Shown: positions 1 through 64,000 of the stretch, one piece after another
Layout: every line of letters begins with the position of its first letter
Position numbering within the stretch: position 1 is the stretch's first letter
Origin: Lachnospiraceae bacterium
GTDB lineage: Bacteria; Bacillota; Clostridia; Lachnospirales; Lachnospiraceae
DNA: 64,000 nucleotides
Assembly: GCA_017936885.1 (NCBI GenBank)
Contig: JAGBEO010000018.1
Coordinates: 1-64,000, forward strand
Direction of reading: 5' to 3'
Notes under the pieces: model-generated
Seen by the model: the letters and a program-made list of their open reading frames with translations, nothing else
What the model was told of the DNA's origin: nothing
Databases searched by the model: none
Translations under genes and position numbers: made by a program

Positions 1-39
1 ATTCTTAATATATCCAAAAATGAATTTTTTTTCTTCCAT
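1..39 (-). CDS. Start of an unidentified gene, cut by the window edge
   Basis: Only the first 13 codons are present, reading leftwards from an ATG at 37-39 and beginning Met-Glu-Glu-Lys-Lys-Phe. An AGGAGA ribosome binding site lies just upstream (complement of 43-48), though its spacing is short. It is on the same strand as the recombinase at 129-1058, about 90 bp after that gene ends, so it could be cotranscribed. Nothing can be said about function. Confidence 0.4.
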   Translation of the reverse strand, partial: MEEKKFIFGYIKN

Positions 40-128
40 ATATCTCCTATATTTTTCAAATAATGTAAAAATATTGTTCATTTATAAGCAATTTCCAATA
101 TTGTTCCGCAACATTCAATAATTTAGAA

Positions 129-1058
129 TTATCCTTTATTCATCTCAATCAAATTCCGCGGATGCCTATTCACCAAAATATCCTTCTGCTTCGTATTAGA
201 CACATGCGTATAAATCTCCGTAGTACTAATCGAGCTATGCCCAAGCATCCTCTGTATATACCGGATATCCACATCCTGCTCCAGTAGAAGCGTTGCAAAA
301 GAATGCCGGAACATATGCGGGGTAATATGCTGTTCAATCCCCGCAAGGAGCGCATACCGATCGATCATAAACCGGACAGACTGATCAGACAACTTATTCC
401 CCAACCGGTTCACGAAGAAATACCCGCAAGCAGCAATATTCTGCTCAAAAGTCTCCCGATACAAAATCAATGCCGAAATAACCTCTCCATTACCGATTTG
501 CAGAATCCTCTCCTTAGCCCCTTTTCCATAAATCAACACATTTCCGCTCTCCAAATCAATATCAGCAGGTTTTAACGAGCACAGCTCCGAAATACGCATA
601 CCGGTAGCAAACAACAATTCAATCACGGCAATATCACGGATACAACAGCGAAGCTGATATTCAGATTGTGCCAGTTCTTTTTGTTCATAAAGAGTAGTCA
701 GGAATTTTTGTATCGAATGAAAAGGAATGGTCTTTGGCAGAAGCTTAGCCTCTCGGAAACGGATATCAAGTTTTGTAAAGGGATTTTCATCTAACAGATC
801 TTTGTACTCCAGATAGTGGAAGAATGCTTTTAGACTTGCAATTTTTCGTTTGATTGTTTTGGATTTATATTGTTTATGTAATTCGGTGATAAACTTATCT
901 ACCGTTTCTCTTAATAGACAATCCGGCAATGTAGGAGAAAAATTACAATATTGTTTCAAATCAATGCGATACGCTTTTAATGTCTTGGCATCTAAGCGCT
1001 TTCTATATTTACAATATTCAATATATTCTAAAATATAATCCTCAAAAGTATTCATCAT
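129..1058 (-). CDS. Tyrosine recombinase, XerC/XerD type
   Basis: This is a site-specific recombinase that cuts and joins DNA through a tyrosine-phosphate intermediate. At 309 residues it has the normal Xer length: an N-terminal SAM-like core-binding domain (about 5-95) and a C-terminal catalytic domain (about 120-300). The catalytic set is readable: Arg in ATGMRISEL, Lys in GKGAKERI, HMFRHSFA (His-x-x-Arg), LGHSS (His) and the nucleophile Tyr in TEIYTHVS. The start is the first of two adjacent ATG codons, placed 8 nt after AAGGAG. It could be a chromosome-dimer resolvase or the integrase of a decayed element. No att repeats or phage genes were seen nearby, and the neighbourhood is full of gene fragments, so a mobile-element origin remains possible. 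Confidence 0.92.
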   Translation of the reverse strand: MMNTFEDYILEYIEYCKYRKRLDAKTLKAYRIDLKQYCNFSPTLPDCLLRETVDKFITELHKQYKSKTIKRKIASLKAFFHYLEYKDLLDENPFTKLDIRFREAKLLPKTIPFHSIQKFLTTLYEQKELAQSEYQLRCCIRDIAVIELLFATGMRISELCSLKPADIDLESGNVLIYGKGAKERILQIGNGEVISALILYRETFEQNIAACGYFFVNRLGNKLSDQSVRFMIDRYALLAGIEQHITPHMFRHSFATLLLEQDVDIRYIQRMLGHSSISTTEIYTHVSNTKQKDILVNRHPRNLIEMNKG

Positions 1059-1493
1059 TACACAATCTCCTTAGTTTTTTCTTTATTATGCATATCAAGC
1101 TGCTAATTGTCTATTTCCTATTTGGAAAAAATGTGCAAAGATCCGCAGCAATCTGCAAATACTGAGCGTTATATTGGGCTATGAAAATGCGTAACCATGA
1201 CACCAAGAGGATTATAAGCGATGAACAAATATATCACAAATACAAAATATTCTTTTTTTAAATTTTCTTGACAATATATCAATCCGATATATAATGAAAT
1301 ATATCATACTGATATATTATGAATTTGGAAATGAGAAAACAAATCGCACAAAATATAAAATTTGAATACAAATATCTGTATAAGCTTTTCCAAAACTCAT
1401 CATAGAACTATATTAATTGTGCAATTGTTATAAACAGGAGCGAGTTTCGCAATTACCTAAAACAGAGAAAGAGAGAAAGGAAAGAGCAAGACA
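1059..1493. other. Divergent intergenic region, 435 bp
   Basis: This AT-rich region separates the leftward recombinase from the rightward PadR gene. I see no coding sequence in it. It holds the PadR promoter and paired palindromes (described separately), a further half-site ATATATCA near 1228, and about 175 bp of leader ahead of the PadR start. No convincing tRNA, terminator or riboswitch was found. Confidence 0.6.
1268..1318 (+). promoter_or_regulatory. PadR promoter with two palindromic operators
   Basis: A -35 box TTGACA (1268-1273) and a -10 box TATAAT (1290-1295) are separated by 16 bp. A perfect inverted repeat ATATATC-N5-GATATAT (1274-1292) fills the spacer. A second perfect repeat, AATATATCA-TAC-TGATATATT (1298-1318), covers the likely transcription start. 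The two centres are about 25 bp apart. The placement suggests repression by steric block, most simply autoregulation by the PadR protein encoded downstream. The promoter and palindromes are seen directly; the regulator assignment is inference. Confidence 0.7.
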
Positions 1494-2072
1494 ATGGCAA
1501 CAGAAAAGAAACTTGACTGTGTCATCTTAGGCTTGCTAAGCCACGAAGAACTGACAGGTTATGAAATCAAAAAGCGAATGGACACCACTCTGAAATATTT
1601 TTGGGGAGCAAGCTACGGCAGTATTTATCCCACACTCAGCGGCTTAGTAGAACGCGGACTTGCGACCAAACGGGGTGATGCAGATAATAAACGGAATAAG
1701 CTGATTTATACTATTACGAATGAAGGGCGGGACTACTTGCAACAATGGCTGAAAGCGCCTGCGGAAAAAGACGAGCTTCGTTATGAAACCCTTCTGAAAC
1801 TGTTTTTTGGAAAAGAAGAAGGCGCCCGGCAGGCGATTGCACATATTGATGCCTTTCAGGAGAAAATAGAAAAAGAAATGCCTTATCTTCTCGGTGCTGC
1901 GGAAACCCTCAGAAACTGCATAGCGGAGGATGATACCCATAAATACTATTTACTGACTGTGGAATTCGGCTTAAAAACATACCGTGCTTATCTGGAATGG
2001 TGTAAAGAGGCAAAAAATATGCTGGCAGAGGACTTGCAAGAGAGCAGAAAAGGGAGGAACGAAACATGTTAG
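1494..2072 (+). CDS. PadR family transcriptional regulator
   Basis: This is a 192-residue DNA-binding regulator. The N-terminal winged helix (about 10-85) has typical PadR features: ILGLLSHEELTGYEIKKR, then GSIYPTLSGLVERGL and the wing around NKRNKLIYTIT. The C-terminal part (about 95-185) matches the helical dimerisation region of the Vir_act_alpha_C type. PadR proteins generally repress nearby transporter or stress genes in response to small molecules. The ATG follows AGAAAGGAAAGAGC, a purine-rich site. The stop overlaps the next start by 7 nt, so the membrane gene downstream is translationally coupled and is the probable regulated partner. Confidence 0.93.
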   Translation: MATEKKLDCVILGLLSHEELTGYEIKKRMDTTLKYFWGASYGSIYPTLSGLVERGLATKRGDADNKRNKLIYTITNEGRDYLQQWLKAPAEKDELRYETLLKLFFGKEEGARQAIAHIDAFQEKIEKEMPYLLGAAETLRNCIAEDDTHKYYLLTVEFGLKTYRAYLEWCKEAKNMLAEDLQESRKGRNETC

Positions 2073-2548
2073 GACACATCGGTTTTTCCTACATCGGCTT
2101 ACTTTTTATGCTGCTGCTGATCATACCCAATATGATATGGACGAAAAATCAGCCGCAAGGCTACACTGCGCAAAATGAAAACAAAATCCTACAATTTCTG
2201 GAACGAACCGGAGAAGTGCTGACCACATGCTGTGCACTTTTCTTTTCCGATTTTAATTTGAAAAAGTGGTCAATCCGGTCGTGGTGGCTGATCCTGGCAG
2301 TTGTTTTCATGGTGCTGTATGAAATCTGGTGGATACGGTATTTTACCAGTGCGCGTACATTGGCGGATTTCTACAGTAGTTTTCTCGGCGTTCCGGTTGC
2401 GGGTGCAACCTTACCTGTATTTGCTTTCTTTTTCCTTGGAATTTATGGAAAAGTAATCTGGATGCTGCCAGCTTGTGTCATACTGGGAGTAGGACATATC
2501 GGCATTCACTTACAGCACCGTAAAGATTGTAGAGGAGAAAGCATATGA
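2066..2548 (+). CDS. Small integral membrane protein, partner of PadR
   Basis: This 160-residue protein has about four to five hydrophobic segments (roughly 8-24, 75-95, 108-128 and 132-150) and a basic tail. I do not recognise a named family. Its start ATG lies inside the end of the PadR gene (7-nt overlap) after GGGAGGAACGAAAC, so both are made from one transcript. PadR and a small multi-spanning membrane protein form a common Firmicute pairing, which suggests an efflux or envelope-stress role, but nothing in the sequence shows a substrate. Confidence 0.8.
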
Positions 2549-2747
2549 TTAGTATTATTTGTAAAGATAGTGCATTTCTGGCGAAAGGTACATTCGATTT
2601 TGGTATAGTAGGAACCTATGAAAATAGGGAATATGGGGAGCAAATATAGAAACGGAGTTTCATGACAGCCTGGGAGAGGAATTGTTCTGTGGGGCATGTG
2701 AAACATTTGATGAAAATTTAGCCCTCAGAGAATGGCATAATCATTAG
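2545..2747 (+). pseudogene. Frameshifted small gene, third in the PadR operon
   Basis: An ATG overlaps the stop of the membrane gene (ATGA) behind GAGGAGAAAGC and reads 34 codons to a TAG at 2647-2649. In the neighbouring frame the reading continues without a break from Ile-Glu-Thr-Glu (2646) to a TAG at 2745-2747, giving a coherent acidic tail that includes GACETFDENLALREWHNH. Joined across the shift the product would be about 67 residues. The family is unknown. It could be a single-base indel in a recently lost gene, a sequencing error, or two unrelated short frames. Confidence 0.45.
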
Positions 2748-2759
2748 GATTCCCAAAAA

Positions 2760-3161
2760 CTAACGTCCAAACCGCGTCGCTCTCCGGTAAATAATCCCAG
2801 CCGCCGTGGCAGAAATCAACTCCGTAATCCAAAATGCGTGCCATACCCCGGTGACACCTACGATATGGCTGAGTATAAATGCTGCAGGAATAATGACAAC
2901 GATATACCGGCACAGTGAGATCAGCAGAGACGGCATTCCCATTCCCAGTCCTTCCAAAGCACCGGAGGAAACAATAGACACAGAGGACACCATAAATCCT
3001 GCACTTATCATCCGCAGAGCAGTTGCACCGACTCGAATCGTCTCTTTATTATCTGTAAAAAGGTGTATCAGTCTGTCCGGGAAAATAAGACATAACAGAG
3101 TACCCACAAACATGATGGAAACAGTCAGCAGTATGGAAGCTGTATAGATTTTTAGGCTCAT
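2760..3161 (-). pseudogene. C-terminal fragment of a MATE family transporter
   Basis: The 133 residues match only the last three or four membrane segments of a MATE drug/sodium antiporter (about 460 residues when complete). Examples are LFTDNKETIRVGATALRM and VVIIPAAFILSHIVGVTG, followed by a basic end. The first two thirds are absent: upstream of 3161 the sequence turns straight into the leader of the rightward acetyltransferase. This marks a deletion or rearrangement junction near 3161-3180. A product, if made, could not form a transport path. Two complete MATE genes exist elsewhere in the window. Confidence 0.75.
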
Positions 3162-3219
3162 ATTGCGTTATAATTTGTCATGTGACTTTACAATCAAAAT
3201 TCTTTTGAGGAAAATAACT

Positions 3220-3747
3220 ATGAAGAAAATAGAAATTCTAACAAAACGTTTACGACTAAAACCATTGGGAAGCGAATATCTTCAAACAGTAAATGACTAC
3301 GCTATGGATTATGAAAACACAAAATATATGTGCCGTCTGCCTAACGACAATATAGAAGAAACCGTAAATTTTTTAAGAAATGCTGATGCAGAGTGGGAAA
3401 AAGAAAAACCTGAGTATTATGAATTTGCAATTCTTTATGGAAATAAACATATAGGTGCAGTCAGCATTTATTTTGAAGAAGGGATCGGGGAGCTGGGCTG
3501 GATTGTGAATAAAAAATACTGGCGAAATGGATTTGCATATGAAGCCGCGGATGCTCTCGTTCACTTCTTTATCCATAACATGGGAACGACCCATTTTATT
3601 GCTTATTGTGATACAGAAAATGTTGCTTCTTATAAAATAATGGAAAAACTCGGTATGGTTAGAACCGGCGAGTGGGGTGGAAGAAGAAACAAATCAGCAT
3701 TGCAGGATACTTGTGAATATCAGTATGAATTGATTGTATCAAGATAA
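3220..3747 (+). CDS. GNAT family N-acetyltransferase, RimJ/RimL type
   Basis: This 175-residue acetyl-CoA-dependent transferase has the RimJ/RimL-like (Acetyltransf_3) layout. It starts ILTKRLRLKPLGSEYLQTV, then has a GELGWIVNKKYWRNGFAYEA acetyl-CoA loop and ends with NVASYKIMEKLGMVRTGEW. Relatives acetylate protein N-termini, amino groups of antibiotics or small amines; the substrate here cannot be read. The start at 3220 is chosen because TTTTGAGG lies 9 nt upstream, although an in-frame start 57 nt earlier exists. A terminator follows at once, so this is a single-gene unit. Confidence 0.88.
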   Translation: MKKIEILTKRLRLKPLGSEYLQTVNDYAMDYENTKYMCRLPNDNIEETVNFLRNADAEWEKEKPEYYEFAILYGNKHIGAVSIYFEEGIGELGWIVNKKYWRNGFAYEAADALVHFFIHNMGTTHFIAYCDTENVASYKIMEKLGMVRTGEWGGRRNKSALQDTCEYQYELIVSR

Positions 3748-3760
3748 ATCTATGCCATTT

Positions 3761-3794
3761 AAAGCTCTCAACGTTTGGGGGGCTTTCTTTTTTT
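3761..3794 (+). terminator. Rho-independent terminator after the acetyltransferase
   Basis: AAAGCTCTC pairs with GGGGGCTTT, including G-T wobbles, and a run of T follows. It lies 14 bp after the GNAT stop codon. Confidence 0.7.
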
Positions 3795-3899
3795 ATAGGA
3801 AAAAGGTATGATGGTGGTGAAAGTACAGGTAGCGTTCAGACCGGCTGTACTTTATAAACTTTGTGATACGACAGATCATAGAATGTGAGAAATGTGGAA

Positions 3900-4931
3900 A
3901 TGAAAAGAGCAGAGGAAACTATCATTGAATATTACAATCATTACGACGAGGAGAGCAGGTTGTTCCGTGATTATCTGCATCAAATAGAATATAGAACGAC
4001 AATGTACTATTTTGATAAATTACTACCTCCAAACAGTAAAATCTTCGATGGGTGTGCCGGAACGGGCAATTATGCATTTGCGTTAGCCGGGAAGGGACAT
4101 GCCGTGTTTGCCAGTGACATCGTGCCGCATAACGTTGATATGATGCGCAAGAAACAGGAAGGATCTGAACAACTGCAAGAAATAAGTATCGGAGATATCT
4201 GTAACGTTGAACAATATGAAAATAACTTTTTTGATGTAGTACTTTGCATGGGAGCTTTTTACCACTTAGACGAAGCAGGACGGCATAAGGCACTGAAAGA
4301 ATGTCTGCGAATCTTGAAAAAAGGCGGCATCCTGGCGATAAGCTATATTAACCTGATGGCTGCCATCTATTTACAGCTTGATCCAGGACTTAAGAACATG
4401 GAACAAATCTTAAACTGCTATCATGCAAGAAGCTTTGGTGATGCATTTACCTATATGTCGCCAAAGGAAATAGAAAGTATGGCGCAGGATTACGGATTAG
4501 AAGTGCTCTGTCACTTGACATCAGATGGTAATGCTTATATGCATGGTTCAGATTTTAACCGGGCGTCTGAGGACGATTTTAATCGCTTTATGGAATTACA
4601 TTTACATTCCTGCGAAGATAAATTTCTATTGGGAAGCGGCTTACATGGGCTCATTTTTCTTCGTAAAAACAGGCAGGAAGAGCAAGGTGGCGATTTACTT
4701 GCAAATCTGGAGCAATTACATACAACCGAACTTGGGGCAGGAAGAATTAAAAAAAATCTGTCACTGGATATGGAAGATAAAGAAGATATAGTTTCATGGT
4801 GCAGAGACAAAATAAAGTCACCGGATGCTTTGATTTCACGAAGCGGGAAGAACTGGTATGTTGTAATAGACGGTTGTATTATAACGATAAACGCGTATAG
4901 CTACACAATTATCACGGCGCATCATGCATAG
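3900..4931 (+). CDS. SAM-dependent methyltransferase fused to DUF3781
   Basis: The N-terminal part (about 1-250) is a class I methyltransferase: SAM motif I reads IFDGCAGTGNYAFALA, followed by the acidic strand end VFASDIVPHN and the post-motif FFDVVLCMGAFYHL. The C-terminal 75 residues match DUF3781, normally a stand-alone protein of about 80 residues, with its hallmark LHTTELGAGRIKKNL and the ending INAYSYTIITAH. The two parts are joined in frame through a short Glu/Gln linker. The substrate is unknown. ATG 3900 is used; an in-frame GTG at 3885 is an alternative, and neither has a strong ribosome binding site. It stands alone between a terminator and the reductase promoter. Confidence 0.85.
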   Translation: MKRAEETIIEYYNHYDEESRLFRDYLHQIEYRTTMYYFDKLLPPNSKIFDGCAGTGNYAFALAGKGHAVFASDIVPHNVDMMRKKQEGSEQLQEISIGDICNVEQYENNFFDVVLCMGAFYHLDEAGRHKALKECLRILKKGGILAISYINLMAAIYLQLDPGLKNMEQILNCYHARSFGDAFTYMSPKEIESMAQDYGLEVLCHLTSDGNAYMHGSDFNRASEDDFNRFMELHLHSCEDKFLLGSGLHGLIFLRKNRQEEQGGDLLANLEQLHTTELGAGRIKKNLSLDMEDKEDIVSWCRDKIKSPDALISRSGKNWYVVIDGCIITINAYSYTIITAHHA

Positions 4932-4959
4932 CCCAAAAGCATAGAGCGATAGATTTGTT

Positions 4960-4988
4960 TGCTTAACGTGTATGTTTAAGCTATAATA
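4960..4988 (+). promoter_or_regulatory. Promoter of the sulfite/nitrite reductase gene
   Basis: TTGCTT (4960-4965) and TATAAT (4983-4988) are separated by 17 bp, 56 bp ahead of the reductase start. No obvious operator was seen. Confidence 0.55.
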
Positions 4989-5044
4989 TAATCAATATAT
5001 TTTTAAAAAATGATAAAAATTCTAATACAAAAGGGGGCTACATC

Positions 5045-6604
5045 ATGGCGAAAGACTATTTAACAGAATTTCTTCCGGATCTGGAAGAGTTCAGAGACAA
5101 AACGATGAAATTTCATAATAAGGAAATAACCGTACCGGAGTACAAAGGCTTTTCCGGCGGTTTCGGAAGCTATGCGGAGAGAGGCGGTGCTTCCCATATG
5201 CTGAGACTTCGCATGGCAGGCGGAAGGGTGACGAAGGAACGTCTGCAATTCATTACAGAGGCATGCGATCAGTATGATATTAAAAGAATGAAACTCACAA
5301 CCTGTCAGTCCATCCAGTTGCACAACTTAGAGGCTGTCCAGTTGTGTGATATGATCGAGGATGCATGGAAGGCAGGCATGATATCCCGCGGCGGCGGTGG
5401 TGACTTCCCGCGTAACGTCATGGCATCTCCGCTTTCCGGTGTACAGAAGGATGAATATTTTGATGTACTGCCCTATGCACAGGCAGCAGGGGAATATTTG
5501 ATGGGATTTATTAAGGCAGTAAAGTTCCCGCGTAAATTAAAAGTTGCTTTTTCCAATTCACCGGAAAACGAAACCCATGCAACTTTCCGTGATCTTGGAT
5601 TTGTGGCGACTCCTGAGGGGACTTTTGATGTCTATGCGGCAGGCGGACTTGGCAATAATCCGAAGCTGGGTGCCTGCGTAGCACAAGGAATCGAACCGAA
5701 TAAAATTCTTTATTACATCAAAGCGATGGTGAACACCTTTGTCACCTATGGCAATTATGAGAACCGCGGGCGCGCAAGAACACGTTATATGCAGGACACC
5801 CTTGGTACAGAGGGATTCATTAAAGCTTATCAGGAGAAACTTAATGAGGTACTCCGGACAGAACAGTTAGACCTTGAGATCGTGGCTCCTGTCATTTCAA
5901 AATCAGGATCAGGAACGGCCATGCCTGATGAAAGTATCGTTGCTGACAAACGTATCATTCCGCAGAAACAGGATGGACTCTATGCGGTTTATTATCAGCC
6001 GGTGGGCGGTGATTTCGCGCCGAAGAAAGCGAAAGAACTATATGACCTGATCAAAGATATGGAAGATGTAGAAATCCGTCTTACCGCAGAAGAGGGCCTT
6101 TACATCATTAATTGTAATACAGAGGAAGCCAAGCAGGTACTGGAACTGACCAAAGACGGTGCGAATACTTTATTTGAGACTTCCGTAGCCTGTATCGGCA
6201 GCGCGATCTGTCAGGTCGGAATCGGTAAGTCGCAAGCTCTATTGCAGTCCTGCGTAGAAGCAGTCCGTAAAGAAAATTTTGCAGACGGGGTTCTGCCGAA
6301 GATTCATATTTCCGGCTGTCCGTCTTCCTGCGGTACACACCAGATTGCAGACATCGGCTTTAGGGGTGCCATGAAACAGACACCGGACGGCCCTAAGCCT
6401 GCTTTTGCAATTTTCATTGGAGGCTGTGCATGGCAGGGTAAAGAAATCCTTGCAGATGTAGGCAAAGCGATCACGGTAGAAGAGATACCGTTGTTCCTTG
6501 TGGAGCTTGGCAAAATGATTTCTGCCGAGAACAGTACTTATGATCAGTGGATTCAGGGAAATCAGGACAAATTGGATGATTTGATTGCGAAGTATACGGC
6601 TTAA
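5045..6604 (+). CDS. Siroheme-dependent nitrite/sulfite reductase
   Basis: This 519-residue cytoplasmic enzyme reduces sulfite or nitrite by six electrons at a coupled siroheme and [4Fe-4S] centre. The fold shows the usual two-fold repeat: a ferredoxin-like half domain near 50-115 (ending KLTTCQSIQLHNLE), a siroheme domain (about 120-300), then a second half domain and the cluster-binding domain. The cluster ligands are readable as Cys-x5-Cys in VACIGSAICQVG and Cys-x3-Cys in SGCPSSCGTH. Length is normal for the NirA/CysI family. No flavoprotein subunit, siroheme synthase or sulfate-activation genes are adjacent, so electrons probably come from ferredoxin. Sulfite against nitrite cannot be settled from sequence alone. 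GGGGGC precedes the start. Confidence 0.9.
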   Translation: MAKDYLTEFLPDLEEFRDKTMKFHNKEITVPEYKGFSGGFGSYAERGGASHMLRLRMAGGRVTKERLQFITEACDQYDIKRMKLTTCQSIQLHNLEAVQLCDMIEDAWKAGMISRGGGGDFPRNVMASPLSGVQKDEYFDVLPYAQAAGEYLMGFIKAVKFPRKLKVAFSNSPENETHATFRDLGFVATPEGTFDVYAAGGLGNNPKLGACVAQGIEPNKILYYIKAMVNTFVTYGNYENRGRARTRYMQDTLGTEGFIKAYQEKLNEVLRTEQLDLEIVAPVISKSGSGTAMPDESIVADKRIIPQKQDGLYAVYYQPVGGDFAPKKAKELYDLIKDMEDVEIRLTAEEGLYIINCNTEEAKQVLELTKDGANTLFETSVACIGSAICQVGIGKSQALLQSCVEAVRKENFADGVLPKIHISGCPSSCGTHQIADIGFRGAMKQTPDGPKPAFAIFIGGCAWQGKEILADVGKAITVEEIPLFLVELGKMISAENSTYDQWIQGNQDKLDDLIAKYTA

Positions 6605-6611
6605 AACAGTA

Positions 6612-7172
6612 TTAGTCGGCATGGACAAGTGCGGGAATGGTGCAATAAGCTTTTTCCAGTATTTCAACCATTTCGTCAGGTGTCTCTTCGCATCCGTCCA
6701 GAAGCCATTTATATGCAAGGGATTTCAGGCTGGCAGAGAAAGAAATCATCAGATAGGTTGCCGTTTTTAAATCCAGACAGGAGTCCGGGAAAAACTGTTT
6801 GTGATTATGGACAAAAGAATCCATTAAGGCCGTTGTGATGTGGAAGGTATCATTAGTGCTGAAAAAAGCTATATAGAAAGAACGGTTTTCTTTTAAAAAT
6901 TGAAAATATTTTAAAAAGGTTTCAAAAGATGGAACAGATTCCTGCATTAAAATTGTATGAATGTGTTCCATTTTTTCTTGTTCTATTTTCAGGATAAGGT
7001 CATTGATATCTTCATAATGAGTATAAAAGGATGGTCTGGAGATGCCGGATAGGCGGCAGATATCCTGTACATAGATTTCATCAAGTTTTTTGCCTTCTTG
7101 CAGTAAATGAAGGAAAGTGTCTATGATTTTCTGTTCTGTTTCCTGATAGCGTTTATTGTTTGAAGTATTCAT
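6612..7172 (-). CDS. TetR/AcrR family transcriptional regulator
   Basis: This 186-residue one-component regulator has an N-terminal helix-turn-helix (about 10-55: YVQDICRLSGISRPSFYTHY) and a helical ligand-binding and dimerisation part. The C-terminal region resembles the TetR_C_7 type common in Firmicutes. It ends 8 bp from the end of the convergent reductase gene and starts about 160 bp from the divergent alcohol dehydrogenase, which is its most likely target. The ligand is unknown. The start follows AAAGGGGTAAT. Confidence 0.9.
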   Translation of the reverse strand: MNTSNNKRYQETEQKIIDTFLHLLQEGKKLDEIYVQDICRLSGISRPSFYTHYEDINDLILKIEQEKMEHIHTILMQESVPSFETFLKYFQFLKENRSFYIAFFSTNDTFHITTALMDSFVHNHKQFFPDSCLDLKTATYLMISFSASLKSLAYKWLLDGCEETPDEMVEILEKAYCTIPALVHAD

Positions 7173-7333
7173 ATTACCCCTTTTTTGGTGTATCTTGAGA
7201 TTCCATTTATTATCTTTACATTTTTTTTCTTTTTGTAGTGTTTTATTTTGTTTTACTGTACTACAATTGGATTAACTTAACAAGCGTAAAGATAATAAAA
7301 GCATTAAGAAAAAGAAAGGAATGGGCGCAACAT

Positions 7334-8344
7334 ATGAGAGCAGCATTATATCAGGGCACGAAAAACATTGAATTGTCAGAGAAACCGGATTATCAGTGTG
7401 GGGATGATGGTATTATTTTAAAGAATATTTATTCCAGTATCTGCGGAACAGATGTCGCGGTTTATCAGCATGGACTGGGTATGGGACACCGGGTAACCAT
7501 AGGCGGCGAGTTCGGTCATGAGACGGTTTGCAAAGTCGTCTCGGTGGGTAAAAATGTAAAGGATATATTCGTAGGTGAGCGGGTGTATCCGTACCCGTTA
7601 TTAGTGACCGGTGACAGGAAGAGAGCGGGAACTATCGGCGGTTTTTCCGAATACATCTATTGTCCTAATCCAAAGTGGAATGAATCTATATACAGGGTAG
7701 ACGAGAGGATATCAGACAAAGCCGCGGTACTGATTGAACCATTTACAGTAGGCTGCAGGGCAGCACGCAGGAGTTTGCCGCAGAAGGGAGACAAAGCGGT
7801 TGTTTTCGGCGCAGGAACCATTGGAATAGCAGCAGCCATTTCCCTGCAATATTTTGGCAGTGATAAAGTGATCATCTGCGATCATTCGGATTTCAGATTA
7901 GGCATATGCCGGGAATTGGGATTTGAAACCTTCAACAATAAGCAGGATGCAGATTTTGAATATTTAATGAAATATTTTGGGAAAACAAGCGGAATAAACG
8001 GAGAAGCAATGGATAGTGATATTTGGATTGACGCAGCCGGAGCGGACAGCATTTTAACGGCTTATGAACAATATGGAAAATACAATAGCCGTATGGTGAT
8101 GGTTGCCGTAGGAACTAATCGGCGGGAAGTTGATATTTTGGGGCTTACTTTTGGACAAAAATCATTAACAGGAAGCGGCGGCTATACACCGCAGGATGTT
8201 GCAGATGTAATGAATATCATGAAGTCCGGGAAATGGGATATAGAGAAGATTATTACCAATGAGTTTGCGTGGGAACAGCTTCCGGAGGCATTGGAAAAGG
8301 CGAGTCATGCAGAGGAAGCCTTGAATGTGATCATACACTTTTAA
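7334..8344 (+). CDS. Zinc-type medium-chain alcohol dehydrogenase
   Basis: This 336-residue NAD(P)-dependent dehydrogenase belongs to the MDR superfamily. Catalytic zinc ligands are visible as Cys in SSICGTDVAV and His-Glu in GEFGHETV, with a Glu in LIEPFTVGC. The Rossmann motif is VVFGAGTIGIAAA, followed by an acidic strand end (ICDHSD). The structural-zinc loop with four Cys found in many relatives is replaced by a Cys-free segment (YPYPLLVTGDRKRAGT). The substrate is probably a polyol or secondary alcohol, which is inference. ATG 7334 is preferred over the longer reading from 7238 because the protein then begins like the family (MRAALYQG), although its ribosome binding site is weak. Confidence 0.87.
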   Translation: MRAALYQGTKNIELSEKPDYQCGDDGIILKNIYSSICGTDVAVYQHGLGMGHRVTIGGEFGHETVCKVVSVGKNVKDIFVGERVYPYPLLVTGDRKRAGTIGGFSEYIYCPNPKWNESIYRVDERISDKAAVLIEPFTVGCRAARRSLPQKGDKAVVFGAGTIGIAAAISLQYFGSDKVIICDHSDFRLGICRELGFETFNNKQDADFEYLMKYFGKTSGINGEAMDSDIWIDAAGADSILTAYEQYGKYNSRMVMVAVGTNRREVDILGLTFGQKSLTGSGGYTPQDVADVMNIMKSGKWDIEKIITNEFAWEQLPEALEKASHAEEALNVIIHF

Positions 8345-8415
8345 GAGGCTTTATGTTAAGGGTATTAGGAATCGACTAATAATTGTCTTTTTGTGGTGAG
8401 TTTCGCAAACGTCTA

Positions 8416-8444
8416 TTGTTTCACTTTTGAAAGAGGACTATAAT
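8416..8444 (+). promoter_or_regulatory. Promoter of the carbohydrate ABC transporter genes
   Basis: TTGTTT (8416-8421) and TATAAT (8439-8444) are separated by 17 bp, about 100 bp ahead of the ATPase start. Confidence 0.5.
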
Positions 8445-8545
8445 GAATTGTAGTTTGGCATAATAAGGAAAAAGCAGGCAGTAATTGCTAAAATGCTTTA
8501 ATATATGAAGAGAATGTGCTCCGATAAAAAGAAATGAGGGTAAAC

Positions 8546-9643
8546 ATGAAAGTTGTTTTACAGAATCTGACGAAAAAATTTCCAAACCGTAATCGAAAAG
8601 CTGCCGGGGATGTCATTGCGGTGAACGATTTTACCTTTGAAATTCCTGATGGTAAGCTGGTAGGACTGCTGGGACCCTCTGGGTGTGGTAAGAGTACCAC
8701 CCTTTTTATGATATGCGGTCTGCAGGAACCGACCGCGGGCAAAATATTTTTCGGCGATGACGATGTCACGGCGCTTCCGCCGGAGAAAAGGGGCGTCGGC
8801 GTGGTGTTCCAGAACTACGCGCTTTATCCGCATCTGACGGTGAAACAGAATATTATCTTTCCGCTGCAAAACCTGAAAGGCGCGGATAAACTCTCGAAAG
8901 CTCAGATGGAAGAGAAGGCATATGAGGCGGCGAAACTCGTGCAGATTGAGGAACTGATGGAGCGTAAGCCCGGTGAGCTTTCGGGCGGTCAGCAGCAGCG
9001 TGTGGCAATCGCCAGAGCAATGGTGAAAATGCCTAAGGTGCTTCTTTTAGACGAGCCCCTTTCTAATCTGGATGCCCGGCTGAGACTGCAGACGAGAGAA
9101 GAGATCAGAAGGATTCAGAGAGAGACGGGGATTACTACGGTTTTTGTAACCCACGATCAGGAGGAAGCCATGAGCATTTCCGACATTATCGTGGTGATGA
9201 AGGATGGTGTTGTGCAGCAGACCGGCAGACCGCAGGATGTATATGACAATCCTGCCAATTTATTTGTGGCTAAATTTCTTGGTACGCCGCCCATCAATGT
9301 ATTTGAGGGAACAGTAAGAAACGGCAGGTTGTATATCGGGGACGCAGATGTGCTCGCCGTGCAGGGCATTTCTGATCAGGAAGTGACGGTGGGGATTCGT
9401 CCCGAAGGTTTTATATTAGATGAAAACGGACCCCTTGCGTGCAGGCTTTCCGGCGTGGAGGTCATGGGACGGGATATCAGCGTGGTTTCCATGAATGAGT
9501 TTTCGGTCAATCCCACAGTGCGTTCTATCATTGATGCGGAGAATCAGGTGAATACCGCCTGTGATACGGTGAGATTTTCCTTGAAACCGAACAAGGTACT
9601 GTTGTTTACCAAAGACACTGAGCAACGGATTTATGTATCATAG
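8546..9643 (+). CDS. Carbohydrate ABC transporter ATPase, MsmX/UgpC/MalK type
   Basis: This 365-residue ATPase powers sugar import together with the two permeases downstream. Visible motifs are Walker A (GPSGCGKST), a Q-loop ([12 protein letters not shown]), signature (LSGGQQQR), Walker B ([14 protein letters not shown]) and a switch His ([10 protein letters not shown]). After about residue 240 it carries the TOBE/OB regulatory domain of CUT1 ATPases, including [13 protein letters not shown] 8546 is chosen over 8534 because GAGGG lies 5 nt before it. Many Firmicutes use one shared MsmX ATPase; here a dedicated copy sits with its permeases. Confidence 0.93.
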
Positions 9644-9867
9644 GAAATGAGCAGGATGTCGTGAACTGTAACGGATATCCGAACTCAGCGTATTCCAGTT
9701 GTTGTACTTTGCGGAGAACGGTCTTGGTAAATAGACTTGATTGTAGAGAGAAATCCGAAATTAAATGTGCGTTGTTTGGGAGTATGACGGTTATCAAATG
9801 TAACGATCGGTCTTTAAAAAAATGTTAGATATACAGATACGGGAAAGTGGAAGGACATTGATATTTT

Positions 9868-10635
9868 ATGGAAAAAATTCTCTCCTATGAAGATTATATA
9901 GAAGAATTAGACGGGCGCGGGGACGTGATTGTGTTCCGCGGGCAGGCACACAGCGAATTCGTGTTGATTCCGTCAGGGCTTCGCGGCGATCATATCGCCA
10001 TCGCTGACAGCCAGATGTTCCATTTTGTGGACGAGATGAAGAGAATGTTTAATTATGATGAACTGACCTGTATTGAGATCGCCCAGCATTTCGCGCTTCC
10101 CACAAGGATGCTGGATTTTTCCTACTCCTTTGATGTGGCGCTGTTCTTCGCCTGCCATGATGCCAAGGGGCGCTATCAGGAAAATGACGGCAAGGTGTTT
10201 ATCTTTAATAAAAGCAGATATGAAAAGATGCTCAAAGACAGGAAGATGCTTTCCAGTCAGGTAATCAGGAACAATCAGTTTTTGTATGAGTGGTTGCAAA
10301 GATATATCGATAAGGAATCGACACTGATGGGAGATAAAGGTCTTGATATGCCCATCTTTATCGATGCGACACAGCAGTTTGACCGTCTGTATATGCAAAA
10401 AGGGCTGTTCCTGTTATGGGGCAGGGATGAGCATTCTTTCGAGAAAATCATGGAGGATGAAGGGGTTTCTTTGTCTTACTTTATGGATACTATTATTATA
10501 GACGCTTCTGCAAAGCCCCGTATTCTGGAGGAACTTGCTAAGAAGCATATCAGCGAGGATACGCTGTATATGAATGTAGGTAAAATTAAGGCATTGGTCA
10601 ATACTGTCAAGTATGGGGACAGACAACCGACATGA
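9868..10635 (+). CDS. FRG domain protein inside the ABC transporter operon
   Basis: This 255-residue protein has the FRG domain, named for its Phe-Arg-Gly core. VFRGQ lies at about 22-26 and the second hallmark, QHFALPTRMLDF followed by DVALFFA, at about 73-95. The biochemical function of FRG domains is not established to my knowledge. There is no signal peptide or membrane segment, so it is probably cytoplasmic. It lies between the ATPase (224 bp upstream) and the first permease (145 bp downstream), all on the same strand, a position where an enzyme or regulator would be expected. The ribosome binding site (GGAAGGAC) is about 13 nt from the ATG, which is long. Confidence 0.82.
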   Translation: MEKILSYEDYIEELDGRGDVIVFRGQAHSEFVLIPSGLRGDHIAIADSQMFHFVDEMKRMFNYDELTCIEIAQHFALPTRMLDFSYSFDVALFFACHDAKGRYQENDGKVFIFNKSRYEKMLKDRKMLSSQVIRNNQFLYEWLQRYIDKESTLMGDKGLDMPIFIDATQQFDRLYMQKGLFLLWGRDEHSFEKIMEDEGVSLSYFMDTIIIDASAKPRILEELAKKHISEDTLYMNVGKIKALVNTVKYGDRQPT

Positions 10636-10780
10636 AATAAGGATGCGTAAAGTGAAGTTTATATTATCTCCCCATGCGCTAGGATCAAATTTTAAGTAAC
10701 GCAAACTTTAATCACCGTAAACGGGAGCGTGTCCTCAGCGTGCGTGGCACATACGAAGGCTTGCAGACTATAAGAAAGGC

Positions 10781-11683
10781 ATGGTTATTGGTATGCAGAA
10801 AAACAATTTAAAAGGCTGGCTGTATCTTTTGCCGGCAATTTTGTTTCTGGGATTTTTCATGGTATATCCGTTAATTGATGTTTTTGTGTACTCCTTTGAG
10901 GAAGGGTACAATTTTGCATCCCAGACCTATTTCGATATCGGCACCTATAATTTTTCCTATGTACTGCACGATACATACTTTCTGCAGGCATTGAAAAATA
11001 CATTTCTGATGGTTGTTATCACAGTACCCATTTCTACCGGGATCGCCCTGCTTATTTCAGTGGGGTTAAGCTCCATCAAACCGCTTAGGAACCTTTTTCA
11101 GACGATCTACTTTCTGCCCTATGTGACCAACACGCTGGCAGTGGGACTCGTCTTTATGATCTTGTTTAAAAAGACGGCGTACACGAACGGGCTGGTAAAT
11201 CTGATCATCAACTGGTTTGGCGGGGAGTCGATTGACTTCATTGACGGACCGTATTGGGCGAAAATGTTTGTCATGTGCTTTTATATTATCTGGGTAGTAA
11301 TGCCCTTTAAGATTCTGCTGCTGACCAGCGCCTTGTCCTCTGTAAACCAGAATTATTATAACGCGGCGAGAGTGGACGGCACATCGGCTTTTCGGATTTT
11401 CAGAAGGATTACACTGCCTATGATCTCTCCAACGATCTTTTATCTGATCATAACCGGATTTATCGGTGCTTTTAAAGAATACAGTGATGCGGTGGCGCTG
11501 TTTGGAACGGATCTGAATGCGGCTCAGATGAATACCATGGTGGGTTATGTGTACGATATGCTCTACGGTGACAGTGGCGGCTACCCGTCCTATGCTTCGG
11601 CGGCAGCAATCATTCTGTTTGTCATTGTTTTGACCATTACCTGTATCAATCTGCTGATCGGTAGGAAACATACGTATTACTGA
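10781..11683 (+). CDS. Carbohydrate ABC transporter permease, MalF/UgpA type
   Basis: This 300-residue inner-membrane subunit has six membrane segments. The binding-protein-dependent transport loop that docks the ATPase is readable as YYNAARVDGTSAFRIFRRIT (the EAA loop). It starts with a short cytoplasmic tail and a first segment, LLPAILFLGFFMVYPLI. It pairs with the permease at 11794. Two in-frame ATGs (10781 and 10793) are possible; the AAAGG site is too close to the first and rather far from the second, so the exact start is unsure. Confidence 0.92.
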   Translation: MVIGMQKNNLKGWLYLLPAILFLGFFMVYPLIDVFVYSFEEGYNFASQTYFDIGTYNFSYVLHDTYFLQALKNTFLMVVITVPISTGIALLISVGLSSIKPLRNLFQTIYFLPYVTNTLAVGLVFMILFKKTAYTNGLVNLIINWFGGESIDFIDGPYWAKMFVMCFYIIWVVMPFKILLLTSALSSVNQNYYNAARVDGTSAFRIFRRITLPMISPTIFYLIITGFIGAFKEYSDAVALFGTDLNAAQMNTMVGYVYDMLYGDSGGYPSYASAAAIILFVIVLTITCINLLIGRKHTYY

Positions 11684-11793
11684 TGCGAATCATCTGTGCC
11701 GAATCTGTCTGGCTATCACGGGCTGCGAGACGGATTGGGACTGTACGTGTCATGACGCTTAAGAGATTAAAAGCCACACAGTGAGGAAATCCT

Positions 11794-12669
11794 ATGTCAA
11801 AACAAATCAATTACGAGAAAATAAAAAAATCAGCAGTTAACCGGAAAAGGGGCATAAATTTCATTGTTTATGCGCTCCTTACTATCTGGGCGATTATCGT
11901 GCTTTTTCCCTTTTACTGGATGCTTCTGACCTCGGTAAAAAGTTACAGTGCCTATAATTCCGAATACGTGCCGAAGTTTTTCACTTTGTCGCCCACATTC
12001 CAGAACTATGTGGACGCGTTCAACACGGTGCCTTTGGGAAAATATCTGTTTAATACGCTAATCTTTACGGTAGTGACCACGGCGATTATGATGGTAGTCA
12101 TTACTCTTGCGGCATTTGCCTTTGCGCGACTGCATTTTAGAGGGAAAAACGCTGTGTTTACGCTGTTTCTTTCGCTAATGATGATCCCCAATGAGCTGGT
12201 GGTTATCACGAACTTTGCTACGGTCACAAACCTGAACATGCGCAACACCTTTGCGGGACTGATTTTACCTTCCGTCACTTCGGTCTTCTATATCTATCTG
12301 TTAAAAGAAAATTTCGCGCAGGTGCCGGATTCCTTATATTATGCGGCAAAGGTTGACGGCACTTCGGATATCAAATATCTGCTCAGGGTGCTGGTACCGA
12401 TCTGTAAGCCCACGCTGGTTACTATCGGGATTCTGAAAATCATCGAGTGCTGGAACTCTTATGTGTGGCCGCGCCTGATTACCGATGATGAAGACTATTA
12501 TCTTGTCTCAAACGGCATACAGGAAATCCGTGAAAACGGCTTCGGACGCGAAAACATTCCTGCCATGATGGCGGCTGTGGTGGTCATTTCCGTTCCGTTG
12601 ATCGTTTTGTTTCTGCTGTTTCGGGATAAAATTATGACAGGTGTGTCAAGAGGTGGAACTAAGGGCTGA
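11794..12669 (+). CDS. Carbohydrate ABC transporter permease, MalG/UgpE type
   Basis: This 291-residue second permease of the CUT1 system has six membrane segments. The first (about 24-44) is followed by the usual MalG-type external loop (LLTSVKSYSAYN). The ATPase-docking loop reads YYAAKVDGTSDIKYLLRV. GTGAGGAAATCCT precedes the ATG. With the upstream permease it would form the heterodimeric channel that receives sugar from the binding protein at 12707. Confidence 0.93.
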   Translation: MSKQINYEKIKKSAVNRKRGINFIVYALLTIWAIIVLFPFYWMLLTSVKSYSAYNSEYVPKFFTLSPTFQNYVDAFNTVPLGKYLFNTLIFTVVTTAIMMVVITLAAFAFARLHFRGKNAVFTLFLSLMMIPNELVVITNFATVTNLNMRNTFAGLILPSVTSVFYIYLLKENFAQVPDSLYYAAKVDGTSDIKYLLRVLVPICKPTLVTIGILKIIECWNSYVWPRLITDDEDYYLVSNGIQEIRENGFGRENIPAMMAAVVVISVPLIVLFLLFRDKIMTGVSRGGTKG

Positions 12670-12706
12670 CTTTAACTCCACAGGCTGAGAAAGGATATGT
12701 ATAAGA

Positions 12707-14311
12707 ATGAAAAACAGAAAGCAGAAAAGGCTGCTGTCGTTACTGGCTATGTGCATAAGCGCAGTTTTGCTGATCGGATGTCATGGCTCCAAGGGGCTTG
12801 CCGAATTTCAGATTCCCGAAGAGTTTGATACATCGAGAGATTATGAGATCACTTTTTGGGCGAAAAATGATACCAACAAGACGCAGACGGCGATTTACGA
12901 GCAGGCAATAGCAGACTTTGAGAAGGTATATCCTAATATTCAAGTCAATATGAGACTGTATACCAACTACGGGGACATATACAATGATGTGATTACCAAT
13001 ATTTCCACCGGCACAACGCCGAATGTGTGCATTACCTATCCCGACCACATCGCCACCTATCTGACGGGAGCCAATGTGGTTGTCCCGCTGGATAATCTGT
13101 TCGCGAACGAAAAGTACGGGCTTGGAGGAAGTGAAATATTATTTGACGGTGTGACACAGGATGAGGTGATCGGTCAGTTTCTGGAGGAGTGCGCCATAGA
13201 CGGGCAGCACTATGCCATTCCTTTCATGCGTTCTACGGAAGCCTGCTATGTGAATAAGACTTATGTGGAGGCGCTGGGATATACCCTGCCGGAAACACTT
13301 ACATGGGACTTTGTTTGGGAAGTATCGGAAGCTGCCATGGCAATGGACGGGGACGGCAATTATGTGGTCAACGGGCAGAATATTCTGATTCCGTTTATCT
13401 ATAAATCTACAGATAACATGATGATTCAGATGCTGAAACAAAAAGACGCCGGATACTCGACGGATGCGGGGGATATCCTGCTTTTTAACGATACAACGAA
13501 GGAACTGCTCTACACCATCGCAGAGCATGGTAAAAGCAAAGCCTTTTCCACCTTTAAAATATCCAGTTATCCGGCTAATTTTCTGAATGCGGGACAATGT
13601 ATCTTCGCAGTAGATTCCACGGCAGGTGCAACATGGATGGGATCGGATGCGCCGCTTATTGATATCAGTGAGGATAAAGTGGTGCAGTTTGAGACAGAGG
13701 TCATGATGGTGCCCCAGTTTGATACCGAAAATCCCCGGATGATATCGCAGGGACCTTCTATCTGTGTTTTTAACAAGGCAGATTCCCAGGAAGTGCTGGC
13801 GTCCTGGCTTTTTGCCCAGTATCTTTTGACCAATGACGTGCAGATCGCCTATTCCGGAACGGAGGGCTATATACCGGTTACCTCAAAGGCGCAGAATGCG
13901 GAGGAATATGTCGACTATCTGTCGAGAAGCGGTGAAGATAATACGGAGCATTATGAGGTTAAGATACAGGCATCCAGGCTGATGCTTGACAATATTGATC
14001 ATACCTTTGTGACACCGGTGTTCAACGGTTCAGCGTCCCTCAGGGATGCGGCGGGACAGTTGATCGAGACGACGGTGAAGTCCGTCAGAAGAGGAGAATC
14101 GGTCGATGAAGCTTACATGGAAAAACTCTACGGCGATGTGACATCCCTGTACCGGCTGGATCAGGGAAGCGCAGCAACTGCCGGAAAAGCTGATCTGGGA
14201 CCGCTTCCGGAGACGGCAAAAATTTTACTGACAGTCCTTGCCGTTGTATGGATTCTGATTCTTGCGTATGTGATACGGGAAGCTGTCAGAAAGCGGAAAA
14301 GAGTGGGATAG
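12707..14311 (+). CDS. Sugar-binding lipoprotein with extra C-terminal membrane anchor
   Basis: This 534-residue extracellular solute-binding protein (family 1 type) supplies the CUT1 permeases. The signal peptide ends in a lipobox, VLLIGC, with the lipidated Cys at 25. The mature part begins an SBP fold with YEITFWAKNDTNKTQTA, and the hinge and ligand lobes run to about 480. Unlike most binding proteins it ends with a hydrophobic helix (about 505-524: LLTVLAVVWILILAYVI) followed by Arg/Lys residues, which predicts a second anchor. Length exceeds the usual 420-450 residues. The specific sugar cannot be read. It closes the transporter gene set. Confidence 0.9.
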   Translation: MKNRKQKRLLSLLAMCISAVLLIGCHGSKGLAEFQIPEEFDTSRDYEITFWAKNDTNKTQTAIYEQAIADFEKVYPNIQVNMRLYTNYGDIYNDVITNISTGTTPNVCITYPDHIATYLTGANVVVPLDNLFANEKYGLGGSEILFDGVTQDEVIGQFLEECAIDGQHYAIPFMRSTEACYVNKTYVEALGYTLPETLTWDFVWEVSEAAMAMDGDGNYVVNGQNILIPFIYKSTDNMMIQMLKQKDAGYSTDAGDILLFNDTTKELLYTIAEHGKSKAFSTFKISSYPANFLNAGQCIFAVDSTAGATWMGSDAPLIDISEDKVVQFETEVMMVPQFDTENPRMISQGPSICVFNKADSQEVLASWLFAQYLLTNDVQIAYSGTEGYIPVTSKAQNAEEYVDYLSRSGEDNTEHYEVKIQASRLMLDNIDHTFVTPVFNGSASLRDAAGQLIETTVKSVRRGESVDEAYMEKLYGDVTSLYRLDQGSAATAGKADLGPLPETAKILLTVLAVVWILILAYVIREAVRKRKRVG

Positions 14312-14380
14312 ATCCTGTGGCGGTTTCAGAGTGCAACGTTTCGAAAGGAAGTAAAGATTGAGAGAAATCGGTAAAATATG

Positions 14381-14409
14381 TTGATTTATTCTGCTTTTGT
14401 GAGTACAAT
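14381..14409 (+). promoter_or_regulatory. Promoter of the tOB-type lipoprotein gene
   Basis: TTGATT (14381-14386) and TACAAT (14404-14409) are separated by 17 bp, 69 bp ahead of the lipoprotein start. With the terminator at 15222 this makes 14479-15204 an independent unit. Confidence 0.5.
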
Positions 14410-14478
14410 GACTAGGAATGTTGGGCAAAGGGCTCGGACAGAGCCGGAATTTGTGCCGTTTCGGAATGGAGGAAAAAT

Positions 14479-15204
14479 ATGAAAAAGTATTTAGCAGTAA
14501 TGCTGACAGTGGCAATGACATTTGCACTGGCAGGCTGCGGAGCATCGGGAGAGTCCGCAGAAGATGAGAAATCTGAAGGTGTCATGACATATGCAGAGTA
14601 TGTAGCAGCGGATCTTGACATGGAAGTTGTTGTTGAGACTTATGTTCAGGCGAAACAGTCATGGTGGGATGACAAGGCTACTGTTTACACACAGGATAAG
14701 GATGGCGCTTACTTCCTGTATGACATGGCTTGTTCCGAGGAAGATTATGAGAAGCTGACACCCGGAACGAAGATTAAGGTAACGGGTTATAAGGCAGAGT
14801 GGTCTGGCGAAGTTGAGATTATCGATGCTACTTTTGAAATCGAGGATGGCAGCTATGTTGCCGAGGCATTGGATGTGACCGATCTGCTTGGCAGTGATGA
14901 TCTGATCAATCATCAGAATGAGTTTGTATCTTTCAAGGATATGACAGTAGAGGACTCCGGGGATGGCGCAGCCTTCTTATATAGCTGGGACGGTTCCGGT
15001 TCAGATGGAGATGACCTGTACTTCAACGTTTCCAGCAACGGACAGACCTATACCTTTACGGTTGAGTCTTATCTTTGCGATAATACAACAGAAGTTTACA
15101 ACACAGTAAAGAATCTGAAGGTCGGCGATACTGTTGATATGGAAGGGTTCTTGTACTGGTATGAGGGAGTGAATCCGCACATTACATCTGTAACAGTAAA
15201 ATAA
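14479..15204 (+). CDS. Lipoprotein with tOB-fold-like repeats
   Basis: This 241-residue exported protein has a lipobox, FALAGC (Cys 20). The mature part appears to hold two OB-like beta domains. In the first, EVVVETYVQAKQSWWDDKAT, LTPGTKIKVTGYKAEW and EIIDATFEI follow the sequence pattern of bacterial nucleic-acid-binding-like OB folds. The second covers about 140-241 and ends NLKVGDTVDMEGFLYWYEG. Such tOB-type lipoproteins are frequent in Lachnospiraceae and their function is unknown. GGAGGAAAAAT gives a strong start. It follows the sugar transporter but has its own promoter and terminator. Confidence 0.85.
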   Translation: MKKYLAVMLTVAMTFALAGCGASGESAEDEKSEGVMTYAEYVAADLDMEVVVETYVQAKQSWWDDKATVYTQDKDGAYFLYDMACSEEDYEKLTPGTKIKVTGYKAEWSGEVEIIDATFEIEDGSYVAEALDVTDLLGSDDLINHQNEFVSFKDMTVEDSGDGAAFLYSWDGSGSDGDDLYFNVSSNGQTYTFTVESYLCDNTTEVYNTVKNLKVGDTVDMEGFLYWYEGVNPHITSVTVK

Positions 15205-15221
15205 CAAGTGATAGAGAGAAA

Positions 15222-15269
15222 AAATACCCCTATAAGTTCTGGTTGGTGTACTGGCTTATAGGGGTTTTT
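15222..15269 (+). terminator. Strong rho-independent terminator
   Basis: TACCCCTATAAG pairs perfectly at its core with CTTATAGGGG, with an 18-nt loop and a following TTTTT. It ends the lipoprotein transcript. Confidence 0.9.
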
Positions 15270-15354
15270 CGTAGTAGAATCATTTTAGAGGGTGATTGAA
15301 TATGAGTTATGAAAGACCGTATTCTTTTATAAAAAGCCGGAAAACAGTTCCTGC

Positions 15355-15456
15355 ATGTCGTCTGTCATCGGCGGCACCTTAGGAGAAATACTTGAGAATG
15401 AGGATTTTAATAATGCCTTGTATCATAGTTCATGGTCTGAATGTGTGCTTGCATAG
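15355..15456 (+). other. Short reading frame, possible gene remnant
   Basis: A 33-codon frame beginning Met-Ser-Ser-Val-Ile-Gly-Gly and ending SSWSECVLA has protein-like composition but no ribosome binding site. An overlapping frame starts at 15302. It lies between a terminator and the next gene and could be debris of a deleted gene. Confidence 0.2.
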
Positions 15457-15478
15457 TAGAGGATGAGAGGAGAATAGA

Positions 15479-16132
15479 ATGGGAAAAGCAAAGGCAGCAA
15501 GGGAGGTTTCTGTTATTGGCGGGGCTGACGGACCCACCAGTATTTTTATTGCGGGCAAAACAGGAAAGCGACCGTTAAAAGAACGGGTTAGGAGATATTT
15601 TTATCAACGCAGACGACAACGAGTGGAAAGAAAAATCAAACCGGGTGCGCACACGCTGCAGGAAGTGACTGCCTATGTGGTTGAAAAATATCATGCAGTG
15701 GAAATGTCAGAACAGCAAATGAGTTACATCGAGCAAAGGAAATGCTTGAAAGAAAGCTTAATTATCACAAACAAGCCGGAATTATTGGGTGATATGAATG
15801 AGATTCCCAAACCGGAAGAGTATACTGAAGATACGATAAAAGAAATGCAGCGTCAGATTCAGCTTCGCAGTGAGATGATCGCTGATATGCCGGATGATGT
15901 GATTCCTATGGATTTTCATATTTATGAGGTTCATGTAGACGAAGGGTGGATGGAAATCGCCATTGATCATTTGTGGGATATTTTAGAGTGTTCCTATAGC
16001 GGAAATAAAAAGGTTATGAAACTGTTGAAGGAAATGGCAAAAGATATTTATCTTTATTATGGAGTTATGCAGGAAGATGTGGAAAACAAATCGAAGAGAT
16101 ATTCTTCGCTGGTAACTATGTTGTGTACGTAA
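15479..16132 (+). CDS. Soluble protein carrying a decarboxylase beta-subunit loop
   Basis: The N-terminus (residues about 8-26) contains VSVIGGADGPTSIFIAGK, very close to the GGADGPTSIF-type signature found in membrane regions of the beta subunits of sodium-pumping decarboxylases (OadB/GcdB). The rest, about 190 residues, is hydrophilic: an Arg-rich stretch (RRYFYQRRRQRVERK) and a helical acidic part with no membrane segment. It cannot be a pump on this evidence. GAGGAGAATAG precedes the ATG. It appears to lead a small operon with the S51 peptidase 17 bp downstream and a hypothetical gene. Function unknown. Confidence 0.75.
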   Translation: MGKAKAAREVSVIGGADGPTSIFIAGKTGKRPLKERVRRYFYQRRRQRVERKIKPGAHTLQEVTAYVVEKYHAVEMSEQQMSYIEQRKCLKESLIITNKPELLGDMNEIPKPEEYTEDTIKEMQRQIQLRSEMIADMPDDVIPMDFHIYEVHVDEGWMEIAIDHLWDILECSYSGNKKVMKLLKEMAKDIYLYYGVMQEDVENKSKRYSSLVTMLCT

Positions 16133-16149
16133 AACTGGGAGGATTTTAT

Positions 16150-16707
16150 ATGAATGTATTACTAACGTCTTGCGGATTGGAAACAGAAGTAATTGAAAAA
16201 GTATTTAAAGATATGTTAGTCAAAGCACCATCGGAGAGCAGGGCATTGTTTATTCCGACTGCAGCTAATTCACCGGATGCTATTGACGTATTGCCCAAAT
16301 GTTTAAACGATTTACTCAAGTGCGGTATGAGTCGTAAAAATATATTTGTTTATGATTTATACGATACGATAGATGATAATCTCTATGATCATTATGATGT
16401 GATTTATTTATGCGGTGGAAGTCCTGAGTATCTGTTAAGGAGAATCAACGAACAGGGTTTCAATAAAAAACTTCAAAACTATATAAAATGTGGTGGAATT
16501 GTAGTCGGGGTAAGCGCAGGAAGTATGATATTTGCTAATAATATGCCGAATAATCTGGGTTTACTCAAATGTGTTTTGGATGTTCATTGCAGTGATGAAA
16601 CCTGTGAAAAAGCAGGAGAGTATAAAATAGACAGACAGGAGCGTATAAAATTAGGAGATACTCAGGCAATTATCTTTAAGGATGACCGTATGGTCATTGT
16701 AGAGTGA
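16150..16707 (+). CDS. Peptidase E-like serine hydrolase, family S51
   Basis: This 185-residue protein has a class I glutamine-amidotransferase-like fold. The nucleophile elbow is VGVSAGSMIF (Ser about 121), and YLCGGSPEYLL matches the conserved Gly-Gly-x-x-x turn of PepE relatives. Family members cleave Asp-Xaa dipeptides or process cyanophycin-type peptides; the actual substrate is unknown. It is shorter than E. coli PepE (229) and typical of the Firmicute branch. The start at 16150 follows GGGAGG at 9 nt and removes nine codons from the longest reading. It lies between the decarboxylase-loop gene and the gene at 16740. Confidence 0.82.
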   Translation: MNVLLTSCGLETEVIEKVFKDMLVKAPSESRALFIPTAANSPDAIDVLPKCLNDLLKCGMSRKNIFVYDLYDTIDDNLYDHYDVIYLCGGSPEYLLRRINEQGFNKKLQNYIKCGGIVVGVSAGSMIFANNMPNNLGLLKCVLDVHCSDETCEKAGEYKIDRQERIKLGDTQAIIFKDDRMVIVE

Positions 16708-16739
16708 GGTGTTTATTGGAATTGCTTAGGAGGATTGTT

Positions 16740-17168
16740 GTGGGGAGTAACTCGGATATCATAGATTTAGTGATACACAAATGCATAGAATTATTGGAAC
16801 AAGAGCAAACAGCAGATTTTCCGAAAGATGGTATAAACTATGGAACACCACCTAAAGCTGTTCTCATTGCTTATGGGTTAGGAAAGATGAAGAAAGCAGT
16901 ATATCAAATTACTGATATTCGAAAAAAGTGGGTTTATCAGAATGGATGTTTGGAAGAAACAGATATCAGAAGAGATATTGACCGAGAGCAGAGAAGAGGT
17001 ATGTATTATTTAGAGGCATCTTTCGAGTTTGCATTAGATACAGGAGATCAAGGGGTATATTTAAATATATATTATGGACCAAGATATGCCAGAGGTATGA
17101 AATTTGAATTAGAACAGAAGGAAAACAGAGTATTTCTTTGTAATGATAAGGTGTTATGGGTGTCTTGA
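16740..17168 (+). CDS. Hypothetical protein, probable GTG start
   Basis: This protein of about 142 residues is not recognised. The longest reading begins at GTG 16704, overlapping the stop of the peptidase gene, but AGGAGG (16728-16733) stands exactly 6 nt before GTG 16740, which fits far better as the start. The sequence begins Gly-Ser-Asn-Ser-Asp-Ile-Ile and is helix-rich at first, then mixed. It contains an aromatic beta-like run, GVYLNIYYGPRYARGM, near the end. No signal or membrane segment is seen. It is probably the last gene of the 15479 operon. Confidence 0.6.
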   Translation: MGSNSDIIDLVIHKCIELLEQEQTADFPKDGINYGTPPKAVLIAYGLGKMKKAVYQITDIRKKWVYQNGCLEETDIRRDIDREQRRGMYYLEASFEFALDTGDQGVYLNIYYGPRYARGMKFELEQKENRVFLCNDKVLWVS

Positions 17169-17295
17169 GAATGAAATTGTGGTGTAAAGAAGTCTGAAGA
17201 AACCTGCCAGAATTAACACCTATGTTGAATGAGTGCTGAAGTAAAACTGCCGCTATTTCCGTTATTATATAATGTGGAATTCTCAGGAGGGACAA

Positions 17296-18609
17296 ATGAG
17301 CAGAATTAAAATGGGAATAACCATTGCTTTGATTGGTTTGTTGACCGGATGCGCTAATAATGCGTACCTTACTGACGAGGAGAATATTTCAGTAGATCAG
17401 AGTAGTGGCACTACACAGAAAGATGTGTCATTGACAGAGCAAAGGACAGAGAATTTTAAATACGAGATAAGACAAGAAGATGGGAAATCTTATGCAGTAG
17501 TTACCGGTATGATATCTGCCAGATATAAGGAAGAGGGAGGTAAAGTGATAATTCCCGAAGTATTAGAAGGCTTTTCTGTTGAGGCGATTGGAACGTCTGC
17601 TTTTGCAGGGAAAGAATTTATGGGAGTGGTCATTCCCAAAACAGTAGAGCGGATAGAGGAGAATGCTTTTCAGGGATGTTCCGGGCTGTATGAGGTATTT
17701 TTGAACAATCCTTCCTGTGTAATCGAAAAGGACGCTTTTGCGGGATGCGCAGAACCTCTTTACCTGTGTTATGAGGAAACTGCGGAAGAAAACGCGGATG
17801 AAATAAAAGAATATGCGCAAAGCAATGGTTTACTGGCAATTGCCAATATTAAGTTCGGCGAGATGGCTCAGGAGGCGATTATTCGTTACCCGGAAGAATT
17901 ATATCACCTGACACCCAGAGTGGAGGATTTTTTCTATGGGGAAAATGCGGATGAAGAGCATTTCCTAAGTGGGGAATATGCGGAGGATGCCACGGATTAC
18001 GGATGGTCAGCATGGCATTCTCCCTGCGGAGAATTTTGTACGGGATGGACGGAGACACAACTTACGGCTTCCTCAACACTTGCATCCGATGACGACAGAT
18101 ATTCTGCAAACCATCTGATCTCGTTAGCCAGAGAGGATGTCTGGGCGGAAGGAGTAGAAGGAGAGGGAATTGGAGAGTATATTGTCTATGAGACCAGTGC
18201 TAATTGGCTTCATGACAGCGGTATGGAACTTTGGGATATACTTGGCTGGCGCAATCTTTACACCAATGGATATCCGACAGATTCCTATGGATATCCTTAC
18301 GATGGCTACATAAGGTATTTGGAGGTGTGCGTGGTAAACGGCTATGCGAAGAATGAGAAGACCTGGGAGGAGAATGGCAGGGTCAAAACGCTTCTGATGT
18401 ATGTGGAGGATCAGCCCTACGCATATTTGGAGTTGGAGGATACCCTAAAACCGCAGTATTTTACATTGCCGGAAGGAGATATCCTTGTGAGCGACGGCGG
18501 GAAGATTTGTTTCCGATTTGAGATAGCAGATGTTTATCCGGGCAGCAAGTATGAGGATACCTGTCTGACTGGCTTGGCGTTGGAGTTTTCCGGAAGATTT
18601 GGACATTAA
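17296..18609 (+). CDS. Lipoprotein with LRR-like and glycan-binding-like domains
   Basis: This 437-residue surface lipoprotein has a lipobox, IGLLTGC (Cys about 17). Residues about 75-160 hold BspA-type leucine-rich-repeat units (IGTSAFAGKEFMGVVIPKT, then IEENAFQGCSGL). The C-terminal half (about 250-437) resembles the discoidin-like domain annotated as NADase-type glycan-binding: TASSTLASDDDRYSANHLIS, then WAEGVEGEGIGEYI. Together these suggest cell-surface binding of sugars or protein partners. Start 17296 follows CAGGAGGGACAA. No partner gene is obvious. Confidence 0.8.
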   Translation: MSRIKMGITIALIGLLTGCANNAYLTDEENISVDQSSGTTQKDVSLTEQRTENFKYEIRQEDGKSYAVVTGMISARYKEEGGKVIIPEVLEGFSVEAIGTSAFAGKEFMGVVIPKTVERIEENAFQGCSGLYEVFLNNPSCVIEKDAFAGCAEPLYLCYEETAEENADEIKEYAQSNGLLAIANIKFGEMAQEAIIRYPEELYHLTPRVEDFFYGENADEEHFLSGEYAEDATDYGWSAWHSPCGEFCTGWTETQLTASSTLASDDDRYSANHLISLAREDVWAEGVEGEGIGEYIVYETSANWLHDSGMELWDILGWRNLYTNGYPTDSYGYPYDGYIRYLEVCVVNGYAKNEKTWEENGRVKTLLMYVEDQPYAYLELEDTLKPQYFTLPEGDILVSDGGKICFRFEIADVYPGSKYEDTCLTGLALEFSGRFGH

Positions 18610-18659
18610 GGCAGTGGATGTCTATAGGAGATTTTCATGATTGGGAAGAGGTTGTAACT

Positions 18660-18797
18660 ATGGAAATTAAATATAAATGGACGGACGGTTCCGATGAAGC
18701 GTTTCACAATTTTTATAAGATCACAGAAGAATATTACAGCCAAATTGCAGGCGGATTAGAAAATATAAAGTCGGAAGGAGCCACAAATGGACTATAA
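18660..18797 (+). pseudogene. N-terminal remnant of a GNAT acetyltransferase
   Basis: A 45-codon frame reads MEIKYKWTDGSDEAFHNFY, then TEEYYSQIAGGLEN, a beginning that matches GNAT proteins of Firmicutes, but it stops after 45 residues without the acetyl-CoA-binding region. Its last 11 bp overlap the HAD gene in another frame. The sequence breaks off where the HAD ribosome binding site (GGAAGGAG) begins, so it looks like a 5-prime gene stump left by a deletion. It may still act as a translated leader. Confidence 0.5.
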
Positions 18798-19563
18798 ATT
18801 ACTGCTTTTTGATTTAGACGGCACATTGCTTAGAAGTGATAAAACCATTTCGGAGCATACCCTTTCCGTTCTGAATGGATGTCGAAATAAAGGTATGATG
18901 CTGGGTGTTTCCACGTCCAGAAGCGAGCAAAATTCCATGACTTTTCTGTCTGAACTTTTACCGGATATTTTGATTTCCAGCGGAGGCGCGTTGGTAAAAC
19001 AAAACGGCGTTCTCCTTTATAAGGCAATATTTTCGGCAGAAGAAACCAAAGATATGATCAGGACAGCGAGAGCAGTATGCGGAGCCGATTGCGAGATAAC
19101 GATCGATACGCTTGAGCATCATTATTGGAATTATAAGATTGATCCCAAGAAGCAAGACCAGAGCTGGGGCGATAGTATTTATACAGATTTTGAGGGATTT
19201 TCACAGGAATCTTTAAAAATGTGTGTGGAAATATTTGATGAGGAAAAAGCGAATTTGCTGAAAGGTTCGCTGCCTCAGTGTGATTGTATCAGATTTTCCG
19301 ACGGCTTCTGGTATAAATTTACGAGAAAAGGTGTCACCAAGGAGAAAGCTATTCTGGAACTGTGCGATGTATGCCATATGACAACGGAAAATATCATGGC
19401 ATTTGGTGATGATTTCGCTGATATCGGAATGCTTAAGCTGTGCGGGCTTGGCATTGCGATGGGGAATGCCATTTCGGAGGTAAAGGAAATTGCGGATGAT
19501 GTGACAACATCGAATGACGAGGATGGTGTTGCGGATTATTTGGAGAAATGTTTTTTGGTTTAG
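18787..19563 (+). CDS. HAD superfamily phosphatase, Cof type
   Basis: This 258-residue cytoplasmic sugar- or nucleotide-phosphate phosphatase has motif I, LLFDLDGTLLRSD (nucleophile and acid-base Asp), motif II Ser/Thr in GVSTSRSE, a Lys in the late core, and motif IV, FGDDFADIGML. The inserted C2 cap (about 85-180) is typical of Cof/YidA. The signature Asp-Gly-Val end (DEDGVADYLEK) is also present. Substrate unknown. GGAAGGAGCCACAA precedes the ATG. Confidence 0.9.
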   Translation: MDYKLLLFDLDGTLLRSDKTISEHTLSVLNGCRNKGMMLGVSTSRSEQNSMTFLSELLPDILISSGGALVKQNGVLLYKAIFSAEETKDMIRTARAVCGADCEITIDTLEHHYWNYKIDPKKQDQSWGDSIYTDFEGFSQESLKMCVEIFDEEKANLLKGSLPQCDCIRFSDGFWYKFTRKGVTKEKAILELCDVCHMTTENIMAFGDDFADIGMLKLCGLGIAMGNAISEVKEIADDVTTSNDEDGVADYLEKCFLV

Positions 19564-19586
19564 CACGAAGGTGAGGTACATTTATT

Positions 19587-20261
19587 ATGGTCGAAGTACA
19601 TAGAATTGCAGGCGGAAATGTAAATTGTTATATAGTGTCTGATCATGACAAAGCGATACTGGTTGATACAGGGAGAAAGAAGTACCGGAAGAAGGTTCTG
19701 GAAAAGTGCAGGGAATTTCACGTATGTCTGATTATGCTTACCCATGGTCACATGGATCATTGTCAGAATGCGGCTTATCTTGCAGATGCCTTACAAATAC
19801 CCATAGCAATGAATGGCAAAGATAGAAATTTGATACCTGATAATAAAAAGCAGCCACTATCAGCAAAATCTCTTCTGGGAAAAGTTGTGTTAGCTGTATC
19901 TCTAAGGAGTTTTGAAAAAGATTGTCTGGAGTCATTTGAGCCGACAGTCTGTTTGAAGGACGGGGATAGCCTGATTCAATATGGGATAGATGCCAAGGTA
20001 GTCGGACTGCCAGGGCATACGAATGGTTCTATTGGGTTAGAGATAGCACCCGATAAGCTGATTGTGGGAGATGCGCTGATGAATATGTTTTATCCGACAG
20101 TATCCATGCTCTATACGGATGAACAGCAAATGCTGTCCAGTGCAAAACATATAGACCAATTAGGCGAAAAAATAATATATTTCGGACATGGCAAGCCAAA
20201 GCAGACGCATAAGATTTCTTTTTACAGACAATCTTCTACAAATTTCCCTGCCAGCTTGTAA
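19587..20261 (+). CDS. Metallo-beta-lactamase fold hydrolase
   Basis: This 224-residue hydrolase has the HxHxDH metal motif LTHGHMDHC and later ligands in LPGHTNGSIG and the Asp of VGDALMN, with a final His in YFGHGKP. This is the glyoxalase-II-like layout with two metal ions. The substrate is unknown. It follows the HAD gene by 23 bp and is probably cotranscribed. Its last 40 bp overlap the end of the convergent AlkD-like gene. Confidence 0.88.
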   Translation: MVEVHRIAGGNVNCYIVSDHDKAILVDTGRKKYRKKVLEKCREFHVCLIMLTHGHMDHCQNAAYLADALQIPIAMNGKDRNLIPDNKKQPLSAKSLLGKVVLAVSLRSFEKDCLESFEPTVCLKDGDSLIQYGIDAKVVGLPGHTNGSIGLEIAPDKLIVGDALMNMFYPTVSMLYTDEQQMLSSAKHIDQLGEKIIYFGHGKPKQTHKISFYRQSSTNFPASL

Positions 20262-20848
20262 ACCTGCCGAACCTCTTTGGTGGATAAATCCCAACGATTC
20301 AATTCCACAGCAACTAATTCGGGGAACTTCTTGCTGATATCCCGCAGGCAGTTTCCAGCGGATTTTCTGACATATTCGCTTTCATCATTTTTATGGGTTG
20401 CCAACAGATCAATCGCCTCCTGTGGATGTTCCTTAAAATAAGGGCGGCTTGTCCAGACCCGCAAGCCTTCCGAGACTGCTCTGCGGATATTTGCAGTATC
20501 ATCTGCAAACCATGCTTTTATGACAGGCAAGGCTTTCTCGTAACCGATCTTGGCACAGTAATTATCAAATGCCATAGCTAATATCTCCTGCACTTTCCAG
20601 CTTTCGTGCCCGCTTACTACGTCATGCAGAAAATCCAGGCAGTCAGGATATTCGTCTGCAATGTATCCTGCCAGAAACACACCCACTTCCTGAATCTGAA
20701 AATTATCGGATTGCCATAGAATAGGATACATCTTATAACAATCCTCGGCAGAGTGTTCTTTATAATATTTCTTTGCTTCTGTTTTTACTATTTTGAGGCT
20801 GTCCTTTTCGGGGATCAGTTCTGATAAGTATTCTACATATTCTTTCAT
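20222..20848 (-). CDS. AlkD-like HEAT-repeat DNA alkylation repair protein
   Basis: The 208-residue product is all-helical with HEAT-like repeats, for example WKVQEILAMAFDNYC and SEYVRKSAGNCLRDISKKFP. It resembles the DNA alkylation repair (AlkC/AlkD) family, whose members remove bulky or positively charged alkyl bases without base flipping. Catalytic identity is not proved here. ATG at 20846-20848 is preferred; the longest reading adds 18 residues. It converges on the metallo-hydrolase gene with a 40-bp overlap. Confidence 0.78.
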   Translation of the reverse strand: MKEYVEYLSELIPEKDSLKIVKTEAKKYYKEHSAEDCYKMYPILWQSDNFQIQEVGVFLAGYIADEYPDCLDFLHDVVSGHESWKVQEILAMAFDNYCAKIGYEKALPVIKAWFADDTANIRRAVSEGLRVWTSRPYFKEHPQEAIDLLATHKNDESEYVRKSAGNCLRDISKKFPELVAVELNRWDLSTKEVRQVYKLAGKFVEDCL

Positions 20849-21066
20849 ACTTTCACTATTTCTTTCCAGTGTACAAATTGTATCCAAAAGTATAATACAC
20901 AATAAACAACACGGTCAATAGGAAGACGCGAACAGAATTTAATAAATGAAATTAGCATATGTCTTAAAGCGGAATTCATACATAGTCGATGAAAATCATA
21001 ATTGTGCAATTTTTGAACGTGCATATATTTGTATGTTTTTGTATAAAATTTAAATGGGGAGTTTTA

Positions 21067-21095
21067 TTGACTTTCCTCTAGGCACTTGCTAGAAT
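21067..21095 (+). promoter_or_regulatory. Promoter of the type III toxin-antitoxin locus
   Basis: TTGACT (21067-21072) and TAGAAT (21090-21095) are separated by exactly 17 bp. Transcription would begin near 21102, a few bases before the first antitoxin repeat. This is the arrangement expected for a locus that makes a repeat RNA first and the toxin mRNA by read-through. Confidence 0.75.
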
Positions 21096-21108
21096 GTAGG
21101 TACAAAGT

Positions 21109-21205
21109 AAGTTTACCACTGACCGATATGTGGTATATAAATGGTCGGGTTGAAAGTTTACCGCTGACCAATATGCGGTATATAAGTGGTTGGGTTGTAA
21201 GTTTA
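21109..21205 (+). ncRNA. cptI: CptI-like antitoxin RNA, two 45-bp tandem repeats
   Basis: Two direct 45-bp repeats (21109-21153 and 21154-21198) are followed by a third partial start, AAGTTTA. Each can form an H-type pseudoknot. Stem 1 is TACCAC/GTGGTA in copy 1 and TACCGC/GCGGTA in copy 2, a compensatory base-pair change. The loop GACC can pair with GGTC downstream in copy 1 and, with a wobble, with GGTT in copy 2. Type III antitoxins are tandem pseudoknot repeats cut by the toxin and bound to it in a protein-RNA complex. Repeat length and copy number fit the CptIN family as I recall it. Confidence 0.8.
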
Positions 21206-21234
21206 GTCCTTCGCCGTAAGGTGGAGGACTTTTT
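21205..21234 (+). terminator. Leaky terminator between antitoxin repeats and toxin
   Basis: AGTCCTTCGCC pairs along its full length with GGTGGAGGACT (two G-T wobbles) around a GTAA loop, followed by TTTTT. In type III systems such a hairpin sets the excess of antitoxin RNA over toxin mRNA. Confidence 0.85.
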
Positions 21235-21253
21235 CCATAATGAGGACAAACGA

Positions 21254-21724
21254 ATGAAGAAGACAGGCTTTTATATTATCAGGGACAAGTTTTTTGAAGA
21301 TATGCCCGATCCATATCTCAAAGGGAACAAAGCAGGAAACAGACCACATTATTACTGTTTCGAGGATACTGATACAGGGATATATTGGATGATACCATTG
21401 TCTAGCCGCATTGATAAGTATAAACGAATCATGGAAAAAAAGGAAAAAGAGGGGAAACCTTGCGACATTATTCATATTGTCAAATTGGATGATAGTCGGG
21501 AGAGCGTATTTCTGATACAGGATATGTTTCCTATAACAGAGGAGTACATAATGCGGGAATATACAATCGCCGGAAATCATTTGATGTTGACGAGTGAACA
21601 TACTGCCAAAGAGATCGAGCAGAAAGCAAAGAAAGTTTTGGGTATGCTAAAACGTGGTGTAAAGTTTACTCCAACACAGCCAGATGTTATGACAATATTA
21701 GAGAGGTTGAAGGTAAGAAAATAG
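21254..21724 (+). CDS. cptN: Type III toxin endoribonuclease, CptN/ToxN family
   Basis: This 156-residue protein matches type III toxins of the CptIN group: it starts MKKTGFYIIRDKFFEDMP, then has GNRPHYYCFEDTDTGIYWMI and PLSSRIDKYKRIM. The family cuts RNA sequence-specifically and is held inactive by the repeat RNA encoded just upstream. Known relatives act in plasmid maintenance or phage abortive infection; the role here is not shown. ATG 21254 follows GAGGACAAACG and lies after the terminator. A longer open frame starting at 21086 runs through the repeats and is not the gene. No mobile-element borders were seen. Confidence 0.87.
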   Translation: MKKTGFYIIRDKFFEDMPDPYLKGNKAGNRPHYYCFEDTDTGIYWMIPLSSRIDKYKRIMEKKEKEGKPCDIIHIVKLDDSRESVFLIQDMFPITEEYIMREYTIAGNHLMLTSEHTAKEIEQKAKKVLGMLKRGVKFTPTQPDVMTILERLKVRK

Positions 21725-21730
21725 ATTTCC

Positions 21731-22501
21731 ATGCATTTTATGAAGAATATGGACAATAAATACAACAAAAATAAACTAAAAACCATCAATGCAAGCTATC
21801 CACAGGGGAGTTTGAACATAACCATCATACACGGACAGAGTCATAAAGGTTCCACCTATCATATCGCAAGAATGCTTGCGGAGAAGTTGGAAGGTGATAT
21901 TACAGAATTCTTCCTTCCCAAAGATTTCAGTTCTTTTTGTGTAGGATGTACGTTCTGTTTTGCCATGTCTGAAACATTATGTCCGCATTATGAGAAACTG
22001 AAACCGCTTACGGAAGCCTTGGACAGGGCGGATGTGATCATTCTGGCAAGTCCTGTCTACGTTTTTCATGTCACTGGCGCGATGAAGGCATTTTTAGACC
22101 ATTATGGTTATCGATGGATGGTGCATCGTCCCGAAGAAAAGATGTTCCGTAAACAGGCAGTGTGTATTTCCACTGCCGTGGGCGCAGGCATGAAGAGTAC
22201 CAATAAAGATATGGCAGACAGCATGTTTTTCTGGGGAATTGCCAAGACATATCGATACGGAACAGCCGTTGCGGAGGTATCGTGGGATAGGGTCAGCGCC
22301 AGGAAAAAGACTCGCATCGACAAGAAAACTACGGCACTTGCACGGAAGATTAAGAAACGCGGTGGACAAGTAAAACCATCCGTCAAAACAAAGGTATTTT
22401 TTAATATGATGCGGCTGGCGATGGAAAAGGGATGGAATGAAGTGGACGCAGCTTATTGGAGAGAGAAGGGTTGGACAGGTAAAGTCCGTCCGTGGAAGTG
22501 A
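21731..22501 (+). CDS. Flavodoxin-like NAD(P)H-dependent oxidoreductase
   Basis: This FMN reductase-like protein is up to 256 residues long. After a short basic N-terminus it has the flavodoxin-like beginning NITIIHGQSHKGSTYHIA (phosphate loop) and later ADVIILASPVYVFHVTGAMK, the FMN-edge motif. CVGCTFCF (Cys-x2-Cys) is typical of the iron-sulfur-flavoprotein-like NADPH oxidoreductases. The C-terminal third (about 190-256) is basic. It begins 6 bp after the toxin gene with no clear ribosome binding site; ATGs at 21740 and 21749 are alternatives. Substrate unknown. Confidence 0.82.
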   Translation: MHFMKNMDNKYNKNKLKTINASYPQGSLNITIIHGQSHKGSTYHIARMLAEKLEGDITEFFLPKDFSSFCVGCTFCFAMSETLCPHYEKLKPLTEALDRADVIILASPVYVFHVTGAMKAFLDHYGYRWMVHRPEEKMFRKQAVCISTAVGAGMKSTNKDMADSMFFWGIAKTYRYGTAVAEVSWDRVSARKKTRIDKKTTALARKIKKRGGQVKPSVKTKVFFNMMRLAMEKGWNEVDAAYWREKGWTGKVRPWK

Positions 22502-22511
22502 GGAAAGAATC

Positions 22512-23117
22512 ATGACGCTTGAAAATAAATTAGGCATTACCGACTCTACGGAACTTGCAAGAGTTGAAGAAAAATTAAGTAAGAAAAAAGCGTTGCAGCT
22601 GTTTGAAAGTGGTTATTTGGATAGTCTGGAAGCCGGCACATATAGGACACTTTCTATCATTCATAAATATCTGTTTGAAGAAATCTATGATTTTGCCGGA
22701 AAAGTTAGAAATGTCAATCTTGCAAAGAGCAGTTTCCGATTTGCCCCGGTCATGTACTTAGAGGCGGCATTAGAAAGTGTTGAAAAGATGCCGCAGTCAA
22801 CCTTTGATGAAATCGTGGAAAAGTATGTTGAAATGAATATAGCCCATCCTTTTCGTGAAGGAAACGGACGCAGTACAAGAATCTGGCTTGATCTGATGCT
22901 GAGAAAAGAATTAGGTTTGGTAATTGATTGGAGCAAAGTGGACAAAGATGATTATCTTCTGGCGATGGAACGGAGTCCGATCAAGGATGTCGAAATCAAA
23001 TATCTTTTAAAACAGGCGTTAACTGATAGGGTAAATGATCGGGAAATATATATGAAGGGCATCGATCACAGCTATTATTATGAAGGATATTCTGTTTATA
23101 AAACGGAAGAATTGTAG
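22512..23117 (+). CDS. Fic domain protein with C-terminal self-inhibitory motif
   Basis: The 201-residue protein has the complete Fic active-site motif, HPFREGNGRSTR (His 112 to Arg 123), which transfers AMP or another phosphate-containing group to target proteins. The C-terminus carries SYYYEG (187-192), matching the [S/T]xxxE[G/N] motif whose Glu blocks ATP binding. That places it in class III, single-domain self-inhibited Fic proteins, as in Neisseria Fic. GAGGAAAG before ATG 22512 sets the start. It follows the oxidoreductase by 10 bp. The target is unknown, and no separate antitoxin is needed. Confidence 0.88.
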   Translation: MTLENKLGITDSTELARVEEKLSKKKALQLFESGYLDSLEAGTYRTLSIIHKYLFEEIYDFAGKVRNVNLAKSSFRFAPVMYLEAALESVEKMPQSTFDEIVEKYVEMNIAHPFREGNGRSTRIWLDLMLRKELGLVIDWSKVDKDDYLLAMERSPIKDVEIKYLLKQALTDRVNDREIYMKGIDHSYYYEGYSVYKTEEL

Positions 23118-23152
23118 ATTTTTATTTATTGTTTGTAGAAAGGAAATATCAT

Positions 23153-24058
23153 ATGTCGGGGAAATACGAATTCAGCAAAACCATAAGAGACAACGAAACG
23201 CTCAGAGAAAGTTTTAACGACCTGACCAGAGCCACCTTCAGATTTGACTTTAAAGATTGGTACGCCAAAGGACACTGGCAGGACAAGTACATCCCCCATG
23301 TGTTGATCGATGATGGGAAAGTGATCTCCAATGCGTCAGTCAATCTCATGAAGTTTCAGATGAACGGACAGGAGAAGCGCCTGATCCAGATCGGGACGGT
23401 CATGACGGATCAGAAGTATCGCAGGCGCGGATTAAACCGCAGACTCATAGAGCAGATTCTTGAAGAATATCTGGGGAAAACAGATGGCATTTATCTGTTT
23501 GCCAATGACGATGCAAAGGAATATTATAAGAAGCTCGGATTCCAACCGGTCAAAGAATATGAATACAGTTGTAAAAGAGTAAATTTGACAGCAGGCGAAC
23601 AGGAGAATTACATTATTGAGCATATCGACTTGTCCGTGGAAGAGAATTGCAGCAAACTATATGCGGCAATCGGGGAAGGAAGTGCCAATGATGCCTTTTT
23701 CATGAGTGATAACTTAGGCTTATATCAATTCTGGCTGGCAGCAGAGTTTGGCGGGAATGTTTATTATATACCGCAGACGGGAAACTATGTTATTGCAAGT
23801 GTTGAAGAAAACACGTTGGTGGTGCATCAGATTTTCGGAGAGAAAAAATTAGATATTCATAAGCTGGCAGCTTCGTTTGAGACGGAGATATCTTGTCAGG
23901 AAATCAAAGATATAAGGCTTGGCTTTACCCCTGTCGAAAAAGAGTCATTTGTCGTAACAGAGCATCAGGAAGAAGACTGCACACTATTTATTATGGGAAA
24001 AGAACTGGAACAAATCATGCGAAATAAGATTTTTTTTCCGGTCATGTCACATGCCTGA
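23153..24058 (+). CDS. GNAT acetyltransferase, Eis-like N-terminal domain
   Basis: This 301-residue protein has a GNAT core at about 20-145 with the acetyl-CoA loop IGTVMTDQKYRRRGLNRRLI and the late motif YYKKLGFQPV. It is followed by a 150-residue C-terminal part of unknown type. The layout resembles Eis-like acetyltransferases but is shorter than mycobacterial Eis (about 400). Start 23153 follows AGAAAGGAAATATC. It lies 35 bp after the Fic gene on the same strand. Confidence 0.86.
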   Translation: MSGKYEFSKTIRDNETLRESFNDLTRATFRFDFKDWYAKGHWQDKYIPHVLIDDGKVISNASVNLMKFQMNGQEKRLIQIGTVMTDQKYRRRGLNRRLIEQILEEYLGKTDGIYLFANDDAKEYYKKLGFQPVKEYEYSCKRVNLTAGEQENYIIEHIDLSVEENCSKLYAAIGEGSANDAFFMSDNLGLYQFWLAAEFGGNVYYIPQTGNYVIASVEENTLVVHQIFGEKKLDIHKLAASFETEISCQEIKDIRLGFTPVEKESFVVTEHQEEDCTLFIMGKELEQIMRNKIFFPVMSHA

Positions 24059-24107
24059 CACGGTAAATTTGTGAAAGACAGCTTTAAGTTTTGGAGTAAA
24101 AGATAAA

Positions 24108-24563
24108 ATGATCGAATTACAGCAATTAAGTATAGATGATATCGAAGAAATAGAAGAACTATACAGAAACATTTTCACGAAAGCCCCTTGGAATGACGAT
24201 TGGAGCGATCAGAAGCAGCTCTATCAATATATTATGGATTTGATAGGGAATTTGAACTCTCTTGCATTAGGATTATATGTGGACGACATATTGACTGGAC
24301 TTTCCCTAGGAAACATCAGACACTGGTATTCCGGCACCCAATATTACATTGACGAGTTCTGTATCAAAACCGAAGAGCAGGGAAAAGGACTGGGCACCTG
24401 CTTTTTGCGCTATGTGGAAGAACATATTAAATCGAAAGGGATCAATCATATTTTCTTACAGACGGATACCGATATGCCTGCCTATCATTTTTATCAAAAG
24501 AATGGTTTTGCCGAGTTAAAAAGCCATGTTTCTTTTTTGAAAGACCTGAACAACAAGGGCTGA
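24108..24563 (+). CDS. GNAT family N-acetyltransferase
   Basis: This 151-residue single-domain acetyltransferase has the acetyl-CoA loop KTEEQGKGLGTCFLRYVEE and the late motif YHFYQKNGFAEL. Substrate unknown. It follows another GNAT gene by 49 bp with no terminator between, and a terminator comes after it, so it probably closes that transcript. Confidence 0.88.
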   Translation: MIELQQLSIDDIEEIEELYRNIFTKAPWNDDWSDQKQLYQYIMDLIGNLNSLALGLYVDDILTGLSLGNIRHWYSGTQYYIDEFCIKTEEQGKGLGTCFLRYVEEHIKSKGINHIFLQTDTDMPAYHFYQKNGFAELKSHVSFLKDLNNKG

Positions 24564-24612
24564 ATTATAATTTCTCTTTATATTGTTAATATGTTTTCTT
24601 AAAACGATCCAA

Positions 24613-24650
24613 ATGCTGTCATAAAAATATTTTTGTGATGGCATTTTCTT
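24613..24650 (+). terminator. Rho-independent terminator after the GNAT pair
   Basis: ATGCTGTCATAAAAA can pair with TTTTTGTGATGGCAT (15 bp with three wobbles), followed by a T-rich tail. Confidence 0.65.
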
Positions 24651-24798
24651 ACTGGTTAAAAAAATTGAATCTTATTTAATTACAATTCAATGGTGTGGAA
24701 GCCGTATTCCTGCTAAGATAAAGGTGTTCGTAAGTAAGACTGATCAGTGTGAAAAATGAACCTGGAATCATAAATATATTAGCAGGAGGAATATTGCT

Positions 24799-25899
24799 AT
24801 GCCGATTGGAGAAGTTATCAGAAAATACAGAAAAGAAAAAAATATGACACAGGAAGACATGGCGGAGCGGCTCGGCGTAACCGCTCCGGCAGTCAATAAG
24901 TGGGAAAGGGGCAATTCCTATCCGGACATCATGCTGCTTGCGCCCATAGCAAGGCTGCTTGATATTTCACTGGATACGCTTCTGTCTTTTCAGGCGGAAC
25001 TGACGGAGGAACAGATCAACGGAATATTGCTGGAACTGGATCAGAAGCTGGATACGGAGCCGTATGGGGAAGTGGTCACATGGATAACGAATAAAATTGA
25101 GACTTATCCCAACTGTGACAGACTGCTTTTGCACGGCACGATCATGCTGGACGGACGCAGGCTGCTGTATGGCACGGAGAAGGATGAGGATGCAAACCGA
25201 TCCCTGCAAAGCGGCGGCAAAACAAAGGATCGGGATCAAGTACAGGCAGAGTATGATGCTTTTATTCTGAGAAATTATCGAAAGGCTCTTGAGAGTGAAG
25301 ATGCCGCAATCCGTGACCAGACGGCGGACAGCTTGTTCGGCTGGTATCTCAGGAAGGATGATTATGAGAAGGCAGAAGAATGTTTATCCTATTTTTCGGC
25401 AAGCTATCCGGATCAGGAACGCAAAAAGGCAGTCGTCTGCCGCAAAACAGGACGGCGCGATGAGGCGTATAAAATTTTAGAAGGCATTTTATTTCGAAAC
25501 TACACAGAGAACAGTTCACTGTTCCATGAACTGTACAGCATGGCGTTAGAAGAAAACGACACGGCAAGAGCCACTGCCATGGTAGAGAAGCAAAGGAGTC
25601 TGACGAAAGTATTCGAAATGGGGAAATACCGGGAAGCTTCTGCCGGACTGGAGCTTGCCGTCTGCCGGAAGGATGCGGAGGAAACGATACGGATCGCGGG
25701 AGAACTTTTGGAGAATGTAGAGGATTTATACTGTTTTACGGAAAGTGATCTGTATCGGCACATGGTATTCAAAGAACCCAAAGAAGGATTCCTTGAGAAC
25801 CTAAAAGAAAACCTAAAGAAGAATTTTAGGGAAGATGCGGCGCTCGATTTTCTGAAGGATGATGAGCGATGGAAGGCGCTGGTGCAAGAGCATACATGA
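24799..25899 (+). CDS. XRE family regulator with helical-repeat sensor part
   Basis: This 366-residue protein has an N-terminal Cro/CI helix-turn-helix (about 5-62: KNMTQEDMAERLGVTAPAV) followed by a long helical part (about 75-366) that looks TPR-like, with repeated aromatic-basic helices such as DDYEKAEECLSYFSASYP. Lachnospiraceae carry many such XRE-TPR-like regulators; some respond to peptides, but no cognate peptide gene is visible here. AGGAGGAATATTGCT precedes the ATG. It stands alone between two terminators. Confidence 0.87.
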   Translation: MPIGEVIRKYRKEKNMTQEDMAERLGVTAPAVNKWERGNSYPDIMLLAPIARLLDISLDTLLSFQAELTEEQINGILLELDQKLDTEPYGEVVTWITNKIETYPNCDRLLLHGTIMLDGRRLLYGTEKDEDANRSLQSGGKTKDRDQVQAEYDAFILRNYRKALESEDAAIRDQTADSLFGWYLRKDDYEKAEECLSYFSASYPDQERKKAVVCRKTGRRDEAYKILEGILFRNYTENSSLFHELYSMALEENDTARATAMVEKQRSLTKVFEMGKYREASAGLELAVCRKDAEETIRIAGELLENVEDLYCFTESDLYRHMVFKEPKEGFLENLKENLKKNFREDAALDFLKDDERWKALVQEHT

Positions 25900-25964
25900 A
25901 ATGTGAAAACAAAGCAGGAATGGATGATTAAAAAGATAGAAAAAGCAGTAAAGCAGAAAGTAAA

Positions 25965-25998
25965 GAAGACGGCAGGGGATTTCTCTGCCGTCTGTCTT
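25965..25998. terminator. Terminator between convergent genes
   Basis: AGACGGCAG pairs with CTGCCGTCT, and T-rich sequence follows in both directions (TGTCTTTG rightwards, TCTTTACTTTC leftwards). It can stop both the XRE transcript and the leftward oxidase transcript. Confidence 0.65.
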
Positions 25999-26076
25999 TG
26001 TAACCAATCTGTTATTTGACTTGTAGCTTCTCCGAGGTAAACTCTATTAAAAGAAGAAATTAAATTTTGTAGCTTC

Positions 26077-29000
26077 CTATCTGGTTTTACAAACGCGCTT
26101 CCACATTCTATGACAAGTATTCTTGCACTTGCAGCCGATACCCTGTTTCAGTACCCGGAAAATTCCCCACATGCCCGATTCCACATCCCATTTCAGGCTG
26201 CCGGAACGGTAGAGATAATCACCGGGACAGGAAGCTCCGTCCTTCAGCTCCATATTATAGGTGTTTCCGATACTGATGCCACCCTGCAGGGGAATGATTC
26301 TGGAAAAAGGATCGTCCGGCTGTTCTCTCCATTCATGTCCGTGAATCGTAAATCCCACATTACGCGGCTTATCTGCCGGCATCATTGTGCGGAAAATCAC
26401 ACGTTCTCCGGTGTAAGCCTTAAACAGCGGTGTAGCGGGATCACCGTGGATGCGGCTGTTGAAAATTTTGGAAATCCGGCTGTCACGCATCAGTCTGTTG
26501 GCAAAACGTTCCGAGCGATAGTTGTAGCCTTTTTCTCCGGTATCCTCCGCATCGATGGCTTCGCCGTCGTCTTCCCGTATCGTCTTCACAAGTTCTCCGT
26601 TGCGGTCCAGCATACGGATTCCGTTCTGAATCATCAGCACACATTCGCGGAAGCTTTCTATGCCGGGAGCGGTGATCACGGCTTCTTCCTCATACAACGC
26701 TTTGGAGAAAGAGAAATTGCGATACCATGCGGCTCCGGCAGGTTCAATGATGATCGCGCCGAACAGACCGTGATATCTGTGATTGCGCATATCTCCAAAA
26801 GACTGGATGATGCAGGGACCATATTCTTTATCTGCGTACCACAGATATTTCTTGCTTTCGCCCACACCGACAGTCTGCTCCCTGTTGTTGTAGCCCACAT
26901 TGATCCCGGAATCATTGACGGGATCGTAGTTTAGAAACTGCGGGTTTAGAGATACCCGCATAGACGGCTGGTGTTTGAGATCAAGCGGAACGCTCGGATA
27001 ATCAAAGTATTCCACAGGCTGCGCCGGATTGAAAAGATTGTGCAGGGTCACTTCGATCCATTCTCCCGCGTTTGCCCTGAGAATCAGAGGCTTCGGCTGA
27101 TAGTTTCCGCACAGCGCCCGGTCGACATCCTCCAGCGGAACGAACAGCAGTCCGTCCGGGTCATGGTCACCGTAACAGTTGTAGGGAATATTCCGTTGTA
27201 TGGCGGCTACCTGATATTTGCGGACAACCGCATCCTTTCCGGGACAGGGCGGAAGGGGCAGAAGCCGGTCTTTGCCTTTGCATAGAGGCTTCAAGTGTTT
27301 TACGGGATGGTCATGTGCCCGCAGGATACCCCAAAGACCCAGCCAGGCGTCATCGATTCCGCCGGAGTAATAGAGGTAATCTCCTGGCGCGTATTTCTTG
27401 GTGATCCGCAGGTTGAAGACTTCGGAAATACCGATCGTCTGTGAAGCGGCAATGGGTGAGTGGGGATCTGCGATCTCCTTTTGCCAGGACAGTCCGGTCA
27501 GGTTAAATACGTGCTGTTCCTCGTGAGCGCCATCCAGCAGCCGGATCACAATCTCATCGCCCGGATAAGTTTCCAGAATCGGGGTGGCAGGATCGTTGTG
27601 CACCAGAGAACTGAAAATATAAGCAGGGTCTTCATGGTTTTTCAGACGTTCCCGCATTGGCTCGCAGCGGTAGTTAATGCCCATCACGCCGGGGTCATCG
27701 TGGGAGCCGGGAACCGCTGGCGGATTCAAGGCATTGCCGTCTTTATCAAAAAGAAAAGCAAAATCGTGGAGAAACAGAACAAATTCCCGGAAGGCAGTGC
27801 CGTCCCTGCGGCGGATTACCGCCTGGGTGCCTCGGCGAAGCTCTCTGCCGCTGCGCGGACTGTGGAAAGTGGCTCCGGCTTCCTCTACGATCAATGCGCC
27901 GAACACACCGTGCATCTGATGGGAATTGGCAAACAAATGGTCATGGAAAAAGACTGTGTGAAGTTTCGTATTTGCGAAGAAGCGTTCAATCAAAGTCTCG
28001 TATTTTCTGGCTCCGGCAATATTGTTCCAGCCGTTTGCGGCACCGTCGGAGACGATCGTGTCGAATTTGACCAGATGTATGTGGAAGCCCGCGATATCTG
28101 TCAGGGTTTCCATCTGGAAAGGGCTTTCCTCAATAAATTCAGGGAGCAGATTCGTCAACCGGATTTCGATGCAATCTCCGGCATGGGCGCGGATGACAAG
28201 AGGTTCCACGCGGATTTTCTGTTCTTCCACTTTGCGGATATAAGCATCAAGGCCTCCGTGGTATTCCAGATCCTCTTTCAGAACGAAAAAGCGTCCCTGA
28301 GGATCGTGCCAGCCGTAGCTGTTGTAGGTGATTTTAGCCTGAACAAGGGCAATTTCAAATATTATGACAGGCGTGTCATCTTGCATACAAGGGTCACAGC
28401 ATGAAGAATGCGGACGGTTTTTCTGATCTGTAGGACAACATTCAGGAATGCAGTCTTTTTCTTCCTTAAGGCAAGGGCAAGTCTCAGCATAAAGCGCACC
28501 GGGTACAAAATTATCCACGAAATTCGCCCGTTCCAAATCCGTAGGCGTAATCTTGTTACTGCCATCAGGATTCAGGACACCGAAAGGCGGCTGCAGCGGA
28601 CGCTCCCCAAAGGTTCCGTTGATAAAACCGGGATAGCCGGGATGCATCTCATCTTTTGCAGGGGGAGCAACCCTGTCTCGCAGGGGCATAAGAGGCGGAA
28701 TGACCGTTCCGTCCGGAAGTTCTCCGCTTCCATCCTCCAATCTGTCATGGATTCTCCACAGAGTCCACATTCCTTCATGGAAGTGAGGATAGAGATGACA
28801 GTGGAAAATCACATCGCCTATCGTCTCCGTCAGACTCCCCGCACCGTGAAGAATATCCAGTGTATAGCACTCCTGAGGACTCAAAGTGATAGAGTCCAAA
28901 ATGGTGGAAACCGGATTGTCTCCTTCCAGCCGCCACTGATGGTTGTGGAGGTGGAAAACGTGGGTTTCCTTGACACCGCCGTGAATCAAACGGATTTTGG

Positions 29001-29823
29001 ACGGATCGCCGACATAGGCACGCAGGATAGGCGGAGCCGGATCGCCGTAAACCCATGAACTCATGGAAATATCTTCTCCGCTGTCCGCATGATCGTCAGT
29101 CAGCGGCATACGGTTGCGCATAGGTTCCGAACGGTAGCTGATGCCCGTGGTGGAAGAGGGCAGACCAGTGTGAGGGTCTGTGGGCGGATTGCCGTTTTTA
29201 TCCTTAATCTCCAGTTCGTCATGGAAGAATACGGCATATTCCCGGAAGGCAGGTTTCCCGGGGCTGTAAATGTCGGCAAAAAGCCCGCTTTCCAGTTCAT
29301 CGCCCGTCTGTGGATCCAACCATTTAGACTGCGGCGCTTCTACGATAATGGCGCCGAACAGCCCGTGAATATTAGTGCCTTCCTCACTGCTTCTGGTGTC
29401 GCCCATATCATGGAACATATAGACGCCTTCACGGACGGCATACCATGTGTAGGTAATCCTGTTTTTGGTCGTAGTGTCACGGTTGAATCCGACATTTGCA
29501 CCGTCGGATGTCTGCACATCGTAGTCCATTCCCAGAACATGGATGGACAGAGAGCGGTTCAGTGAGTGGGAAAAAGTAATGACAATTCGTTCTCCTACAT
29601 TTGCCCGGATCACCAGAGGTTTTACCTCTTCATAAGGTTGGGGAACGTTCAGGGCAAAATTGCGCAGAGCGCCTTCGCGGATACGCGCCGCATCTTTTTT
29701 CAGTACATACAGAAGACCGTTGGGATCGTGGTCTCCGTATTTGTTATAGACAATAGGGATCTCAATCGCTTCAATTTCATAATACCTGGTTTGATTAGGG
29801 CAGGGGTAATTGCAAAGTTCCAT
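26077..29823 (-). CDS. Giant multicopper oxidase, MnxG/ceruloplasmin-like
   Basis: The 1248-residue protein is built from three repeated units, each beginning with a YNxYGxHDPxG motif near residues 26, 500 and 890, so six cupredoxin domains are likely. One complete copper centre is readable: HVFHLHNH (288-295) and FHCHLYPHFHEGM (340-352; Cys 342, His 347, Met 352 for type 1) in unit 1, then HIH (581-583) and HDH (627-629) in unit 2. Unit 3 has lost the ligands. Size and ligand order resemble bacterial Mn(II) oxidases of the MnxG group. A Cys-rich linker (449-479) and a Cys-rich tail are unusual. There is no signal peptide, so a spore-coat location is possible. AGGAGGTGA overlaps the stop of the upstream DUF2935 gene. 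Confidence 0.87.
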   Translation of the reverse strand: MELCNYPCPNQTRYYEIEAIEIPIVYNKYGDHDPNGLLYVLKKDAARIREGALRNFALNVPQPYEEVKPLVIRANVGERIVITFSHSLNRSLSIHVLGMDYDVQTSDGANVGFNRDTTTKNRITYTWYAVREGVYMFHDMGDTRSSEEGTNIHGLFGAIIVEAPQSKWLDPQTGDELESGLFADIYSPGKPAFREYAVFFHDELEIKDKNGNPPTDPHTGLPSSTTGISYRSEPMRNRMPLTDDHADSGEDISMSSWVYGDPAPPILRAYVGDPSKIRLIHGGVKETHVFHLHNHQWRLEGDNPVSTILDSITLSPQECYTLDILHGAGSLTETIGDVIFHCHLYPHFHEGMWTLWRIHDRLEDGSGELPDGTVIPPLMPLRDRVAPPAKDEMHPGYPGFINGTFGERPLQPPFGVLNPDGSNKITPTDLERANFVDNFVPGALYAETCPCLKEEKDCIPECCPTDQKNRPHSSCCDPCMQDDTPVIIFEIALVQAKITYNSYGWHDPQGRFFVLKEDLEYHGGLDAYIRKVEEQKIRVEPLVIRAHAGDCIEIRLTNLLPEFIEESPFQMETLTDIAGFHIHLVKFDTIVSDGAANGWNNIAGARKYETLIERFFANTKLHTVFFHDHLFANSHQMHGVFGALIVEEAGATFHSPRSGRELRRGTQAVIRRRDGTAFREFVLFLHDFAFLFDKDGNALNPPAVPGSHDDPGVMGINYRCEPMRERLKNHEDPAYIFSSLVHNDPATPILETYPGDEIVIRLLDGAHEEQHVFNLTGLSWQKEIADPHSPIAASQTIGISEVFNLRITKKYAPGDYLYYSGGIDDAWLGLWGILRAHDHPVKHLKPLCKGKDRLLPLPPCPGKDAVVRKYQVAAIQRNIPYNCYGDHDPDGLLFVPLEDVDRALCGNYQPKPLILRANAGEWIEVTLHNLFNPAQPVEYFDYPSVPLDLKHQPSMRVSLNPQFLNYDPVNDSGINVGYNNREQTVGVGESKKYLWYADKEYGPCIIQSFGDMRNHRYHGLFGAIIIEPAGAAWYRNFSFSKALYEEEAVITAPGIESFRECVLMIQNGIRMLDRNGELVKTIREDDGEAIDAEDTGEKGYNYRSERFANRLMRDSRISKIFNSRIHGDPATPLFKAYTGERVIFRTMMPADKPRNVGFTIHGHEWREQPDDPFSRIIPLQGGISIGNTYNMELKDGASCPGDYLYRSGSLKWDVESGMWGIFRVLKQGIGCKCKNTCHRMWKRVCKTR

Positions 29824-29834
29824 TCAATCACCTC

Positions 29835-30809
29835 CTAACGTGTCTGTCCGGTTTCCAGCACACGGATATAGTGGTTGGCTTCCCGGAGCACATGGTCTGC
29901 CAGCAATGGCAGAATAATAGAAGCAATTTCGCAGTCAAGGATACCTTTCGTTCCTGCTGCCTTAAAGTCACGGTATTTCAATGTTTCTTCTAATGTCTTA
30001 GCTGTCAGAGCATTTGCACGGTAGTCCTGTCTGCATGCCTTTTCCAATAATATAGCGTAGTCTTTGGAAAAATCATCGGCTGTTTCAATCAACTGTGCTT
30101 CTGAAGGATCAAGAAGACCGCGGATAAACCATGCGTGCTCCATCATAATCTGATTCCAGAAAGTTTCTGTCTCATAAAATCTCTGATAAGAAACGCGCCT
30201 GTTTGACATAAGCTGATCCAAAATGTCGCGGTACAGCATCGCTTCGCGCATAATGTGTTCGATGAGAAGCGGATAGTTAGAGGTGTATAACTGACCGTCT
30301 TTCATTTTGCACAAAATCCGTTCTTTAAACCGAATCAAACCGTCCAACAGTTTGTGTGCCCGTTCATTAAGTTCTTCAGCCTGACGATGCAGGACACAAT
30401 CCTTTTCATCATTACAGCCACAGTGCGTTGAAAAGTCCTCTTCGTTGCTACAACCGCATCGTAGGGAAACGTCTCTTTTCTCGCCGCATTTATCGCATAG
30501 GGCATGTGTTTTTCTGGATATTTCGCTGTCAATGGGAATACCGCTTAAGGATTCCGTTCTTTCTTCTGCAGGGATAGTAAACTCTGTCACCAGCTCATTT
30601 GAATTGAGGATAGGTTCGTGGACGTTGCCCTCTGCTATTTTAAGGGTGTCCCGCAGAAGCTCTTCAAAATCCTTTCGGAAATGCTCCGCTTCTTCGATCC
30701 ATTCTTTCTCACAGCAGGGAAAGCCTGCCTCCAGAAAAAGAGCGTGTTCTTTCATGATTCTTGCAAAGAACAGATGAGTTTCTATGGAAAGTGTGGCATA
30801 ATCTCTCAT
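29835..30809 (-). CDS. DUF2935 protein, ferritin-like, paired with the oxidase
   Basis: This 324-residue helical protein has two DUF2935 units. The first (about 1-85) starts LSIETHLFFARIMKEHALFLE and the second (about 185-320) has ETEFWNQIMMEHAWFIRG in similar form; the regularly placed Glu and His could bind metal. The units are separated by a Cys-rich insert (about 128-170) with CDKCGEK, CGCSNEE and CGCNDEKDC. DUF2935 proteins are known mainly from spore formers and have no settled function. It is the first gene of the pair; its stop lies in the ribosome binding site of the copper oxidase, so the two are translationally coupled. Confidence 0.85.
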   Translation of the reverse strand: MRDYATLSIETHLFFARIMKEHALFLEAGFPCCEKEWIEEAEHFRKDFEELLRDTLKIAEGNVHEPILNSNELVTEFTIPAEERTESLSGIPIDSEISRKTHALCDKCGEKRDVSLRCGCSNEEDFSTHCGCNDEKDCVLHRQAEELNERAHKLLDGLIRFKERILCKMKDGQLYTSNYPLLIEHIMREAMLYRDILDQLMSNRRVSYQRFYETETFWNQIMMEHAWFIRGLLDPSEAQLIETADDFSKDYAILLEKACRQDYRANALTAKTLEETLKYRDFKAAGTKGILDCEIASIILPLLADHVLREANHYIRVLETGQTR

Positions 30810-31048
30810 ATTTTTTCATACCTTTTAGTTTAGTCTTTTTTATAATATATGTGGAAAAGAGAAATTCGTTGCCAAAAGAAGAGAGTTCAGTGTATTGTAT
30901 ATGTAATAATTTTGAGTTGAACGTCAGAGAGCGATCGCTCAAGAGGCGATTATTTAAGGAACTTATAGTTAGAGAAGGGATCGTTAAGAAACTTATAACG
31001 AAAGAACCGATGCTTACAAGTCGTTGAAACAGCAGAAAGAGAGAAAAC

Positions 31049-31927
31049 ATGAACAATATCAGAGTAGCACTATTACAAATCCTGCCTGCCGGGACATTAG
31101 AGGAAAATAAGGAAAAGGGTAAGAACGCCTGCAGAAAAGCGAAAGAAATGGGAGCCGATATAGCACTGTTCCCGGAAATGTGGAACTGCGGCTATCTGAT
31201 TCCTGAGAATCCGGACGAACTGAAAGCATTATCCGTTTCAAAGCGGAGCGCCTTTGTCTCTGCATATAAAGAATTAGCCCAAGAACTGAATATGGCAATC
31301 GGAATTACCTATCTGGAAGCCTGCGACCCGCTTCCGAGAAACACGATCAGCCTCTTTGACCGCCATGGCAATGAGGTATACACCTATGCCAAAGTACACA
31401 CCTGTGATTTTGGCGATGAATGCAGGCTGACGCCCGGAGACGATTTCTATGTGGCTGATCTGGACACGGATAAAGGCATTGTGAAGGTCGGCAGTATGAT
31501 ATGCTATGACCGGGAATTTCCGGAGAGCGCAAGAATCCTGATGTTAAAGGGCGCGGAGATCCTGCTGGTTCCCAATGCCTGTCCGATGGAGATTAACCGC
31601 ATTTCACAACTGCGGGGCAGAGCCTATGAAAATATGATAGGAATTGCGACCGTAAATTATCCAGCAGGGAAACCGGACTGCAACGGACATTCCACAGCCT
31701 TTGACGGAATCGCTTACCGACCACAGGATGCGGGTTCAAGGGATACATTGATCGTGGAGGCTGACGAGTCGGAAGGAATTTTCCTGGCTGATTTTCCGAT
31801 TGACGAGATGCGGGAGTACCGCGGACGGGAAGTGCACGGCAACGCCTACAGACATCCGAAGAAGTACGGACTGCTTGTCTCGGAAGAAGTGGCACCGCCC
31901 TTTGTCAGACAGGACGCCAGACGGTAG
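31049..31927 (+). CDS. Carbon-nitrogen hydrolase, nitrilase superfamily
   Basis: This 292-residue amidase-type enzyme has the full Glu-Lys-Cys triad: FPEMWNCGY (Glu), YAKVHTCDFG (Lys) and GSMICYDREFPES (Cys). It probably hydrolyses an omega-amide or carbamoyl substrate such as N-carbamoylputrescine or omega-amidase substrates. The exact one is not readable. It is divergent from the DUF2935/oxidase pair, with a 239-bp gap holding a GAGCGATCGCTC palindrome (30929-30940). The ribosome binding site is weak (AGAGAGAAAAC). Confidence 0.88.
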   Translation: MNNIRVALLQILPAGTLEENKEKGKNACRKAKEMGADIALFPEMWNCGYLIPENPDELKALSVSKRSAFVSAYKELAQELNMAIGITYLEACDPLPRNTISLFDRHGNEVYTYAKVHTCDFGDECRLTPGDDFYVADLDTDKGIVKVGSMICYDREFPESARILMLKGAEILLVPNACPMEINRISQLRGRAYENMIGIATVNYPAGKPDCNGHSTAFDGIAYRPQDAGSRDTLIVEADESEGIFLADFPIDEMREYRGREVHGNAYRHPKKYGLLVSEEVAPPFVRQDARR

Positions 31928-32039
31928 AATGAAAAGCCTCCGTCAACTTGTTGCTGCGGACACATTTTAGCAAGAAATAACAGGAACATACCGCTCTGTG
32001 ATCTTATAATAAGGTTACAGAGGTAAGGAGAGAAAATGT

Positions 32040-32930
32040 ATGGAATGGACAGAATGTATTAAAAAGACAATCGCATGTCTGGAAGCGCACCTGCTGGATG
32101 TGGACGAGGCATATGATGTCGCCGCGGATGTCGGTATGTCCTCCTTTTATCTGCAAAAAGGCTTCCGCATCATGACCGGATACACAATGGCTGAATATGT
32201 GCGCAACAGGCGGCTCTATCTGGCAGCTCTTGAGATCCTTACGGATAAGGATAAAGTGATCGATATCGCACTGAAGTACGGCTACGACACACCGGAGAGC
32301 TTTTCCAAAGCATTTTCGAGATTCCACGGCGTTTCTCCCATGCAGCTGCGCAAAGACACCTCGAAGCTGCGTGTCTTTCTTCCTCTGAAAATCAAGATTG
32401 AGGTGCAAGGAGGAAACGATATGGATTACATTGTGGAAAAAGAAAAGGCTTTTAAAGTAGTAGGGTTTGAAAAAGAATTTTTCATGGACGCTGCCTATAC
32501 GGAGATTCCTAAATTCTGGGATGAGTTCTGCGCCAGATATATGGCAAAGCTTATGCGGACAGGCAAGCCGGAGGGAGATATCGAGGAAGCGATCTGTAAA
32601 CATCATGTGGGTTTGTTTGGCATCTGTATTGACGATATAGGTAAAGGTGGGAGATTCCGCTATATGATTGCCGGACCCTATGCGGGAGGAGAGATCCCGG
32701 AAGGATTGTCACTTTATGAAATCCCGGAACTGGAGTGGGTGAAATTTTTGTGCAAAGGACCGCTGCCGGGGGCGTTGCAGTCAGTGAATACCAAGATATA
32801 TAATGAATGGCTTCCCGGTAATTCGGAATATGAAATTGCGGCTGGTATCGATATTGAATGGTACAGCGAAGGCAACCCGCAGTCGTTAGACTATGAAAGC
32901 GCCATATGGATTCCGGTAAAAAGAAAATAA
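32040..32930 (+). CDS. AraC family regulator with GyrI-like effector domain
   Basis: The 296-residue protein has two AraC helix-turn-helix motifs at the N-terminus (about 8-105: VAADVGMSSFYLQKGFRIMT and IALKYGYDTPESFSKAFSRF) and a C-terminal GyrI-like ligand-binding domain (about 135-296), the Rob/SoxS-relative layout. Such regulators sense small hydrophobic or cationic molecules. GTAAGGAGAGAAAATGT supports the start. A terminator follows directly. Target genes are not evident. Confidence 0.9.
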   Translation: MEWTECIKKTIACLEAHLLDVDEAYDVAADVGMSSFYLQKGFRIMTGYTMAEYVRNRRLYLAALEILTDKDKVIDIALKYGYDTPESFSKAFSRFHGVSPMQLRKDTSKLRVFLPLKIKIEVQGGNDMDYIVEKEKAFKVVGFEKEFFMDAAYTEIPKFWDEFCARYMAKLMRTGKPEGDIEEAICKHHVGLFGICIDDIGKGGRFRYMIAGPYAGGEIPEGLSLYEIPELEWVKFLCKGPLPGALQSVNTKIYNEWLPGNSEYEIAAGIDIEWYSEGNPQSLDYESAIWIPVKRK

Positions 32931-32940
32931 AGCATCCGTG

Positions 32941-32977
32941 CCCTTGGACAGAAGATGTTCAAGGGTGATTCTTTTTT
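32941..32977 (+). terminator. Rho-independent terminator after the AraC gene
   Basis: CCCTTGGACA pairs with TGTTCAAGGG (one wobble) around GAAGA, then a T-rich tail. Confidence 0.8.
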
Positions 32978-33043
32978 GCAGAAAATTATTCAATATGAAG
33001 AAATTATTCATGCAAAAGATATACAAAAAATGAATATTTATGC

Positions 33044-33072
33044 TTTCCATCCACGCATCATTGTGATATAAT
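33044..33072 (+). promoter_or_regulatory. Promoter of the first amino-acid ABC operon
   Basis: A strong extended -10 region, TGTGATATAAT (TATAAT at 33067-33072), has a weak -35 box, TTTCCA (33044-33049), 17 bp upstream. The leader of about 110 nt contains overlapping short stems (AGGG with CCCT near 33092-33107, and CCCTG with CAGGG near 33103-33125) that could compete, but no known riboswitch was recognised. Confidence 0.5.
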
Positions 33073-33187
33073 GCGATTCGAGAATAGGGAACGAAGCAAC
33101 CCTGAAGCGTCATTCTTCTACAGGGCTGTTTGACTGGAAGTATGAAAAGGAAATGAACTGCATCAACACACGAAAGGATGAAAACAG

Positions 33188-33877
33188 ATGGCGGAATGGG
33201 CATCAAATTTCTGTGACTTGTTTTATAAATGTTTTATCAAAGAAGATCGTTATAAATTACTGTTAAGCGGTATCGGCGTAACCATTAAGGTGTCTTTGCT
33301 GGCGATTGTTATCGGTATTTTGATCGGTATGCTGATTGCCCTGTGCAACCTTTCCAAGAAAAGAATTTTGAAAATCATTGGCGGTATTTATACCGATATC
33401 ATACGAGGTACACCGTCTGTAACTCAGTTAATGATTATTTACTTCGTTATTTTCGCATCTGTGAATCTGGATAAATGGATTATTGCGGCGATTGCATTCG
33501 GTATCAACTCCGGTGCATATGTATCTGAGATTATCCGAGCCGGTATTATGTCGATAGATAAAGGCCAGACAGAGGCGGGCAGATCACTGGGACTGAGTGC
33601 TTACCAGACTATGACAAGAATCGTGATTCCGCAGGCCGTGAAGAATATTTTCCCGGCATTGTGCAACGAGTTTATCGTGTTGATTAAAGAGACTGCCATC
33701 GTCGGTTACGTAGGGCTTATGGATATCCAGAAAGCCGGTGATTTCATTAAGAGCGCGACATTCATCGCATTTATGCCGTTGATCGGAACTGCCGTTATTT
33801 ATTATGTACTGATTAAGATTCTGACATTACTGTTGGGCAGAATCGAAGCAAGACTGAGAAAATCTGATGCCAGATAG
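33188..33877 (+). CDS. Polar amino-acid ABC transporter permease
   Basis: This 229-residue membrane subunit of the HisM/GlnP type has four to five membrane segments. IRGTPSVTQLMIIYF and the ATPase-docking EAA loop (EAGRSLGLSAYQTMTRIVIP) are both typical. It presumably works as a homodimer with the ATPase 15 bp downstream and the binding lipoprotein at 34717. GAAAGGATGAAAACAG precedes the ATG. Confidence 0.93.
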   Translation: MAEWASNFCDLFYKCFIKEDRYKLLLSGIGVTIKVSLLAIVIGILIGMLIALCNLSKKRILKIIGGIYTDIIRGTPSVTQLMIIYFVIFASVNLDKWIIAAIAFGINSGAYVSEIIRAGIMSIDKGQTEAGRSLGLSAYQTMTRIVIPQAVKNIFPALCNEFIVLIKETAIVGYVGLMDIQKAGDFIKSATFIAFMPLIGTAVIYYVLIKILTLLLGRIEARLRKSDAR

Positions 33878-33892
33878 GAGGGAGGAAGCCAT

Positions 33893-34615
33893 ATGATTAA
33901 AGTGAAGAATCTGCACAAGAAGTTTGGTGACCTCACCGTCCTTAACGGAATCGATGAACATATTACGCCGGGTGAAGTAGTAGTTGTGATCGGGCCTTCC
34001 GGTTCCGGTAAGAGTACCTTCCTAAGATGCTTGAATCTGCTGGAGACTGCTACTGACGGTGAAATCTATGTGGATGATGAGCTGATTAACACTCCGAAGG
34101 TTAATGTAAACCGTATCAGACAGAAAATGGGAATGGTGTTCCAGCAGTTTAATCTGTTTCCCCATCTGACAATTATGGAGAATATAACCTTAGCTCCCGT
34201 GCTTTTGAAGAAAATGACTAAGGCAGAGGCGATTCAGAAGGGACAGGAGCTGTTAGCCCGTGTGAATCTGTCGGAGAAAGCGAATGCTTACCCGGCTCAG
34301 TTATCCGGCGGACAGAAACAGCGTGTGGCGATTGCAAGAGCACTTGCCATGGACCCGGAGATCATGCTTTTCGATGAGCCGACTTCCGCGCTTGACCCGG
34401 AGATGGTAGGCGAGGTTCTGGATGTTATGAAGGATCTTGCGAAATCGGGAATGACCATGGTCATTGTAACCCATGAGATGGGATTTGCCAGAGAAGTGGC
34501 ATCCAGAGTTCTTTTTATCGATCAGGGTATCGTGATGGAGAGCGGCACCCCGGAGGAAGTCTTCGGCAATCCGAAGAATGAGAGAACCAGGAACTTCTTA
34601 AGTAAGGTACTGTAA
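33893..34615 (+). CDS. Polar amino-acid ABC transporter ATPase
   Basis: This 240-residue ATPase of the GlnQ/HisP type has Walker A (GPSGSGKST), a Q-loop ([12 protein letters not shown]), signature (LSGGQKQR), Walker B ([14 protein letters not shown]) and a switch His (IVTHEMGFA). It is cotranscribed with the permease before and the binding protein after. GGAGGGAGGAAGCCAT gives a strong start. Confidence 0.95.
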
Positions 34616-34716
34616 GTACGGTATTATGCCGGTATCTTTTTGGAAAGACCGGCTTATGATACACAAGTATGTCAGCCGATATGTACGGCTGGCTAATGTT
34701 TAAGGAGGAGATTATT

Positions 34717-35595
34717 ATGAAAAAAGCAACAAAAGTATTGGCACTTATCCTTGCCATGGCTATGATGGCATGTACCCTCGTAGCATGCGGCAGCAGTGCA
34801 GACACAACAGCAGCAGATGCTAACACAGAGACAGCAGCAGACACGGAAACAGAAGCGGCAGATACAGAAGCAGCTGAAACAGAGGATGCAGAAGAAGCTG
34901 CTCCGGCAGAGGGCGGTACGATCACTTTCGGTACAAACGCAGAGTTCCCGCCTTTCGAGTTTGTAACAGCGAATGGTGTAATCGGCGAGTTTGACGGTAT
35001 TGATATGGCTATTGCGAAACAGATTGCTGAGGAAAACGGCATGACAGCAGCAATCGAGAACATGGAGTTTGACTCTCTGTTAGTAGCCCTTCAGAACGGT
35101 CAGATTGATGCGGTTATCGCAGGTATGACTATCACGGAAGAGAGAGCAGAAGCAGTAGATTTCTCTATGCCTTACTATACAGCAACTCAGGTTATGATTG
35201 TTAAGGAAGATTCCGATATCGCTTCCGCAGCCGACATGGCAGATAAGAAGATCTGCGTTATCCAGGGCTACACGGGCGAGGTATGTGTCAATGATATGGG
35301 TTATCCTTACGAGTCCTTCAAGAAAGGTACAGAGGCAGTTATGGAGCTTGTAAACGGCAAGTGTGATGTAGTCGTAATTGACTCTGCAACCGCTGCTAAG
35401 TATGTAAGCGACAACGAAGGATTAAAGATTGTAGAAGATCCTGATGCATTCGAATCTGAAGAGTATGCGATCGCAGTACAGAAGGGTAACACAGAGTTAC
35501 TTGATATGATCAATAAAGCAATCGAAGCAAAGCTTGCAGACGGTACAATCTCTGAACTGGCAGTACAGTACACAGAGGCAGCTTCCGAGGAATAA
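34717..35595 (+). CDS. Amino-acid-binding lipoprotein, normal lobe order
   Basis: This 292-residue binding protein has a lipobox, TLVAC (Cys 24), an acidic Thr/Ala/Glu linker (25-65) and an SBP_bac_3 fold. The N-lobe start is ITFGTNAEFPPFEF (69-82) and the C-terminal end of the fold, YAIAVQKGNTELLDMINKAI, lies at 250-269. It serves the permease and ATPase upstream; the amino acid is not determined. TTAAGGAGGAG supports ATG 34717 over a longer reading from 34669. It is a useful internal reference for the permuted paralogue at 39605. Confidence 0.93.
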   Translation: MKKATKVLALILAMAMMACTLVACGSSADTTAADANTETAADTETEAADTEAAETEDAEEAAPAEGGTITFGTNAEFPPFEFVTANGVIGEFDGIDMAIAKQIAEENGMTAAIENMEFDSLLVALQNGQIDAVIAGMTITEERAEAVDFSMPYYTATQVMIVKEDSDIASAADMADKKICVIQGYTGEVCVNDMGYPYESFKKGTEAVMELVNGKCDVVVIDSATAAKYVSDNEGLKIVEDPDAFESEEYAIAVQKGNTELLDMINKAIEAKLADGTISELAVQYTEAASEE

Positions 35596-35639
35596 GATTT
35601 AAGTGTACCTTAAGAAAAGTTATATATCATGATTTCATA

Positions 35640-35672
35640 AGCCCTGATAGCCATATGGTTGTCGGGGCTTTT
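35640..35672 (+). terminator. Terminator of the first amino-acid ABC operon
   Basis: AGCCCTGATAGCC pairs with GGTTGTCGGGGCT (13 bp, three wobbles) around ATAT, followed by TTT. Confidence 0.75.
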
Positions 35673-35731
35673 GTGTGGTATAATCGACCATGTATGATAA
35701 ATAAAAGGATTGTGTGAGCAGGAGTGAAACC

Positions 35732-36127
35732 ATGAAAACAGTCAGAGTAGCAGCGGCGATTATCACCCATGAGGGTAAGATATTTGCCACCCAAAGAGGG
35801 TATGGAGAGTTCAAAGACGGCTGGGAATTTCCCGGCGGCAAGATAGAGGACGGCGAGACACCGCAGGAAGCACTGCGGCGCGAGATCAGGGAAGAGTTAG
35901 ACACGGAGATTGCAGTGGGAGAGCTTGTAGATACCATCGAATATGATTATCCGTCTTTTCATCTTTCTATGGATTGCTTCTTATGTAAGGTTCAATCGGG
36001 AGATTTGGTATTGAAAGAACATAAGGCGGCTAAGTGGCTGACGCAGGAGAAGTTAGACAGCATTGACTGGCTGCCGGCTGATATCGATTTGGTCAGGAAG
36101 TTAAAAGAAATAAATTTATCACGGTAG
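35732..36127 (+). CDS. MutT-like Nudix hydrolase
   Basis: This 131-residue protein has a complete Nudix box: GKIEDGETPQEALRREIREE (Gly-x5-Glu-x7-Arg-Glu-Ile-x-Glu-Glu). It begins VAAAIITHEGKIFATQRG, close to MutT, and contains WEFPGGK. Expected activity is cleavage of oxidised nucleotides such as 8-oxo-dGTP to the monophosphate, or of CTP analogues. ATG 35732 follows CAGGAG and is preferred to a GTG 18 nt upstream. A single-gene unit. Confidence 0.9.
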   Translation: MKTVRVAAAIITHEGKIFATQRGYGEFKDGWEFPGGKIEDGETPQEALRREIREELDTEIAVGELVDTIEYDYPSFHLSMDCFLCKVQSGDLVLKEHKAAKWLTQEKLDSIDWLPADIDLVRKLKEINLSR

Positions 36128-36212
36128 AATTTGCAGATCAAGGTGCTGCCTGCGGAAATAAGTCGAAAAATAGAATTAGTAGTTTGTGAATAGACTGTTT
36201 TATGATATACTT

Positions 36213-36239
36213 ATAAAGATTCTGCTGCAGTATCTTTAT
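36213..36239 (+). promoter_or_regulatory. Inverted repeat in the symporter promoter region
   Basis: ATAAAGAT and ATCTTTAT form 8-bp perfect arms around an 11-nt centre (TCTGCTGCAGT), just downstream of a likely -10 box (TATACT, about 36206-36211). It could be an operator for the symporter at 36294. Confidence 0.4.
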
Positions 36240-36293
36240 ATGGTTATTCTGCATACTATATAAAAATGCTGCAATATAAACTGGAGGTTTACC

Positions 36294-37484
36294 ATGAAAA
36301 AATTATTCAATAGTTTGCCGTTTCGGCTTTTACTGGGTGTAGTATTGGGTATTCTGATCGGGCAGATTGCAAATGAGAGTGTTATGAATGTAGTCGTAAC
36401 GGTAAAGTACATACTGAATCAGGTCATTGTATTCTGTGTACCGCTTATCATCATCGGCTTTATCGCTCCGTCTATTACGAAGCTGGGAAGTCATGCGTCT
36501 AAAATTCTGATGGTTGCAGTAGGAATTGCATATCTTTCCTCCATCTGCGCGGCACTCGGATCTATGGCAGCGGGATATCTGATCATTCCCCATCTGTCTA
36601 TCGTATCGGATGTGGAAGGTCTGAAAGAATTGCCTGAGATTGTATTCCAATTAGACATTCCACAGATTATGCCGGTTATGAGTGCACTGGTATTTTCTAT
36701 GATGATCGGTCTGGCAGCAGTGGGGACTAAGGCTGTAACCATTACAGCCATTTTGGATGAATTTCAGAAGATGATACTGTTAATCGTAACGAAGCTTGTG
36801 ATTCCGCTTCTGCCTATTTTCATTGGATTTACCTTCTGTGCTTTGTCCTATGAGGGAACGATTACGAAACAGTTCCCGGTATTTGTACAGATCATCGTGA
36901 TTGTGCTGATAGGGCATTATATCTGGATGGCGGTTTTATATGGTATCGCCGGACTGTATGCAAAGAAGAATCCGCTGGACATTGTGAAGAATTATGGGCC
37001 TGCCTATCTGACAGCGGTAGGAACCATGTCTTCCGCAGCAACGCTTGCGGTTGCGCTGCGCTGTGCCAGGAAATCCGTACCGCCTCTTAGAGAAGATATG
37101 GTGGACTTCGGAATTCCGCTGTTTGCCAATATTCATCTGTGCGGCTCTGTGCTGACAGAGGTATTCTTCGTAATGACGGTATCCAAGATTCTCTATGGCA
37201 GCATTCCGTCTCTTGGAACGATGATTCTGTTCTGTGCCCTGTTAGGTATTTTTGCCATCGGTGCGCCGGGTGTGCCGGGCGGAACCGTGGTGGCATCATT
37301 AGGCTTAATCAGCGGTGTGCTTGGTTTCGGCGAGGAAGGGCTTGCCCTGATGCTTACGATCTTCGCATTGCAGGACAGCTTCGGTACAGCATGTAATGTC
37401 ACCGGTGACGGTGCATTGACGTTGATCCTGTCAGGATATGCGGATAAACATAAGATAGAAAATGTACCCGCGAGTATAGAGTAA
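36294..37484 (+). CDS. Dicarboxylate/amino-acid:cation symporter (DAACS)
   Basis: This 396-residue transporter belongs to the sodium/proton-driven glutamate, aspartate or dicarboxylate uptake family. It has about eight membrane helices and two re-entrant loops; the serine-rich loop reads GTMSSAATLAVALRCARK and the substrate-binding end FGTACNVTGDGALTLIL. The exact substrate is unknown. GGAGGTTTACC before the ATG is a strong ribosome binding site. A second family member (SstT) follows 89 bp downstream. Confidence 0.92.
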   Translation: MKKLFNSLPFRLLLGVVLGILIGQIANESVMNVVVTVKYILNQVIVFCVPLIIIGFIAPSITKLGSHASKILMVAVGIAYLSSICAALGSMAAGYLIIPHLSIVSDVEGLKELPEIVFQLDIPQIMPVMSALVFSMMIGLAAVGTKAVTITAILDEFQKMILLIVTKLVIPLLPIFIGFTFCALSYEGTITKQFPVFVQIIVIVLIGHYIWMAVLYGIAGLYAKKNPLDIVKNYGPAYLTAVGTMSSAATLAVALRCARKSVPPLREDMVDFGIPLFANIHLCGSVLTEVFFVMTVSKILYGSIPSLGTMILFCALLGIFAIGAPGVPGGTVVASLGLISGVLGFGEEGLALMLTIFALQDSFGTACNVTGDGALTLILSGYADKHKIENVPASIE

Positions 37485-37573
37485 TATGCGGGGTAATAGC
37501 TGACAAACGGCAGAAAACAAGCGGGTAATACCGGGAGGCTGTTTAGATAACAAAAGAAAGGTTTTGAATTAAC

Positions 37574-38809
37574 ATGAAAAAAGTGTGGGAGAAATGGACA
37601 GGGGTAAGCCTTGTCGGAAGAATTGTTGTAGGATTGATTATCGGTGCACTGCTGGCGCTTTTCGTACCGCAGGCATCCGGTATAACGATTTTGGGAGACG
37701 TGTTCGTCGGTGCCCTGAAAGCGATTGCACCGCTTCTGGTATTTTTCTTAATTATCAGTTCCCTGTGCAATGCAAAGACCTCTGACGGCAAACGCAGCGG
37801 TGTCATCGGAACGGTTATCATTCTGTATATGTTCAGTACGGTTCTGGCAGCGGTTATTGCGGTATTTGCCAGCATGATTTTCCCGGTGGAGATGGTTTTG
37901 ACGGATGTGGCACAGGATGTGATGTCTGCGCCTACGGGAATCGCAGAGGTGTTATCTACCCTGCTGCTTAACTTAGTGGCAAACCCGATAGCATCCCTTG
38001 TCAATGCCAATTATTTAGGAATTCTCGCATGGGCAGTCTTACTGGGCATTTCCTTAAGAGCGGCAGGCGATACCACGAAGAAGGCAATGGCGGATATTGC
38101 GGACGGTATTTCCAAGGTGGTTGTTATTATCATTAACTTTGCACCGTTTGGTATTTTAGGGCTGGTATACAGCAGTGTTTCCTCCAGCGGTTTAGAGACC
38201 TTTGCCAATTATGGCAAGCTGCTGATCCTTTTGGTGGGATGTATGCTGGGCATTTATTTTATTACGAATCCTATGTTGGTATACTGGTGCATTCGTAAGA
38301 ACCCCTATCCGCTTATTTTCAAGTGTTTAAAGAGAAGTGCGATCACGGCATTCTTTACCAGAAGCTCTGCGGCAAATATTCCGGTTAATATGGAAGTCTG
38401 TGAGGAAATGGGATTAAACAAAGACAATTATTCTGTTACGATTCCGTTGGGCGCGACGATCAACATGGACGGTGCCGCAATCACCATTACGGTTATGACG
38501 ATGGCGACTGCTCATACGCTGGGGATTGCAGTAGACATTCCGACGGCGATTATTTTAAGTCTGTTAGCGGCAATCGGGGCCTGTGGTGCATCCGGTGTGG
38601 CAGGCGGTTCTCTGCTGCTGATCCCGATGGCATGTTCCCTGTTTGGTATTCCGGATACTGTATCCATGCAGGTGGTTGCAGTGGGATTTATCATCGGCGT
38701 CATTCAGGATTCTGTAGAAACGGCACTGAATTCCTCTTCCGACCTTCTTCTGTCTGCATCGGCAGAATTCAGACAGTGGCGGTTGGAAGGCAAAGAGATT
38801 ACATTTTAG
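37574..38809 (+). CDS. sstT: Sodium:serine/threonine symporter SstT
   Basis: This 411-residue DAACS member matches SstT along its length: TGVSLVGRIVVGLIIGALLA at the start, the loop FFTRSSAANIPVN, the sodium motif ATINMDGAAITI and the end GVIQDSVETALNSSSD. It imports serine and threonine with sodium. AGAAAGGTTTTG lies upstream. With the neighbouring DAACS symporter and two ABC systems it forms an amino-acid uptake cluster. Confidence 0.92.
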   Translation: MKKVWEKWTGVSLVGRIVVGLIIGALLALFVPQASGITILGDVFVGALKAIAPLLVFFLIISSLCNAKTSDGKRSGVIGTVIILYMFSTVLAAVIAVFASMIFPVEMVLTDVAQDVMSAPTGIAEVLSTLLLNLVANPIASLVNANYLGILAWAVLLGISLRAAGDTTKKAMADIADGISKVVVIIINFAPFGILGLVYSSVSSSGLETFANYGKLLILLVGCMLGIYFITNPMLVYWCIRKNPYPLIFKCLKRSAITAFFTRSSAANIPVNMEVCEEMGLNKDNYSVTIPLGATINMDGAAITITVMTMATAHTLGIAVDIPTAIILSLLAAIGACGASGVAGGSLLLIPMACSLFGIPDTVSMQVVAVGFIIGVIQDSVETALNSSSDLLLSASAEFRQWRLEGKEITF

Positions 38810-38994
38810 ATAGCAGAAGCTTACAGACAACTGCGGAAGCCTCTAGATAAATCCGCTTTTATGTGTCAGGAATAATTCTGTGCCTGTTCTGCCATACTAA
38901 TATTTGACAGGAGACGTCCGGGCGTTTCTCCGGCGTTTTAAGATGGCTGCTTGCCCTTGCGGCAGGGTGCCGGTCAGAAAGAAGGAGGCAGGCT

Positions 38995-39426
38995 ATGGAA
39001 GATGATACAATCAAGTTACTGCGGGAATGTAATGCGGGTATTAAGATGGGAATTTCTTCTCTGGATGAGGTGATGGAGCATGTGCAGAACAGTATGCTGG
39101 AAGATCTGCTCAGGCAAAGTAAGGATACGCACTGTAAACTGGGAAATAAAACCCATGAATATCTGCGGGAATGTCACGATGAAGGGAAAGAGCCGGCAGC
39201 GATGGCAAAGATGATGTCATGGATGAAAACCAACGTAAAGCTTGGCGGTGAGGAATCCGACAGAGTGGTGGCAGATCTGATTACGGATGGATGCAATATG
39301 GGTGTGAAGACACTCTATCGTTATCTGCACCAATATCAGGCGGCTGACGAGAAAGCCAAGAAACTTGTGAAAGAGACGATCGAGGCGGAAGAAACCCTGA
39401 TCAAAGACATGAGAGAGTATCTGTAA
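38995..39426 (+). CDS. Small helical protein, possibly ferritin-like
   Basis: This 143-residue all-helical protein reads as a four-helix bundle: IKMGISSLDEVMEHVQNSML, then HCKLGNKTHEYLRECH, KMMSWMKTNVKL and YLHQYQAADEKAKKLVKETI. Conserved-looking His, Glu and Met positions hint at a ferritin- or hemerythrin-like bundle, but no firm family is assigned. GAAGGAGGCAGGCT gives a strong start. It lies between SstT and the second ABC system. Confidence 0.7.
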   Translation: MEDDTIKLLRECNAGIKMGISSLDEVMEHVQNSMLEDLLRQSKDTHCKLGNKTHEYLRECHDEGKEPAAMAKMMSWMKTNVKLGGEESDRVVADLITDGCNMGVKTLYRYLHQYQAADEKAKKLVKETIEAEETLIKDMREYL

Positions 39427-39604
39427 CGGATGCTCTTTCTCTTTGTTTTTTCTTCTATTTTGTTTTCTTTTCTGTTTTTTGCCATTTACTTTAGCCTACT
39501 ACTATGTTAAAATGTGATGCGAAGTTCAAAATATCTAAACAGTTCAAAAGTTTGGAAGGACAAATTTTTGAATGATAAAATCTTTGAACAGGGAGGAAAA
39601 TATT

Positions 39605-40483
39605 ATGAAAAAGAAACTTGCACTTATGGTGGCATTGTCCCTTACAGTGGGTACCTTGCTGACAGGATGCGGCAAAGAAGCTGATAAGACAGCTCAGACT
39701 GCTGCTGAAACAACAGAGGCGGCAGCAGAGGAAGGTGCTGAGGATGCAGCAGCTGAGACAACGGAAGAGACAGCAAATGCAGATCTTGTATATGCTGTAG
39801 AAGCCGGTTCCGCAGGTGAGGCAGCAGCAAATGATAACGGTTTTCAGACTAACGTAGTAGCTTCTCAGGCAGATGCGCTGATGGAAGTAGCTTCCGGTAC
39901 TTCTGATGCGGCAATCATCGATTTACTGATGGCCGGTGCCATGATCGGCGAAGGTACAAGCTACCCGAACCTGACACATACAGATGAGCTTACGACAGAG
40001 GAATATGGTGTAGGATGTCGTAAAGGTTCTGATCTTGCTTCTTATATTAACTCTGTTTTTGCAGAGAGCTATGCAGACGGTTCCATGGCAGAGACAGCCA
40101 CTACATACGGCGTACAGGAAGCATTAGTAGAGCAGACTGCTTCTGAATTTGCAGCTTCTGAGGCTGACAGTGATGTGGCTTATATTCAGGAGAAGGGCAC
40201 ATTGATCGTTGGTATCACAGACTTTGCTCCTATGGATTACAAGGATGACAACGGCGAGTGGATCGGCTTCGATGCGGATATGGCCCGTATGGTAGCAGAG
40301 AAGTTAGGTGTTGAAGCACAGTTCGTAGAGATCGACTGGGATAATAAGATCATGGAGCTGGATTCCAAGAATATCGATGTTGTATGGAATGGTATGACAT
40401 TGACAGATGAAACGATGGAAGCTATGGAGTGCACGAACGCATACTGCAACAATGCACAGGTTGTGGTTGTGCCTGCTAACTAA
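39605..40483 (+). CDS. Amino-acid-binding lipoprotein with permuted lobes
   Basis: The 292-residue protein has a lipobox, TLLTGC (Cys 22), and an acidic linker. The next part (60-178) matches the second half of ordinary SBP_bac_3 proteins: VYAVEAGSAGEAA, ASGTSDAAIIDLLMAGAMIG, EEYGVGCRKGSDLA, then YADGSMAETATTYG. The first half of the fold comes last (196-290): GTLIVGITDFAPMDYKDDNG, GFDADMARMVAEKLGV, VWNGMTLTDETMEAM. The order is reversed relative to the binding protein at 34717, so this is a circular permutation that keeps signal peptide and linker. Start 39605 follows GGGAGGAAAATATT. A hairpin follows, then the permease and ATPase it probably serves. Confidence 0.9.
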   Translation: MKKKLALMVALSLTVGTLLTGCGKEADKTAQTAAETTEAAAEEGAEDAAAETTEETANADLVYAVEAGSAGEAAANDNGFQTNVVASQADALMEVASGTSDAAIIDLLMAGAMIGEGTSYPNLTHTDELTTEEYGVGCRKGSDLASYINSVFAESYADGSMAETATTYGVQEALVEQTASEFAASEADSDVAYIQEKGTLIVGITDFAPMDYKDDNGEWIGFDADMARMVAEKLGVEAQFVEIDWDNKIMELDSKNIDVVWNGMTLTDETMEAMECTNAYCNNAQVVVVPAN

Positions 40484-40503
40484 TATAGTATTTGGATAGC
40501 ATA

Positions 40504-40541
40504 AAGTTCTAAGGCGGAACTTTTCTGCCTTAGAACTTTTC
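40504..40541 (+). terminator. Intra-operon terminator after the permuted binding protein
   Basis: AAGTTCTAAGGC pairs perfectly (12 bp) with GCCTTAGAACTT, followed by TTTC. It probably lowers permease and ATPase expression relative to the binding protein. The unit ACTTTTCTTATGTGA after it recurs at about 40599-40613, behind a second weaker stem (CGGCAG/CTGCCG). Confidence 0.8.
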
Positions 40542-40662
40542 TTATGTGAGAGGAAAGAGTTCGGCAGTAGTGGGAAGAAAGCCTGGCTGCCGGGTCGGAC
40601 TTTTCTTATGTGAAAAGGAAAAGCCCCGGATAAGGGTATCGTTATCAGATTGGGAGAAAAGT

Positions 40663-41319
40663 ATGTTTTGGTCAGTTACACAATCATTATTGGGTGGTCT
40701 GCTTACCACCTTTCAGATTTTTATCTTTACGCTGTTGATTGCGCTGCCGCTGGGCTTAATCATTGCCTTCGGCGCCATGAGTAAATTCAAACCGTTGCGT
40801 TATTTAGTGGACGTATTGGTCTGGATTATCCGCGGTACGCCGTTGATGCTGCAGCTAATCATTATTTTCTACGGTCCCGGACTTTGGCTTGGACACAATA
40901 TCTGGAGCGGCAATGAAACAGGGCGTATCACGGCTACGGTGGTGGCTTTCAGTATTAATTATGCCTGCTATTTCTCAGTCATCTTCAGAGGCGGTATTGA
41001 AGGTGTGCCGGTAGGTCAGCGGGAAGCGGGAGAGGTGCTTGGCATGACCAAGAGCCAGATTTTCTTTAAAGTTACACTGCTGCAGATGGTCAAACGGGTG
41101 GTACCGCCTATGTCCAACGAGATTATTACGCTGGTCAAAGATACTTCTCTGGCTCGTATCATAGCAGCTTATGAGCTTACCTTTGCGGGATATTCCTTTA
41201 TGAAGAGTGACGGTTTGACATGGCCGCTGTTCTATACGGGTGTCTTCTATCTGTTGTTTGTCGGCATTTTGACATTGTTGTTTAATTATATTGAGCGCAA
41301 GCTGGATTACTTTAGGTAA
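40663..41319 (+). CDS. Polar amino-acid ABC transporter permease
   Basis: This 218-residue HisM/GlnP-type subunit has about five membrane segments, with WIIRGTPLMLQLIIIFYG and the docking loop REAGEVLGMTKSQIFFKV. It ends ERKLDYFR, like many family members. ATG 40663 follows TGGGAGAAAAG and is preferred to a reading that starts 117 nt earlier. It pairs with the ATPase that begins 13 bp downstream. Confidence 0.93.
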   Translation: MFWSVTQSLLGGLLTTFQIFIFTLLIALPLGLIIAFGAMSKFKPLRYLVDVLVWIIRGTPLMLQLIIIFYGPGLWLGHNIWSGNETGRITATVVAFSINYACYFSVIFRGGIEGVPVGQREAGEVLGMTKSQIFFKVTLLQMVKRVVPPMSNEIITLVKDTSLARIIAAYELTFAGYSFMKSDGLTWPLFYTGVFYLLFVGILTLLFNYIERKLDYFR

Positions 41320-41332
41320 GGAGGGGACGGAA

Positions 41333-42118
41333 ATGGCGATTTTGGAAGTGAAGAATATTGAGAAACATTTCGGTTCCACACAGGTACTTAAGGATGTCAG
41401 TTTTTCTTTGGAGGAGGGCAATGCGTTAGCTATCATCGGTTCTTCCGGTTCCGGCAAGACGACACTGCTTCGCTGCTTAAATTTCCTGGAGACACCGAAT
41501 CAGGGTTCTATCAGCGTGAAAGATGAGACGCTCTTTGATGCATCCATGCCGTTAAAGCAGCATGAGAAGGATTTGAGGACGAAGAGACTGCACTTCGGTA
41601 TGGTGTTTCAGTCTTTCAATTTGTTTCCTCAGTACACAGCGCTGGAAAATGTGATGTTATCGGCACAGCTTCTTGCGAAGGAGAGACCGGATTACAAGCA
41701 GAATAAGAAAGAAATCCTTGCGCAGATAGAGGAGCAGGGCAAAACACTGTTAGACCAGATGGGTTTAAAAGACCGGATGGATCATTATCCCCATCAGTTG
41801 TCCGGCGGGCAGCAGCAGCGTGTGGCGATCGCGAGGGCCCTTGCTTTGAGTCCGGATATTTTGTGTTTCGATGAACCTACGTCTGCACTTGACCCGGAAT
41901 TGACGGGCGAGGTTTTAAAAGTGATCAGAGGCTTGGCAGAGCAGAAGACGACAATGATTATCGTAACCCATGAGATGGCATTTGCCAGAGATGTAGCAGA
42001 TCAGATTATTTTCATGGATGATGGCGTGATTGTGGAGCAGGGTGATCCGAGACAGGTCATCGACAATCCGAGAGAAGAGAGAACGAAGCAGTTCCTGACC
42101 AGATATACAGAAGGGTAG
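41333..42118 (+). CDS. Polar amino-acid ABC transporter ATPase
   Basis: This 261-residue ATPase has Walker A (GSSGSGKTT), a Q-loop (VFQSFNLFPQYT), signature (LSGGQQQR), Walker B ([14 protein letters not shown]) and a switch His (IVTHEMAFA). It has a slightly longer helical region (about 105-140) than the paralogue at 33893. GTAAGGAGGGGACGG before ATG 41333 supports the start. It closes the second amino-acid ABC operon. Confidence 0.95.
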   Translation: MAILEVKNIEKHFGSTQVLKDVSFSLEEGNALAIIGSSGSGKTTLLRCLNFLETPNQGSISVKDETLFDASMPLKQHEKDLRTKRLHFGMVFQSFNLFPQYTALENVMLSAQLLAKERPDYKQNKKEILAQIEEQGKTLLDQMGLKDRMDHYPHQLSGGQQQRVAIARALALSPDILCFDEPTSALDPELTGEVLKVIRGLAEQKTTMIIVTHEMAFARDVADQIIFMDDGVIVEQGDPRQVIDNPREERTKQFLTRYTEG

Positions 42119-42125
42119 TACCAGG

Positions 42126-42152
42126 GGTAGTATGAAAATACTACCTTTTTTC
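42126..42152 (+). terminator. Terminator of the second amino-acid ABC operon
   Basis: GGTAGTA pairs with TACTACC around TGAAAA, followed by TTTTTT. Confidence 0.85.
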
Positions 42153-42248
42153 TTTGAAAGTAGTATAGCTTTTTAGACATAACCCTGTTATGGTTTCAGT
42201 AGGATATCCGAAGAAATGTAAAATGCAATCGGAACGGAGGAACGTAAT

Positions 42249-42710
42249 ATGATTATGGAAATTGTAAGCATTGTAGTAGGTCTTCTTATGATGTGTCTGC
42301 TTTGTCAGGGGGGAGATGGATTGAGAACTATCGTATGGTTTATAGACTTACCAACGTTGATCTGTATTCTTGTGTTGACTGTGCCTGTCTTACTGCGCAG
42401 CGGTCTTGGCAAAGATTTCCTGCGCGCATTGAAGCTTCTTAAGAAGGACTATAAGTGCCACTTAAGTGAGCTTAGACGTACACTGGATGCGGTAGAGCTG
42501 ATGCAGAAGCAGGTACTTTGCGCGGGGGTGTTCAGTATGCTCTTTTCTTTCGTCTATGTGCTGGCTTCGGTGGATACGCCGGAATTGCTGGGGCCTAATA
42601 TGGCGGTAGCCACATTGACGATTTTCTATGCGGTGATTCTGGAAATGCTGTTATTGCCGCTGCAGATAGAAGTGAAGAGACGCATGATTGATTATATTGA
42701 GGAAGAGTAG
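42249..42710 (+). CDS. MotA/TolQ/ExbB-like orphan membrane protein
   Basis: This 153-residue protein has about four hydrophobic segments and an internal cytoplasmic-looking region. The pattern FIDLPTLICILVLTVP near the start and GPNMAVATLTIFYAVILEML near the end resembles the MotA stator subunit, where GP.MAvALlTTfYG is conserved. It is about half the length of MotA (around 255-290) and has no MotB partner nearby. It may be a proton-channel-like relative or simply share the fold. AACGGAGGAACGTAAT precedes the ATG. The LuxR-type gene lies 110 bp downstream. Confidence 0.65.
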   Translation: MIMEIVSIVVGLLMMCLLCQGGDGLRTIVWFIDLPTLICILVLTVPVLLRSGLGKDFLRALKLLKKDYKCHLSELRRTLDAVELMQKQVLCAGVFSMLFSFVYVLASVDTPELLGPNMAVATLTIFYAVILEMLLLPLQIEVKRRMIDYIEEE

Positions 42711-42820
42711 AAACTATCTTATACATTATTCGGTAACAAGTAAAAAGGCAGGAGATTTGTGTTGCGCAATAATTTGTGTTTATGCCCAAATTCACAGGCT
42801 GAACAAGAATGGGGATTTCT

Positions 42821-43405
42821 ATGAAAAAGCAAGTATTCAGGTCAGCGCTTGGACTTGGATATGTGATATTGGTAACCTTGCTTTTACTGATACAGGCAGG
42901 AGCCGGTGTGGGAACGGGGGACAGATGGATTGTTTTGGGAGAAATACTGCTTCTGGGGATCCCGCTCGCCATTGTTTTGATATTATATATCCGTCTGACG
43001 AATCAGATAGAACAGCATAATAGGGAACCTTCGGATGCCGTTGTGGAGAAGGTTGCGGAAGGTTATATAGGAAATAATGCGGGAAGCCTGGCGGAGAGCG
43101 GTGGTGGGAATATCACAGAAAGTATTTCGGCAGGATGCATTATGCAGAAGCCTCTCGGCTATGAGGAACAGTATGCCCGTTTTCTGACAGCAGTACAGCG
43201 CATCGACGGAGAATTGTCGGAGCGGGAGCTGGAAGTGGCGTGGCTTTGCTACCGCGGCTATACCAACAGACAGATCGGCGAGGAACTCTTCATTGCAGAG
43301 ACTACGGTTAAGAAGCATGTTTCACATATCTATGAGAAATTGGGCGTGACAGGCAGGAAAGAATTTAAGGAAATGGTATGCAGAACAGGAGATGCATCAC
43401 TATGA
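42821..43405 (+). CDS. Membrane-tethered LuxR-type regulator
   Basis: This 194-residue protein has two membrane segments at the N-terminus (about 8-28 and 40-58), then a low-complexity linker and a C-terminal LuxR helix-turn-helix (about 130-185: ELSERELEVAWLCYRGYTNR, then ETTVKKHVSHIYEKLGV). No receiver domain is present. A DNA-binding domain fixed to the membrane implies direct sensing of envelope signals or release by proteolysis. The in-frame ATG at 42809 is an alternative start. It may be cotranscribed with the MotA-like gene and overlaps the end of the convergent Dus gene by 6 bp. Confidence 0.8.
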   Translation: MKKQVFRSALGLGYVILVTLLLLIQAGAGVGTGDRWIVLGEILLLGIPLAIVLILYIRLTNQIEQHNREPSDAVVEKVAEGYIGNNAGSLAESGGGNITESISAGCIMQKPLGYEEQYARFLTAVQRIDGELSERELEVAWLCYRGYTNRQIGEELFIAETTVKKHVSHIYEKLGVTGRKEFKEMVCRTGDASL

Positions 43406-44608
43406 AACGATGATCTCCTGCTCCCGAAACAGTGCGTTTACGGAGATCTCGTACTCTGAGATACGGTCTGCCTTGCGGATTCTTTTCAGATATTTGTCGG
43501 AATCTGTAAAGCTTTGGCTCATATAGGTCCAGAGATCTTTCATCTTGAACAGGACAGGAAGATCTCCGGACATTATTTTTCTGTAATTCTCGAATATTTC
43601 ATTATGAAAATCCAGCCAGATTTGTTTTGCATTTTTATAAGTTTTACATGGTTCAAGGTTTATACCGTGGTTTGGCTGTGCCGCAATGTTATGTGCTGCG
43701 TGATCCATAAGCAGGTTCCCGGGGGCGGTGTTTTGGCCGTAGTCCGGCGGTGCCGTGAGAGGACTGGCCGTGAGATCCTGCGCTCGTAACTGGCCGGCCA
43801 GACCGGGATTTCGCAGAATGCCTCTTCCCAGCATGACGGCATCGGGAAGGGCAGCATTCAGGGTCACCCATTCGGCTTTCAGAATATTCAGACTGTCGGA
43901 AGAGACGATATCTCCGTTATAGCATAAAGATATGCCGCCGCCGGAACAGGAGTGTTCTTCCGAATACCCGGTATGCCGCATTGTATGTACCGTATCAGGA
44001 GTCTTGACGGTATTCTGCGATGGAATCTGTGCTGTACCGGACATTTTGGCTGGGTGCTGCAGCCTGTCCCATGCCCTGGCATAAGCTTCGGGATGGGGTT
44101 TGCCTGTGTAGAATTCCTGTTGTAAGCGGGTGTGAATAATGAGCTCTTCCAGCGGATATTTGGCATAGATATCCAATAAGGTGTCCCACTCAGCCAAGTC
44201 GGAAATACCGATTCTTGTCTTAACGGAGATGTGCAGGGGACATTTCTCGTATATCTCATAAAGAAAAGCATCCAGTTGATCCGGGACGCTTAAGAATCCG
44301 GCACCCCGCTTCTTGGCAGTGACAGTACCGGAAGGGCAGCCCAGATTCAGATTCACGGTTTGATACCCATAGGAAGCGATTTTTTCTGCGATGGCAAGAA
44401 AATCCTCGGCTTTATTGGTCAATATCTGCGGAACTACTTCAATTCCTTCATTATTTTCCGGTAAAATATCCCGTACTTCTCTCGTATTCATCTTCTTGCT
44501 TGCAATAAAAGGCGTAAAATATTTGTCCATATGACCGAAATAGCGGGCATAGGCATTGCGGTATATGTAAGTTGTAATACCCTCCATGGGAGCCAGATAA
44601 TATTGCAT
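43400..44608 (-). CDS. tRNA-dihydrouridine synthase with low-complexity inserts
   Basis: This 402-residue FMN enzyme reduces uridine in tRNA. Visible are LAPMEGITTYIYRN (start of the TIM barrel), the catalytic Cys 91 in NLNLGCPSGTVTAKKRGAG, SVKTRIG and the FMN phosphate site NGDIVS and MLGRGILRNP. The family is usually about 310-340 residues. The excess is two polar stretches, about 188-224 (rich in Thr, Ser, Gln and Pro) and about 282-322, both between core elements. The start codon shares one base with the stop of the upstream MATE gene (TAATG), so the pair is translationally coupled. Confidence 0.88.
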   Translation of the reverse strand: MQYYLAPMEGITTYIYRNAYARYFGHMDKYFTPFIASKKMNTREVRDILPENNEGIEVVPQILTNKAEDFLAIAEKIASYGYQTVNLNLGCPSGTVTAKKRGAGFLSVPDQLDAFLYEIYEKCPLHISVKTRIGISDLAEWDTLLDIYAKYPLEELIIHTRLQQEFYTGKPHPEAYARAWDRLQHPAKMSGTAQIPSQNTVKTPDTVHTMRHTGYSEEHSCSGGGISLCYNGDIVSSDSLNILKAEWVTLNAALPDAVMLGRGILRNPGLAGQLRAQDLTASPLTAPPDYGQNTAPGNLLMDHAAHNIAAQPNHGINLEPCKTYKNAKQIWLDFHNEIFENYRKIMSGDLPVLFKMKDLWTYMSQSFTDSDKYLKRIRKADRISEYEISVNALFREQEIIVS

Positions 44609-45990
44609 TATTTCTGTTCCTCCGCAAACAGATCTTCTCTTGTAATATTCTTAAGCCATTTCTGACTGCGGTAATGCCTGATCACCCATGGCCATTTCAC
44701 GAATTCATCGGTACACAGCAGGAAATAGACTGCCAGCACCGGAAGCTTCAATGCAAATGCGGCAATAAAGCCAAGGGGAACCGCATAACACCACATATCC
44801 ACAGTATCACAGATCAGACCGAACCGGCTGTCGCCGCCTGCCCGGAACACCCCTGCGATAAGGGTTGTGTTGACGGCTGCACCCATAACATAATAGGTGT
44901 TAATAAGCAGCATATATTTCAAATAATGCATGGCTGTATCAGTCAAGTCAGCGAAGTGCATTACAAAAGGGGTGGCGATCAGAATCAGAGCGCCGCCGAT
45001 GGCCCCGGTTATAATGGTGAGCTTCACGATCTTGGATGCATAGACCTTAGCCCGTTCCATATCATTTTCACCCATGACATTTCCTAAGAGAATGCCGCCT
45101 GCGCTGGCGGTTCCGAAGCAGAGTACGGTACCGAAATTACGCACTACGGTGACAAGAGAGTTGGCGGCCACCGCGTCGGTTCCCAAATGCCCTAAGATAA
45201 CCGAATACATAGAGAAGGCAACGCCCCATGAAATATCATTGCCGAGTGCAGGTAATGACAGCCGCAGGAAATCCTTGAACAGCAGTTTGTTGCGGATAAA
45301 CATATAGGAAAGCTTCAGCTTCACATCCTTACTGAACAATGATATGAGGATACAGCCTGCCAGCTCTGCCACACGGGATGTGGCTGTGGCAATTGCGACA
45401 CCGGTGGCGCCCAGCTTGGGAGTACCGAACAATCCGAAGATGAACACCGCGTTTAAGAAGATGTTTAATGTAAAAGCCAGTATGTTCAATGCCATGGACG
45501 CAGTAACCCTGCCGATGCTTCTTAAAACAGACAGATAAACCTCGATGATACCCCAGCAGAAATATGTCAATGACATAACACGGAGATAACCGGCACCGAT
45601 GGTAATCAGTTCCGCATCGTTTGTAAAAATCCTCATCATCAGTTCCGGTGCAAAAAGGGCAAAGGCAGAAAAACACAGGGATATCAGAATGGAAAATCGC
45701 AGTGCGATACCTTCCACCACACGGATCGCCTGCAGATCCTTCTTGCCCCAGTATTGTGCGCTCAGCATGGAGGCACCCGTCCCCAGACCATAGTAGACCA
45801 TGAAAAGGATGCTGGCATAGTTAGCCGCCAGAGACACCGCCGAGATAGAAGACTGGCCTACATAGTTTAACATCACTACGTCGGCAGAGTTCACTGCGGC
45901 ACTTAACAGGTTCTGAATGACGATGGGAACGACCAGTTTTATAATTTGGGGATAAAATCTGTCTTTTGCAGATGGAATTGTTTTGCTCAT
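44608..45990 (-). CDS. MATE family efflux transporter
   Basis: This 460-residue, 12-helix antiporter exports drugs or metabolites using sodium or protons. It begins KDRFYPQIIKLVVPIVIQNL and has the MATE two-fold repeat, with NSADVVMLNYVGQSSISAVS early and NSLVTVVRNFGTVLCFGTAS in the second half. GGAGGTAATC places the start at MSKTIPS, six codons after the longest reading. The tRNA-modifying gene follows directly. Confidence 0.92.
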   Translation of the reverse strand: MSKTIPSAKDRFYPQIIKLVVPIVIQNLLSAAVNSADVVMLNYVGQSSISAVSLAANYASILFMVYYGLGTGASMLSAQYWGKKDLQAIRVVEGIALRFSILISLCFSAFALFAPELMMRIFTNDAELITIGAGYLRVMSLTYFCWGIIEVYLSVLRSIGRVTASMALNILAFTLNIFLNAVFIFGLFGTPKLGATGVAIATATSRVAELAGCILISLFSKDVKLKLSYMFIRNKLLFKDFLRLSLPALGNDISWGVAFSMYSVILGHLGTDAVAANSLVTVVRNFGTVLCFGTASAGGILLGNVMGENDMERAKVYASKIVKLTIITGAIGGALILIATPFVMHFADLTDTAMHYLKYMLLINTYYVMGAAVNTTLIAGVFRAGGDSRFGLICDTVDMWCYAVPLGFIAAFALKLPVLAVYFLLCTDEFVKWPWVIRHYRSQKWLKNITREDLFAEEQK

Positions 45991-46206
45991 GATTACCTCC
46001 GGTTTCATATCTTTAGATTTGCATATTTTATTCTACCGAAATAGGGAGTTGTCCAGGCAGGCACTCCCATGCCGTATCTCATATAGAGAAAACGGTATCC
46101 GGCAGAATAACCGCGATATGTATAGAATACTATCACACATAAAGGTTTGTAAATACATGGTTTCTGATATTTTTTATGTTTCCTGTTTTTCTTTTATCAC
46201 GATATG

Positions 46207-46215
46207 TGGTATAAT
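46207..46215 (+). promoter_or_regulatory. Extended -10 promoter of the apt-purine permease pair
   Basis: TGGTATAAT is an extended -10 element; the -35 region is poor. It stands 70 bp ahead of the apt start. No purine riboswitch was recognised. Confidence 0.45.
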
Positions 46216-46284
46216 GACCGCGTTAGGGATGCGTCAGAGCCAACCACTCTGACATAAAGAATGAGGTGTATGGAGGGTGTACAT

Positions 46285-46809
46285 ATGAAAAAAATAGAAG
46301 AATACGTGCGCAGTATTCCTGATTTCCCGGAGAAAGGCATTATATTCCGGGATGTAACCAGTGTCCTGCAGGATGCGGACGGGCTGGCGCTTGCCATTGA
46401 TTCGATGAAGGATTTTCTTAAGGGGATTGATTTCGATGTGGTAGTCGGAACCGAGTCGAGAGGTTTTATTTTCGGCGTACCGATTGCTTATTCTTTGCAC
46501 AAAGCATTTGTACCGGTTCGTAAGAAAGGCAAGCTGCCGATGGAAACCATATCCAAGGAATATGATCTGGAATATGGCAGTGCGGTGGTAGAGATGCATA
46601 AGGATTCTATCAAGCCGGGACAGAAGGTCGTTATTGTGGATGATCTGATTGCCACAGGCGGAACCATTGAAGCGAGCATTCAGATGATTGAAGAGCTGGG
46701 AGGCGAAGTAGTGAAGGTGATCTTCTTAATGGAGTTAGCCGGACTGAAAGGCCGTGAACGTCTGAAAAACTATGACGTGGACAGCGTGATCATCTATGAA
46801 GGCAAATAA
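46285..46809 (+). CDS. apt: Adenine phosphoribosyltransferase
   Basis: This 174-residue purine-salvage enzyme converts adenine and PRPP to AMP. It shows IPDFPEKGIIFRDVT at the start, the base-binding GTESRGFIFG and the PRPP motif VVIVDDLIATGGT. Length is typical. ATG 46285 follows TGGAGGGTGTAC; the longest reading adds eight codons. The purine permease gene starts 37 bp downstream, giving an uptake-plus-salvage pair. Confidence 0.96.
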   Translation: MKKIEEYVRSIPDFPEKGIIFRDVTSVLQDADGLALAIDSMKDFLKGIDFDVVVGTESRGFIFGVPIAYSLHKAFVPVRKKGKLPMETISKEYDLEYGSAVVEMHKDSIKPGQKVVIVDDLIATGGTIEASIQMIEELGGEVVKVIFLMELAGLKGRERLKNYDVDSVIIYEGK

Positions 46810-46846
46810 ATTAAGTTACCAAACTTATGAAAAGGAGAGAAATGTG

Positions 46847-48205
46847 ATGTTAGAGAAACTATTTAAACTCAAAGAAAACAACACAGACATCAGAACCGAA
46901 GTGGTTGCCGGCGTTACTACTTTTATGACAATGGCATACATTTTGGCAGTCAATCCGTCTATCCTGTCTGCCTCCGGTATGGACAGCCAGGCGATTCTGA
47001 TGGCAACAGCACTGGCAGCATTCATCGGAACGTTAGCCATGGCGCTGCTTGCAAATTACCCGTTTGCTTTGGCACCGGGGCTGGGACTGAATGCATACTT
47101 TGCATATACGGTATGCGGTTCCATGGGATATTCCTGGCAGATAGCGCTTCTTGCGGTATTTGTAGAAGGTTTGATTTTCATCATCCTGTCTGTAACGAAT
47201 GTGCGTGAAGCTATCTTCAATGCGATTCCCATGCAGCTTAAGAGAGGCGTATCCGTAGGCATCGGTCTGTTTATCGCCTTCATTGGTTTCCAGAATGCGG
47301 GAATCGTTGTAAATTCCGATTCCACGTTAGTAACCGTTATTGACTTTACGGCTGATTTCCATACGGCCGGTATCAGTGCTTTATTAGCCATTATCGGTAC
47401 TTTCCTGATTGCGATTCTGTATATCAAGGGAGTGAAAGGTTCTATCCTGATCGGTATTTTTGCCACATGGATTCTCGGTATTCTGTGTCAGTTGACCGGT
47501 CTTTACACAGTAACACCGGATGCAGGTTATTATTCTCTGATTCCGTCCTGGAGTAATTTCAGCTTAGGCGCCATCGGATTAACTTTCGGACAGTGCTTTA
47601 AGGCGGATTTCGGTGCGATTAAGATTGTGGACTTTATCGTTATTGTTTTTGCATTCTTATTCGTAGATATCTTCGATACATTAGGAACACTGATCGGTTG
47701 TGCCAACAAAGCGAATATGCTTGATAAAGAAGGTAAGCTCCCCCGCATTAAGCAGGCGCTCCTTGCAGATGCGATTGCAACCAGTGCAGGTGCGGTACTC
47801 GGTACCTCTACCACAACCACTTTCGTAGAAAGTTCCGCCGGTGTATCTGAGGGCGGCAGAACAGGTCTTGCTTCCGTAGTGACAGGTTTCCTGTTCTTAC
47901 TGGCTATCTTCTTTGCACCGATCTTTACGACCATTCCGGGCTTCGCTACAGCACCCGCACTGCTGTTTGTAGGCTTCTTAATGATTACGGCAGTAACGCA
48001 GATTGACTTCGATGAGTTAACAGAAGCCATTCCTGCATATCTGTGCCTGTTGGCTATGCCTCTTATGTACAGCATTTCCGAGGGTATCGCAGTGGGCGTT
48101 ATCTCTTATGTGGTGATCAATTTAGTATGCGGCAAAGCAAAGAAGATCACACCGTTAATGTATGTATTGGCAGTGCTGTTTGTCTGCAAGTATATTTTCC
48201 TGTAA
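46847..48205 (+). CDS. NCS2 family purine permease, AzgA/PbuG-like
   Basis: This 452-residue transporter has the AzgA-like branch hallmarks: TEVVAGVTTFMTMAYILAVN, ALAPGLGLNAYFAYTV and FVDIFDTLGTLIG, then SAGVSEGGRTGLASVVTG. About 12 to 14 membrane segments import adenine, guanine or hypoxanthine with protons. AAAAGGAGAGAAATGTG sets the start at 46847. It is coupled with apt. Confidence 0.93.
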   Translation: MLEKLFKLKENNTDIRTEVVAGVTTFMTMAYILAVNPSILSASGMDSQAILMATALAAFIGTLAMALLANYPFALAPGLGLNAYFAYTVCGSMGYSWQIALLAVFVEGLIFIILSVTNVREAIFNAIPMQLKRGVSVGIGLFIAFIGFQNAGIVVNSDSTLVTVIDFTADFHTAGISALLAIIGTFLIAILYIKGVKGSILIGIFATWILGILCQLTGLYTVTPDAGYYSLIPSWSNFSLGAIGLTFGQCFKADFGAIKIVDFIVIVFAFLFVDIFDTLGTLIGCANKANMLDKEGKLPRIKQALLADAIATSAGAVLGTSTTTTFVESSAGVSEGGRTGLASVVTGFLFLLAIFFAPIFTTIPGFATAPALLFVGFLMITAVTQIDFDELTEAIPAYLCLLAMPLMYSISEGIAVGVISYVVINLVCGKAKKITPLMYVLAVLFVCKYIFL

Positions 48206-48280
48206 GACAGTCGGGGGCAGGACGGACAAGCTGTTTCGGCGTTTTGGATATTTTAGAATACAGATAATGATTACAAGGAG

Positions 48281-48308
48281 AACCGCGGTGTCAAAACCGC
48301 GGTTTTTT
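48281..48308. terminator. Terminator between the purine permease and AraC gene
   Basis: AACCGCGG pairs perfectly with CCGCGGTT, followed by TTTT. It sits 4 bp from the end of the convergent AraC gene and may serve both. Confidence 0.85.
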
Positions 48309-48311
48309 GGC

Positions 48312-49085
48312 TCAGCGTCCAGCATAAGCGGAGGGAGTCATTCCGCATTCTTTTTTAAAGTATCTTGTGAAATGGGACAGATTGTCGAAACCGGACAGGG
48401 CGGCAGCCTGAGAGACCGGAAGGGCTTCCACTTTCAGCAGATACTTAGCTCTTTCAATGCGGGCATCCAGAAGCTCCGCCTTGGGGGAACGGTTGAAGAA
48501 CAGCTTATAGTAGCTGTAGAACTGGCTTGTCCCCAGATTCGTAAGCGCTGCCATGTTCTCGGAATTCCAGTCCCTGTCAATATGGGTCAGTATCTCAATG
48601 CGTGCCTTTTGAAACTGGGGATAGAGACCGCTGGGCAGCGTAGTATCTGCACCGTAGGCATGATACTGTCTGGAAAAAAGGATAAACAACTGATGCATCA
48701 GCTTGTCGCTCTGTTCGGCATAGTAGTCCATTTTTGTCACAGTTTCCACATAGATATTCCGAAGCAGTTCATTCATTGCACCGGGATTCGATAAATAGAC
48801 TGCCTGGTTGACCGGAATGTCATACTGCTTTATAAAGGCATTGCTCTCGCTGGTAAAGTGGATAAAGCTGTTCTTAAATTTCTTCACAGCCTGATATATC
48901 TGAGGGTGCCCCGGTGTATAGAGAAGAAAAGCCCCTTCTTTGGCGATGATGTTTTCTGCGCCGAGCTGTATTTTCATGGGAGTCATAAAATATAAGAACA
49001 GATAATCACCGCTTCCGTTTGGGCGGTTGATTTTGTCGTAGTCCGGGTTAGAACGGTTGTAATCGCAGTAAGTGATGTGAAACAT
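48312..49085 (-). CDS. AraC family regulator, divergent from GH51
   Basis: This 257-residue regulator has an N-terminal cupin-like sugar-sensing part (about 1-140: LFLYFMTPMKIQLG) and two C-terminal helix-turn-helix motifs (about 160-257), including LGTSQFYSYYKLFFNRSPKA and QAAALSGFDNLSHFTRYFKK. GGAGTGAAGAC places the start at 49083-49085, trimming 38 hydrophobic residues from the longest reading. Its start lies 176 bp from the divergent arabinofuranosidase, which it probably controls in response to arabinose-type sugars; that target is inference. Confidence 0.9.
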   Translation of the reverse strand: MFHITYCDYNRSNPDYDKINRPNGSGDYLFLYFMTPMKIQLGAENIIAKEGAFLLYTPGHPQIYQAVKKFKNSFIHFTSESNAFIKQYDIPVNQAVYLSNPGAMNELLRNIYVETVTKMDYYAEQSDKLMHQLFILFSRQYHAYGADTTLPSGLYPQFQKARIEILTHIDRDWNSENMAALTNLGTSQFYSYYKLFFNRSPKAELLDARIERAKYLLKVEALPVSQAAALSGFDNLSHFTRYFKKECGMTPSAYAGR

Positions 49086-49213
49086 GTCTTCACTCCTTTT
49101 TAAAGGTGTTATACCGCATATCGGAAAAAAAGTCAAATAAAGCGGAAGAAAAGATATAGATAAAAAATTTGTCTTTGATAGAATGATAGATATCAGCAAG
49201 ATCTGCCGACTGA

Positions 49214-50761
<1,548 letters not shown>

Positions 50762-50799
50762 GCTGATATCATTCTTTTCATAATCTTAAACCTTTCGAA

Positions 50800-50830
50800 A
50801 GTCCCAAACATTTCCGTGTTTGGGGCTTTT
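50800..50830 (+). terminator. Terminator after the GH51 gene
   Basis: AGTCCCAAACA pairs with TGTTTGGGGCT (one wobble) around TTTCCG, followed by TTT. Confidence 0.85.
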
Positions 50831-50888
50831 GATATAGTAGATTTCATGGTAGAATGACATAGAAAAAAAGCAAAGGAAGGTATGAGAA

Positions 50889-52052
50889 ATGCAAAAGATA
50901 GTGATTACGGATTCTGTTAAATATGTAGGTGCAGATGATAAGACGATTGACTTATTTGAGAGTCAGTATGTAGTTCCCAATGGGGTATCCTACAATTCCT
51001 ATGTTATTCTGGATGACAAGATTGCCGTTATGGACAGCGTGGACGTAAGGGCTACAGAAGAATGGTTTGCAAATTTAGATCAGGTATTAGACGGAAAAAC
51101 TCCTGATTATCTGGTAGTCAATCATTTGGAGCCGGATCATTCCGGCAATATCCAGAACTTTATGGAGAAATACCCTGCGGCACAGGTTGTGTTAAGTGCA
51201 AAGGCGCAGAGTATGCTGCCCCAATTCTTTTCTTTAGATATGAGTGATAGATGTGTTGCCGTAAAGGAAGGCGATGAACTGAATCTGGGAAGCCATACAT
51301 TAACCTTTGTGATGGCGCCTATGGTACATTGGCCGGAAGTCATGGTAACTTATGAGAAGAGCGAAAAGATACTGTTTTCCGCCGATGGATTCGGTAAATT
51401 CGGTGCACTGGATACGGAGGAAGACTGGGCCTGCGAGGCCAGAAGATATTATTTCAATATCGTAGGGAAATACGGGATGCAGGTACAGGCGCTTCTCAAG
51501 AAGGCTGCTGCGTTGGATATTGAGATGATTTGTCCGCTGCACGGGCCTGTTTTAAAGGATAATTTAAGCTATTACATAGACAAATATAATACCTGGAGCA
51601 GTTATACACCGGAAGATCAGGGAATTCTGATTGCCTGCGCTTCCATTCACGGTAACACCAAAGCGGCAGCAGAGAAACTGGCAGAAATGCTTCGTGCCAA
51701 AGGAGCGCCGAAGGTGGTAGTGGCTGACCTTGCCAGAGAGGATATGGCAGAAGTGATTGAGGACGCTTTCCGTTATGACAGGATGGTGCTGGCAGCGGCA
51801 ACTTATGATGCAGGGCTGTTCCCTTGTATGGAAAGTTTTCTGGCGCACTTGAAGTCCAAGAACTATCAGAAACGTACCGTGGGCATCATTGAGAACGGCA
51901 GTTGGGCGCCTATGGCGGGTAAGATCATGAAAGAGACACTGGCCGGCATGAAGGAGATTACGGTCTTAGAGCCTGTTGTAACGATTAAGTCTGCCATGAA
52001 TGCGGACACTAGAACTGCATTGGAGGGACTTTCCGAGGCTCTTTTGCAGTAG
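50889..52052 (+). CDS. fprA: A-type flavoprotein (FprA), diiron NO/oxygen reductase
   Basis: This 387-residue cytoplasmic enzyme reduces oxygen to water or nitric oxide to N2O. The metallo-beta-lactamase-like domain (about 1-245) has the diiron motif NHLEPDHSGN and further ligands in MVHWPEVM and the Asp of FSADGFGKFG, then CPLHGPVL. The flavodoxin domain (about 250-387) binds FMN via ASIHGNTKAAA. There is no rubredoxin domain. It protects anaerobes against oxygen or NO, which fits the proposed lifestyle. GGAAGGTATGAGAA precedes the start. Confidence 0.93.
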   Translation: MQKIVITDSVKYVGADDKTIDLFESQYVVPNGVSYNSYVILDDKIAVMDSVDVRATEEWFANLDQVLDGKTPDYLVVNHLEPDHSGNIQNFMEKYPAAQVVLSAKAQSMLPQFFSLDMSDRCVAVKEGDELNLGSHTLTFVMAPMVHWPEVMVTYEKSEKILFSADGFGKFGALDTEEDWACEARRYYFNIVGKYGMQVQALLKKAAALDIEMICPLHGPVLKDNLSYYIDKYNTWSSYTPEDQGILIACASIHGNTKAAAEKLAEMLRAKGAPKVVVADLAREDMAEVIEDAFRYDRMVLAAATYDAGLFPCMESFLAHLKSKNYQKRTVGIIENGSWAPMAGKIMKETLAGMKEITVLEPVVTIKSAMNADTRTALEGLSEALLQ

Positions 52053-52503
52053 AGGCAACGTAGTCGGTTCCCTTCCATACCATTCTGACAGCATCCAGAG
52101 TCTCGTTGGAGGGATAACGCAGGATGAATCCGATGATCCCATAGGCGATGTATTCGTGGATGCTGCTCAAGGTACTTTCCAACTGTGCCATCAGAATGCG
52201 GATTCGCTGTTCGGTCTCGCAATCGCCCGTATAACGGTAGGCGTCTCCGAGTTCACCAAGCAGAGTCAGTTTGTGTCTGGCATCAATCATAAAGCAGCGG
52301 TTTTCTGCTTCCACCAGCATGTTCTGACTCTGATTTCGATTGGGGAGTGCCGTCTGTTTGGCGGCGTTAATCTCTTTTTGGAAAGCATCCAGAAGCTTGC
52401 TGAAAGCATCTGTATACTGTCTGCAGCGAGAGGCATTGAGGACGATGTCATCCCGGTATCTGTGATATTTTACTTTGTCGTGAAGTTGTAGCAGTTTATT
52501 CAT
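52009..52503 (-). CDS. Hypothetical helical protein, convergent with fprA
   Basis: This 164-residue, largely helical and polar protein (for example QYTDAFSKLLDAFQKEINAA) has no recognised family. AAGGGACAACT lies before its ATG and supports translation. Its last 44 bp overlap the end of the convergent fprA gene. An opposing open frame in the same place (52000-52491) lacks a ribosome binding site and is judged a shadow. Confidence 0.65.
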   Translation of the reverse strand: MNKLLQLHDKVKYHRYRDDIVLNASRCRQYTDAFSKLLDAFQKEINAAKQTALPNRNQSQNMLVEAENRCFMIDARHKLTLLGELGDAYRYTGDCETEQRIRILMAQLESTLSSIHEYIAYGIIGFILRYPSNETLDAVRMVWKGTDYVASTAKEPRKVPPMQF

Positions 52504-52649
52504 AGTTGTCCCTTATAGATTCTTAGCCTGTGAAACCCGGATTTTCTCAGGCGGTGTATTTTGATGCCTTAGAAAATCTTTTTGCTCTTTTATTATACAC
52601 CTGTTTTTGTGATAAGTATAACTGCAATTAGCGTTGGGAGGAATTGATT

Positions 52650-54005
52650 ATGGAAAAAGATATGACAAAGGGGAGTCCCATGAAGCTGATTCTGGGATTC
52701 GCTGTACCGCTATTATTCGGACTGTTGTTTCAGCAGTTCTACAGTATGGTGGATACTATCATCGTGGGACACTATCTGGGCGTAGATGCCCTTGCTGCGG
52801 TGGGAGCTACCGGTTCGGTGAATTTCCTGATTATCGGATTCTGTATGGGAGTCTGCAATGGATTTGCGATTCCGATTGCGCAGGAGTTCGGTGCCAGACA
52901 TGAGAGCAACTTACATAAATATGTGGCGAATAGCGTATGGCTGTCAGTGGTTTTTTCGGTTGTCATGACGATTGCGGTAGTCCTTTTGTGCCGCCCGATT
53001 CTGCAACTGATGCGGACACCGGACAATATTATAGACGGCTCTTATGCCTATATTGTGATTATTTTTGCGGGAATTCCTGTTGTCTATTTGTATAACATGA
53101 CTGCGGCAATTATCCGTTCTTTGGGAGACAGCAGGACGCCGGTTGTGTTTCTTGTGATGGCGGCCATTCTGAATATTTTTCTGGATTTGCTGCTTATTAT
53201 TGTCATTCCGCTGGGCGTAGCGGGGGCGGCGATTGCAACGGTAGCCGCGCAGGCGATCGCGGGGCTGTGCTGCCTTGTCTATATGCGTAAGAAGTTTTCT
53301 ATTCTGAAATTGACGAAAGAAGAGTGGAGATGGAACGGGCTTTGTGTGTCGAAGCTGTGCGGAATGGGTATTCCTATGGGACTGCAGTATTCCATTACCG
53401 CTATCGGCAGTGTGATTCTTCAAAGTGCGGTCAATGGAATCGGCTCGGATGCGGTTGCGGCGGTGACAGCGGGCAGTAAGCTGAGTATGCTTCTCATGTG
53501 CCCCTTCGATGCCATGGGGTCTACCATGGCAACTTATGGCGGACAGAACATCGGCGCAGGAAAGTTAGAGCGGGTAGATCAGGGATTAAAATCCTGTACT
53601 TTGCTGGGATTGATTTATTCTGTGCTGGCAGTCGGTATTGTCTATACCGTAGGCGGTAAGCTGCTTCTGCTGTTTCTGGATGCGGGGGAGACGGCAATCC
53701 TTGGGAATGCGCACACCTTTATTTCTACGAATGTTTTATTTTATTTCCCGCTGGCGCTTGTCAACATTGTACGGTTTTTGATTCAGGGCATGGGCTTTAG
53801 CAAGCTGGCTGTTTTTGCAGGCGCTTTTGAAATGCTGGCAAGGGGACTGGCAGGATTTGTGCTGGTGCCGTTCTTCGGATTCCCGGCAGTATGCTATGCG
53901 AACCCGCTGGCATGGATTTTTGCGGATATTTTCCTGATTCCGGCATTCTTCTATGTGAGAAAGGTTATGGCAGGAATCTTGAACCGGCAGAAGGAAGCCG
54001 CCTGA
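52650..54005 (+). CDS. MATE family efflux transporter
   Basis: This 451-residue, 12-helix transporter begins MTKGSPMKLILGFAVPLLFG, with FYSMVDTIIVGHYLGVDALA and the second-half repeat VNGIGSDAVAAVTAGSKLSM. This is the NorM/DinF-type core. Substrate unknown. ATG 52650 follows TTGGGAGGAATTG; a TTG six bases earlier is less likely. The DUF4422 gene begins 59 bp downstream on the same strand. Confidence 0.92.
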   Translation: MEKDMTKGSPMKLILGFAVPLLFGLLFQQFYSMVDTIIVGHYLGVDALAAVGATGSVNFLIIGFCMGVCNGFAIPIAQEFGARHESNLHKYVANSVWLSVVFSVVMTIAVVLLCRPILQLMRTPDNIIDGSYAYIVIIFAGIPVVYLYNMTAAIIRSLGDSRTPVVFLVMAAILNIFLDLLLIIVIPLGVAGAAIATVAAQAIAGLCCLVYMRKKFSILKLTKEEWRWNGLCVSKLCGMGIPMGLQYSITAIGSVILQSAVNGIGSDAVAAVTAGSKLSMLLMCPFDAMGSTMATYGGQNIGAGKLERVDQGLKSCTLLGLIYSVLAVGIVYTVGGKLLLLFLDAGETAILGNAHTFISTNVLFYFPLALVNIVRFLIQGMGFSKLAVFAGAFEMLARGLAGFVLVPFFGFPAVCYANPLAWIFADIFLIPAFFYVRKVMAGILNRQKEAA

Positions 54006-54064
54006 GAAAGATGCGGGTCAGTTTGGGACAGGAAGACAGAATTTGAGAAAGACAGGGTCTGAAA

Positions 54065-55261
54065 ATGAGCGTGACTGTTTTTACCATGACACATAAGAAA
54101 TTTCCGATGCCGAAGGATGGGGTCTATGTGCCGCTGCATGTAGGGCGCGCCTGCGGTGAGGATTTGGGTTATATGGGAGATGACACAGGTGTCAGTATTT
54201 CTGATAAAAACTGTTTTTACGGGGAACTGACAGGTGTTTACTGGGTGTGGAAAAACATCAGAACTTCCGGGTATGTAGGCGTGTGCCATTACCGCAGATA
54301 TTTCTGTACGGAGGAAGGACGGATACTGAACGGAGCAGAGTATGAGAAGATCCTGTCGGAGTATGACCTGATTACTTCTAAGAAATTGAAGCTGAATTAT
54401 TCGTATTTCGACGGCTATGCCAGTGATTATAATATTATGGATTTGATTGCGGTAGGTGAAGTCATCCGGCAGCATTATCCGGAGTACTATGATGCTTTTG
54501 AACGGTTAGTCCACGGCAAGGGAACCTATTTCGGCAATATGATGGTTTGTTCCAAAGCCTTGTATGATGCTTATTGCCAGTGGCTTTTCGGTATCTTTGA
54601 GAAGGCAGAGAGCAGAATTGATGCCGCAGACTATGACGATTACCACAAGCGCGTTTATGGCTTCATCTCCGAATTCCTGCTGATGGTCTGGGCCGAGGTC
54701 AACGGTCTTAAGGTCTATGAGTGCAAGGTGGGGATGACGGATGAGAAAAGAGAGACGGCTGAGATCAAGGAACGGTTAGCCGGATATTTTGCGAAAAAAG
54801 ATATTGCCGGAGCCAAAACATATATTCTGGCATGTCTTAAGAAACGGCCGGATGTGCTGATGGAAGCCTCTGACATTACGGGAGAGTTGAAGCTGTCCAT
54901 GCAGGTAATTGCAGTCTGTGAATTAGAGCAGCAGGAGTATGGCAGCAGCGTGATTGACAGGATTCAGGATTTCCGGCAACTGATGCGGTATTTCCAGAAG
55001 ATCAATGAAGCAGTCAATGCGTTTCGGACAGAAGGAATGTCGGATGCATCTGCCCAAGAAGCAGAAGCGTTTTTGCCGGATGTGTCTGTCAGCGATGTGG
55101 CGCTGGAGGCAAGTGCAAGATTATTCTGTTCTTGTGAGGAGGCCAAAGCTGTGGCATATAAAATACGGAATGGCCTAAATTGTCATAAAAACAGCAACAC
55201 TCGCCGTGAAGATACAGATGACGGCGAGTGGCAATTTGTTTCTAAAGATTTTATCTGGTAG
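54065..55261 (+). CDS. DUF4422 glycosyltransferase-like protein
   Basis: This 398-residue protein has an N-terminal DUF4422 domain (about 1-220) of the type found in capsule and surface-polysaccharide synthesis genes: TVFTMTHKKFPMP, then LTGVYWVWKN, VGVCHYRRYF and FGNMMVCSKALY. The C-terminal 170 residues are helical and not recognised. The last 20 codons run through a strong hairpin (55198-55230), so the true C-terminus may have been altered. No other polysaccharide genes are adjacent. Confidence 0.83.
   Translation: MSVTVFTMTHKKFPMPKDGVYVPLHVGRACGEDLGYMGDDTGVSISDKNCFYGELTGVYWVWKNIRTSGYVGVCHYRRYFCTEEGRILNGAEYEKILSEYDLITSKKLKLNYSYFDGYASDYNIMDLIAVGEVIRQHYPEYYDAFERLVHGKGTYFGNMMVCSKALYDAYCQWLFGIFEKAESRIDAADYDDYHKRVYGFISEFLLMVWAEVNGLKVYECKVGMTDEKRETAEIKERLAGYFAKKDIAGAKTYILACLKKRPDVLMEASDITGELKLSMQVIAVCELEQQEYGSSVIDRIQDFRQLMRYFQKINEAVNAFRTEGMSDASAQEAEAFLPDVSVSDVALEASARLFCSCEEAKAVAYKIRNGLNCHKNSNTRREDTDDGEWQFVSKDFIW
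55198..55230. terminator. Hairpin inside the end of the DUF4422 gene
   Basis: CACTCGCCGT pairs perfectly with ACGGCGAGTG around 13 bases. A flanking AAATTG/CAATTT pair could extend it with an internal loop. It is placed like a terminator but sits within the coding frame, 31 bp before the stop codon. Confidence 0.6.
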
Positions 55262-55314
55262 AAACGTTTTTATTTGTATCGTGTTGTGTTTCAAAAATTT
55301 ATTGCGCAAAAGAC

Positions 55315-56682
55315 CTACTTCACGAAGCTTTCAAAATCAGCCTCCGGGCCGGAAGCGTAGCCTTCGATGCTGCCCAGATAGATCAATTCATTATCCGTAG
55401 TATAGCGGAAGAAATACGTGTATGGCACGGGCTTATCTACGGAATCAATGACAGAGAATAACACACCGATTTCAATGAAGTCATCTGCCGGATCTAAGTC
55501 ATAAAGTACATAGGTGCTGTCCAGATATCCGGCGGACGGATCAATCTGCTCTGTTATGGTTTCTCCCAACTGTTCCCCATTGATATAAAGGGACATTGTC
55601 GAACCGTCTTCCGAGTAAAGGAATCCATAGAATGCAATCGTTTCGTCTGCACCATCCCCGTTCAAATCAAAAGTATATTCCGTGTCGCCGGACACTTCTG
55701 ACGGATTGCCGTCTTCATCGTAGGCATACGTGTAGTAGCGCTCCTGCGTGTAATTGCCGAAATAGTCGTAAGCTTCCTGCAATCCCATATTGACGGCTTC
55801 GCCGTAAGGAATCGTGAAGTAGATGGTTCCTGCCGCATAGGGGCCCAGGGCATAGGGATCACTGATAAAAGTAATGCCGGTATTTGAGAAGAACCATTTG
55901 TCCGCGGCAAACAGTGTTGATTCGATTTCGCTGCTGCCCATGTTAGGGAACAGGCGGTTTTTGTAAGCGGATGACTCTGCGAGATTAACCAGATAGTCCA
56001 GCGCTGTACTGCGGAAGGTATCGGCATCCTCTGTCAGATCATCGAAAATAATCTGTTCGCCGGTCTGTGCGTTATAGCTTCGCCCGATGGAGACATAATT
56101 GCCGTGAGCACCTCCGGCATAGCTATAGTAGGTAATTTTGAAGGAGATCACGTTGTCATCCATGCGGGTTGTCTGGACAAGAATATCATTGGTATAGGCG
56201 GAAAAAGTCCAGCCGTCTTCGCCGTTGCTGTTCTGATAATCCTCTTGCGCATAACGGACAATCTCGGAGTTTTCACCGGAGGAATTCAGATAGGCCGCCA
56301 TATCGTCATTTATTTTCAAAGCAATATCTGCTGCCTCTTCACTGGCAAGCGTAGGCATTTCTACGGTTGATATTAAAATGACAGTGCCGTCATCGGCAGT
56401 CAGCTCGTCTGTTTTTGTTTCGTAAGTTACAGAAAATATTGTGGGAGATGTGCTGACAGTCACAGAAGATTCATCCTCCTGTGATTCATTAGATGTATCG
56501 GAATCTTCTGCCGCGGCATTTGTGTCAGAATCCGGTGCAGCTCCTGTTTCTTCCGAAGCGGTCTCATCAGCAGGGACAGCGTCTGTGGTGCCGTTATCAG
56601 CAGGCTTTTGGGCAGATGTACCGCAGGCACACAGGCTAAGCATGCTGATTGCAAGTAAAAATGTCAGTGATTTTTTCTTCAT
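55315..56682 (-). CDS. Lipoprotein with DUF4163/DUF3298 (RsiV-like) domains
   Basis: This 455-residue exported protein has a lipobox, LSLCAC (Cys about 20), a Thr/Asp/Glu-rich linker (to about 80), then a DUF4163/DUF3298-type region (about 85-300). Typical motifs are SYAGGAHGNYVSIGRSYN, TGEQIIFDDLTED and the late YFTIPYGEAVNMG. This fold is also found in the lysozyme-binding anti-sigma factor RsiV. The C-terminal third includes DLNGDGADETI, an EF-hand-like or FG-GAP-like calcium loop. No sigma factor gene is next to it. Function unknown. Confidence 0.85.
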   Translation of the reverse strand: MKKKSLTFLLAISMLSLCACGTSAQKPADNGTTDAVPADETASEETGAAPDSDTNAAAEDSDTSNESQEDESSVTVSTSPTIFSVTYETKTDELTADDGTVILISTVEMPTLASEEAADIALKINDDMAAYLNSSGENSEIVRYAQEDYQNSNGEDGWTFSAYTNDILVQTTRMDDNVISFKITYYSYAGGAHGNYVSIGRSYNAQTGEQIIFDDLTEDADTFRSTALDYLVNLAESSAYKNRLFPNMGSSEIESTLFAADKWFFSNTGITFISDPYALGPYAAGTIYFTIPYGEAVNMGLQEAYDYFGNYTQERYYTYAYDEDGNPSEVSGDTEYTFDLNGDGADETIAFYGFLYSEDGSTMSLYINGEQLGETITEQIDPSAGYLDSTYVLYDLDPADDFIEIGVLFSVIDSVDKPVPYTYFFRYTTDNELIYLGSIEGYASGPEADFESFVK

Positions 56683-56746
56683 AATAGTCCTCCATATTAA
56701 AGTGGTCCACAGCTCTTGCTGCGGTGTAAAATCCGCGTAAACGCTT

Positions 56747-58807
56747 CTATATCGTAAACTGTTTTAGCAGTTTGGTCAACTCTTCTGCACGGTCCTGCAG
56801 AATTCCGGCGGCAGTATCCAGAGTCGTAATTGCCTGACGCTGGGCAGCCACAGTGGTATTTACGTTAGAAGAGCCTGCAGCGGTTTGGGCGGAAATTGCG
56901 GAGATGCCTTCAATAGCGTTTAAGGTGGTGCTTCTTGCATGTTCCATGTTGCGTATATTGTCAGAAATCTTAGCTACAGAATCTAACAGGGTGTGAATCT
57001 GCTGATCCATGCTCAGGAAGGATTCGGTAGTCCGGGCAACCGCCTGCTCCTGATATTCTACGGTAGTCTCGGCTTCTCCAGCTATGGTGCCCACCTCTTT
57101 GGTATTTTTGATGATATCATCTATGATTTTTTGGATTTCTCCGGCGGAAGCGGCAGACTGGTCAGCAAGCTGTCTGATCTGTTCTGCGACTACCGCAAAG
57201 CCGCGGCCTGCTTCTCCTGCTCTGGCTGCTTCTATGGAAGCGTTCAGGGATAACAGATTGGTCTGTTGGGCAATACTGTTGATGCTTTCCACGATTCCGA
57301 CGATGGAGCGGGATTTATCCGACAACGCTTCAATGGAGCGGATGACATGGTCGGTAATCTCCGAAGTCTTCCTGGCGCTGTCCGTCAGAATATCCATGCA
57401 AGATATACCTGTGCTGATGGAGGAACCGGTGGATTCCGTCAGGGTAGTGATGATATCGGTATCCTTTGTGACATCGTTTATTTTGCCCGATAAGGTATCC
57501 ATCTGTGTCAGGCAGTCTGCGGAGTTTTCGTCAAGCTGGGTTACCCCGTTTTCAATCTCTAAGATGGCTCCCTGAATATCAGCCGCCGTAGTCATGAAAG
57601 TCTCAGAGGAAGCTGACACCTGTCCGGCAGCCCGGGTTAAGGAATTGCCTGCATCCGTAACATTGGTAATCAATGTTTTCATGCTGTCTGCCATGGAATT
57701 AACGCCGTCAGCAAGCAGTTTAAACTCATCCCTGCTTTTTGTTTTTAACTGAATGGTCAGGTCACCGTCAGACACCTTTTTGAGCTGTTTTAATATATGA
57801 TATATATTATGGTTAATATGTCCTGATAATATGCAGCCAAGCAGTGTTGCAATGATAACTGCGACGATGACAAGAATCATGGCAACCGTTTTGATATTTG
57901 CTGCCTGCGCAAGAATCGTGGACTGGGGGATCAGCGCACAGATCATGGCAGACTGATTGGTGATCGGAGAATAGACGAACAGATAGTCCTCTCCGTTATA
58001 GGTTACGTATTCCATGCCGCTGTCCTGACTCTGGACTGCCGTCTGATAGAACTCGGCTGCGGTAAACAGACCGTTTTTGGCAGAGGTGCCGTCAGAATAC
58101 AATTCTGTTCCGTCCTGTGTGATAAATGCCGTGTAGCTTCCTTCACCGGCATCCAGAGCGGAGAGGGCATCTGTCACAAGACTCAGTCTGAAATCAATCA
58201 GCATAATGGCTCTGCCGTTGGTCAGATGCTTGGCAAGACGCAGGGAATATTCGGAACTGTCCGCACCCAGTGCCGTGTCGGCATCAGACTGGTTGCCGAA
58301 CAGATAGTAGCTGGAACGGTTCTCAACAACCAGAGCGCCCTCTTGTGTCTCTGCGTAGGCACTGTAGGGAGCTGAGGTGGTCGGCGCGGCTGACGTAATG
58401 GAAATCAAGTCATCGGAAATAAAGGAAATATCGCAGATCAGATCGTTGGTGTTGACATCACGGCTGACCTCTTTTGTATATTTCAAGGCAAGGCCTTTTC
58501 CTTCACTGTCGTCCATCAGTCCTTTGAAGTATTTGGATAAGTCGTCATCAGACAGATAGGATTTATAATTTGTCCGAACCGTATCGATTGCCAGGGCAAG
58601 ATACTGGTTTGTCATGTTCATAGTCTGATTGACCGAATTTTCATAGTTTGCAATAATCGCTTTGGAAGCCTGTCGGTAGGATACAACGCCAAGGACAATA
58701 ATGCACAGGACCGGTATCAGAAAGGCGGCAATTAATTTAGTACGTAACTGTCGGTATACAGGCACAGTACTGTGTGTTTGTTTTTTCTCTCTTTTCATTC
58801 TCTTCAT
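56747..58807 (-). CDS. Methyl-accepting chemotaxis protein
   Basis: This 686-residue transmembrane receptor has a first membrane helix at about 26-46, an extracellular Cache-like sensor (about 50-300), a second membrane helix (about 305-328), a HAMP domain (about 329-382) and a cytoplasmic signalling domain. The CheA/CheW-binding tip reads [20 protein letters not shown]. The start is the ATG 8 nt after TTGGAGG; the longest reading uses a TTG. The ligand is unknown. No other chemotaxis or flagellar gene is in the window except the MotA-like orphan at 42249. Confidence 0.93.
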
Positions 58808-59148
58808 TATGTATTCCTCCAACCAAAATCGTCCGCTCAGGATATGTGGCTTCCATACGGCTTAAGGGCATGTTGTGCGCTGCCATGAAATGCCAAAATA
58901 ATTATCCCTATTTTAACATATTTAGCTTATTTTGTCTCATTAGTTACGAAAAAAAACGAAAAAATATAGAAACATCGGAGAAAAACAACAGAGTAAAATT
59001 TCATTGAGGGAATAATCGGTTCATGGTAAAATAATGCTAATCAGAAATCACAAACAGCCTGTATCAGGATAGAAGCAGGCAGTGACCATGTGATAAAGCA
59101 GGAAATCGAATGTATCTGACAGGATCAGAGAAAGGGATGGTAATCGTT
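58808..59148. other. Divergent intergenic region before the UDP-sugar genes
   Basis: This AT-rich gap of about 340 bp lies between the chemotaxis receptor and the pyrophosphorylase. It contains the promoter at 59004-59032 and a small CCTG/CAGG hairpin near 59058-59080. If the pyrophosphorylase starts at ATG 59110 rather than 59149, the gap is 302 bp. Nothing else is seen in it. Confidence 0.5.
59004..59032 (+). promoter_or_regulatory. Promoter of the UDP-sugar genes
   Basis: TTGAGG (59004-59009) and TAAAAT (59027-59032) are separated by 17 bp. Confidence 0.5.
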
Positions 59149-60375
59149 ATGGGGTATCAGGAAGCGTATGACAAGTTAGAACAATACGGACAATTACATG
59201 TACTGAAATATTATGGAGAGTTAAGCCGGGAAGAACAGGAAGCATTGATTGCACAGATTGAAAACACGGATCTGGATGTGCTGTCTCTGTGTCAGAAGAA
59301 AGAAGCATTAAATCCCCGCGGACGCATCACACCGATTGAGGTGATGCAGCTTCCTGAAATAGAGCAGAGGAAGGAAGAATTCACCAAATGCGGGCTGGAT
59401 GCCATCAAAGCGGGCAAGGTAGGCGCAGTCCTTCTTGCGGGTGGTATGGGTACGAGACTCGGCTCCGATGCGCCCAAAGGCGTATATAATATCGGACTGA
59501 CGAAGGATGTATTTATCTTTCAGCGTCTGGTGGAAAATCTGCTGGATGTGGTACGTCAGGCAGATACATGGATACCGCTTTATATTATGACAAGCGATAA
59601 GAATCATGACACCACGACAGCCTTTTTCAGGGAAAAGAATTATTTCGGCTACAACCCGGACTATGTGACCTTTTTCATGCAGGATATGGCGCCCGCCTCA
59701 GATTATGAGGGTAAGGTGTATCTGGAGGCGAAGAATAAGATGTCCACGTCACCCAACGGTAACGGCGGATGGTTTTTATCCATGATGAAGTGGGGTGTAG
59801 TAGATAAGATAAAGGAAGCAGGTGTGGAATGGCTTAATGTATTTGCGGTGGATAATGTGCTGCAGCGTATTGCCGATCCCTGCTTCGTGGGAGCTACGAT
59901 ATCCACAGACAGTGCGGTAGGCGCCAAGGTGGTTAAGAAGAATGCGCCGGATGAGAAGGTGGGCGCTATGTGTTTAGAAGACGGAAAGCCTTCTATCGTG
60001 GAATATTATGAATTGACAGATGAATTGATGAACGCTAAGGATGCACAGGGGGAACCGGCATATAATTTCGGGGTAATCTTAAATTACCTGTTCCGTGAGA
60101 AAGACTTAGAGGAGATTGTGGCGAAGAAACTGCCGCTTCATATCGTGGAAAAGAAGATTCCTTACCTGAATGAGCAGGGAGAACTTGTAAAACCCGAAGA
60201 GCCTAACGGCTACAAGTTTGAACAACTGGTGCTCGATATGATTCATGAACTGGATTCCTGCCTGCCCTATGAGGTGGTCAGAAACTATGAATTTGCACCG
60301 ATTAAGAATAAAACAGGCATTGACTCCGTAGAGAGTGCAAGAGCATTGTGTCAGGAGAATCATATAGAACTGTAG
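59149..60375 (+). CDS. UTP-hexose-1-phosphate uridylyltransferase, UDPGP family
   Basis: This protein of about 408 residues makes UDP-sugars from UTP and a sugar 1-phosphate. The nucleotide-binding loop is VLLAGGMGTRLGSDAPKGVY, with the sugar-site region NGNGGWFLSM and VDNVLQRIADP. This is the eukaryote-like UDPGP family (also UDP-GlcNAc pyrophosphorylases), not the bacterial GalU family. The start is uncertain: ATG 59149 fits family N-termini, while ATG 59110 has an AGGA site 6 nt upstream. Beside galE it suggests a UDP-glucose/UDP-galactose interconversion route. Confidence 0.88.
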   Translation: MGYQEAYDKLEQYGQLHVLKYYGELSREEQEALIAQIENTDLDVLSLCQKKEALNPRGRITPIEVMQLPEIEQRKEEFTKCGLDAIKAGKVGAVLLAGGMGTRLGSDAPKGVYNIGLTKDVFIFQRLVENLLDVVRQADTWIPLYIMTSDKNHDTTTAFFREKNYFGYNPDYVTFFMQDMAPASDYEGKVYLEAKNKMSTSPNGNGGWFLSMMKWGVVDKIKEAGVEWLNVFAVDNVLQRIADPCFVGATISTDSAVGAKVVKKNAPDEKVGAMCLEDGKPSIVEYYELTDELMNAKDAQGEPAYNFGVILNYLFREKDLEEIVAKKLPLHIVEKKIPYLNEQGELVKPEEPNGYKFEQLVLDMIHELDSCLPYEVVRNYEFAPIKNKTGIDSVESARALCQENHIEL

Positions 60376-60553
60376 TAATATATAACAAAAAGACAGGTTT
60401 GAATAACATTCGCATATTGAAATGCACAGTTAAAACGGTGTAAACTTGGGATAAGTCGAGAGAACGAAACACAAGTCCCCGGTAAAAGTGGATTAACAAA
60501 TTCACATGATGGATGACTTGCGTAAAAGCATGAGAAAGGTAAGGTGTAGTAAA

Positions 60554-61570
60554 ATGGCAATTTTGGTTACAGGCGGTGCCGGTTATATCGGTTCCCACAC
60601 AGTAGTTGAGTTACAGAATGCGGGTTATGATGTAGTAGTTGTAGATAATTTGGCAAACTCCAGTGAGAAATCCTTACAGAGAGTGGAGAAAATTACGGGT
60701 AAGCCGGTTACATTCTATAAGGCAGACATTTTGGACAGAGAAGCACTTGAGCAGGTATTCGCCAAAGAGAAGATTGACTCCTGTATTCATTTTGCAGGCC
60801 TTAAGGCAGTGGGCGAGTCCGTAGCTAAGCCTTGGGAATATTATGAGAACAATATTGCAGGTACTTTAACGCTGGTAGATGTGATGCGTAAGAACGGCGT
60901 GAAGAATATTATCTTCTCTTCCTCCGCAACCGTATACGGAGATCCTGCGATCATCCCGATTACAGAGGAATGCCCGAAAGGACAGTGTACCAATCCTTAC
61001 GGCTGGACCAAGTCCATGCTGGAGCAGATTTTATCCGATATGCAGAAGGCTGATCCGGAATGGAATGTTATTCTGCTTCGTTATTTCAATCCCATCGGTG
61101 CACACAAGAGCGGAACCATCGGCGAGAATCCCAATGGTATCCCCAACAACCTGATGCCTTACATTACACAGGTAGCAGTTGGCAAGTTAAAAGAACTGGG
61201 TGTGTTCGGCAACGATTATGATACACCGGACGGTACAGGCGTGCGTGACTATATCCACGTAGTAGATCTGGCTGTAGGTCATGTAAAGGCGCTTAAGAAG
61301 ATTGAAGAGAAAGCCGGGCTTTGCATCTATAATCTGGGTACCGGAACAGGCTACAGCGTACTGGACATTGTGAAGAACTTCGAGGAAGCTACCGGTGTTA
61401 AGATTCCTTATGTGATCAAGGACAGAAGACCGGGCGATATCGCAACCTGTTACTCCAATGCAGAGAAAGCCAAGAGAGAGCTCGGCTGGGAAGCACAGTA
61501 CGGTATCAAGGAGATGTGTGCAGATTCCTGGAGATGGCAGAGCAATAATCCGAACGGTTACGAGGATTAA
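60554..61570 (+). CDS. galE: UDP-glucose 4-epimerase
   Basis: This 338-residue NAD-dependent short-chain dehydrogenase interconverts UDP-glucose and UDP-galactose. Visible are the NAD loop [16 protein letters not shown], the catalytic Ser in [11 protein letters not shown] and the Tyr-x3-Lys pair in NPYGWTKSM. Length is as in E. coli GalE. ATG 60554 is chosen; the longest reading starts 48 nt earlier. It follows the UDPGP gene by about 180 bp and ends before a strong terminator. Confidence 0.95.
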
Positions 61571-61697
61571 TCAGCAGTTCATACTCAATATGCTGAATTC
61601 CTGATAAAATCCGGCATTGGGTGTGAGCGGTAACTGACATTCTGACGGATAGACAAATTATGAAAATTGTCTATTGTATTTTCATAGAAGCGGTCAT

Positions 61698-61730
61698 AAA
61701 ATGGACATGGATTATTCATGTCCATTTTTT
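61698..61730 (+). terminator. Terminator after galE
   Basis: ATGGACATG pairs perfectly with CATGTCCAT around GATTATT, flanked by AAA and TTTTTT. Confidence 0.92.
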
Positions 61731-61815
61731 GCGCGTATAAGCAGAGCGGCAGCTTGAGCGGGGAGTATGAAAGGTTCTGAGGCTTATATGCATAGAAAGC
61801 GAAGGAGGCAGAAAT

Positions 61816-64000
61816 ATGAGCCAGAAAAAGGCGCAGGAGCAGGATTCTAATGTCATGATAAAAATCTCCAGTTTTATTGTGGATAAAAGGAACCTGTTTT
61901 TTTTAATTTATATCATTTTAACTATATTTTCCGCATTTTCCAGAAACTGGGTGCAGGTAGAGAATTCCCTGGCGGCGTACCTTCCCGATACCACGGAGAC
62001 GAGACGGGGTATGGATTTGATGGAAGAAGAGTTCGTCACTTACGGAACTGCCAAGTTTATGGTCTCTAACATTACCTATGAAGAGGCGGAGGAGCTGGCA
62101 GAGAAAATAGAAGAGATGGATACGGTCGGTATGCTGACCTTTGAGAATACGACAGACCATTATAACAATTTTTCGGCTTTGTATGATGTGACCTTTGCCT
62201 ATAGTGAGACGGATGATAAATGTCTGACGGCGTTAGAGGATCTGAAAGCGTATCTGTCGGATTATGATATCTATGTGTCAACCTCATTGGGTGATCAGTC
62301 TTCCGAGACCATCGCATCGGAGATGAGCATAATTATTGTTTTGGTAGCGATTATCGTTGTGGCCGTGCTTCTTCTGACATCCCAGACGTGGGCAGAGGTG
62401 CCGGTACTGCTTCTGACCTTTGTATCGGCGGCTGTTTTGAGTATGGGGACGAATTTCGTATTCGGCACGATTTCCTTTGTATCCAATTCGGTTACGGTAG
62501 TGCTGCAGCTTGCTTTGTCCATAGACTATGCCATTATTTTATGCAACAGATATAAAGAAGAACATGCATCACTGCCGATCAGGGATGCAGCGATCGTAGC
62601 GCTCAGCAAGGCGATTCCGGAGATTTCCTCTTCCAGTCTGACCACCATCGGCGGTTTGATTGCCATGATGTTTATGCAGTACGGTATCGGCAGCGATATG
62701 GCGCTTTGTCTGATCAAGGCTATTCTTTTGAGTCTGATGTCCGTATTCCTGTTGATGCCGGGGCTTTTGGTAGTGTTTGGTAAGATGATGGATAAGACTG
62801 TACATAAGAATTTGATACCGAAAATACCGTTTGTCGGAAAATTTGCGTATAAGGCAAGGTTTGTCATTCCTCCGGTTTTTGTGGTGGTTTTGGTGGTTTT
62901 CTATATCTTGCAGAGGAACTGCCCCTATGTGTATGGCTACAGTACGCTGACAACGCCGATCTTAAATCAATATCAGATCGCTGACAATATGATAGAAGAA
63001 AGCTTCGGGGATAGTAATTTCGTAGCGTTAATTGTTCCGGCGGGTGATTATGAGAAAGAAGGAGAAATGCTTGAGGAACTGGATGCCAGAGAGGAAGTGG
63101 ATTATTCGGTGGGACTGTCCAATACGGAAGCTATGGACGGTTATATGCTGACGGATAAGTTGACGGCGCGGCAGTTCTCGGAGCTGTTAGAGATAGATTA
63201 TGAACTGGCGGAACTGCTTTATACGGCATACGCGGTTAATGATGAGAATTATGCCAAACTGGTCAACGGTATCTCTACTTACAGCGTACCTCTGATTGAT
63301 ATGTTTATGTTCCTGTATGATGAGGTGGATGAGGGGTATGTGACTCTGGATGATGACCTGATGGAGGATTTGGAAAGTGCGCATCAGCAGATGAGCATCG
63401 CACAGGACCAGCTGCAGGGGGAAGAGTACAGCCGTATGCTTGTTTACCTGAATCTGCCGGAAGAAGGAGAGGAAACCTTTGCATTTCTGGATGAAATGCA
63501 TGAAATTGCACGGAAGTATTATGAAGAGGGCACTATTTTAGTGGTGGGTGAATCTACCAGTCAGTATGATTTGTGCAAGACCTTCTCCAGAGATAACACG
63601 GTAGTGAATGTGGTTTCCATACTGGCGGTTTTGGCGGTACTTTTATTTACCTTTAACTCTGCGGGTATGCCGGTGCTGCTGATTATCGTTATTCAGGGAA
63701 GTATCTGGATTAACTTCTCTTTCCCTGCCATTATGAAATCGAATCTTTTCTTTATGAGTTACCTGATTGTCAGCTCCATCCAGATGGGTGCCAATATCGA
63801 TTATGCGATCGTTATTTCGGGACGTTTTATGGAGTTGAAGGATAAGATGAGCAAAAAGGATGCCATTATAGAAACCATGAATTTCGCTTTCCCGACCATT
63901 GTCACTTCAGGCTCTATGCTCGCGATTGCAGGTATCCTGATCGGACAGATGACTTCGGAAGCGGCGATTGTGGGAATCGGGCAGTGCCTCGGACGGGGAA
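61816..64000 (+). CDS. RND/MMPL family exporter, cut by the window end
   Basis: The frame is open from ATG 61816 (after GAAGGAGGCAGAAAT) to the window end, at least 728 codons. It has a first membrane helix (about 27-45), an external domain (about 50-165), then a cluster of five to six helices (about 170-340) with the MMPL motif QLALSIDYAIILCNRYKEE. A second external domain (about 365-590) and the start of the second helix cluster, with the matching MGANIDYAIVISGRF, follow. This two-fold layout is typical of RND-superfamily exporters of lipids or hydrophobic compounds in Gram-positives. The substrate is unknown. Confidence 0.92.
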   Translation, partial: MSQKKAQEQDSNVMIKISSFIVDKRNLFFLIYIILTIFSAFSRNWVQVENSLAAYLPDTTETRRGMDLMEEEFVTYGTAKFMVSNITYEEAEELAEKIEEMDTVGMLTFENTTDHYNNFSALYDVTFAYSETDDKCLTALEDLKAYLSDYDIYVSTSLGDQSSETIASEMSIIIVLVAIIVVAVLLLTSQTWAEVPVLLLTFVSAAVLSMGTNFVFGTISFVSNSVTVVLQLALSIDYAIILCNRYKEEHASLPIRDAAIVALSKAIPEISSSSLTTIGGLIAMMFMQYGIGSDMALCLIKAILLSLMSVFLLMPGLLVVFGKMMDKTVHKNLIPKIPFVGKFAYKARFVIPPVFVVVLVVFYILQRNCPYVYGYSTLTTPILNQYQIADNMIEESFGDSNFVALIVPAGDYEKEGEMLEELDAREEVDYSVGLSNTEAMDGYMLTDKLTARQFSELLEIDYELAELLYTAYAVNDENYAKLVNGISTYSVPLIDMFMFLYDEVDEGYVTLDDDLMEDLESAHQQMSIAQDQLQGEEYSRMLVYLNLPEEGEETFAFLDEMHEIARKYYEEGTILVVGESTSQYDLCKTFSRDNTVVNVVSILAVLAVLLFTFNSAGMPVLLIIVIQGSIWINFSFPAIMKSNLFFMSYLIVSSIQMGANIDYAIVISGRFMELKDKMSKKDAIIETMNFAFPTIVTSGSMLAIAGILIGQMTSEAAIVGIGQCLGRG

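Follow-up and report, generated by a model that had tools for sequence, protein, structure and literature searches.

A natural circular permutant of a family-3 binding protein in a Lachnospiraceae ABC operon, and further permuted registers in the same family

Results

The permuted gene and its surroundings

The window, that is, the whole 64,000-nucleotide stretch analysed here (contig JAGBEO010000018.1, positions 1 to 64,000), comes from a Lachnospiraceae bacterium that is probably a gut commensal. It contains an uptake-gene cluster (33188-42118) made up of a canonical amino-acid ABC operon, two other transporters (a sodium:dicarboxylate-type symporter at 36294-37484 and an SstT-like Ser/Thr transporter at 37574-38809), and an ABC operon whose binding protein (SBP) is permuted. 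The latter protein, P0001, is an SBP_bac_3 lipoprotein of 292 residues encoded at 39605-40483, with its parts in the order D2 - D1b - D1a according to sequence, profile, PDB and rotation comparisons; this gene and the features of its operon all lie on the forward strand. Just upstream, a 143-aa protein is encoded at 38995-39426, for which Pfam and NCBIfam searches matched nothing.

A Shine-Dalgarno-like AGGGAGG, read off the sequence at 39590-39596, is followed 8 bases downstream by the ATG, and the signal peptide ends in the lipobox LTGC at residues 19-22 (39605-39670), in agreement with the good start and intact lipobox claimed in the initial annotation. Cys22, presumably the lipidation site, is invariant across 8/8 rows in an alignment of the window protein with permuted relatives. 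An Ala/Glu/Thr-rich low-complexity linker, which differs in length among relatives, then covers residues 23-59 (39671-39781) and leads into lobe D2 (residues 60-131, 39782-39997), placed after D1a in canonical relatives and delimited, with approximate edges, by the paralogue and PDB alignments and by the helices and strands of the model. According to the alignments, the second inter-lobe strand EEYGVGC and D1b follow (residues 132-178, 39998-40138) and correspond to the canonical C-terminus. In the new junction (residues 179-192, 40139-40180), which follows the end of the canonical C-terminus, a few residues left over from an N-terminal linker lead into DSDVAYIQEKG. The chain is completed by D1a (residues 193-292, 40181-40480), which the paralogue, Pfam and PDB alignments identify as the canonical N-terminal part and which ends just past the first inter-lobe strand QVVVVPAN.

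Between the SBP gene and the permease gene, a perfect 12-bp hairpin (40504-40515 with 40527-40538) followed by TTCTT was read off the sequence at 40504-40538. The hairpin previously called a terminator is thus present; its appearance is attenuator-like and its role in termination is putative. Downstream lie an amino-acid type ABC permease (40663-41319; Pfam BPD_transp_1; HEQRo_perm_3TM at 65.3 bits, cut-off 42.2) and an ABC transporter ATPase (41333-42118; Pfam ABC_tran; best NCBIfam model TcyN at 313 bits, short of the 406 required), both taken as cognate by position. NCBIfam equivalog cut-offs are reached by none of the SBP, the permease and the ATPase, the permease passing the general permease-domain model.

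The canonical operon of the cluster provides an in-window reference, the SBP_bac_3 paralogue P0002 (34717-35595, forward strand), whose canonical order is read from alignment and Pfam. Both proteins are indeed 292 residues long, as had been remarked, but this equality is a coincidence, seven permuted relatives measuring 257-270 residues.

Exchanged order of the two pieces

Use of P0002 as normal-order reference proved sound, its first half aligning to P0001 residues 181-290 (33% identity, E 6.5e-10) and its second half to residues 59-169 (29% identity, E 2.1e-9). PF00497 (SBP_bac_3) is the sole Pfam family matched by P0001 at E 0.001, and in the native sequence only residues 201-291 match, covering profile positions 2-92 of 132 with 94.3 bits (gathering score 26.4). 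Upon in-silico rotation to D1a-D2-D1b, one stretch reaching profile positions 2-130 of 132 was obtained, with 102.9 bits. The gathering score is therefore passed by the native protein, and full-profile canonical order fails until the sequence is rotated. Similarly, phmmer aligned native P0001 to PDB chain 6svf (TmArgBP) in two stretches (residues 194-289 on chain positions 6-102, residues 62-159 on 120-217) with 97.5 bits, and the rotated sequence in a single one (7-206 on 6-217) with 102.3 bits.

The swap of SBP_bac_3 halves proposed in the initial annotation, and the comparison of the halves with the family profile that it called for, are thus upheld by paralogue, Pfam and 6svf alike. In addition, P0001 has the lipoprotein signal (LTGC) and the downstream permease and ATPase partners (BPD_transp_1 and ABC_tran genes) of PF00497 members. 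Since it belongs to the same family, is cyclically shifted in order and is encoded by a natural gene, P0001 qualifies as a naturally occurring, circularly permuted SBP. The new termini had been placed where the two lobes are joined; the cut between D1a and D2 does coincide with one of the two inter-lobe crossovers, but the resulting pieces are D2+D1b and D1a rather than two lobes.

Structure model

An AlphaFold2 model built with 81 permuted sequences showed, for residues 55-292, a mean pLDDT of 93.5 and a pTM of 0.85. Foldseek and VIA follow sequence order, so that the whole permuted chain lies outside what they can align. Accordingly, TM-scores by query length from Foldseek ranged from 0.28 to 0.49 among the 50 matches listed, and its tight superpositions (80-89 columns, 1.5-2.6 A, 31-41% identity) correspond to the D1a part, as in 6ggp (83 columns, 1.6 A, 41% identity); VIA likewise superposes only this part well. 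Such D1a-only superposition is what is expected from a permutant under an in-order search. The permuted chain would be expected to fold into an ordinary two-lobed SBP. The model of canonical P0002, built from 13 rows, reached a pLDDT of 50.2 and was left out of the fold searches.

Conservation of the permuted order

When one genome per species was scanned, at least 560 relatives of P0001 were found, and the best 80 were kept (79 distinct proteins, 69-95% identical to P0001 over the mature part). Permuted order was found in 80/80 of these foreign loci. Taxa given in their record titles are Lachnospiraceae, Roseburia porci, Acetatifactor, Agathobacter, Blautia, Oscillibacter and other Oscillospiraceae, among others; three of the loci are strain-named records, Roseburia porci (L081), Bacterium 0.1xD8-71 (L055) and Bacterium 1xD42-87 (L063), and most of the remainder are metagenome bins. 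In eight of 299 genomes of the family, the window genome among them, one continuous match begins no later than residue 61 and extends at least to residue 289, and none of the eight has a second match at E 1e-20; the proteins of three of them are identical to those of L075, L111 and L112. The same order in related genomes, which the initial annotation had asked to be checked, was therefore found in every kept locus and in all eight genomes with a full-length match. When all 50 candidates in the window genome were scored, the next-best match to P0001 was only 33% identical. In the other seven, with 8 candidates scored per genome, the presence of an additional canonical copy is improbable.

Substitution patterns also argue for constraint. 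Against L038, the only unsaturated pair (the other six are saturated or nearly so), dN was 0.044 and dS 0.70, the values by block being 0.01/0.81 for D2, 0.07/0.76 for D1b and 0.04/0.54 for D1a. In 6/7 pairs the junction, a block of 14 residues, had a higher dN than the other three blocks. These rates point to purifying selection on the gene. Alignments of permuted relatives show invariant blocks in both pieces.

Canonical orthologues and operon context

Canonical order is displayed by 22/22 near orthologues (L014-L035), whose identity to P0001 is 60-73% over D2+D1b and 69-81% over D1a. Removal of duplicates and near-identical sequences left 113 rows, and thinning of the window clade to 20 produced a careful tree of 94 rotated sequences, L090 8211-9110, a divergent type-B frame on a very long branch, and the highly divergent canonical L004 being dropped. 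In this tree the 20/20 window-clade rows group together (100/100) and are nested with nine canonical rows (99/84).

The permeases reproduce this picture. In a quick permease tree of 85 rows, built without any SBP letters, one branch separates the window-clade permeases. A permease lies within 310 bases downstream, on the same strand, in 92/93 window-clade copies, 66-100% identical to the permease of the P0001 operon (the 100% is that permease compared with itself), the sole locus with no permease match beside the permuted SBP being L096. In 21/22 of the canonical loci L014-L035 a permease also follows, with 61-67% identity, L016 being cut by its contig. Outside the window clade, 42 permuted loci were read, of which L133, L143, L149 and L150 showed no permease match within their stretches of 3.5-5.5 kb. 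Since unpermuted orthologues precede related permeases, the permuted order is, on these sequence comparisons, derived from the canonical one.

Junction sequence and a fused tandem gene

On one side of the junction, the window sequence YGVQEALVEQ closely parallels the canonical C-terminus YGVQDALVEQ (L122). What follows this C-terminus is a short remnant and then a canonical start of the DSDVxYIxxKGTL kind, and some 14-16 residues found between D1a and D2 of canonical proteins are missing in permuted ones. This arrangement is as predicted by an in-frame head-to-tail duplication from which both outer parts were lost.

A frame of that kind was found at L206 (2591-4174, reverse strand, G1034:C6), where segment profiles read two head-to-tail canonical SBPs (D1a-D2-D1b-D1a-D2-D1b) behind one signal peptide in 528 aa. 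Its copies are 79% identical (178/225), and the first is sister to the type-B permutant L145 (98/93 in the 94-row tree, 97/88 in an 88-row tree). This fused tandem double looks like a duplication intermediate and is a candidate for one, in a subfamily other than that of P0001.

Recurrence of permuted registers

Natural circular permutants are commonly regarded as isolated curiosities. Three segment profiles (D1a, early D2, and late D2+D1b) served to establish in which order the parts stand in the SBP frames of the loci, and three permuted registers were found besides the canonical one. Register A, that of P0001, runs early D2 - late D2+D1b - D1a. Register B, with its cut inside D2, runs late D2+D1b - D1a - early D2. 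Register C, assigned by eye, is cut inside early D2 shortly past the first strand and helix of that lobe. All three join D1b to D1a and have their new ends in or beside lobe D2.

Under subfamily names coined in this analysis, register A is shown by a sister group with its Arg motif intact (L117-L119, L132), by a distant group (L195-L199), by L144 of the 'GLDDxFxPMGF' subfamily, and by L200, L202, L203, L214 and L218 of the P0002 subfamily. Register B is found in L120, L123, L124, L126, L130, L133, L134, L140 and L143, in L145, L146, L149-L153, L221 and L222 of the 'GLDDxFxPMGF' subfamily, and in L080 (at 3448-4311), L201, L212, L213, L215-L217 and L219 of the P0002 subfamily; register C in L147, L148, L211 and L220. 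Thus, the permuted SBP is no singular case, at least three permuted registers being scattered over the tree of the same SBP family.

Some individual loci are of interest in themselves. In L203 (2633-4243, G257:C11) a type-A permuted SBP runs straight into a permease domain within one frame of 537 aa (SBP_bac_3 and BPD_transp_1). L080 carries two permuted SBPs in different registers, the type-B one of the P0002 subfamily at 3448-4311 and a window-type A one at 5962-6801. The frame at L090 8211-9110, near a window-type permuted SBP, is a very divergent SBP-like one with type-B order, whose long branch makes its placement unsure.

In a class-level sample, at least 39 of 391 genomes, under 16 family codes, carry one or more permuted SBPs, and in a phylum-level sample at least 12 of 398 do, four of which belong to the class-level sample as well; these counts are lower bounds from strong matches, and the search profile favours permuted forms, so that they do not measure the permuted share among all SBPs. 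The 39-genome count was limited to frames actually read, since a junction-spanning match alone is no proof: the match in G284, over query residues 130-291, belongs to a canonical frame (L154), and the candidate in G649 has stops inside the frame. A scan of viral contigs returned one locus, L116, in canonical order. Judging from record titles, the bacteria with permuted proteins appear to be mainly Clostridia.

On the careful trees, label changes amount to 6 for register A (6 forced by well-supported branches), 6-7 for B (5-6 forced) and 1 for C, and to 13 and 14 on the 94- and 88-row trees when all labels, canonical and tandem included, are considered; they are changes of label and not gains, with reversals possible within the counts. 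The 88-row tree differs by the removal of 16 further rows and the inclusion of 10 others, L090 8211-9110 being one of the 10, with L216, L219 and L222 of 12 extra loci left out. Most label changes are read here as separate permutations, reversion to the canonical arrangement being considered the less likely event. A single origin of all A rows was rejected in an AU test (p 8.6e-45). Placing the window clade and L117-L119 with L132 in one clade gave a marginal result (p 0.027) for groups named after seeing a tree, and a common origin of the two A groups is conceivable.

Discussion

Function of the permuted protein

In our reading, P0001, a natural permutant derived from a canonical family-3 SBP, very probably serves as the functional binding protein in an ABC importer of the amino-acid type with an SBP-permease-ATPase operon. 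Its ends having moved while its surfaces are unchanged, it would be expected to dock on the same permease. The lipid anchor would enter via lobe D2 instead of D1, and the lobes would be covalently linked by one hinge strand only, the second one (EEYGVGC), because the chain stops right after the first inter-lobe strand; hinge positions are here assumed to be those of GlnBP. The blocks expected at the pocket, AGSAGE and AAIID in D2 and PMDY and GMTLT in D1a, are kept in alignments of permuted relatives, and closure of the permuted SBP on its ligand should therefore resemble that of its relatives. These consequences for hinge, anchor, docking and transport are what we infer from the altered order.

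Regarding the ligand, the Arg of the GMTxTxxR motif, which we take to hold the ligand carboxylate in SBP_bac_3 proteins, is replaced by Thr in P0001 and by Val (73) or Thr (11) in 84/84 distinct window-clade proteins, so that the ligand may be something other than a standard alpha-amino acid. The replacement is not tied to the permutation, since 22/22 of the near canonical orthologues L014-L035 have Val at this position too. The Asp of AAIID is kept in permuted relatives though this Arg is replaced.

A lipobox was not seen in 6/84 distinct window-clade proteins, one of the six being cut by a contig edge; this weakens the idea that anchoring is the point of the permutation. The other five (L078, L082, L084, L094 and L095) have a signal peptide that apparently ends directly before D2 and are probably not lipid-anchored.

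Alternative explanations

The window genome is a draft of 36 contigs, in which a misassembly or chimaeric contig might have exchanged the two halves of the gene; but order and junction are common to all 80 foreign loci, three of them strain-named (L055, L063, L081), and to the eight full-match family genomes (three records overlap between these sets), which makes an artefact of assembly practically negligible. Scrambled domains and the existence of canonical relatives could also suggest the functionless, decaying remnant of a tandem duplication. However, the frame is open, the comparison with L038 gives a dN far smaller than dS in each of the three blocks D2, D1b and D1a, both pieces have invariant blocks, the operon is retained, and the window genome has no canonical replacement among the 50 candidates scored, so a pseudogene is very improbable. 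The earlier opinion that the gene is unlikely to be debris can thus be restated with the conserved order, purifying selection, confident model and retained operon behind it. It is scarcely more credible that P0001 has left the importer to act as a decoy, sensor or scavenger without docking on a permease, as the five apparently non-lipidated relatives (of 84) and the permease-free L096 might hint, given the permease close by in the other 92 of 93 copies and a permease tree that mirrors the window clade. Altogether, the sequence data describe P0001 as real, conserved, derived and very probably functional.

With regard to origin, the tandem duplication followed by loss of outer parts that the initial annotation favoured is supported by the junction and by the L206 double in a related subfamily. 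A canonical gene would have been duplicated in tandem and in frame, fusing two copies (...D1b-linker-D1a...); the first copy would then have lost D1a and the linker helix, and the second everything past the first inter-lobe strand, leaving signal peptide-lipobox-D2-D1b-D1a. For the window clade this duplication route stays an inference, as L206 belongs to another subfamily. Recombination of adjacent or broken SBP genes, or duplication of one segment, might have produced the permutation in place of a fused tandem, and would suit the presence of more than one SBP gene at several loci and the lack of a fused intermediate among the window-clade loci read. The succession of C-terminus, remnant of a linker and N-terminus at the junction, which a head-to-tail fusion would be expected to leave, together with the existence of in-frame fused doubles such as L206, renders this rival rather unlikely, and the fused tandem duplication is preferred.

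Meaning of the recurrence

Beyond the single protein, we tentatively propose, as a possibility that falls short of even odds, that circular permutation is a recurrent and selected change in family-3 SBPs, probably of Clostridia and their relatives, which moves the anchor from D1 to D2 (register A also cutting one hinge strand) and might retune opening or tethering with pocket and docking faces left intact. The permuted forms share their operon partners with close orthologues in canonical order (60-81% identical when the halves are compared), which makes the questions they open directly testable: the effect of a moved anchor and a severed hinge on affinity, closing and docking, and fused duplicates as a route to permutation. 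They also call for caution, profile searches and domain annotation covering only part of permuted proteins.

Comparison with known systems

In the open-access literature covered (titles and starts of abstracts among the matches listed, with subscription papers and preprints outside), no paper on permuted SBP_bac_3 proteins was found, and TpMglB-2 was the sole natural permuted transporter binding protein found. The recurrence of permutation in amino-acid SBPs thus appears new, a natural permuted sugar SBP being already known.

With SBP_bac_3 (PF00497) proteins such as TmArgBP (6svf) and GlnBP, P0001 has in common the alignment of both pieces, the operon type and the lipoprotein signal; it differs from them in its order, D2-D1b-D1a instead of the canonical D1a-D2-D1b, and in the loss of the residues between D1a and D2. 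OpuAC (2b4m), a type II betaine SBP, shows 12% identity to P0001, which perhaps reflects pseudo-twofold similarity of the lobes. It has reportedly been described as a 'domain dislocation' relative to ProX. The L. lactis OpuAC paper (PMC2861598) makes no mention of permutation, swap, dislocation or rearrangement. Engineered circularly permuted binding proteins and permuted halves likewise tolerate new termini, but these are laboratory designs, as far as the excerpts of one example go (PMC9815098).

The closest parallel is TpMglB-2 (Tp0684) of Treponema pallidum, for which the published description reports a naturally permuted chain seen in the crystal structure, ligand binding with a change of conformation, relatives in gut Gram-positives and a classification as 'Type Ic / Cluster Bc', its authors raising adaptation to tethering as a possibility (PMC4990184). 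The statement that known permuted binding proteins are mostly engineered has therefore to be corrected in the light of this natural example. Both are natural, conserved permutations of a lipoprotein SBP with relatives in gut Gram-positives. TpMglB-2 is set apart by its description as a class I sugar SBP, P0001 being of the class II amino-acid type. Moreover, the permutation of TpMglB-2 adds a fourth crossover, whereas the cut of P0001 at an inter-lobe crossover should remove one.
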